Source of the DNA: Candidatus Methanoperedens sp.
GTDB lineage: Archaea > Halobacteriota > Methanosarcinia > Methanosarcinales > Methanoperedenaceae
DNA length: 32,572 nt
Assembly: GCA_023249105.1 (NCBI GenBank)
Contig: JAHFDG010000045.1
Location: forward strand, 1-32,572
Reading direction: 5' to 3'
In this document: piece after piece, positions 1 to 32,572 of the stretch
Position numbering within the stretch: position 1 is the first letter of the stretch
Layout of the letters: every line of letters starts with the position of its first letter
Notes under the pieces: generated by a model
Told to the model about the DNA's origin: nothing
The model's database searches: none
The model's input: only the letters and a program-made list of their open reading frames with translations
Program-made: the position numbers and the translations under genes

Positions 1-60
1 GCCCTTTTTTAATACCCAGTCTATTCCTAATTTGATCCTTTTGTTTGTCATCTTCACCAT
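1..60 (-). CDS. possible partial gene running off the left edge (N-terminal 20 codons)
   Basis: On the minus strand a frame beginning at ATG 60 stays open to position 1 (start M-V-K-M-T-N-K-R-I-K-L-G-I-D-W-V-L-K-K-G). A second ATG at 51 is the alternative start. It would be divergent from the AMP phosphorylase gene, leaving a sensible promoter-sized gap between them. No clear ribosome site is visible, and a + strand frame across positions 2-154 is also open, so this is weakly supported. The product is not recognised from so few residues. Confidence 0.3.
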   Translation of the reverse strand, partial: MVKMTNKRIKLGIDWVLKKG

Positions 61-199
61 CGGTTCTGATGACTTGTCATTCGCAGAAAAATCCTGGCGA
101 AATAATTTCAGGACTCTACACATAGAATATGTAATCGATAATGCTAAATATTGAAGACACTTAATTAAATGTTGGTTATAATTAAGAGGGTACGATGAA

Positions 200-1717
200 A
201 TGCAGCTTAAAGTCAGGTCACTTCAGATAAAGGCAGGAAAGTATAAAATTGTCCTGAATACAGAGGACGCCAAGGAAATCGGGGTTCGTGGCGGAGACCG
301 CGTCCAGTTAAAAGACCACAGCTACCTTACAGCAATCGTGGAAACAGGGGATTTGATAGAAAAAGGTACAGTTGGAGTATATCAGGAATGCTGTGAAAAG
401 CTGGGGGAAGTATGTCCGCTGACAATTGACGTCATCCCTACCTCAAGACCTAATTCAGTTGGTTTTATCAAGAAGGTCATGGATAAACAGAAGCTGACGC
501 AGGAAGAGATATACCAGATAGTCCAGGATATTGTCAGGGAAAATCTTAGCGAGATTGAACTTTCGGCTTTTGTTACAAGTTCATATATCCACGGGATGAG
601 CTCGGATGAAATCGAATGGCTGACAAGGGCAATGATAGATACTGGTGAAAAGATAGAATTCGACACTCATCCGATAATGGACAAGCACAGCATAGGCGGT
701 GTCCCTGGAAATAAAATATCGCTGCTTGTGGTTCCCATTATAGCCGCGAACGGTCTTCTCATACCTAAGACAAGCTCAAGGGCGATAACAGGCGCCGCGG
801 GCACTGCGGATTTAATGGAGGTGCTAGCGCCTGTGGAATTCTCGGCAGATGAGATAAAATCCATCACAGAGAAAGTCGGCGGTGTTATAGTATGGGGCGG
901 TGCGACAAATATTGCGCCTGCGGACGATAAATTGATACGTGCAGAATATCCTCTTTCCATAGACCCACGGTGCCAGCTCCTTGCATCAATAATGGCCAAA
1001 AAAGGGGCGGTCGGGGCAGATTGCGTTGTCATTGACATCCCTGTGGGCAGCGGAACCAAAGTTCACTCAATTGACGAAGGAAAGAAACTCGCAAGGGATT
1101 TGATTGAACTGGGTGAACGGCTCGGGATGAGTGTGGAATGCGCTATGACATACGGAGCATCGCCGGTTGGAAGAACAATAGGTCCGGCCATTGAAGTGAG
1201 AGAGGCGCTAAAGGTGCTTGAGACAATGCAGGGACCCAACAGCCTTATCGAAAAGAGCACCGCACTTGCCGGGATTTTGCTTGAGATGGGCGGGGCTGCC
1301 ACAAAGGGACGCGGGAAGGAAATGGCAGTAGAGACGCTGCGCTCTGGTAAAGCATTCAGTAAACTTAAGGAGATTATTGAAGCCCAGGGTGGAAATCCCA
1401 ATATTAAGCATACTGACATCAAACCGGGAGAACACAGGGGAGAGCTTACATCCCCAGCTGACGGATATGTCATTGAATTCGATAACAAGCGCATAGTCGA
1501 GATTGCAAGGATAGCCGGCGCGCCCATAGATAGGGGAGCAGGTGTCTGGATTCACAGGAAAAAAGGGGAGATGGTTAAGAAAGGTGAACCACTGATTACC
1601 ATTTTTGCCGACAAGAGCTGGAAGCTCACCAATGCTTTAAAAAGTGCCGAAAAAGATTACCCGCTGATAGTCGAGGGGATGCTTCTTGAGCGGGTACAGA
1701 CGTTCAAGATGTTATAG
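200..1717 (+). CDS. deoA: AMP phosphorylase
   Basis: Converts AMP (also CMP/UMP) plus phosphate to ribose-1,5-bisphosphate and free base, the first step of the archaeal nucleotide-degradation route that feeds ribose-1,5-bisphosphate isomerase and type III RuBisCO. The 505-residue length is that of archaeal AMP phosphorylases and exceeds bacterial thymidine phosphorylases because of an N-terminal extension (about residues 1-85). Seen in the sequence: the phosphate-binding K162-H-S-I-G-G-V-P-G-N-K loop and the pyrimidine-phosphorylase signature at 192-209 (S-S-R-A-I-T-G-A-A-G-T-A-D-L-M-E). The ATG at 200 follows an AAGAGGG ribosome site at 184-190; an ATG at 195 is in another frame. The isomerase and RuBisCO genes are not in this window. 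It converges on the LamG gene. Confidence 0.93.
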   Translation: MQLKVRSLQIKAGKYKIVLNTEDAKEIGVRGGDRVQLKDHSYLTAIVETGDLIEKGTVGVYQECCEKLGEVCPLTIDVIPTSRPNSVGFIKKVMDKQKLTQEEIYQIVQDIVRENLSEIELSAFVTSSYIHGMSSDEIEWLTRAMIDTGEKIEFDTHPIMDKHSIGGVPGNKISLLVVPIIAANGLLIPKTSSRAITGAAGTADLMEVLAPVEFSADEIKSITEKVGGVIVWGGATNIAPADDKLIRAEYPLSIDPRCQLLASIMAKKGAVGADCVVIDIPVGSGTKVHSIDEGKKLARDLIELGERLGMSVECAMTYGASPVGRTIGPAIEVREALKVLETMQGPNSLIEKSTALAGILLEMGGAATKGRGKEMAVETLRSGKAFSKLKEIIEAQGGNPNIKHTDIKPGEHRGELTSPADGYVIEFDNKRIVEIARIAGAPIDRGAGVWIHRKKGEMVKKGEPLITIFADKSWKLTNALKSAEKDYPLIVEGMLLERVQTFKML

Positions 1718-1732
1718 GCGCGATAAAGGAGA

Positions 1733-1756
1733 TGTAGCGACATTTAAAAAGCTACA
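1733..1756. terminator. possible bidirectional hairpin between convergent genes
   Basis: TGTAGC (1733-1738) and GCTACA (1751-1756) form a six-base inverted repeat around an A/T-rich loop, in the 26-base gap between the converging AMP phosphorylase and LamG genes; it overlaps the LamG stop codon. The location suits a shared transcription end, but the stem is short. Confidence 0.3.
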
Positions 1757-3453
1757 CTCTCCAGTGTCATGGGTTTGACAACAGCGTTATCCAAAGAGAC
1801 AAGAAGTGTTGAGATGTCCTTCTTTAAGTTGGAGATAACCTCGATGGGCTGGTTTGCTTTCCTGCTTAATTCTTCATCAGGCATGGCAATGATTTCGCCC
1901 AACTGCATTTGCAGTATATTGCCAAATAATGCCCTCTCTATTTTAACATCCAATGCAAGTGTCGCCCTTCTTTTAATCACGTAAAGCTTAAACACAGGGA
2001 TACCGACTTTTTTGTAGAGAGAGAACACGTTTGCTAAAGTCATGTTTTTGATGGTCTTTATTCCCTGTTTTTCAAGTTTCTCAGCATACGCATCACCTAC
2101 ACCCTCAATATCCCTGATTGGATGATTTTCAAGCACTATTGGATTTCCTACTACCTTGATAAAATCAAAGTCGGCATAACCCCGGGGATCATTTGAACCA
2201 TACCAACCAGTACCGTATATTCCGATTTCCTGCTCATTTCCGAAAGAGCCTGGAGGAAATGTATATTCACGTACATATTCAAATGGTGAATCATCGCCAC
2301 CTCTGCGCGCCCTTATGGCGACGTAATCCTTGTTACGCTCTATCTCGAAATACCATCCCTCAGCGGGCAGGGGATTTGGTGAGTTGGGGAAGAATATGGG
2401 TTCATTATTACTGCCAGCAGACAGGGACATTGCGTTCGAACCTGGATTGGCATCGTTTACACCCACGCTACGGCCTATGTATATAATTGTCGCCCCAGTA
2501 GCACCTGGTACCCTAATGAAGAAATGCATGTTGCGGTTGTTTGTTGGCTCCGCAGGACGCATGTTATAGGTTATCGCTGTTTTAAGAATCCACCTGTCTC
2601 CAGAAAATGGACGAATAAGCTGTAGAGGTTTTGCATCGCCACCGCTCGGCCAGCCGTAAGCATCAATTATGTAACGCAGGTATCCAGGATTAGCAGTAAG
2701 TGAGTAGCTACCCTTGCCTGGGTTTATTACCCAATCAGAACTCAATTCGGGGCCTTCAAACTGCTCATCAAAAATCACAGTTTCCATGGGTTGGATAGCA
2801 GCATGTGACCGGATCTCTTCTTCCGTCCTTGCAACCTTTGACACATGAAATTCATCAACAAGCCCAATATCAGTTTCGCCCCAGTGGCTCAGATAGGCAA
2901 ATACTGAGCCCGAAAAGGCAGGCCATACGTTTACAGTTGAATACGCATCCACCAATCCGTTAACATATGTTTTTGTTCCGCTGGGGCTCCAGCTTACCGC
3001 CACATGCGTCCACTTATTTAAAGGAATTGTCGTTTTTCCGACAGGCATTTTGCCCTGATTTCCTCCCCAGACATCATAAACCAGTTTGCCGTCGGCATTT
3101 AATGAAATATACAAAATAGTACCTCCTTGCGGAAGAGACGTTAAATCAGACAAATTGAATTCTAATATTACTATCGAGTATTGTCGCGGCTTTATCCACA
3201 TCTCAATTGTCCCTTCAGTAAGTACCCCCTGAGCTGCCTCATTTCTATCCCACATATGCGCTCCATCCCAGCGATACCAGGGAGAAAAGGAATATTTAAT
3301 ATAAGCGCCCTTGGTAAGATTAACTGCTTGTTCTAAGTTCGGCAGGCTTTCCCCATAAGTTAACGCGCCGAAACTTGTTCCTTTAGTAGCGCTATTAAAA
3401 TGGTCTAACAAAACAGTATTGCTATCAGGCTGGATTTGTAAGATTTTTGACAT
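1744..3453 (-). CDS. LamG/concanavalin-fold protein with C-terminal helix-hairpin-helix tail
   Basis: A 569-residue protein with three parts. Residues about 10-220 are a LamG-type jelly roll: W149-T-H-V-A-V-S-W, then Y-V-N-G, then the typical exit G197-L-V-D-E-F-H-V-S-K-V-A-R-T-E-E-E-I. Residues about 228-435 look like a second beta-sandwich, resembling beta-xylosidase-like or DUF1349 concanavalin domains. Residues about 446-569 are helical and start with a helix-hairpin-helix-like segment (I449-E-G-V-G-D-A-Y-A-E-K-L), as in DUF4332-like domains. There is no signal peptide or membrane segment, unusual for LamG proteins. The start at 3453 follows a GGTGGT ribosome site, with a TATA-like box around 3488-3498. 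It may bind glycans or other proteins; the substrate is unknown. Confidence 0.75.
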   Translation of the reverse strand: MSKILQIQPDSNTVLLDHFNSATKGTSFGALTYGESLPNLEQAVNLTKGAYIKYSFSPWYRWDGAHMWDRNEAAQGVLTEGTIEMWIKPRQYSIVILEFNLSDLTSLPQGGTILYISLNADGKLVYDVWGGNQGKMPVGKTTIPLNKWTHVAVSWSPSGTKTYVNGLVDAYSTVNVWPAFSGSVFAYLSHWGETDIGLVDEFHVSKVARTEEEIRSHAAIQPMETVIFDEQFEGPELSSDWVINPGKGSYSLTANPGYLRYIIDAYGWPSGGDAKPLQLIRPFSGDRWILKTAITYNMRPAEPTNNRNMHFFIRVPGATGATIIYIGRSVGVNDANPGSNAMSLSAGSNNEPIFFPNSPNPLPAEGWYFEIERNKDYVAIRARRGGDDSPFEYVREYTFPPGSFGNEQEIGIYGTGWYGSNDPRGYADFDFIKVVGNPIVLENHPIRDIEGVGDAYAEKLEKQGIKTIKNMTLANVFSLYKKVGIPVFKLYVIKRRATLALDVKIERALFGNILQMQLGEIIAMPDEELSRKANQPIEVISNLKKDISTLLVSLDNAVVKPMTLESVAF

Positions 3454-3485
3454 TGTCTAACCACCAAATAATCATTTATTTTCTT

Positions 3486-3500
3486 GCTATAAATATCTTG
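3486..3500 (-). promoter_or_regulatory. TATA-like box of the LamG gene
   Basis: Read on the minus strand this stretch gives GATATTTATAGCAAG, an archaeal TATA-like element about 40 bases upstream of the LamG start codon. No transcript data are available. Confidence 0.35.
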
Positions 3501-3573
3501 CTTACGATGTTGATATTTGCAATTGACGATTAACTATAGTGTAATTTAAATTTTTGCTTATAAAATATAGTGA

Positions 3574-3590
3574 TTAAATTTATACATTAA
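3574..3590 (+). promoter_or_regulatory. TATA-like box of the mini-ORF/cooS unit
   Basis: The sequence TTAAATTTATACATTAA lies about 50 bases before the GTG of the mini-ORF. A start roughly 25 bases downstream (about 3610) would leave a short leader that contains the GGAGGT ribosome site at 3620-3625. Confidence 0.4.
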
Positions 3591-3632
3591 AGGATTATTA
3601 CTAAATACTATCCCAAATCGGAGGTAATACAA

Positions 3633-3755
3633 GTGGTTAATATATTGAACAAAATCGTAATCAAAAGAAACAAAGAAAATGCAACGATGCAAAAATATAA
3701 AATCTACCAACCCCAATGTAACATCGGGGCGGCGGGAAAATGCTGCTGTAAATAA
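3633..3755 (+). CDS. 40-residue cysteine-rich mini-protein upstream of cooS
   Basis: A GTG-initiated frame of 40 codons, preceded by a strong ribosome site (GGAGGT at 3620-3625, seven bases before the GTG). It ends 11 bases before the cooS ATG, and the cooS ribosome site AAAAGGTGA starts right at its stop codon, so translation is probably coupled. The first 25 residues are basic. The end reads Y25-Q-P-Q-C-N-I-G-A-A-G-K-C-C-C-K40. The CX7CC spacing (C29, C37, C38) and the Q-P-Q-C context resemble the N-terminal cluster-D/cluster-B entry of many CooS proteins, here on a separate peptide. It could be a small Fe-S peptide, a Ni/Fe handling factor, or a remnant of a duplicated CooS N-terminus. That it is translated is inference. 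Confidence 0.6.
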   Translation: MVNILNKIVIKRNKENATMQKYKIYQPQCNIGAAGKCCCK

Positions 3756-3766
3756 AAGGTGATATT

Positions 3767-5638
3767 ATGGAATCAATTAGCGCACATAAGTCAGTAGTAG
3801 AACTACATAACGTATTGCATAAAGACAATGTAACAAACAGTTTTGACAGGGCAGAAAACCAGGGAAAACGCTGTTCATTCTGCGAGCAGGGTTTAAGCTG
3901 CCAGCTTTGCAGCAACGGCCCATGCCGGATAAAGCCTGGGGCAGAACGCGGGGTTTGCGGCATAGATGCCGACGCAATGGCAATGAGGAACATGCTGTTC
4001 CTGAACACCATGGGTACAACGGCATATACCTTCCATGCCAAGGAAGTTGCAAATACACTCAAAGCGACCGCGTTGGGAAAAACACCTTTCCAGATAATGG
4101 ATGAAGCAAAGCTTCGAAGCTTCGCTGGGAAGTTAGGGATAAAAACTGGCGGGAGTACAAAAGAAATCGCCATTGCAGTAGCAGACGCGATGATCGCCGG
4201 AATAAACTCGGATTCAGGAGCTGAACTTTCCAATGTTCTTCTCTTTGCCCCAAAAACAAGGATAGAACTCTGGAGAAAACTGGGTGTCCTTCCCGGAGGC
4301 CCTCTTCATGAAGTCATGGATGCTACCACAAGTTCGATGACAAATATTGACGGAGATTATGTTTCACTGGCAAAGAAGGCTTTACGCCTTGGTATTTCCT
4401 GCATTTACGGCTCACAGATACCGCTTGAGATAGTCCAGGATGTACTGTTCGGGACACCACAGCCCCATGCGGTCAATGTTGACCTCGGGATTATCGACCC
4501 GGCCTACGTGAATATTGCAGCTAATGGTCACGAACCTTTCATCGGCGCAGCGCTCATCAAAGCTGCCCATGAGCCAAGAAATCAGGAAAATGCAAAGAAA
4601 GCAGGAGCAAAAGGACTGCATATCATCGGTTCAATAGAAACAGGGCAGGAACTTATCCAGAGATTCAAGACAGATGATGTATTCGTTGGCCTGACCGGGA
4701 ACTGGCTGTCTATCGAACCAGCGCTTGCAACAGGCGGCATCGATGTTTTTGCGATGGATATGAACTGTTCCCCTCCGGCAATGGGTGGATACCAGGATAA
4801 ATACAATACGACCCTTGTTTCGGTTTCAAAACTTGTTAATGTCCCTGGCATGAAAGACCAGATAGTTTATAAACCGGAAGAGGCAGCAGCACAGGCACAG
4901 AAACTAATAGATATAGCTATCGAGAACTTCAAGAAGCGAAAAGGAAAGGTCACCAATCCTTCAAGCAGGAAGCAGAACGCTGTGATCGGTTTCTCGGCTG
5001 AAGCCTGTCTTGGGGCACTCGGCGGAACACTTGACCCGCTGCTTGATGTCATCAAGAAAGGAACCATCAAAGGTGTGGTGGCTCTTGTGAGCTGCACAAC
5101 GCTGCGTGATGGAGGACAGGATATCAATACTTTGAAAATGGCCCGCGAACTTATCAAACGGGATATACTGGTCATCAGCGCAGGATGCGGAAATGCAGCG
5201 CTTCAGGTAGGCGGTCTTACCACTCTTGAAGCTAAACAGGAAGCAGGCCCCGGTCTTAGAGCGGTATGCGAGCTTCTCAAAATCCCGCCGGTATTGAGCT
5301 TTGGAACATGCACCGATACAGGAAGAATTATTTCTCTTGTTACGGCAGTCGCTGACGCACTCGGAGTTGACCCTTCAGCGCTTCCTGTTGCGGTCACAGC
5401 TCCAGAGTACATGGAACAGAAAGCAACGATAGATGCTATCTTTGCGCTGGCTTTTGGCCTGTATACACACGTAGCGCCTCTTCCGCCGGTGGGAGGAGCG
5501 CCCCGCCTTGTTAAACTCCTGACTGAAGATCTTGAAGGAATAACAGGAGGAAAGATCGCTGTAGAGACCGATATGGTTGATGCGGCAAACGGTATTGAAG
5601 CGCATATAAACAAAAAGAGAAAGGCGCTGGGGATTTAA
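3767..5638 (+). CDS. cooS: anaerobic Ni-carbon monoxide dehydrogenase catalytic subunit (CooS-type, variant)
   Basis: A 623-residue monofunctional CO dehydrogenase of the CooS family, which interconverts CO and CO2 at a Ni-Fe-S C-cluster and passes electrons through clusters B and D. N-terminal cysteines C45, C48, C53 and C64 fit the B-cluster; C36 and C39 give a CX2C D-cluster motif instead of CX7C. Compared with my recollection of C. hydrogenoformans CODH-II, retained C-cluster residues are H255 (N-G-H-E-P-F), C334, C443, C474 and C515, plus catalytic K552. The position of Cys295 appears to be Glu291 (G-S-I-E-T-G-Q-E in place of G-I-C-C-T-G-N-E). Relay histidines 93, 99 and 102 appear as Y87, E93 and N96; only H90 remains. 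No cooF, cooC or hydrogenase genes adjoin it. Family assignment is firm; CO oxidation activity is not. Confidence 0.9.
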   Translation: MESISAHKSVVELHNVLHKDNVTNSFDRAENQGKRCSFCEQGLSCQLCSNGPCRIKPGAERGVCGIDADAMAMRNMLFLNTMGTTAYTFHAKEVANTLKATALGKTPFQIMDEAKLRSFAGKLGIKTGGSTKEIAIAVADAMIAGINSDSGAELSNVLLFAPKTRIELWRKLGVLPGGPLHEVMDATTSSMTNIDGDYVSLAKKALRLGISCIYGSQIPLEIVQDVLFGTPQPHAVNVDLGIIDPAYVNIAANGHEPFIGAALIKAAHEPRNQENAKKAGAKGLHIIGSIETGQELIQRFKTDDVFVGLTGNWLSIEPALATGGIDVFAMDMNCSPPAMGGYQDKYNTTLVSVSKLVNVPGMKDQIVYKPEEAAAQAQKLIDIAIENFKKRKGKVTNPSSRKQNAVIGFSAEACLGALGGTLDPLLDVIKKGTIKGVVALVSCTTLRDGGQDINTLKMARELIKRDILVISAGCGNAALQVGGLTTLEAKQEAGPGLRAVCELLKIPPVLSFGTCTDTGRIISLVTAVADALGVDPSALPVAVTAPEYMEQKATIDAIFALAFGLYTHVAPLPPVGGAPRLVKLLTEDLEGITGGKIAVETDMVDAANGIEAHINKKRKALGI

Positions 5639-5658
5639 TACAAATCCCCTTTTCTTTT
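5629..5658 (+). terminator. hairpin-plus-T-tract terminator of cooS
   Basis: GGGGATTT (5629-5636) pairs perfectly with AAATCCCC (5642-5649) around a five-base loop, followed at once by TTTTCTTTT. The hairpin overlaps the cooS stop codon. It is a clear intrinsic-type transcription end and marks cooS as the last gene of its unit. Confidence 0.7.
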
Positions 5659-5767
5659 ATTTACTTTGCAGTATAACCTCTGATGGGAGGTTCCAGTTCA
5701 AGTATCTAACATATATGTTCATTTAAAGCTTCTTTTAACGGAACTCCGTGCTCTTGTATTTTAATAC

Positions 5768-5784
5768 GATTAAATTTATAAGCA
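5768..5784 (+). promoter_or_regulatory. TATA-like box of the DUF2157 gene pair
   Basis: GATTAAATTTATAAGC sits about 55-70 bases before the GTG start at 5839, with the ribosome site AAGAGGTGG at 5824-5832 in the inferred leader. Confidence 0.4.
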
Positions 5785-5838
5785 AATGAGATATATTGGG
5801 TGGTAACTTAAAAAATTATAGTTAAGAGGTGGTATGTC

Positions 5839-7056
5839 GTGGAAGAAGATGAGTTTTACAGCAGGCTAAAGAATGAGCTTGAAGGGTGGCAGAAAGATGG
5901 TGTTATAGAAAGCTCCCAGGCAGAAGCTATCATGCGAAGATATGGCATAGAGAAAAAGGGATTCAAACCGGGAAATGTGATAACCGCCATTTCAACACTC
6001 GCGGCGATACTCGTGGGTGTTGGCGTCATACTGTTCTTTGCGTCGAACTGGGAGATGATGCCTGATGTTATTAAAGTGACACTCCTTTTGGCATCCACCT
6101 TCGGCATTTATTATGCCGGCTACTTAATGCGCTTTGAAAAAAAGACATATCCAACGGCAGGCCACGCTCTCCTTTTCCTGGGTTCGGTATTGGTTGGGGC
6201 AACTATACTTCTTACCGCACAAATCTTCAACATCAATGCTGATTCCCACTGGCTGTATTTGCTCTGGTTCGTTGTCGTAGCTCCAATGGGTTATTTCTTT
6301 GATTCAAAGCCGACAGTCGGTTTAAATATCTTGATTTTCATGTTTTGGCTGACCATTTCGATAAATGGCGGCGGTTACAGGGGCATGTCCCATCCGCTGC
6401 TTTTGTACATGCTATTCGGCATTGCCCTCTACAGCATCGGCCAGATACATGAGCTAACTGAAAAATGGTCGGGATTCAGGATGGTGTACAAAGGGTTTGG
6501 CATTTTTTTCATTCTTATCCCCTATTTTTATTTCAGTATCTGGCCGTCTTACTTCTTCTATAGCTACAATTACGGAGAGATGAGATTCGAAACAGCCGAA
6601 CAGCTGCTTATAGGATTATTTGCGATTCTTGGGATAGCATCGGTTCTTGCTAATCTTGTCGAAAAGGAGAAGCTTAGGAGCACAAGATACGAGTTCTATG
6701 TACTGCTGGCAGCATTTGCAGGCTGGATATTTTTATTCGTTATCAATACCTACCCTATCCTTCAAAATAACAAACCTGTAGAGACGCTATTATTTATTCT
6801 CTTTAACCTGTTCCTCTTTGGGCTTTCAATCGGGACAATTTCAATAGGCTATTACAAGAACCAGCCTGAGTTCGTTAATGTGGGAATCGTGTTCTTTGCC
6901 CTTGGCATTATGCAGGTATACATAAACCACCTTCAGGGAATGCTTCCCAAAGGCCTTGGTCTGATATTTGGTGGAATTATCCTGTTCCTGATTGCCTCAT
7001 TCCTTGAGAAAAAAAGAAGAAACCTGCTAACTGCTATGAAGGGTGTTGAGCAATGA
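5839..7056 (+). CDS. DUF2157 family polytopic membrane protein
   Basis: 405 residues. About 45 soluble N-terminal residues (a helical segment rich in charged residues, E-L-E-G-W-Q-K-D-G-V-I-E) are followed by roughly ten hydrophobic segments up to a basic tail (E-K-K-R-R-N-L-L). This arrangement matches the DUF2157 membrane proteins, whose function is not established. GTG 5839 is chosen because AAGAGGTGG lies six bases upstream; the ATG at 5834 is in another frame. The stop overlaps the next start (ATGA at 7053-7056), so the two proteins are very likely made together. The same two-family pairing is known in bacteria, which suggests a membrane complex. Confidence 0.8.
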   Translation: MEEDEFYSRLKNELEGWQKDGVIESSQAEAIMRRYGIEKKGFKPGNVITAISTLAAILVGVGVILFFASNWEMMPDVIKVTLLLASTFGIYYAGYLMRFEKKTYPTAGHALLFLGSVLVGATILLTAQIFNINADSHWLYLLWFVVVAPMGYFFDSKPTVGLNILIFMFWLTISINGGGYRGMSHPLLLYMLFGIALYSIGQIHELTEKWSGFRMVYKGFGIFFILIPYFYFSIWPSYFFYSYNYGEMRFETAEQLLIGLFAILGIASVLANLVEKEKLRSTRYEFYVLLAAFAGWIFLFVINTYPILQNNKPVETLLFILFNLFLFGLSIGTISIGYYKNQPEFVNVGIVFFALGIMQVYINHLQGMLPKGLGLIFGGIILFLIASFLEKKRRNLLTAMKGVEQ

Positions 7057-7577
7057 ACAGGAAAACATTCATCATAGCTATGCTCATCCCTATGATAGCG
7101 ATTCTTGCATTCATAGGATACAATTACTACACATATTCCACTGGAGAGGAAATACTGTTAAAAACAGTACCTGTTGACCCCTGGGATCTTTTCAGGGGCG
7201 ATTATGTGAATCTGAGGTACGAGATTTCAACTATCAACCTTTCGCGAACTCCCCATGAAGGCGATTTTACTGCTAATCGTGAAATCTATACAGTCCTATC
7301 AGAAGGAGAAAAGTTCTGGTCTGTAACAAGCGTTGGGAAAAATAAGCCATTACTGCAAAAGAATGAAGTCTGCATGAAGGGCAGGGTGATAAGCTCTTAT
7401 GACAACATGCTCAGGGTGGAATACGGTATCGAGAGCTACTTTGTCCCTGAAGGCAAGGGCAGGGATATAGAAATGAATATCCGGGATGCTTCGGTAAAGG
7501 TTTCGGTAGATTCAAACTGCAGGCCGATTATCAAAGAACTTTACATCAAAGATGAGCCTGTGAAATTCGGAAATTAA
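7053..7577 (+). CDS. GDYXXLXY domain protein, membrane-anchored
   Basis: 174 residues: one N-terminal membrane helix (about 5-22), then an outside-facing domain containing the family motif G49-D-Y-V-N-L-R-Y56, preceded by P-V-D-P-W-D-L-F-R. Proteins of this family are usually encoded beside DUF2157 proteins, as here through an ATGA overlap. No catalytic residues are recognised and the function is unknown. The gene converges on the ABC transporter operon, with only 17 bases between the two stop codons. Confidence 0.8.
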   Translation: MNRKTFIIAMLIPMIAILAFIGYNYYTYSTGEEILLKTVPVDPWDLFRGDYVNLRYEISTINLSRTPHEGDFTANREIYTVLSEGEKFWSVTSVGKNKPLLQKNEVCMKGRVISSYDNMLRVEYGIESYFVPEGKGRDIEMNIRDASVKVSVDSNCRPIIKELYIKDEPVKFGN

Positions 7578-7594
7578 AGAAAATCCAGATACTT

Positions 7595-8356
7595 TTATTT
7601 TGTTATTTCCGCAGCGCGTTTAATCTCCGAGCCAAGCGACCTGAGTATAGCATCCCGGAGAGCGTTGGCTTCAAGACTTGTCCTCACCCTGGGACGCGGA
7701 AGTTTAATATCAAAAATCTCTTTTACAGTGCCCGGTCGGGCTGACATCACAACCACCCTGTCAGCAAGGTAAACCGCCTCATCCACGCTGTGCGTAACAA
7801 AAAGCACGCTTATGTGCTCTTTTTCCCAAATCCTGAGCAGTTCAGCCTGCATAATGTTCCTTGTCTGGGCATCAAGCGCTCCAAACGGCTCATCCATCAA
7901 CAGGAGTTTTGGTTTATTCGCATACGCCCGCGCTATGCCCACCCTCTGCTTCATTCCGCCTGATAATTCATGCGGGAAATGGTGTTCAAATCCTCTCAAA
8001 CCTACTAGGTCAATATAATGTTGTGAAATCCGCTCGCACTCTTCTTTGCGGCACCCTTTCACCTGCGGCCCGAACTCGATATTGCCTTTGACAGTCCTCC
8101 AAGGGAAAAGAGCATATTCCTGGAACACGAACCCGCATTCCTTATTTGTACCAACTATCTTTTTTTCATCAAGGAATATTTCTCCACCGGTCGGAAGTTC
8201 AAGTCCAGCAGCCAGGCGAAGGATAGTGGTTTTTCCGCACCCACTCGGACCGAGAAGGCATACAAATTCCCCGTCAGCTACTTCAAAATTTACCTTTTCA
8301 AGAGCAAAAAGGTCATTGAATTTTTTGGAGATATCCTTTAAGATTAATCTACCCAT
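7595..8356 (-). CDS. NitT/TauT family ABC transporter ATP-binding protein
   Basis: 253 residues with all ABC ATPase motifs: Walker A G36-P-S-G-C-G-K-T43, Q-loop Q79 (V-F-Q-E), signature L131-S-G-G-M-K-Q-R, Walker B L151-L-L-M-D-E-P and the switch histidine in V-T-H-S. It belongs to the nitrate/sulfonate/taurine branch (NrtD/SsuB/TauB), which energises uptake of small oxyanions or organosulfur compounds. It is the last gene of a three-gene minus-strand operon and overlaps the end of the permease gene by 13 bases. The motifs do not reveal the substrate. Confidence 0.9.
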   Translation of the reverse strand: MGRLILKDISKKFNDLFALEKVNFEVADGEFVCLLGPSGCGKTTILRLAAGLELPTGGEIFLDEKKIVGTNKECGFVFQEYALFPWRTVKGNIEFGPQVKGCRKEECERISQHYIDLVGLRGFEHHFPHELSGGMKQRVGIARAYANKPKLLLMDEPFGALDAQTRNIMQAELLRIWEKEHISVLFVTHSVDEAVYLADRVVVMSARPGTVKEIFDIKLPRPRVRTSLEANALRDAILRSLGSEIKRAAEITK

Positions 8357-9150
8357 TTTATGAACCTCTTTTGTAAAAGAAGTATGCTGATATTCATTAT
8401 GTACCCGATTATTCCTATCACTATCATTCCTGCAACCATTTCCGGATATCTCCCGAGGTCGCCCATGTTCCAGATAAAATAACCAAGACCGACGGGGCTC
8501 CTGATAACCATTTCGGCTGCCACGATTGCCATCCAGCCCACGCCAAGACCGATGCGTAAGCCTGCTATTATGGACGGGAAAGCCGATGGTATAATAACCT
8601 TTGTTATCATCTGCGACTCGGAAGCGCCAAGCGTCTTTGCAGCGTCAACGAGGCGCTCATCTATGGATTTTACACCATGAATCGTATTCAGGATAATGGG
8701 GAAAACCGTTCCTATGAAAACGATAAATATCGAACCCCCTGCCACGAGAATGAATACGGCAAGTGGTATCCATGCCATAGGCGGCATGTTGCGTACGATT
8801 TCAATGATAGGGTTGAGTATATTGCCGATTGGCTTTGAATATCCCATTCCGATACCCAGTGGGACTCCTACAATAAAGGCGATAATGCCTCCCTCTATGA
8901 CTCGCAGAAGACTTGCCTGCATATGTTCCATGATTCCATAAGTAAGCGCAGGCCCATGGATTTGAGTGAACAATGAACCGACAAAAGCGTACCAGGTTTC
9001 AATAGGTGTAGGGATGTCCCGCAGCCTGATGAAAGGGATATTGAAAATATCATTCCTTGCAAGGATTATAAGAAAGTGCCATAATACCACAAAACAGATA
9101 AGGGAAAGGATATTGATAACAAATCCTTTTTTCCCCGGATCGACTTTCAT
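8344..9150 (-). CDS. NitT/TauT family ABC transporter permease
   Basis: 268 residues with about six membrane helices and the cytoplasmic coupling (EAA) loop, [13 protein letters not shown], that docks on the ATPase. It belongs to the SsuC/TauC/NrtB branch. The ATG at 9150 shares a base with the stop of the binding-protein gene (TGATG), implying translational coupling; a TTG one codon earlier is possible but less likely. As a NitT/TauT permease it probably works as a homodimer. Confidence 0.88.
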
Positions 9151-10253
9151 CAATAACTGACCTTAAGCCCTTCCTTATCGGCCTCCATGAGGAAAAGCAC
9201 ATGCTGGATGGTTCCCGGACCCGGATATCCAACTGTCTTGCCGCTTAAATCCTTCATCGAGGTGATATTCTTTCCCACCACGATAACAGACCCTTCGTTA
9301 TTCATTCCTGCTACCACTTCAACACGGGCATCATCCAGGGCGAAATCATTGCTGTTTATCCTGTGGATGATAACTGGCGGGATGCCAAGGCTTCCGATAT
9401 CGACAGCTCCTGATTTGAAACCTTTTTGCATCTCGAACGCGCCGTTCAAAAACGGCGTACCATCGGAGAGGGTGATGTTTATTCCGGCATCTTTGAACCA
9501 GCCTTTTTTCCATCCCACATAGAACGGCAGCTCATGGATATCATTTGTAAGATAAGCATAGCGGATTGTTACCGGGGTCTTCAATGCCACGCTTGAAAGA
9601 TTGGCATTCTTATTCTGCGATGCCCAGTCGGAGTAACTCTTGTTAATCAATGCGTTTGCATAATCCGAAGCGTTCTTATATCCGGACTGGTTCCATTTCC
9701 CCGAGTCAAAAATACCGAAATCCTGTATCCTGGTTATGAATGTCTGTGCATCTGCAATATTGGGAGTATATACGAATTCGACATCCGAAAGGCTAAGATT
9801 TGCCGCTTTCGGGTCTGTCATACCGCCAAATTCCATTGTATATTTTATCAGGTCTTCATGATCGGGCGAGCTTATTGCCTTTGCATTATTGATGTATTCA
9901 ACCGATTTTAGCTGGACAAGAGCCATGCGTTTCAGGATTTCATCAGCGTTCGTAGTATTCCTGTACCAGTTATAATCGTACGCAACGACGCAGCATGGGT
10001 GCCCTTTCCAGATTTGCCCGGAGTATAACAAAGGTTTGCCAAATCCATTGGTGATTGCGATTGCGGGGTAAGGTTCCCACATAATGAACCCGGCGATTTC
10101 ACCGGTACCCAATCTCTGAACCATATCCTGCCCGCCCATTTTAACAAGATTAATGGGCTCTGAAACTGATTGCGGTGTCTTATTGCCTCCAATGCATCCG
10201 GCTGCCAATATCGCTAAAATAACTACCAATATAATTTTCAATGAGTTTTTCAT
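9150..10253 (-). CDS. NitT/TauT family ABC substrate-binding lipoprotein, lobes apparently circularly permuted
   Basis: 367 residues. The start at 10253 is chosen because GGAGGG precedes it and a lipoprotein signal follows (hydrophobic residues 5-19, lipobox A-A-G-C20). In normal SsuA/TauA/NMT1 proteins the first half carries Y-x5-P-F-Y-V-G...D-I-G-S-L-G...D-L-S-G-K-T-V-G-Y-P-G-P-G-T-I-Q-H, followed by the W-E-P-Y and H-P-C-C-V-V half. Here the second-half block comes first (about 34-185, with F-I-M-W-E-P-Y-P-A at 56-64 and H-P-C-C at 85-88), and the first-half block is at about 226-367, ending G-L-K-V-S-Y. That end would join smoothly to I-N-L-V-K-M-G-G at residue 34. It heads the transporter operon. 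The ligand is unknown: nitrate, sulfonate, taurine or another small molecule. Confidence 0.85.
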   Translation of the reverse strand: MKNSLKIILVVILAILAAGCIGGNKTPQSVSEPINLVKMGGQDMVQRLGTGEIAGFIMWEPYPAIAITNGFGKPLLYSGQIWKGHPCCVVAYDYNWYRNTTNADEILKRMALVQLKSVEYINNAKAISSPDHEDLIKYTMEFGGMTDPKAANLSLSDVEFVYTPNIADAQTFITRIQDFGIFDSGKWNQSGYKNASDYANALINKSYSDWASQNKNANLSSVALKTPVTIRYAYLTNDIHELPFYVGWKKGWFKDAGINITLSDGTPFLNGAFEMQKGFKSGAVDIGSLGIPPVIIHRINSNDFALDDARVEVVAGMNNEGSVIVVGKNITSMKDLSGKTVGYPGPGTIQHVLFLMEADKEGLKVSY

Positions 10254-10376
10254 GATTAACCCTCCGTAATTAATTATTATCTTCACAAACACCGTATTTA
10301 ACAATTTCCATATTTATTCTTACAATAACCCAAATGTATTAATTAGTAATGAGAGATATACAATCGTGATAAGAAA
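10254..10376. promoter_or_regulatory. divergent control region between ABC operon and HTH regulator
   Basis: This 123-base AT-rich gap separates two divergent genes. On the minus side GGAGGG near 10258-10264 is the ribosome site of the binding protein, with TATA-like candidates at about 10296-10316. On the plus side GATATACAAT (10352-10361) lies about 20-25 bases before the regulator ATG, so that transcript may be nearly leaderless. The arrangement suggests the regulator may control the transporter. Confidence 0.4.
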
Positions 10377-10895
10377 ATGGCAACAGAGGAATTAATAAAA
10401 GCGGCAATGGAGTCGGATGAGGCGTTTATAAAGGAATTTTCAAGGATAATCAAGGAAGAACTTCGTATGACTGCAGCGGAATTCAGCGAGAATTCAGGCA
10501 TCCCTGTAAGCACTATATACAAATTATTGTCTGGTCACAGGGAGCCCAATATCAAGACGCTGAGACAGATTGTGGCAGTGCTTCGGAAATTGGAAGGGAA
10601 AGAAAAAACAGAGTTTATTGCAGTAATAGCAGCGCGCCCCGTGCTTGATTATATAGCAGAGAAAAAACTGAAGCTCGGAGGGAGGCTTCTGACTATAAGG
10701 GAATACTCTGCAACCTCGATGGAAGAAGCAATCATCGCTGCGATAAAAGCAGAAAGGGATGGGGCAAAGGCTTTAGTGTGCGCCCCGATAGTGGCTACGA
10801 CTGTGGAGAAGATTCTTCGCATCCCTGTTGCGTCGATTATGCCAAGGGACAGCCTTATAGCTGCGATTGAGCTTGCGGCGAAGAAGATGGGATGA
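10377..10895 (+). CDS. XRE-type HTH transcriptional regulator with C-terminal sensor-like domain
   Basis: 172 residues. About 31-66 form a helix-turn-helix (M-T-A-A-E-F-S-E-N-S-G-I-P-V-S-T-I-Y-K-L-L), followed by a linker rich in charge. A C-terminal alpha/beta domain (about 85-172) contains G-A-K-A-L-V-C-A-P-I-V-A-T-T-V and I-P-V-A-S-I-M-P, reminiscent of PrpR_N-like ligand-sensing folds; that likeness is only suggestive. It is divergent from the ABC operon, which is its most plausible target. The stop overlaps a following ATG (ATGA at 10892-10895). Confidence 0.75.
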   Translation: MATEELIKAAMESDEAFIKEFSRIIKEELRMTAAEFSENSGIPVSTIYKLLSGHREPNIKTLRQIVAVLRKLEGKEKTEFIAVIAARPVLDYIAEKKLKLGGRLLTIREYSATSMEEAIIAAIKAERDGAKALVCAPIVATTVEKILRIPVASIMPRDSLIAAIELAAKKMG

Positions 10896-10948
10896 CAGAA
10901 AAAGCTAAAGTACAGCTCCTGGGATTTGTTGATATTATTGAAGGATGA
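10892..10948 (+). CDS. 18-residue reading frame coupled between regulator and nucleotidyltransferase
   Basis: ATG at 10892 overlaps the regulator stop (ATGA), and the frame encodes M-T-E-K-A-K-V-Q-L-L-G-F-V-D-I-I-E-G before TGA. The following AAGGATGA can serve as ribosome site for the GTG at 10955, so this frame could pass ribosomes from one gene to the next. It may equally be the stub of a truncated gene. Expression is not demonstrated. Confidence 0.3.
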   Translation: MTEKAKVQLLGFVDIIEG

Positions 10949-10954
10949 ACTCTC

Positions 10955-11365
10955 GTGAAAAGCCTCGATGAAATAAAAGCCGACCTGTTTTTTCTTAAGA
11001 ACTACGAGGTTGTTGTTTTTGGCTCGTATGCGGATAAAAAAGCTGATAAACGGTCTGACATTGATATTGCAGTGATAACCAGAGAAAACGACAGGAACAG
11101 GTGCATGGAGATATGGAGCGACCTTCTTGGAAAGGCGCAGGGTGTCTATGATATTAAAATATTTGAGCTTCTTCCTCTTCGTATAAAAGCCTCTGTGTTC
11201 AAGAAATATGAGGTGGTTTTTGGGAACAGGAATGATATCTCCGAGTATTTTTATGGTTTCAGGAAACTCTGGAATGATATGAAACATAGAATCGAGGAGA
11301 ATCGATTCAGGAGCATGGAAGAGAAGGTGGCGGCGCTGAAAAGAAGCGCGAGGATGCAGAGATGA
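10955..11365 (+). CDS. MNT-type minimal nucleotidyltransferase domain protein
   Basis: 136 residues. The polymerase-beta-like nucleotidyltransferase signature is intact: G23-S24 followed by S34-D35-I-D37 (F-G-S-Y-A then R-S-D-I-D-I-A-V), with an aspartate pair suited to bind metal. A basic helical tail follows (about 95-136). Such small proteins usually pair with a HEPN-domain partner as toxin-antitoxin or nucleotide-transfer modules, but no HEPN gene adjoins it. GTG 10955 is preceded by AAGGATGA. It is probably co-transcribed with the HTH regulator. Confidence 0.75.
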   Translation: MKSLDEIKADLFFLKNYEVVVFGSYADKKADKRSDIDIAVITRENDRNRCMEIWSDLLGKAQGVYDIKIFELLPLRIKASVFKKYEVVFGNRNDISEYFYGFRKLWNDMKHRIEENRFRSMEEKVAALKRSARMQR

Positions 11366-11704
11366 TATTATACTGAAAATAAGTCCATTAGTTCGATTAT
11401 ATTCGGGGCAAGAGGGGACGGTTTCAAGCGCAGAATTTGAGATATTCATAAGAAGTCGGCACTGTGGACAAATCTTAACCGAAGAAAAGGATTTATAGGC
11501 AAAAAACGCTAACAAGCTATGTATCCTTCAAGTACGGGGTTATGGTGGATTGTAGTTACTCTTATATTTTGATGGTAGTTCATCTCGTATAATCGGAGCT
11601 TTTATAACGCAAGAACTGATTAGAAAATGTGGATAATTAACAAATTTTAGCATTAACCAGAACAATCGGAGCTAGTAAAATAAACTGAAAAATTTGAGGT
11701 TTAA
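11366..11704. other. 339-base AT-rich gap without a confident gene
   Basis: Three things can be seen. A TATA-like GGATTTATAGGC (11489-11500) lies about 20-25 bases before an ATG at 11519, which opens a 17-codon hydrophobic frame (M-Y-P-S-S-T-G-L-W-W-I-V-V-T-L-I-F) ending at 11572. The 10-base word AATCGGAGCT occurs twice, at 11591-11600 and 11664-11673. A GAGG precedes the next gene at 11696-11699. The stretch may hold gene debris at the left border of the accessory island. Confidence 0.4.
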
Positions 11705-12511
11705 ATGTACGGAATGAGACCTAGAAATATTGAATATCTTGAGTTCGATTTCAATAGCAAAAAATGGTTCTTCATTATAGACCATGCTACTGCACTAATC
11801 GCTTGGAAGAAAGCGTTTAATGAAGGAATCATAAGAAGAGGCGCAACTCTATTCCATTTGGATGAGCACACAGATTTTTATTTTAACAAAAGTAACATAA
11901 ATAAATCAAAAAAAATTTTAGAAATGGGTGATTCAGAACTGAACGACTTTATCATGAAGGATTTGGCTATTCATAACGATGAATTTATTGTTAATGCAAT
12001 GTATTCTGGGTTAATAAAAGATGGAATTTCTTTTTATTTTGATGACTATGTACCTGAATATGATGACTTCCCTCGCAAAAGAAAATTTATATGCGACGGG
12101 ATAGAGCATAATTTTTATCTCTTTAAAGAAAAAGATATTTCCTTGATTGATAATATATCCAGTTATCGAGAAATAGAGTTGCTTTTTAGATATAGCAGAG
12201 ATTTTATTTTAGATATAGACCTCGATTTTTTTACTGACATAAACGAAGGTTTAATTGATAAAACTGTTTCAAGAACTTCTAAGGACATCAGCAGACAAAT
12301 AAATTCTGATTTATTTAAAAAAATGTTTGAAATGAGTAAAGTTATAACCATTGCCCTTGAACCTGCTAACTGTGGTGGAAATGAACAATGTGAAAAAATA
12401 CTTTGTTCTTTGATGAGCGATAAATTTTTTGAGTTTAAAAACTTTGATCTAAGAGCTATAGTGGATAAATTTTTGTATGATGTGAATTCTGAAGATATTC
12501 ATTTTGATTAA
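11705..12511 (+). CDS. UPF0489 family protein (arginase/deacetylase-like metal-binding pattern)
   Basis: 268 residues. It carries the hallmarks of UPF0489, the family that includes eukaryotic C5orf22: F50-H-L-D-E-H-T-D-F near the N-terminus and I168-L-D-I-D-L-D-F-F in the middle, plus A-L-E-P-A-N-C-G-G near 218-225. The histidine/aspartate spacing resembles metal-binding sites of arginase or histone-deacetylase-like folds, but no activity is known for the family. GAGG at 11696-11699 precedes the ATG. The gene is much more AT-rich than the housekeeping genes around it, which suggests transfer. Confidence 0.7.
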   Translation: MYGMRPRNIEYLEFDFNSKKWFFIIDHATALIAWKKAFNEGIIRRGATLFHLDEHTDFYFNKSNINKSKKILEMGDSELNDFIMKDLAIHNDEFIVNAMYSGLIKDGISFYFDDYVPEYDDFPRKRKFICDGIEHNFYLFKEKDISLIDNISSYREIELLFRYSRDFILDIDLDFFTDINEGLIDKTVSRTSKDISRQINSDLFKKMFEMSKVITIALEPANCGGNEQCEKILCSLMSDKFFEFKNFDLRAIVDKFLYDVNSEDIHFD

Positions 12512-12626
12512 TCCTAATTAAGAAATTAAGTCCGTCCTCAATAAAAATAAGCTCATTTTTATTAATATTTATAAATTTTATCTGGATACAATAATACCAT
12601 TATATACTTTTATAGCAATGTTCTAA

Positions 12627-13952
12627 ATGATTATTTTGAATGAAAAAATATGCCAAGTTAAAATAGTATCACGAAAACCATGCGGGAGACCTATATATCG
12701 AGAGGAGAAATGTATTTTTCACCTGCCAAATAAGGATAAGAAAGAAAAAGAAATTTTTGAAAAAGAATTTTGTAAAGAATTCGATAGAATGGAAAAGAGC
12801 AATAGCATTCTTGAGTTAAATTTTGACAATTTTATATTCCAGGACTATATATGTTTTAAAAATCATACATTTAACAAACCTCTATCTTTATCTTGTGCAG
12901 AATTCAGTAAATGTGCAGATTTCACAGAAGCCAAATTCAAATATCGTGCGGACTTCTCAAGTGCAAAATTCAATGGCCGTGCAGATTTCACCAATGCTCA
13001 ATTCAATGATGTGGCAGATTTCAATGTAGCTATATTCAATGATAATGCAGATTTTATGGTTGCAGAATTTAAAAATGAAGCAATTTTTGAAAGTGCTGAA
13101 TTCAATAAAATAGCATTATTCACACAAGCTCAATTCAATAATGAAGCTGGTTTCTCATATGTTCAATTCAATGATGAAGCAATTTTTAGATGGACTCAAT
13201 TCAATGGTGAAGCAAATTTTTTTGACTCTGAATTTAGGGGTAAGGTTCTATTCGGCAGCGAGTTCACACCCATATTAAATAATAAATATCCAATTAATTT
13301 TCAATATTGCAAATTCTATAAACCACAGGATGTAAGGTTTCAATATTTCAATTTAAGTAATGTCTCATTTTTATATACAGATGTAACCGAAGTAGAATTT
13401 ATTAATGAAGTATGGGGAAAGAAAAAAGGCAAAATTAAAGGCAGAATTATTGTTGTAGATGAATCCAGAATCATGAAAGATGAAAATATAACATATGATG
13501 CAGTAGCTCAATTGTATCGAAGGCTCAGGCGGAATTACGAAGATAATTATAGATTTGCAGAAGCTGGAGATTTCTTCATTGGAGAGATGGAGATGCGAAG
13601 GCTTGATGTAACTGCACGGTTCAAGAACGAAAACATAAGAAAGATTGAATTATGGCTCAATAGGAACGTTTTTTCACTATTAGGCATCTACAAATTTTTT
13701 AGTCTTTATGGGGAAAGCTATATTCGTCCTGCAATTTGTGCTTTTATTGTAATAATTTTGTATCCATTGTTAATTCATTGGCACAATGCCTCTCCCATTA
13801 ATTTTGAAGACTTTCTATCTATCGATATAATAAGAAGTTTAGCTTCATTTTTTCAAATGGATAGCACATATATACCAGAAAGAATAATCGGAATTCCAAT
13901 ACTTGCCTTGCTTTTGATTGCTTTAAAAAGGAAGTTTGAAAGAAAAAGATGA
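12627..13952 (+). CDS. pentapeptide-repeat protein with N-terminal Cys/His cluster and two C-terminal membrane helices
   Basis: 441 residues. The N-terminus has a likely zinc cluster, C9-X9-C19-G-R-P-I-Y...C29-X2-H32. Residues 97-206 are ten tandem units of exactly 11 residues in the pattern A-(D/x)-F-x-x-A-x-F-x-x-x, with F at positions 3 and 8: the 5+6 spacing of Pentapeptide_3/4 families, which folds as a right-handed quadrilateral beta helix. A conserved helical block follows (Y-R-R-L-R-R-N-Y-E-D-N...G-E-M-E-M-R-R, 297-325). Two membrane helices lie at about 367-385 and 418-434, resembling the two-helix channel-like tail of related proteins. Function is unknown; a stimulus-gated pore or membrane scaffold is a guess. 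It is strongly AT-rich. No good ribosome site is visible. Confidence 0.75.
   Translation: MIILNEKICQVKIVSRKPCGRPIYREEKCIFHLPNKDKKEKEIFEKEFCKEFDRMEKSNSILELNFDNFIFQDYICFKNHTFNKPLSLSCAEFSKCADFTEAKFKYRADFSSAKFNGRADFTNAQFNDVADFNVAIFNDNADFMVAEFKNEAIFESAEFNKIALFTQAQFNNEAGFSYVQFNDEAIFRWTQFNGEANFFDSEFRGKVLFGSEFTPILNNKYPINFQYCKFYKPQDVRFQYFNLSNVSFLYTDVTEVEFINEVWGKKKGKIKGRIIVVDESRIMKDENITYDAVAQLYRRLRRNYEDNYRFAEAGDFFIGEMEMRRLDVTARFKNENIRKIELWLNRNVFSLLGIYKFFSLYGESYIRPAICAFIVIILYPLLIHWHNASPINFEDFLSIDIIRSLASFFQMDSTYIPERIIGIPILALLLIALKRKFERKR
12915..13244 (+). repeat. ten tandem 33-base coding repeats (pentapeptide units)
   Basis: The DNA repeats with a 33-base period (words such as GCAGATTTC and AATTCAATG recur). 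Each unit encodes one 11-residue step of the beta helix. Units are diverged in sequence but constant in length, so this is an in-frame protein repeat and not a CRISPR or satellite. Confidence 0.85.
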
Positions 13953-13970
13953 TTGTCTCTTTTCTGCACC

Positions 13971-13989
13971 CCACTTATATAAGAAGTGG
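13971..13989. terminator. hairpin between convergent genes
   Basis: CCACTT (13971-13976) and AAGTGG (13984-13989) flank a seven-base loop in the 44-base gap between the pentapeptide gene and the convergent small gene, followed on the + strand by A/T-rich sequence. It is likely a bidirectional transcription end. Confidence 0.45.
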
Positions 13990-13996
13990 AAATATA

Positions 13997-14239
13997 TTAT
14001 TTATTCATTTCTTCTGTAAGAATCTCTTCTAAACCCTCATTTCTCGTTAAATATTTTTTAATAATAGAGCTTTGACGGGACTCTTTTAGAGAATCCCAAA
14101 ACGTTTTTTTATCTTCGGTCGTATCGAATCCAAAATCACCATTAGGGCGCTCTATAGGTATACTTGTCCCTCTTGGAACAGGGGGCTGCCTACTATTTAA
14201 TCCTCCGGCTATCTTTCTTTTTATTATAATTTCAACCAT
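13997..14239 (-). CDS. small hypothetical protein (80 residues)
   Basis: Not recognised. The N-terminus is basic and hydrophobic (M-V-E-I-I-I-K-R-K-I-A-G-G-L), a proline-rich stretch follows (R-Q-P-P-V-P-R-G-T-S-I-P-I), and the C-terminal half is charged and probably helical (F-W-D-S-L-K-E-S-R...L-E-E-I-L-T-E-E-M). There is no obvious ribosome site before the ATG at 14239. Its A/T richness matches the neighbouring island genes. It could be real or a decayed fragment. Confidence 0.45.
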   Translation of the reverse strand: MVEIIIKRKIAGGLNSRQPPVPRGTSIPIERPNGDFGFDTTEDKKTFWDSLKESRQSSIIKKYLTRNEGLEEILTEEMNK

Positions 14240-14471
14240 AACTTTACTTTTACAACGTTTTGATACATATTAGTTCTCTTTAAATCAAAATTTTGCTTCA
14301 ATCTCCTAAAAATTCATCTCCCGATATCAACGGTCAATTATTTTATATGTGTCAAGATGGGAGCAATCAAAGCAATCATTAGGACTGCCCCCGCCCTAAA
14401 GGGAGCACGCAAAAGCGAATATGCGCCCTACCCGCACGTGGATGCTCGAATAGCGAGTTTTCCAAAAAATC

Positions 14472-15092
14472 TTACCCTTTAATCCTCTTCAGCCTGAACG
14501 TATTCTCCCGCTCCATTTCCTCAAGCCGGAGAACGATAAAGTCCTTAGCTTCAGAAAGCTCAGGTATCACCTTGAACTCAAGCGCGTTCACCCTGCGCTT
14601 TGTCTTCTCGATATCCTCAAGCAGTTTCTTCATCGTGGTCTCAATCTCAGCCGCGAGGATGATTTTCTCAACAAGAATTTCATAACCGTCCACCGCTTCA
14701 TCAATGCGCGAGCTTGTGCCGATGATACCGTATCCATGCTCATCAAGCTTCTTATGGACGCTTGAAGCTTCGATTTTCGGGACAACGACACCCATAACGT
14801 TCTTGCTTACAAGTTCCAGCCGGGGCGAGTCCTTGAGCGCAAAGGCTGTTGATTTCACAACCACAACACCTTCCACCGATTTGGCGATGGCAAGCTTCTG
14901 GGAAGCCACAGCAAACTGCTTTTCCACCTCAACCCTTATGCCCTTCGCTTTCTCAAGTATAGCGAACAGCTCAAGAATCAAGCCGTCACGCTTCATCTTG
15001 AGAAGTTTGTGCCCGCTCTGGCTGAGCTTGATTTTTTTCTTAAGCTCAATGAGTTCTGAGCGTGTGGGTTTTATATTATCTTTTATAGCCAT
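14472..15092 (-). CDS. atpD: A-type ATP synthase subunit D (central stalk)
   Basis: 206 residues, forming with subunit F the rotating central stalk that links the c-ring to the A3B3 head. The sequence is two long coiled-coil helices, one N-terminal (T-R-S-E-L-I-E-L-K-K-K-I-K-L-S-Q-S-G-H-K-L-L-K-M-K-R) and one C-terminal (K-T-K-R-R-V-N-A-L-E-F). The ATG at 15092 is chosen because the family begins this way and it follows the atpB stop after one base (TAGTATG); an in-frame upstream extension lies inside atpB. It is the last gene of the operon. A small subunit G gene, described after D in Methanosarcina, is not seen downstream. Confidence 0.92.
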   Translation of the reverse strand: MAIKDNIKPTRSELIELKKKIKLSQSGHKLLKMKRDGLILELFAILEKAKGIRVEVEKQFAVASQKLAIAKSVEGVVVVKSTAFALKDSPRLELVSKNVMGVVVPKIEASSVHKKLDEHGYGIIGTSSRIDEAVDGYEILVEKIILAAEIETTMKKLLEDIEKTKRRVNALEFKVIPELSEAKDFIVLRLEEMERENTFRLKRIKG

Positions 15093-15093
15093 A

Positions 15094-16488
15094 CTATTCT
15101 TTTTGCTCTGCCTTCGCCCTGTGAGCCGGATGATATTTCTGGATATACTTGTTATCGATTCTGGTGAGTTGCGCTTCAGGTAATTCAGCGAGAAGCTCCC
15201 AGCCAATATCGAGAGTTGTCTCAATGTCCCTGTTCTCATCAATACCCTGGCGCACGAACCTGTCCTCGAACATGTCTGCAAATTCAAGGAATTTTTTGTC
15301 CCTCTCTGAAAGTGCGTCTTTGCCCACGATAGCCACAAGACCTCTTAAGTCCTTGCCTTCGGCATACGCCGCATAACATTGGTCAGACACCGCTTTATGG
15401 TCTTCCCTTGTTCTTGTTGCGCCTATGCCTGAGTTCATCAATCTTGATAGTGAAGGCAGAACATTGACAGGAGGATAGATACCTTTCCTGTGGAGTTCTC
15501 TTGAAATGACAATCTGCCCTTCGGTAATGTATCCTGAAAGGTCAGGAATCGGGTGCGTGATATCGTCGCCCGGCATTGATAAAATGGAGAACTGCGTTAC
15601 CGAGCCTTTTCGTCCCTTTACAACGCCTGCGCGTTCATATAACGAAGCAAGGTCTGTGTACATGTAGCCGGGGTATCCGCGCCTTCCGGGCACTTCTTCT
15701 CTTGCAGCGCCCATCTGGCGAAGCGCCTCGCAATAGTTCGTGATATCAGTAAGAATAACGAGCACATGCATATCGTGTTCGTATGCAAGGTATTCAGCAG
15801 CGGTAAGAGCAAGTCTTGGCGTGATAAGCCTCTCTACAGCCGGGTCATCCGCAAGATTCAGGAACACCACAGCCCGCTCAAGAGCGCCTGTTCTCTCAAA
15901 GTCGCGCATGAAATACTGGGCTTCCTCGTTGGTGATACCCATTGCAGCAAATACTACCGCGAATGGTTCATTTGAGCCCCTCACCCTGGCCTGTCGCGCA
16001 ATCTGGAGTGCGATCTCATTATGAGGCAGGCCAGAGCCTGAGAAAATCGGAAGTTTCTGTCCGCGAACAAGCGTATTCATACCATCTATCGTGGATATGC
16101 CTGTCTGGATGAAATCTTTAGGCGGAAGTCTCGCGTACGGGTTGATAGCAGCGCCTGTTATTTCAAGCCTGTCTTCGGGTACAATGCGGGGTCCTCCGTC
16201 CAGCGGTTCGCCTGAACCTGACAGGATTCTGCCAAGCATGTCCTTTGAAACCGGGAGTTTGATTGTTTCGCCAGTGAACCTGACGCCGCATTCCTTATTT
16301 AAACCGCCCGTTCCTTCGAAAACCTGAACCACAACTATATCATCGGAAGTATCAAGCACCTGTCCTCTCTTGGTTGTGCCGTCGGGAAGATTGATGTTTA
16401 CAAGTTCGTTGTAACCTACCGGTTCTGTCTTCTCCACAAAGATAAGCGGACCTGCGATCTTGCTAATTGTCTTATATTCTTTTGTCAT
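15094..16488 (-). CDS. atpB: A-type ATP synthase subunit B (non-catalytic nucleotide-binding subunit)
   Basis: 464 residues, the usual length. Three copies alternate with subunit A in the soluble head. Seen: the beta-barrel start ([15 protein letters not shown]), the degenerate P-loop region [12 protein letters not shown] in place of a true Walker A, and the family block [12 protein letters not shown]. The ribosome site AAAGAGGTAAG overlaps the atpA stop, nine bases before the ATG, so A and B are probably made in matched amounts. Confidence 0.96.
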
Positions 16489-16493
16489 GTTAC

Positions 16494-18227
16494 TTACCTC
16501 TTTAGTTTTGCAAACTCATCTTCCATGGTATTCAGGATCACGCCAAGCGCGGTGTCAAATTCTTTCTCATATTTGACTTTGGCAAGGTCGTCTTTTGATT
16601 TCAATTTCATGATATCTTCAATTGCTGCTCCTCCCTCCAGTGCAGTCTGGGCTTTATCGCCCCATGACATGATAGATTTCAATAGTTTGAATTGCTTATC
16701 CATCGGGCAGAACGTATCAACTTCATGGTAGGCATTCTGCTGCAGGAAATATTCACGGATCATTCTTGCAACCTCAAGAGTCAATTGCTGGTCTTCCGGA
16801 AGTGCATCTGAACCTACTAACTGGACAATTTCCTGGAGTTCCGATTCCTTCTGAAGAAGTTCCATAGCATCGTTCCTGAGTTTTACCCAGTCAGGAGAGA
16901 CATGTTCATCATACCATGGCCCAAGAGCTTTGGTATATAATGAATAACTGTTAAGCCAGTTAATTGATGGGAAATGCCTTCTCTGGGCAAGCTTGGCATC
17001 AAGAGCCCAGAATACTTTAACGATACGAAGGGTGTTCTGCGTAATAGGTTCTGAGAAGTCACCACCAGGAGGTGAAACTGCCCCGATGACTGTAATTGAG
17101 CCTTCTTTTCCCGAAAGGGCTTTTACTTTACCTGCCCGCTCGTAGAATTCTGATAATCTTGCTGCAAGATAAGCCGGATATCCTTCTTCACCTGGCATTT
17201 CTTCAAGACGTGAGGATATTTCTCTCATGGCTTCTGCCCAGCGGGATGTTGAATCGGCCATCAGGGATACGTCATAACCCATATCCCTGTAATACTCAGC
17301 GATCGTAATTCCTGTATAAACCGACGCTTCCCTTGCTGCTACTGGCATGTTGGATGTATTTGCTATAAGGACAGTTCGCTCCATTAAAGGTCTGCCGGTT
17401 TTCGGGTCTTTGATCTCCGGGAATTCATATAGAACATCCGCCATTTCGTTGCCGCGTTCGCCGCATCCGATATATACTACGATCTCCGTATCGCTCCATT
17501 TTGCAAGCTGCTGCTGCGTAACCGTTTTTCCGCTCCCGAATGGACCGGGAATAGCTGCTGTCCCGCCTTTTGCAACTGGGAAGAGTCCATCGAGAATCCT
17601 CTGGCCTGTGATCAGTGGTGTGGTCGGTGTCATTTTTTTGCTTACTGGCCTTGGCTTCCTGACAGGCCATTTCTGCATCATTGTGAGTTCCTTACCGTCT
17701 TCAAGGGTGCAGATCACTTCATCAACTTTGAATTTTCCCTTCTTTATCGTGCTTATAGTTCCGGAAATTGTGGGCGGGACAAGAATCCTGTGCTCGATGT
17801 TCTGTGTTTCCTGGACTGTTCCGATTATATCTCCACCGTTGAGTTTATCGCCTTTTTTAACCGTGGGGACAAAATCCCATTCTTTCTCTCGTGATAGACC
17901 ACTCGCAGAAACACCACGCTTGATAAAGTCGCCCATCTTTTCCTTTAATACAGGAAGAGGACGCTGGATCCCATCGTATATGCTCTCAAGAAGTCCAGGT
18001 CCAAGTTCGACAGAAAGTGACATGCCAGTATTTTCTACGGGTTCTCCCGGTCTTACTCCCGAAGTTTCTTCATAAACCTGTACTGTGGACTTGTCGCCTT
18101 CTATACCTATGACTTCTCCCATCAGTCCTTCTTTCCCGACCTTTACTACGTCGTACATTTTGGTGTTTAAACCGCTGATTATGACGACCGGTCCTGATAT
18201 CCTATAAATTTCACCTTTATTTTTCAT
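16494..18227 (-). CDS. atpA: A-type ATP synthase catalytic subunit A
   Basis: 577 residues, the catalytic subunit that makes or hydrolyses ATP. Walker A is G228-P-F-G-S-G-K-T235, the A-type variant with Phe and Ser. The non-homologous insertion typical of A/V-type A subunits (about 110-190) is present. The ATG at 18227 is preferred over the TTG two codons upstream because AGGTG (18236-18240) is then eight bases away; from the TTG it would be only two. The gene lies between atpF and atpB in the usual archaeal order. Confidence 0.96.
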
Positions 18228-18275
18228 TTCCAAGACACCTACTATTGTATTTTGAATATTGATGTTGAGTTAATA

Positions 18276-18575
18276 TTATTTCCAGAGATCCACACCTACC
18301 GCCTGCTTTATTTTATCCCTCAGGTTTGTGCTCTCACCCTTTCCGCCAATGGCTATTACAGTGGGTTCCACGGAGTCATCCAGTGTTTTTTGCATATGGG
18401 GAGATAGCATCTTCATGTCATCATTGTGAATAATTAAAATTCCAACATTCTTATCGTTCAGAACGTTCTGTATTTTAGCTTCGATATCCGATGATGTTAC
18501 ATCATAGGTTTTCCGAATACCTGCAAGCCTGAATCCTATTACAAAATCACTTGATCCGACAATTGCAATTTCCAT
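18276..18575 (-). CDS. atpF: A-type ATP synthase subunit F (central stalk)
   Basis: 99 residues, normal for the family, with a Rossmann-like start (M-E-I-A-I-V-G-S-S-D-F-V-I-G-F-R-L-A-G) that is diagnostic. It binds subunit D in the rotating stalk. The ATG directly abuts the atpC stop (TAGATG), consistent with coupled translation. A gap of about 48 bases follows before atpA, which therefore has its own ribosome site. Confidence 0.93.
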   Translation of the reverse strand: MEIAIVGSSDFVIGFRLAGIRKTYDVTSSDIEAKIQNVLNDKNVGILIIHNDDMKMLSPHMQKTLDDSVEPTVIAIGGKGESTNLRDKIKQAVGVDLWK

Positions 18576-19595
18576 CTACATCACCAGGTGGGATTTTATT
18601 ATCTCTTCAGGAAGCTTTGTCTCTTTCCCGCGCACGATTATTCTCAGGTTATCCACTTCGATTTTCTTGCTCAGAATATAATCAAGAACCGGAAGGATTG
18701 AAAGCGGGTAATAATATGATATCTTGGATGCGTACACAAGACCGTATTTATCAAGCCGTGTCTCAATATGTATAAGGGAAGTCAAATCACTGCTGATATC
18801 GGATATTGCTTTCCAGTAAGAATACTCTTCAAGTGCTCGTACGAACTCAGAAAATGACAGGGATGCCAATCGTCCAAGGTCTGACTCTTTAAGTTCCATT
18901 CCGCCGGGAATCAGCATCTTTACTGTATTTTCACGTTCCATCCCTGCGCGTTTCATTCTGAAAAGAATCTTTATGTTTTTCAAATCGATCTCGGTTCTTA
19001 AGAATTTCAGGAACAATTTATTTTCAGCCTGTGAAGCTGCTTTTATGAGGTTTGAATAAAACATTTTGTCAAGTTCGTTCTCGACATCCGCCAGTACGCC
19101 TTTATAGCCTACAAGCGCAGGATAATAAGGTGTTTTTTCAAAAGCTGCGATTACACCCTCAATAGTCCCAACTTTAACTATCTCCGTTAAATCCCTGTAT
19201 CGCAATTCGCCCGCTGAAACCACGTCTTCAAGGATTTCTTCTTCGCTTGCACCTGAAAATTTACCTCTCAGTATGGTTTTGATATTCCAGATATCAAATG
19301 AGCGAAGATATTCTGTAATTAAAAAATTGGCTTCACTCTGCGATACTTCTATTAATTTCCTGTAGGTCAGGGCTAAGTTCTGGTTCAGGGCGTGTTCAAA
19401 AAGGTCTGTACCCTTATACTTCTTTCCAAGTTCGTCAACATCTTTCTTGTATTCGGATTCCCCTATGAACCGGGTTATCTCGGGAATATCCATGTTCAGG
19501 AATTTTGGATACATCTCCTTGGGAATGAGTTTACCCTTCATAGCACGGACTCTGGCTACGATATATGCATATTTGACGCCGTTTGCCGCTCCCAT
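18576..19595 (-). CDS. atpC: A-type ATP synthase subunit C (V-type subunit d homologue)
   Basis: 339 residues, the funnel-shaped subunit that sits on the c-ring and couples it to the D/F stalk. It is a helical protein with three related three-helix segments. The start M-G-A-A-N-G-V-K-Y-A-Y-I-V-A-R-V-R-A-M is characteristic of archaeal C subunits. It is encoded eight bases after atpE and abuts atpF. Confidence 0.92.
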   Translation of the reverse strand: MGAANGVKYAYIVARVRAMKGKLIPKEMYPKFLNMDIPEITRFIGESEYKKDVDELGKKYKGTDLFEHALNQNLALTYRKLIEVSQSEANFLITEYLRSFDIWNIKTILRGKFSGASEEEILEDVVSAGELRYRDLTEIVKVGTIEGVIAAFEKTPYYPALVGYKGVLADVENELDKMFYSNLIKAASQAENKLFLKFLRTEIDLKNIKILFRMKRAGMERENTVKMLIPGGMELKESDLGRLASLSFSEFVRALEEYSYWKAISDISSDLTSLIHIETRLDKYGLVYASKISYYYPLSILPVLDYILSKKIEVDNLRIIVRGKETKLPEEIIKSHLVM

Positions 19596-19603
19596 TCTTT
19601 ATT

Positions 19604-20155
19604 TCACCCAAACAAGATATCAGAGACATGTTTCAGGGATTGTTCAGTGACATCCCCTAAAATCGTATCATATTTGAAGTCCAGGACTTCTGTCCCTTCT
19701 GCATTCTCTATAACAACGCCGCCAATGCAGTCAATTTCACCCTTATACTCGAGTTCCGTAATTTTCTTGACTGTTTGCTTGTCCTTATTCCTTGAATATA
19801 TTTTGGCGTTATTTTTTTCATTTTTCTCGATAATTGATTTAAGAAGAGTCAGGTTTTTCTCAGCCGGAAGTTTTTGGACTGCATCTTTTGTAGCCTCATA
19901 TACTTCATCAAGAATCTCTTTGCGGGCGTTAAGTTTCGCTTTTTTGACTTCAAGATTTGCGCTTGAAAGTTCCTGTTGCCTGAGCCTGTCAATTTCCTTT
20001 CTGACAGCAGCTTCTTTTGCAGTTTTGAGCTTGGAGGCAGCAGCTTCTGCATCTGCAATAATCTTTGAAACCTCTAAAGATGTTTCTTCTTCTATCTTTT
20101 CGGCTTCTGCCCTGCCCTTAGCCAGAATTTCTTCAACTATCGCTTCAAGTCCCAT
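19604..20155 (-). CDS. atpE: A-type ATP synthase subunit E (peripheral stalk)
   Basis: 183 residues. The N-terminal half is a long, alanine- and glutamate-rich coiled coil that pairs with subunit H. The C-terminal half is a globular domain that clamps the top of the A3B3 head, with the characteristic I-G-G-V-V-I-E segment. It lies 13 bases after the c-subunit gene, with only a weak ribosome site (AAGTGA). Confidence 0.92.
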   Translation of the reverse strand: MGLEAIVEEILAKGRAEAEKIEEETSLEVSKIIADAEAAASKLKTAKEAAVRKEIDRLRQQELSSANLEVKKAKLNARKEILDEVYEATKDAVQKLPAEKNLTLLKSIIEKNEKNNAKIYSRNKDKQTVKKITELEYKGEIDCIGGVVIENAEGTEVLDFKYDTILGDVTEQSLKHVSDILFG

Positions 20156-20168
20156 ATGTGTTCACTTT

Positions 20169-20396
20169 TTACGCATTGAATACGAACAATAATATCAGCG
20201 CTACGACCAGACCAAAAATTGCTATGGACTCGGGGATAACGGTCATCAGAAGACCCTTACCGAAGAATTTTTCATCTTCAGCCATTGCTCCAACAGCCGC
20301 GGCTCCTATGGCCTGTTCGCCCATACCCGCGCCTATTCCGGCAAGTCCTACTGCTATTCCTGCTCCAATTGCTATCATTCCAGCATCTGCTACCAT
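20169..20396 (-). CDS. atpK: A-type ATP synthase proteolipid subunit K (c subunit)
   Basis: 75 residues forming a two-helix hairpin; several copies make the rotor ring. The ion-binding carboxylate is E56 in helix 2 (V-I-P-E-S-I-A-I-F-G), with a serine next to it as in many ion-binding c subunits. Helix 1 carries G26-E27-Q28 where, from memory, the Methanosarcina protein has G-Q-G, so a second acidic residue may lie near the site. A strong GGAGGAAT ribosome site, formed by the last codons of atpI, suits the high copy number of the product. Confidence 0.95.
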   Translation of the reverse strand: MVADAGMIAIGAGIAVGLAGIGAGMGEQAIGAAAVGAMAEDEKFFGKGLLMTVIPESIAIFGLVVALILLFVFNA

Positions 20397-20401
20397 ATTT
20401 T

Positions 20402-22375
20402 TTATTCCTCCGTATATTTTCTATTATAACCAAAGGGGACGTATTTTTTACCTCCCCCTTCATAAAATTTAGTGAAGAATTCCACATACTGAAGCCTGAG
20501 CGAGTGAAGCCCTGGGCCGAGAATTCCAAGTAAAAGGTTTATTAAATGTCCGATAAAGAGAATCACAACACCCACAAGCGCAAGAACTACACCTTTGCCC
20601 ATTAAAACACCGCCGGGCTTGATGAAAAGATTCATGGAAAGTGTATTCACTGCAAGAGCTATTCCTGCCGAGGAAAGGCCGATGGCAAGTATCCTTGAGT
20701 ATGACAGGACATTGCTGAGGAGCGTGGGAATTTCCAGAATGGATATGAATCCTTCGCCTGCTATCAGAAGTATAAGTCCTATTATCGCAAGTCCTCCTCC
20801 AACTGCAAAAACAGGATCATTTGTCGGGACTGGCAGCTTTGACATCACGGCCGGCATCAATTTTGCAATAGCCATGACACCGCCTATAAGTATCATCATC
20901 CAGCTTCCTTTTGCGAAAATTGCATGTTTTAGTCCATGTTCTATTACATGGTTCCTGAAGCCGATTACCAATCCGAGAAGAATATGAATAATACCAATTA
21001 CGAGAGTCAAAAGAAGAAGCGACTGGACTTCTCCGAACCTGTGCACTGGCAAATGTATGCCGGCAATCGCAGGACCTGCAATCCCCAGCAGCCCATGTTC
21101 TAATTCTCCGTGTACGACTACATTAAAAATAGGGAAACCGAAGAATTCCCCATATATGAAACCAAATAATATTGAGAGTATTGATGAAAGAAATAAAATC
21201 AATGCAAGCGCATTAAGGCCGCCAGTCTTGAACTTGTTCTTGATGATATAAGCCATTGCAGCCACGATAATGGCGTATCCCACATCACCAAGCATTATTG
21301 CATAAAAAAGGGGGAATGTGATAAAAAGTACTGACGCCGGGTCTATCTCCCCGTATTTTGGCGTTGCAAATGTATCAATCAATAATTCAAAAGGTTTGGC
21401 AAGCGTTGGATTTTCAAGCTCGATAGGAATATCTTCCTCTTTTACTTCCTCATCTATCTTTGTCAAATATACAAGTCCGCCCGTACTTTCCTGCAACTTT
21501 GTTTCTATTTCATCAAAATTTCTTGAAGGAACCCATCCGTCTATGATAAAAGCATTAGGGCTTGTGGCAAACCGCAGCGGTGCTTCTGCCTTTTGTGTTT
21601 CTATAGAGAGGTATTCATCCGCTTCTATTATGAATTCAGAATATTCTTTTTTGATATTCTCAAGTTCCGATTTTATGGAAGCATGTTTTTCGTGAAGAGC
21701 GGATATCTCTTTCTCAAGCTCATCAAGTATGACTGGCGGATTCCCTTTTAACTGGGGAATCTTTAATTCGACATATGAACGTTCATCCTGAAGGAGTTTT
21801 TGAACCTCATCCGCAAAAACCAGGGGGATAAAGAGTGCGAATATCTTTCTTTTTTCATATTCCCCTGTAAATAACTCATAGTTTTTCGTTATCCTGGAGA
21901 GGTTTGATTCAATATTGGCATCGATATATCCTGCGTAAACTTTTACAGTTTCATATCCGTTGTAAGCTTCAAAGGATAACGGAAGCCCAAAAAAAGGTTT
22001 TACTGAAGATGCGAGGTCTTCCTTTTCCTTGATCTTGAATTCTATACCTCTTAATTCATCAAAACGGGATGAGACATCCTGTTGGAGCGCTGTGATTTTT
22101 TCATCGATATGAGAAGGCAATTCTTTTGTACTTTTCTTTATGCCGGATTCTTTTTCACTGATTCCAAGCTGGTTCGATATAGACCGCAACGAAAGAAGAT
22201 ATTCCGATAGTTTTGAAGCTGTTTTTAAAGGGCGCCCTATCTTGAAATGTTCAGTCTCTTCCGAATAATCGGTGATATGAAGCACATTCAAATTGTGAAG
22301 TGCTGAAATAGTGGGCACCACCAGGTCTTTTGTACCTGCAATCATGACCCTTGTCATTTTTGTAGGTTTAAGCAT
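20402..22375 (-). CDS. atpI: A-type ATP synthase subunit I (stator a subunit)
   Basis: 657 residues. The soluble N-terminal half (about 1-330) contains long coiled-coil stretches that contact the peripheral stalks. The C-terminal half has about seven to eight membrane helices that provide the ion half-channels. The essential arginine lies in the helix L-S-Y-S-R-I-L-A-I-G-L-S, facing the c-ring glutamate. The start overlaps the end of the subunit H gene by eight bases. Confidence 0.95.
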   Translation of the reverse strand: MLKPTKMTRVMIAGTKDLVVPTISALHNLNVLHITDYSEETEHFKIGRPLKTASKLSEYLLSLRSISNQLGISEKESGIKKSTKELPSHIDEKITALQQDVSSRFDELRGIEFKIKEKEDLASSVKPFFGLPLSFEAYNGYETVKVYAGYIDANIESNLSRITKNYELFTGEYEKRKIFALFIPLVFADEVQKLLQDERSYVELKIPQLKGNPPVILDELEKEISALHEKHASIKSELENIKKEYSEFIIEADEYLSIETQKAEAPLRFATSPNAFIIDGWVPSRNFDEIETKLQESTGGLVYLTKIDEEVKEEDIPIELENPTLAKPFELLIDTFATPKYGEIDPASVLFITFPLFYAIMLGDVGYAIIVAAMAYIIKNKFKTGGLNALALILFLSSILSILFGFIYGEFFGFPIFNVVVHGELEHGLLGIAGPAIAGIHLPVHRFGEVQSLLLLTLVIGIIHILLGLVIGFRNHVIEHGLKHAIFAKGSWMMILIGGVMAIAKLMPAVMSKLPVPTNDPVFAVGGGLAIIGLILLIAGEGFISILEIPTLLSNVLSYSRILAIGLSSAGIALAVNTLSMNLFIKPGGVLMGKGVVLALVGVVILFIGHLINLLLGILGPGLHSLRLQYVEFFTKFYEGGGKKYVPFGYNRKYTEE

Positions 22376-22694
22376 TCACTGCCCTCTCAAACTCAGTTAA
22401 AATAAATTTTGTAGCTTTCGTGATGTTCTTTTTTGCCTTCTTTTTGGTATCTTCGGCTTCCAGGGCACCTTTTCCTATGATTTTTTCCTTCTCCTGTTTG
22501 ATGATTTCCCGCGCTTTGCTCATCTCGGATTCTGCGTACTGTTGTGCTTCACACTCAGCTCTTTTTATAATCTCTCTGGATTCCGCTTTTGTTTCGTTGA
22601 TCTTCTGGATTCTGGCTTCATTTGCCTGCAGGACTAATTTTTTTGCCTCTTCTTCCGCCTGCTTAATATCAGATAAAATTTCAGCTCGTGTCAT
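22368..22694 (-). CDS. ahaH: A-type ATP synthase subunit H (peripheral stalk, AhaH)
   Basis: 108 residues, almost entirely charged coiled coil (A-E-I-L-S-D-I-K-Q-A-E-E-E-A-K-K), the partner of subunit E in the peripheral stalk. It is the first gene of the operon. AGAGGAAT precedes the ATG at 22694 by about five bases. Length and position match AhaH of methanogens. Confidence 0.88.
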   Translation of the reverse strand: MTRAEILSDIKQAEEEAKKLVLQANEARIQKINETKAESREIIKRAECEAQQYAESEMSKAREIIKQEKEKIIGKGALEAEDTKKKAKKNITKATKFILTEFERAVNA

Positions 22695-22790
22695 TCAATT
22701 CCTCTAAATGCAAAATAATAGCCTCGTTTTGACCCACTTGCATAGGAGAGCACCTACTTAAATTATTCGGTTTTACATCGGAGTTCTGCA
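22695..22790 (-). promoter_or_regulatory. probable promoter and leader of the ATP synthase operon
   Basis: On the minus strand the best TATA-like candidate is CCGAATAATTTAAG (about 22754-22767), which would give a transcript start near 22735 and a leader of about 40 bases containing the AGAGGAAT ribosome site. The assignment rests only on spacing and base composition. Confidence 0.35.
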
Positions 22791-22858
22791 AGGGCGCATC
22801 GCTATTTTAAATGAAAAATCGTGTTAATCAATCACCCTATTTAAATACGGGGTATTAC

Positions 22859-23269
22859 CTATTCATATCCTGCTTTAGCCCACTCCACAATTCCGCCCTT
22901 CATGTTGTAAACCTGCGCGAACCCGTTATTTACCAGTATTTCACTTGCCTGTGTACTGCGGCGACCGGATTTGCAATAGACCAGGATTTTCTTGTCGCGA
23001 GGTATTTTATTTAGCGCTTTATCAAGTTCCTGCGCCGGAATATCCTGTACCGGAATCAGTGTTGAACCTTTTATGTGCCCGGCATCGTATTCTCCCTGGG
23101 TGCGCACATCCAGGATAAAAACTTCACCGCTGTCTATCATTTCTTTGGCTTGCTGGACGCTGATATCAGTATATTGCGCTTTTTCAGGCGGCTTTGTGGT
23201 GCTGATGCATCCGGATATTATGACCAGAATCAAAAAACTTACAAATATAATCAAATAAATTGGTTTCAT
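22859..23269 (-). CDS. rhodanese-domain lipoprotein
   Basis: 136 residues. A lipoprotein signal (hydrophobic 4-19, lipobox I-S-G-C21) would anchor the protein on the outer face of the membrane. Residues about 33-135 form a single rhodanese domain, with D-V-R-T-Q-G-E-Y-D-A-G-H-I-K-G-S and the active-site loop C99-K-S-G-R-R-S. Such domains carry persulfide sulfur or bind anions; the donor and acceptor are unknown. GAAGGAT precedes the ATG, with a TATA-like AGTATATT at 23301-23308. It is divergent from purB. Confidence 0.88.
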   Translation of the reverse strand: MKPIYLIIFVSFLILVIISGCISTTKPPEKAQYTDISVQQAKEMIDSGEVFILDVRTQGEYDAGHIKGSTLIPVQDIPAQELDKALNKIPRDKKILVYCKSGRRSTQASEILVNNGFAQVYNMKGGIVEWAKAGYE

Positions 23270-23358
23270 AATTGCTATTATTATCCTTCAAATAATAAGA
23301 AATATACTGGTACAACATGCTGTCAAACGCTCTTTGTGCGATAGTTTCTTTTAACCAT

Positions 23359-23374
23359 AGTACTAATAAGTACT
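23359..23374 (+). promoter_or_regulatory. paired AGTACT boxes at the purB start
   Basis: AGTACT occurs at 23359-23364 and 23369-23374, four bases apart and ending three bases before the purB ATG. Each box is itself a palindrome, and together they can form a short hairpin. The boxes overlap where a ribosome site would be and no GGAGG-like site exists, so they could be an operator or a start-site structure; chance is possible. Confidence 0.3.
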
Positions 23375-23377
23375 TCC

Positions 23378-24715
23378 ATGGCAATCCACCCTATTGAATA
23401 CCGCTACGGAACCCCTGAAATTAAGGCCGTGTGGAGTGAAGAAGCACGCCTCCGGAAGATGCTTGCAGTTGAAACTGCGCTTGCAAAAGCAGAGGCATTT
23501 ACAGGTTATATCCCGGAAGGGACAGAAGAGAAAATAGCTGCCGGGGTTGATAAAGTTATACTTGACAGGGTAAAAGAAATAGAAGATGAAATCCATCACG
23601 ATGTGATGGCAGTAGTCCTTGCACTGGCAGAGCAGTCAGGAGATGGCGGGAAATGGGTACATTTCGGCGCCACATCCAATGACATCCTGGATACGGCAAC
23701 AGCCCTCCAGATAAAAGATGCGATATTCATTTTAAGGAAAGAGACTGCAAAACTGCGTTCGGTATTGCTTGATATAGCACTCTCGCATAAGAATACCGTA
23801 TGCGCAGGACGCACACACGGGCAGATAGGCGTCCCAACGACATATGGTTTGCGTTTTGCGATATGGGCATCGGAAATAGACAGGCATCTTGAAAGATTAG
23901 ACCAGTTAATGCCGCGTGCCACAGCCGGTAAGATGAGCGGCGCTGTTGGCACGCAGGCGGCTTTCGGGAAAAAAGGCATCGAGATACAGAAAAAAACAAT
24001 GGAATTTTTGGGAATTGAACCGGCAGATGTCTCAAACCAGATTATCCAGCGGGACAGGCATGCCGAATTTGTGATGTGGATGGCGAATATTGCTACCACG
24101 CTTGATAAAATATGCATCGAGATACGAAGCCTTGCCCGAAGCGAAATTGCGGAAGTTGAGGAGGGTTTCGGGAAGAAACAGGTCGGCTCATCCACGATGC
24201 CCCATAAGCGCAACCCCATAAAATCCGAACAGGTTTGCGGGCTTGCAAGAATCGTGAGGGCAATGGTTGAGCCGGAACTTCTCAATAACACTTTGTGGGA
24301 TGAACGCGACCTCACCAACTCTTCCTGTGAACGCATTGTGTTTCCAGAATCGTGTGTGCTGACTGACCATATAATCCGCCTCACTACGACCATTATCCAG
24401 AACCTGCGCTTTTATCCCGAAAACATAAGGAAGAACCTGAACCTTCTCAACGGTCTGAATATGGGCGAGGCGATAATGATGGAACTGAGCAGGAAAGGCG
24501 TGGGAAGGCAGGAGGCGCATGAAATCGTCCGCGAGTGCGCAATGTCGGCGCGCGAGACTGGGAGCCACATGAAGGATGCGCTGATAAAAAATAAAACGGT
24601 CTCGAAATATCTAACTGAAAATGATATTGTTACAATAATGAACCCGGATAATTATATAGGCACGGCGGTTATACAGGTGGAATCCCTTGTAACAAAGCTT
24701 AAAAAACGGAAATAA
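23378..24715 (+). CDS. purB: adenylosuccinate lyase
   Basis: 445 residues, fumarase/aspartase superfamily. It splits SAICAR to AICAR and adenylosuccinate to AMP, in each case releasing fumarate. Diagnostic residues: the superfamily signature S-S-T-M-P-H-K-R-N-P, the catalytic-region H-F-G-A-T-S-N-D-I and R-T-H-G-Q-I-G-V-P-T-T-Y. No clear ribosome site precedes the ATG, so the message may be leaderless. It is followed after 14 bases by an acetyltransferase gene. The partner enzyme purA is encoded at 30.6-31.8 kb on the other strand. Confidence 0.96.
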   Translation: MAIHPIEYRYGTPEIKAVWSEEARLRKMLAVETALAKAEAFTGYIPEGTEEKIAAGVDKVILDRVKEIEDEIHHDVMAVVLALAEQSGDGGKWVHFGATSNDILDTATALQIKDAIFILRKETAKLRSVLLDIALSHKNTVCAGRTHGQIGVPTTYGLRFAIWASEIDRHLERLDQLMPRATAGKMSGAVGTQAAFGKKGIEIQKKTMEFLGIEPADVSNQIIQRDRHAEFVMWMANIATTLDKICIEIRSLARSEIAEVEEGFGKKQVGSSTMPHKRNPIKSEQVCGLARIVRAMVEPELLNNTLWDERDLTNSSCERIVFPESCVLTDHIIRLTTTIIQNLRFYPENIRKNLNLLNGLNMGEAIMMELSRKGVGRQEAHEIVRECAMSARETGSHMKDALIKNKTVSKYLTENDIVTIMNPDNYIGTAVIQVESLVTKLKKRK

Positions 24716-24729
24716 AAAGAGGATAATAA

Positions 24730-25182
24730 TTGTTAAGAAAAGCTACCATCAAAGACGTGGAAAAGATATGGAAACTTGTGAATAGTTACGCAGATAGCCG
24801 CATCATGCTTCCTCGTTCATTGAGCGAACTGTATGAGAACCTCAGGGATTTTTACGTATTTACTGAAGATGACAAAATGGTAGGCTGCGGCGCGCTTCAT
24901 ATCACATGGGAAGATTACGGGGAAATCCTCTCACTCGCAGTTGAGCCTTCAAGGGTCAGGGAAGGAATAGGCTCGCAGATTCTCAAAGCCTGCGAGGATG
25001 AGGCCAGAGCTCTTGGATTGAATAAACTTATCACGCTGACTTATGTTCCTGAATTCTTCGAGGCGCATGGTTTCGTGAAGGTGAAGAAGAGCACGCTGCC
25101 GCATAAGATATGGAGCATGTGCATCAAGTGCCCGAAATTCCCGGAATGCGATGAGATACCGCTTGTGAAGAAGATAAGTTGA
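24730..25182 (+). CDS. GNAT acetyltransferase, ArgA-like short form
   Basis: 150 residues, one GNAT domain. The acetyl-CoA loop is V-R-E-G-I-G-S-Q-I-L (about 79-88), and strand 4 carries the conserved E-I-L-S-L-A-V-E-P. The C-terminus has F-F-E-A-H-G-F and the cysteine-bearing I-W-S-M-C-I-K-C-P-K-F-P-E-C-D-E, typical of archaeal short amino-acid N-acetyltransferases related to N-acetylglutamate synthase. A role in arginine synthesis is therefore plausible but unproven. The TTG start is chosen because AAGAGG lies seven bases upstream. It is probably co-transcribed with purB. Confidence 0.85.
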   Translation: MLRKATIKDVEKIWKLVNSYADSRIMLPRSLSELYENLRDFYVFTEDDKMVGCGALHITWEDYGEILSLAVEPSRVREGIGSQILKACEDEARALGLNKLITLTYVPEFFEAHGFVKVKKSTLPHKIWSMCIKCPKFPECDEIPLVKKIS

Positions 25183-25183
25183 A

Positions 25184-25246
25184 TTTGTCTATCGTATTCG
25201 ACATTATTTAAAGATTTTGTCGATTACAGTCGACATTTTTAAGACA
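25184..25246. repeat. two direct copies of a ~30-base element, the second with a hairpin
   Basis: TTTGTC, eight variable bases, TCGACATT and a T/A-rich tail occur at 25184-25215 and again exactly 32 bases later at 25216-25246. The second copy also contains the hairpin TGTCGA (25218-25223) / TCGACA (25230-25235) followed by TTTTT, which could end transcription of the acetyltransferase gene. The repeats lie between two convergent genes. Confidence 0.55.
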
Positions 25247-25257
25247 AAAGTATACTG

Positions 25258-25554
25258 TCACTTAATATTCGCAAGCAGTTCCTGCATCCCCTTAGTGTTA
25301 AGCCTGACGTTCTCGCCGTCTATTTCTGCATAACACTCTTTCACAAGATAATCGAGCTGGAATTTCAACTGGGATTCTGAAATGCCAAGCTCTTTCAAGA
25401 TTTCCTTTTTTGTTTTTCCGAAAGCTCCGATGGATTTGACAACCTTTCTCCTCAGCGGGTTTTCAAGCGTCTTGAACATCAACTGGTGGTCATGCGGGGT
25501 TTTTATCTCGCAGGCGTCGGGTTCGGGTGGTATTGATTCTATTTCGTCGTTCAT
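25258..25554 (-). CDS. small winged-helix transcriptional regulator
   Basis: 98 residues. A disordered acidic start (E-S-I-P-P-E-P-D-A) is followed by an ArsR-like winged helix: N-P-L-R-R-K-V-V-K-S-I, then K-T-K-K-E-I-L-K-E-L-G-I-S-E-S-Q-L-K-F-Q-L-D-Y-L as the recognition helix pair, and a beta wing (A-E-I-D-G-E-N-V-R-L-N). There are no metal-binding cysteine clusters as in metal-sensing ArsR proteins. The target is unknown. It converges on the acetyltransferase gene. Confidence 0.75.
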   Translation of the reverse strand: MNDEIESIPPEPDACEIKTPHDHQLMFKTLENPLRRKVVKSIGAFGKTKKEILKELGISESQLKFQLDYLVKECYAEIDGENVRLNTKGMQELLANIK

Positions 25555-25643
25555 TTATCTCAACCCTATCATAACTCATTCGGCTTAGCTATTAATTGTA
25601 TCGTAATTTCCTTATATTCGTGTTATTCAATTAAAACACCAAA

Positions 25644-25659
25644 GTTTAATACGTTAAAC
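25644..25659 (+). promoter_or_regulatory. palindromic operator upstream of the antitoxin-like gene
   Basis: GTTTAA (25644-25649), four bases, TTAAAC (25654-25659) is a perfect inverted repeat centred about 27 bases before the ATG at 25678, where a TATA box would lie for a leaderless transcript. This is what is expected of an autorepressed antitoxin promoter. Confidence 0.5.
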
Positions 25660-25677
25660 AACAGTTATTGTGTAGAT

Positions 25678-25869
25678 ATGAGCGAAGCCGAAACGGTTGG
25701 AGAGCATAAAGCCCATTGGATAACCATCTCCAGCGATGAATACGAGTCCATGAAGTCTACATTAGAGGTTCTTTCTGATACAGAACTGCTGGAGCAGATT
25801 AAGGAAAGCGAAGAGGATTATAAGAGTGGAAGATACAAAAAATTACGCGAATTAATTGAACAAGATTAA
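25678..25869 (+). CDS. antitoxin-like protein (orphan, Phd/RelB-type tail)
   Basis: 63 residues. The N-terminus is short and polar (E-H-K-A-H-W-I-T-I-S-S-D-E-Y-E-S), followed by helices ending in L-S-D-T-E-L-L-E-Q-I-K-E-S-E-E-D-Y-K-S-G-R-Y-K-K-L-R-E-L-I. The final (E-x-x-x-x-G-x-x-x-x-x-E-L) pattern is common in archaeal antitoxins that neutralise RelE/ParE toxins. No toxin gene follows; the next gene is on the opposite strand. It may be a solitary antitoxin left after toxin loss. Confidence 0.6.
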   Translation: MSEAETVGEHKAHWITISSDEYESMKSTLEVLSDTELLEQIKESEEDYKSGRYKKLRELIEQD

Positions 25870-25893
25870 GTCATTTTATCTTGTGCTTAAAAA

Positions 25894-27027
25894 CTAAAGT
25901 TTACTATTTTTCAACTTCATTGGTTTAATAATATCATCCCTTAGAGATACAATCCCGTCCCTTATGAAATCAAGTAACTCTGCTCCACTCAGATAATTAT
26001 GGTTTATTGGAACACTGAGATAGTATCCAGTCTCGCAAGATTCAAGTTTTACTCCTTGCCCACTCCATTTTTTCTCAATTGTTGATTTGATATCATTCCA
26101 TCGACCAAGATTTTTCTGCTTCCACCGTCGATGAGCCTCATCCGCCCATCTACGAAATTCAACATATACAGAGAAGATTTTCTCTTTATCATTAAACCTG
26201 AACCATGGACCGTAGTATATAGCATCATCATCAGCATCCATTTCTATATATTCAGGCCAAATATCAGTAGCAAAATAACGGTTACCCTCTCTGCTTATTC
26301 TAACTTTTTTCATCCCAATTTTCTCTTCCATGCAATTTTCAACAGAATTCAGAAATTCCTCTATTTCATCCCGCAGAAATGGGAGGTTTTCCATCGCTAT
26401 AATGGCTTGTGGTGCAAAGCCATTAAACGGTTTCAAGTTTGCCATCTCAATTGCTTCTTTAAGTTCTCTTAAGATTAATTCTTTGCTTTCATCAATATTG
26501 TGCGAATCAATTATATCATTTGATATCTCCCATATTTTTTGCCAAGATACCCAGCATACTTTACCCGGGAAAATGTTTCTAAAAGAATCAAGTTCTTGCA
26601 TTGCATGTATTTCTGAATCTGGGGTTATCACCAAGATTAGCCATTTGGAAGGAAAAATCCGTTTCATAGATTGACAATAGCTTTTAATTTGGTCATGTTG
26701 TAAAGAGTTTGGCTTTCCAATCTCTACAACCTTATTTTCTATTCCTATGGCAACGTTTTCCCCCTCGAAAACGGCATCAGGTCGTTTTTTCGATCCATCT
26801 AAAGAACAATCCATACAATATAATTGTAGATCATTCTTCTCAAATTCTAATGATAAACTATCAATCTGGCCCGCATGTCCAAATATCGTACTTTTTTCAA
26901 TTATTCTTGACCATAGGTGCGGATATCGCTCCATAACCCATACAAAAATACCTGTTAGAAGATTCTCATTTTGTGCCAAATCCCCCGCAGATTTGACTTT
27001 CTTAGCAATCGAATAAAGATTCTCCAT
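25894..27027 (-). CDS. PD-(D/E)XK nuclease superfamily protein
   Basis: 377 residues. The N-terminal part (about 20-175) carries the nuclease-core pattern: R82-P-D84-A-V-F-E-G-E-N-V-A-I-G-I-E97-N-K99, fitting D-Xn-E-X-K, followed by a helix with Q-H-D-Q-I-K-S-Y. The C-terminal part (about 200-370) is not recognised and looks like a substrate- or target-binding domain with several W-x-x residues. Related proteins are frequent in defence regions, but no modification or partner gene adjoins it. It is AT-rich compared with neighbours. The ATG at 27027 lacks a strong ribosome site. Confidence 0.65.
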   Translation of the reverse strand: MENLYSIAKKVKSAGDLAQNENLLTGIFVWVMERYPHLWSRIIEKSTIFGHAGQIDSLSLEFEKNDLQLYCMDCSLDGSKKRPDAVFEGENVAIGIENKVVEIGKPNSLQHDQIKSYCQSMKRIFPSKWLILVITPDSEIHAMQELDSFRNIFPGKVCWVSWQKIWEISNDIIDSHNIDESKELILRELKEAIEMANLKPFNGFAPQAIIAMENLPFLRDEIEEFLNSVENCMEEKIGMKKVRISREGNRYFATDIWPEYIEMDADDDAIYYGPWFRFNDKEKIFSVYVEFRRWADEAHRRWKQKNLGRWNDIKSTIEKKWSGQGVKLESCETGYYLSVPINHNYLSGAELLDFIRDGIVSLRDDIIKPMKLKNSKL

Positions 27028-27091
27028 ATGGCAATTATTATGGAGATTCTATTATTTAACTATTCGTTAGTATTTTAAAAAGTAAAAAAGG

Positions 27092-28099
27092 TTATTTCAC
27101 CACAGGCACCGCTTCCCCGCACTCCGGGCACTTCCCATCCTTAATCTTAATCGCACTCACCCTGAATCCGGCGCGGTCAATCAGCAGCGCATTGCACTTC
27201 GGGCAATATGTATTTTCGTATTTATGCCCAGGGACATTGCCTGTATAAACAAACTTCATTCCCTCTTTCTTCGCAATATCGTGCGCCATCTCCAGTGTCG
27301 CAGTCGGCGTAATATAAAGGTCATTCATCTTGTACATGGGAGTAAACCTCGTGAAATGCATGGGAGTATCCGCGCCGAGGTTATCATGCACCCATCTCAC
27401 AATCTGTGTTATCTCCTCAGGCGAATCATTCTTTGTCGGGATTACAAGCGTAATCGTCTCGACATGCATGCCAAGTTCCTTTGCCAGTTTCGTGGATTCA
27501 AGAACAGGCGCAAGCCTGGCGCCGCATATTTTCCTGTAAAAATCATCGGAAAACGATTTTATATCCACGCGGAAAGCGTCAAGATACGGCGCGATTCTCC
27601 GCAGCGCTTCGGGTGTGATGTAGCCGTTGGTCACGTATATAGTCTTTAATCCTGCCTTTTTCGCAAGAACCGCGCTGTCGTATGTGTATTCATGCCATAT
27701 GGCAGGTTCGTTATACGTCCATGCTATTGATTTGCATCCGGTCGCAAGAGCGCGTTTGATTGCATCTTCAGGCGTTATCTCCATCGTGTACGACTCTTCA
27801 AGCGTAGCCTGCGAAATATTCCAGTTCTGGCAGTGCATGCACCTGAAATTGCATCCGATAGTCCCCAGGGAATACGAAAGCGTTCCGGGCAGGAAATGAT
27901 ATAATGGTTTTTTCTCAATCGGGTCAACCGCTTCGCTTGAAACGGTATTATAGATTAACGAGTAAAGCTTCCCGTTCTTATTCTGCCTTGTTCTGCATAC
28001 ACCGAGTTTCCCCTCAGCTATCGTACACCTGTGTGAACACACATTGCATTTCACTTTATTGTCCGCAAGTCTGTCAAACAGAACCCCTTCTTTGATCAT
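27092..28099 (-). CDS. amrS: AmmeMemoRadiSam system radical SAM enzyme (AmrS)
   Basis: 335 residues. The radical SAM cluster is C83-N-F-R-C87-M-H-C90, the CX3CX2C pattern that binds the 4Fe-4S cluster. It is flanked by an N-terminal four-cysteine site (C18, C21, C25, C35) and a C-terminal zinc-ribbon-like region (C-P-K-C...C-P-E-C, about 300-328). The order matches the archaeal AmrS family, related to pyruvate-formate-lyase activases and often linked with AMMECR1 and MEMO proteins, which are not in this window. The reaction is not known. Confidence 0.88.
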   Translation of the reverse strand: MIKEGVLFDRLADNKVKCNVCSHRCTIAEGKLGVCRTRQNKNGKLYSLIYNTVSSEAVDPIEKKPLYHFLPGTLSYSLGTIGCNFRCMHCQNWNISQATLEESYTMEITPEDAIKRALATGCKSIAWTYNEPAIWHEYTYDSAVLAKKAGLKTIYVTNGYITPEALRRIAPYLDAFRVDIKSFSDDFYRKICGARLAPVLESTKLAKELGMHVETITLVIPTKNDSPEEITQIVRWVHDNLGADTPMHFTRFTPMYKMNDLYITPTATLEMAHDIAKKEGMKFVYTGNVPGHKYENTYCPKCNALLIDRAGFRVSAIKIKDGKCPECGEAVPVVK

Positions 28100-28156
28100 T
28101 GATTATGCCCCTTTTATAGTTAAGAACCTAATTTTCCAAACATATCATTGTGAATG

Positions 28157-28221
28157 CTTCGCGTTCTCTGCGCCTTTGCGGTGTGCGTTTTATTCACCGC
28201 AAAGACGCAAAGGTCGCAAAG
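28157..28221. repeat. imperfect inverted repeat of ~27-base arms
   Basis: CTTTGCGGTG (28174-28183) is exactly complementary to CACCGCAAAG (28195-28204) with 11 bases between. The pairing extends outward imperfectly: 13 of the next 17 positions agree. The right arm contains three spaced GCAAAG words. It lies between the end of cdc48 and the start of amrS, so it could be a terminator stem or a dispersed palindromic repeat. Confidence 0.65.
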
Positions 28222-28272
28222 ATAGTTTAAATTGTTTAGTTTTTCTATAACTGCCCCTTTTGGCGCAGGATT

Positions 28273-30534
28273 TTATGCATATATTTCGGGTCTTGATTCT
28301 ATCTGCTTTGAGCGTTTCTTTCGCAGTTCGTCTTTTATATTCTCGTAATAACTCATTATATCCGAGGTAACAGAAGGACCCGTATCATCTACAGCAGCAA
28401 GGAAATGCGATTGCCTGACTTTTTCTGCTTTAATATTTTCACGCATCGCGAATCGTCCTGCTTTCTTGCAAACAGCAGCTATGTCGGCGCCAGTGAAGTC
28501 TTCAGTCAATTCTACGAGCTTTTTAATATCCACGTCCTTTGCAAGCGCCATTTTCTTTGAATGTACCTTGAAGATTTCAAGCCTTGTCTTCTCATCAGGC
28601 ACAGGCACAAGTATCATCTCGTCAAACCTACCCGGGCGCAAAAGCGCAGGGTCGATTATGTCCGGCCTGTTCGTAGCCCCGATAATCACAACTCCGCGAA
28701 GTTCTTCCAGCCCGTCAAGTTCCGAGAGCAACTGGTTCACAATCCGCTCGGTTACGTGCGGCTCACCCGCTGCCGTTCCCCTTATAGGAGCAAGCGCATC
28801 GAGTTCATCAAGGAATATGATAGCGGGCGCAACCTGGCGCGCTTTTTTGAATATCTCTGCTATATGCTGCTCGGATTCGCCGTACCATTTCGATAGAATA
28901 TCGCTGCCTTTGACGGTTATGAAATTCGCCTCGCTTTCGTTGGCAATGGCTTTTGCAAGCAGGGTTTTCCCGGTACCCGGAGGCCCAAACAGAAGAACGC
29001 CTTTAGGCGCTTCCACTCCTATGCGCCTGAACGAATCCCCATAACGCAGCGGCCATTCAACAGCTTCTTTCAGCAGGGCTTTTACATTATCAAGCCCGCC
29101 GATATCCTCCCATGTCACATTGGGCACTTCAAATAATATCTCCCGCAGTGCAGAGGGCTGGACCTCTCTCATAACCTCTTCAAAGTCAGAACGCTTGATA
29201 ATAAGTTTATCCAGCGTCTCCTTGGGAATTTCTTTCTGTTCAAGGTCTATTTCCGGGAGAATCCGCCGCAGCGAAGTCATTGCAGCTTCCCGGCACAGCG
29301 CCGCTATGTCGGCGCCCACGAACCCATAAGTACGATCGGCAAGGTCATCGAGACTCACATCCTCGGCAAGCGGCATCCCTCGTGTATGAATCTGGAATAT
29401 CTCCCTTCTCCCTTCACGGTCAGGTACCCGAAGCTCAATCTCGCGGTCAAACCTTCCAGGGCGGCGAAGCGCCATATCAAGCGCTTCTGGTCGGTTTGTC
29501 GCGCCTATCACAATCACGTTCTTTCTGGATTTCAAGCCGTCCATTAATGAAAGAAGCTGCGCTACAACGCGGCGCTCAACCTCGCCCGTGACCTCGGCGC
29601 GTTTTGGGGCGATGCTGTCTATCTCATCGATGAAAATTATGGCAGGTGAATTTTTATCAGCTTCATCAAAAGCCTCGCGCAGCTTATGCTCGCTTTCCCC
29701 GTAATATTTTGACATTATTTCAGGGCCGTTTATAGTAATAAAATACGCATCGCTCTCATTTGCCACTGCTTTTGCAAGCATGGTTTTCCCGGTCCCCGGT
29801 GCTCCATGAAGAAGGACTCCTTTTGGTGCGTCAATCCCGAGCCTGCTAAAGAGTTCCGGATGCCGGAGAGGCAATTCTATTATTTCCCTGATTTTGGTGA
29901 GGGCAGGCTTTATCCCGCCCAGGTCTTCATACATTACCTCGGGGATCCCCTCTTCAAGCTCAACCGCTTCAGGCAAAAGTTCTACTTCCGTGATATCGGT
30001 AATTTTAACTATCCCGGCTGGCGCTGTCGAAACCACATGGAGTTTAATCTCGCCAAGACCAAAGGATGGGAACATTCCCTCGAATACATGCTCAAGCATC
30101 ATATCCCCGCCAAAAGATTCCCTGGGGCGCCGCACACTGGTGGTTGAGATGACATCTCCTTTTGAGACAGTCCGGTTATGAAAAATCGACCTCAAGCTTT
30201 CGCTGGGCGCATAGATGTGGATATTCTGGGTAACGGGTGAAAGTATGACCTTTTTTGCTTCTTTCCACTCTGCTTTTTTGACCTCAACATATTCCCCAAG
30301 GCTTGTTTTTGCGTTCGTCCGTATCAACCCATCCATGCGGATGACATCGAGCCCTTCATCCTGGGGATATGACCGCCCTACCACGGCCGATGTCGGGCGT
30401 TCGCCTATAATTTCAACTACGTCAAAAATATTGACTCCAATATCGTTCCTGAACTTCTCATCGATTCTTACGATGCCTTTCCCGACATCCCTCTGGTCTG
30501 CTTCTGCTACTTTTAATCGCGCTGATTTTTCCAT
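28273..30534 (-). CDS. cdc48: Cdc48/VAT-type AAA ATPase
   Basis: 753 residues, the full length of archaeal VAT/Cdc48: an N-domain (about 1-190, double-psi barrel plus second lobe), then two AAA modules. D1 has Walker A G244-A-P-G-T-G-K-T251 and Walker [10 protein letters not shown]2 has G-P-P-G-T-G-K-T (about 517-524) and I-I-F-L-D-E-L-D. It is a hexameric unfoldase feeding proteins to degradation. The last residues, I-Y-A, fit the HbYX pattern that docks AAA rings on the 20S proteasome. The gene starts 27 bases after purA, so the two are probably co-transcribed. Confidence 0.95.
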
Positions 30535-30561
30535 GATACCCCTATATTATAATATTTTGTT

Positions 30562-31827
30562 TTATTTAATAAAAGTTTGCTTTCGTCCCGGCCCAACTGA
30601 CACATATTCTATTTCCACGCCCATCAATTCTTCAAGCAATTCAACATACAGCCTGGCATTTTCGGGAAGGTCGGGGAAACTTTCAGCCCCGGATATATCT
30701 TCCTTCCATCCGGGCAGGTCAATGTATATGGGTTTGCACCGGGCGATATCATCGGAAAGTTCTGGCGGGTAATCAAGCTGTTTTCCATCAATTTCATATC
30801 CCAGGCATATTTTCAAAGGGTTAAGCCCTGAAAGGACGTCAAGTTTGGTGAGAGCCATACCTGTATATCCATTGAGGTTGATGGATTTTCCTGCAAGCGG
30901 AAGGTCGAACCAGCCGCACCTTCTCGGTCTTCCCGTGGTTGTGCCGAATTCCCTTCCTTTTTCACGCAGGTGTTCGCCGACTTCGTTTTTCTGTTCTGTG
31001 GGAAGCGGTCCTTCTCCGACGCGCGTGATATAAGCTTTGATGACACCCATTACCTTATCCACTTTCTTTGGACCGACACCGAGTGACGCACAGGCGGAAC
31101 CTGCCACCGTGCTTGAGGATGTGACGAATTTTTGCGTCCCGTGTATTATATCAAGATGTGTTCCCTGCGCCCCTTCTGCTAATACGTTCTTACCCTGTTT
31201 TAATGCAAGATTTATCTCTTTTGAAACATCGGTGATGTATGGCTTTAATTTCTTTCCGATTTCGAGGTATTCATCGATATCAGAGCGTGCGATTTTGGGG
31301 TCTCCGCCAAGTTCTTTTATGGCATTTTCCTTTTGCGGGGCAATTTCTTCAAGCCGCCGCATGAAGCGGTTCTTGTCCGTAATATCCGCCATCTGTATTT
31401 CATCGCGTCCCACTTTATCGATATAGGCAAAACCAATTCCCCTGCTCGTTGTCCCGATTTTCACGGCGCGTTTTGATTCGCGAAGGCCGTCAAGGGCAAC
31501 ATGATAGGGCATTATGATGCTTGTCTTTGCATCGATGCCAAGCTTCGTTGGTGTCACTTCCACCCCATTTTCTGCAAGCATGGCGATTTCATCCATCAGG
31601 ATCTTCGGATTCATGACAGTGCCGGGGCCGATAAGGAGGCGGGCATCGAATAAAACACCTGACGGGATAAGATGCAGTTTGTAGGTTTTTCCTTCAGCCA
31701 CGACCGTATGTCCGGCATTATCCCCGCCCTGGAATCGGGCGACGATGTCGTATTCTTTAGCCAGCATATCCACGATTTTGCCTTTGCCTTCGTCCCCGAA
31801 CTGTGCGCCTGTGATTATTGTGAACAT
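30562..31827 (-). CDS. purA: adenylosuccinate synthetase
   Basis: 421 residues. It makes adenylosuccinate from IMP, aspartate and GTP, the first committed step to AMP. The N-terminal loop G-A-Q-F-G-D-E-G-K-G-K holds the catalytic Asp, and G-D-N-A-G-H-T with the catalytic His follows. Other family blocks seen: G-T-T-S-R-G-I-G and E-G-A-Q-G-T-H-L-D-I-I-H-G-T. It heads a two-gene unit with cdc48 and is divergent from the unknown gene at 31915. Confidence 0.95.
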   Translation of the reverse strand: MFTIITGAQFGDEGKGKIVDMLAKEYDIVARFQGGDNAGHTVVAEGKTYKLHLIPSGVLFDARLLIGPGTVMNPKILMDEIAMLAENGVEVTPTKLGIDAKTSIIMPYHVALDGLRESKRAVKIGTTSRGIGFAYIDKVGRDEIQMADITDKNRFMRRLEEIAPQKENAIKELGGDPKIARSDIDEYLEIGKKLKPYITDVSKEINLALKQGKNVLAEGAQGTHLDIIHGTQKFVTSSSTVAGSACASLGVGPKKVDKVMGVIKAYITRVGEGPLPTEQKNEVGEHLREKGREFGTTTGRPRRCGWFDLPLAGKSINLNGYTGMALTKLDVLSGLNPLKICLGYEIDGKQLDYPPELSDDIARCKPIYIDLPGWKEDISGAESFPDLPENARLYVELLEELMGVEIEYVSVGPGRKQTFIK

Positions 31828-31914
31828 GTTATATCATTCCTTAATTTGGCGGGAAATATGATAAGTTTATTTCTTCATGCAGCAATAAAAGGTTAAAAAT
31901 AATATATTGGTTAA

Positions 31915-32469
31915 ATGGCAACAGTAAACGAAAATGGGGAAAAATATAGCTTTGTAGCAATTGCGGACGATAGCTTTGGTTATGGAATGTTACATGAGAC
32001 GACTGTTTTAAAAATCGACGAAATTGGGAAGTTTATCGAAACTGCTTTGAAGGATACTCGCACAAGCGCAGAAACACGGAAAGAAGTTATTTTGATGGAG
32101 AGTTGCTTATTTAAATTACAGGCTGTGTTGTATCACCTTCATAACATAAAGAAATTCAAAGAAAATCTTCTAATCGGAATTAAAAGAGATTTAGAAAATA
32201 AAAATGTTTCAGTATTTACAAGTGGTTATTTGCCCAGGGAACTTGTTTTCGAGTTTGAAGCACTTTTACTGCAAGCGAGGGCATGTCTAGATGCTCTTAC
32301 AGTTTTAGTCATAAAAAGGTTGCAGCCAGGTCAACAAACAAATTATTTTACGAAACTTAAAAAAGTCCTTGAAAGTTCCAAAATGAATGAACATATTGAA
32401 AAAATAATTGGACTGTTAAATGAAAGCAATTGGCTTTTTGAAAGTGGGGTTCTATACATGACGACTTAA
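31915..32469 (+). CDS. hypothetical helical protein, possibly HEPN-like
   Basis: 184 residues, not confidently recognised. After a short polar start the protein is predominantly helical. The segment E-F-E-A-L-L-L-Q-A-R-A-C-L-D-A-L-T (about 112-128) resembles helices of HEPN-superfamily proteins, but the R-x4-6-H catalytic motif of HEPN RNases is not evident. It is AT-rich, has no good ribosome site, and follows a TATA-like AATAATATATTGG very close to the ATG. It is separated by 87 bases from the divergent purA. Confidence 0.5.
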   Translation: MATVNENGEKYSFVAIADDSFGYGMLHETTVLKIDEIGKFIETALKDTRTSAETRKEVILMESCLFKLQAVLYHLHNIKKFKENLLIGIKRDLENKNVSVFTSGYLPRELVFEFEALLLQARACLDALTVLVIKRLQPGQQTNYFTKLKKVLESSKMNEHIEKIIGLLNESNWLFESGVLYMTT

Positions 32470-32572
32470 GTAATTGCGCATAAACTCCGAAGAATATTAT
32501 TTGGTGATTGCCAGAGTCTGAATTGTTTATTTACTGCTTCCAGCAGTATCTCAATGCTTTGAAAATAACGAT

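Follow-up and report, generated by a model that had tools for sequence, protein, structure and literature searches.

A circularly permuted NMT1/SsuA-type binding lipoprotein in Candidatus Methanoperedens and its relatives in archaea and bacteria

Candidatus Methanoperedens sp. encodes an ABC-type substrate-binding lipoprotein in which the two halves of an NMT1/SsuA-type binding protein stand in exchanged order. The gene lies in a window of 32,572 nucleotides, i.e. the whole stretch of DNA that was analysed, to which all positions in Table 1 refer. The swapped order is not an assembly error, the protein is one member of a widespread family of archaea and bacteria, and the permutation is ancient and shared rather than local. 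With a probability of roughly 0.93, we consider the protein to be a type II (NMT1/SsuA-like) lipoprotein that was permuted once and that feeds a coupled permease and ATPase by the mechanism proposed below. The permuted family is apparently undescribed.

Order of the parts and the seam

In the mature lipoprotein, the first approximately 165 residues resemble the C-terminal region of NMT1/SsuA-type binding proteins, whereas their N-terminal region is matched by the last 140 residues. For instance, residues 31-103 match positions 151-223 of the 252 positions of the Pfam profile NMT1_2, while residues 242-356 match positions 5-112 of the 216 positions of the profile NMT1. Thus, C-terminal profile positions are matched first and N-terminal positions last, which shows that the order of the halves is swapped. 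The motifs follow the same arrangement, with WEPY (residues 59-62) and HPCCVV (85-90) preceding PFYVG (243-247) and GYPGPGTIQH (342-351), as an earlier note on this DNA had described. The intact reading frame, the signal peptide, the ribosome-binding site and the TGATG overlap that joins the gene to the permease gene, all of which had also been pointed out, are found in the sequence.

Table 1 Features of the permuted lipoprotein gene and its operon in the window
Feature	Position	Strand
Circularly permuted substrate-binding lipoprotein, 367 aa, ATG start, TGA stop, intact frame	9150..10253	-
Shine-Dalgarno-like GGAGGG, six bases before ATG (read from the sequence)	10260..10265	-
Residues 1-33: signal peptide, lipobox Cys21 (10191-10193), short tether	10155..10253	-
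Former C-terminal part, moved to the front: residues 34-200 (WEPY, HPCC), covering the second half of lobe 2 and the return to lobe 1	9654..10154	-
Linker between the ancestral C- and N-termini, residues 201-227	9573..9653	-
Former N-terminal part, moved to the end: residues 228-367, covering lobe 1 and the first half of lobe 2	9153..9572	-
ABC permease (SsuC/TauC type), translationally coupled by TGATG	8344..9150	-
ABC ATPase (SsuB/TauB type), overlaps the permease gene	7595..8356	-
Divergent HTH_3 regulator	10377..10895	+

The order was also assessed by scoring every rotation of the mature protein against a profile built from seven normal-order relatives. In its native order, the protein matched this profile in two separate pieces of 59.2 and 51.6 bits and scored near the minimum of all rotations. 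Rotated sequences matched as one collinear piece with up to 128.4 bits, and the best rotations opened the mature protein between about residues 185 and 220. Compared separately with the normal-order family, each half finds its match, in exchanged order. At the seam, the match continues in the profile from position 161 to 166. Nine residues (KVSY and INLVK) span the cut, counted from Leu364 to Met39, and the same number is present in the normal-order sister protein L138 (NL-TVHDIQEVY-M); therefore, the ends can be joined without the need for an indel. The claim that the end of the protein continues seamlessly into residue 34 was thus borne out. The rotation scores and the seam reveal two collinear segments that have been exchanged and that rejoin without loss, as in a natural permutant. 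Together with the Pfam coordinates and 100 homologues of the same order, the rotation scores confirm the reversed lobe order that the earlier note had called an apparent circular permutation.

The overall dN/dS ratio is about 0.08, and both halves are under strong purifying selection. The linker is the fastest-evolving part of the mature protein, with dN values of 0.35-0.57 in distant pairs compared to 0.08-0.20 in the two halves. The histidine of the 'DIHEL' loop, the glutamine of 'GTIQH', and the WEP and HPCC motifs are largely kept in both orders. This conservation of residues from both lobes argues for a retained cleft.

Operon and proposed mechanism

We propose that a single permutation reshaped an ancestral gene of normal order, for which the simplest path would be a tandem duplication, a fusion of the copies and the loss of the two outer halves. 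A linker of 25-30 residues now connects the old termini, and the new ones lie in lobe 2, immediately ahead of the strand that leads to the WEP block. Both lobes probably form the usual Venus-flytrap cleft and may work as in a normal importer, with the lipid anchor tethering lobe 2 instead of lobe 1. As a best guess, the substrate would be a small organic molecule of a sulfonate-like or methylated kind.

The permuted proteins can be divided into groups A, B and C, of which group A includes the window lipoprotein. It is conceivable that the lipoprotein of group A has ceased to work with an ABC permease and serves as a receptor or scavenger instead, because the homologues of group B lack a permease and lie beside histidine kinases, and two group A copies (L101 and L102) have no adjacent permease either. 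However, the gene is translationally coupled to the permease gene by TGATG, and a permease gene lies directly downstream in 25 of the 27 testable group A loci, which makes such a role improbable.

The HTH_3 regulator gene adjoins 12 of 25 group A operons and 14 of 37 group C operons, as well as the normal-order operons L079 and L080. It encodes a small protein with the conserved C-terminal region 'DGAKALVCAPIVATTVEK', which has no assigned function, and it stands divergently to many such operons in Methanoperedenaceae and Archaeoglobi.

Origin of the permutation

A maximum-likelihood tree was calculated from 48 permuted and 24 normal-order proteins. In this unrooted tree, all permuted proteins fall on one side of a branch with an ultrafast bootstrap value of 100 and an SH-aLRT value of 98, which places their single origin on one branch of the sequence tree. 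The neighbours of the permuted clade are L138, a normal-order protein of Candidatus Geothermincola (Actinomycetota), and eight further proteins of normal order from that phylum. Since the sister clade is seen on an unrooted tree, a change from the normal to the permuted order is very likely rather than proven. The closest pair of opposite order consists of L212 from Archaeoglobi and L138, which share 45% identity after rotation, with 51% and 39% for the halves.

The swapped order could also have arisen if halves of two different binding-protein genes had been fused, which would merely resemble a permutation. Such a history has been considered for TpMglB-2 (PMC4990184). However, trees calculated from each half alone place the permuted proteins beside the same normal-order sister clade with moderate support (SH-aLRT 91 and 90), and both halves of L212 are most similar to L138 among the normal-order proteins compared. 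The common sister group leads to the conclusion that the swapped order stems from the permutation of a single gene, not from a fusion of two. A fusion of unrelated halves is thus disfavoured by the half trees, and we regard it as quite unlikely. As expected for a natural permutant, both segments appear to come from the same parent, as judged from the moderately supported half trees (90-91) and the comparison of L212 with L138.

The textbook path to a circular permutation, a tandem duplication from which the outer halves are then lost, was put forward in the earlier note for this gene. The route is consistent with the common sister group of both halves, and that part of the proposal stands. As no tandem or fused duplicated intermediate was detected among the open frames of at least 480 amino acids in the fetched loci, we can only infer the route by which the single gene was permuted.

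Distribution of the permuted proteins

The collection comprises 100 distinct permuted proteins together with 20 relatives in normal order. The permuted homologues occur in Methanoperedenaceae, HR1-type ANME-2, Archaeoglobi, Syntrophomonas and other Bacillota, and the cut point is identical in all of those that were aligned. The search of related genomes that had been suggested therefore returned homologues with the same order and the same cut point. Orthologues with 61-95% identity are present in most of the searched genomes of the genus and the family. A second group, which includes a copy in the same genome (L061), shares 26-32% identity with the window lipoprotein and is collinear with it, and is thus permuted too. 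Full-length permuted matches of a third group were obtained in 21 of 59 genomes of the Archaeoglobi class and in 12 of 398 genomes from the phylum of the Clostridia record. Moreover, permuted matches were found in a Syntrophomonas record and in one more genome of the window's own class. Permuted copies are located on large closed contigs, for instance on a contig of 2,178,400 bases that makes up a whole genome and on a contig of 2,196,266 bases.

A misassembly or a local rearrangement artefact in the window genome, for which nothing speaks beyond the odd order itself, can be rejected with near certainty because independent assemblies of many species, single-contig genomes included, show the swapped order, both among the close orthologues and at 26-36% identity in further lineages and the paralogous group. 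The presence of normal-order homologues in the same strain had been named as an argument against the permutation. Indeed, the window genome encodes normal-order paralogues (L003), but these are more distant and leave the permutation unaffected.

Predicted structure

An AlphaFold2 model of the permuted protein, which was made with 34 sequences, reached a pLDDT of 84 and a pTM of 0.81, and the model of the normal-order sister reached 92 and 0.83, respectively. After rotation, the predicted elements of both models correspond in order. The elements E175, H181, E195, H202, E213, H218, E228, H234, H241, H262, H277, H295 and H316 of the sister correspond to E34, H41, E55, H62, E73, H78, E88, H94, H103, H132, H148, H166 and H195 of the permuted protein. 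Likewise, E41, H52, H65, E71, H82, E96, H101, E115, E126, H139, E146 and H155 of the sister correspond to E228, H239, H252, E258, H271, E286, H291, E311, E322, H333, E340 and H349.

Foldseek, which aligns in sequence order, yielded 1453 matches at E<=0.001 for the sister model, among them SsuA of E. coli (2x26) with TM scores of 0.76/0.84. By contrast, the permuted model gave a single match at this threshold, with a TM score of 0.29. Its matches to OppA-type proteins and glutamate receptors were dismissed as poor sequential matches. A sequence search for a solved permuted homologue returned only partial, single-half matches to normal proteins such as NrtC, NrtA, CmpA, SsuA and TauA. The element order, the confidence scores and the contrast between the Foldseek results are compatible with a similar fold of the two orders after rotation.

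Three groups and their gene neighbourhoods

A permease gene is located directly downstream in 36 of 39 group C loci. None of the 32 group B loci contains one. In 29 of these 32 loci, a histidine kinase gene lies directly upstream on the same strand, and the neighbouring kinases contain dCache, HAMP, HisKA and HATPase domains. The lipobox cysteine is conserved in the aligned group A proteins and absent from the aligned group B proteins. Nearly all proteins of group B have an N-terminal hydrophobic helix that lacks such a cysteine. Judged from the gene neighbourhood, group B proteins may act as ligand-presenting partners of the kinases. Going further, one ancient permutation may have founded a widespread, lobe-2-anchored class of type II proteins, in which group B, with its transmembrane helix and its place behind a dCache kinase, often with a response regulator, would be a two-component co-receptor rather than a part of a transporter, possibly because the moved anchor allows another docking geometry. 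We offer this wider reading tentatively and put it at somewhat below even odds.

The group B locus L061 comprises the permuted protein (4797-5903), the kinase (3037-4863) and a regulator (2506-3033), and the same arrangement is present in L047, L059, L060 and L167-L169. At L101 and L102, which encode group A-like permuted proteins, a Cache-like frame lies upstream on the opposite strand.

Several group C operons, from one Archaeoglobi genome and several Bacillota, lie together with genes of corrinoid methyltransferase systems (MtrH-type, MtaA-type and corrinoid protein). In L228 (696-7759), L229 (1767-8728) and L231, group C proteins are encoded within or beside genes of the MtaA/UroD type, a corrinoid protein, a RACo-like activator and the MtrH family. 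This linkage hints at methylated compounds as possible substrates of group C only. Corrinoid methyltransferase genes were not found with group A operons; therefore, a substrate assignment from gene context was rejected for group A, and we claim none. In the characterised methoxydotrophy cluster of A. fulgidus (AF_0006-13), the transporters named are of the MFS type and not an ABC system with a permuted protein (PMC8359953).

The Methanoperedens genomes that lack group A (L079, L080 and L081) contain an operon with a normal-order binding protein instead. The operons of L079 and L080 adjoin the same divergent regulator, which is 83-90% identical to that of the window. Furthermore, the ATPases of the three operons are 77-81% identical to the window ATPase, i.e. 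as close as among permuted operons, whereas the permeases share only 41-48% identity. With the ATPase and regulator so close and the permease so distant, it appears that the binding protein was swapped together with its permease, as one cassette around a shared regulator and ATPase. The regions compared with positions 7595-10895 of the window were L079:905-4039, L080:2460-5640 and L081:948-3516. One flanking lipoprotein gene is common to L079 and the permuted loci L071 and L097.

Relation to known binding proteins

Circular permutation has been used to engineer binding-protein biosensors and to study protein folding. To our knowledge, only few natural circular permutations have been traced at the sequence level. 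The window lipoprotein shares with the NMT1/SsuA/TauA-type type II proteins (PF09084, PF13379 and TIGR01728) homology in both lobes, a signal peptide and lipobox for export and anchoring, an SsuC/SsuB-type permease and ATPase operon, and predicted fold elements. However, the canonical order, i.e. start of lobe 1, lobe 2 and return to lobe 1, is replaced by swapped halves, with the termini and the lipid anchor in lobe 2 and an extra linker. Among the Pfam and NCBIfam models tested, none was found to span the permuted protein in its own order, and only partial matches were obtained. For instance, each of the 13 representatives gave such a match to the SsuA family and to SaoX of the Sec-assisted organometallic system (NF040735). 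The SaoX profile is in normal order, and only parts of it match the permuted members, far below the cut-off; an identity as SaoX was rejected for the window lipoprotein, which scores 35.9 bits against a curated cut-off of 300 bits. Since ordinary annotation would label the permuted proteins as NMT1 or SsuA by partial match, their class can easily escape notice. In the open-access literature searched, we found no description of a permuted NMT1/SsuA-type family.

Natural permutation of binding proteins is already known. Tp0684/TpMglB-2 of Treponema pallidum ('Type Ic' or 'Cluster Bc') is a naturally permuted type I sugar-binding protein (PMC4990184). Like the window lipoprotein, it is a permuted lipid-anchored binding protein, and the permutation recurs in several lineages. 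However, TpMglB-2 is of type I and permuted within the N lobe, whereas the window protein is of type II, NMT1-like and permuted within lobe 2; its Pfam matches are of the NMT1 type, which sets it apart from the MglB-homologous fold of Type Ic. Moreover, glycine-betaine-binding proteins related by circular permutation have been compared by structure (PDB 2B4L, 1R9L and 1SW1; PMC2395249). These are type II binding proteins as well, but they share less than 24% identity and were recognised from structure, whereas a single origin was traced for the permuted family and its opposite orders are up to 45% identical. The window protein has no Pfam match to the glycine-betaine family (OpuAC/ProX), and only NMT1, NMT1_2 and Phosphonate-bd are matched at E<=0.001.

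The two orders can thus be compared at up to 45% identity, with the permutation mapped to one branch. Furthermore, within a single genus, comparable operons with much the same ATPase carry either the one or the other order, which makes the role of anchor position and topology in docking, transport and sensing directly testable.

Other genes in the window

Elsewhere in the window, positions 3767-5638 encode a carbon monoxide dehydrogenase-like catalytic subunit, of the CooS type by sequence reading, upstream of two membrane-protein genes. The protein encoded at positions 12627-13952 has an extended series of pentapeptide-like repeats and, behind it, a transmembrane C-terminus.
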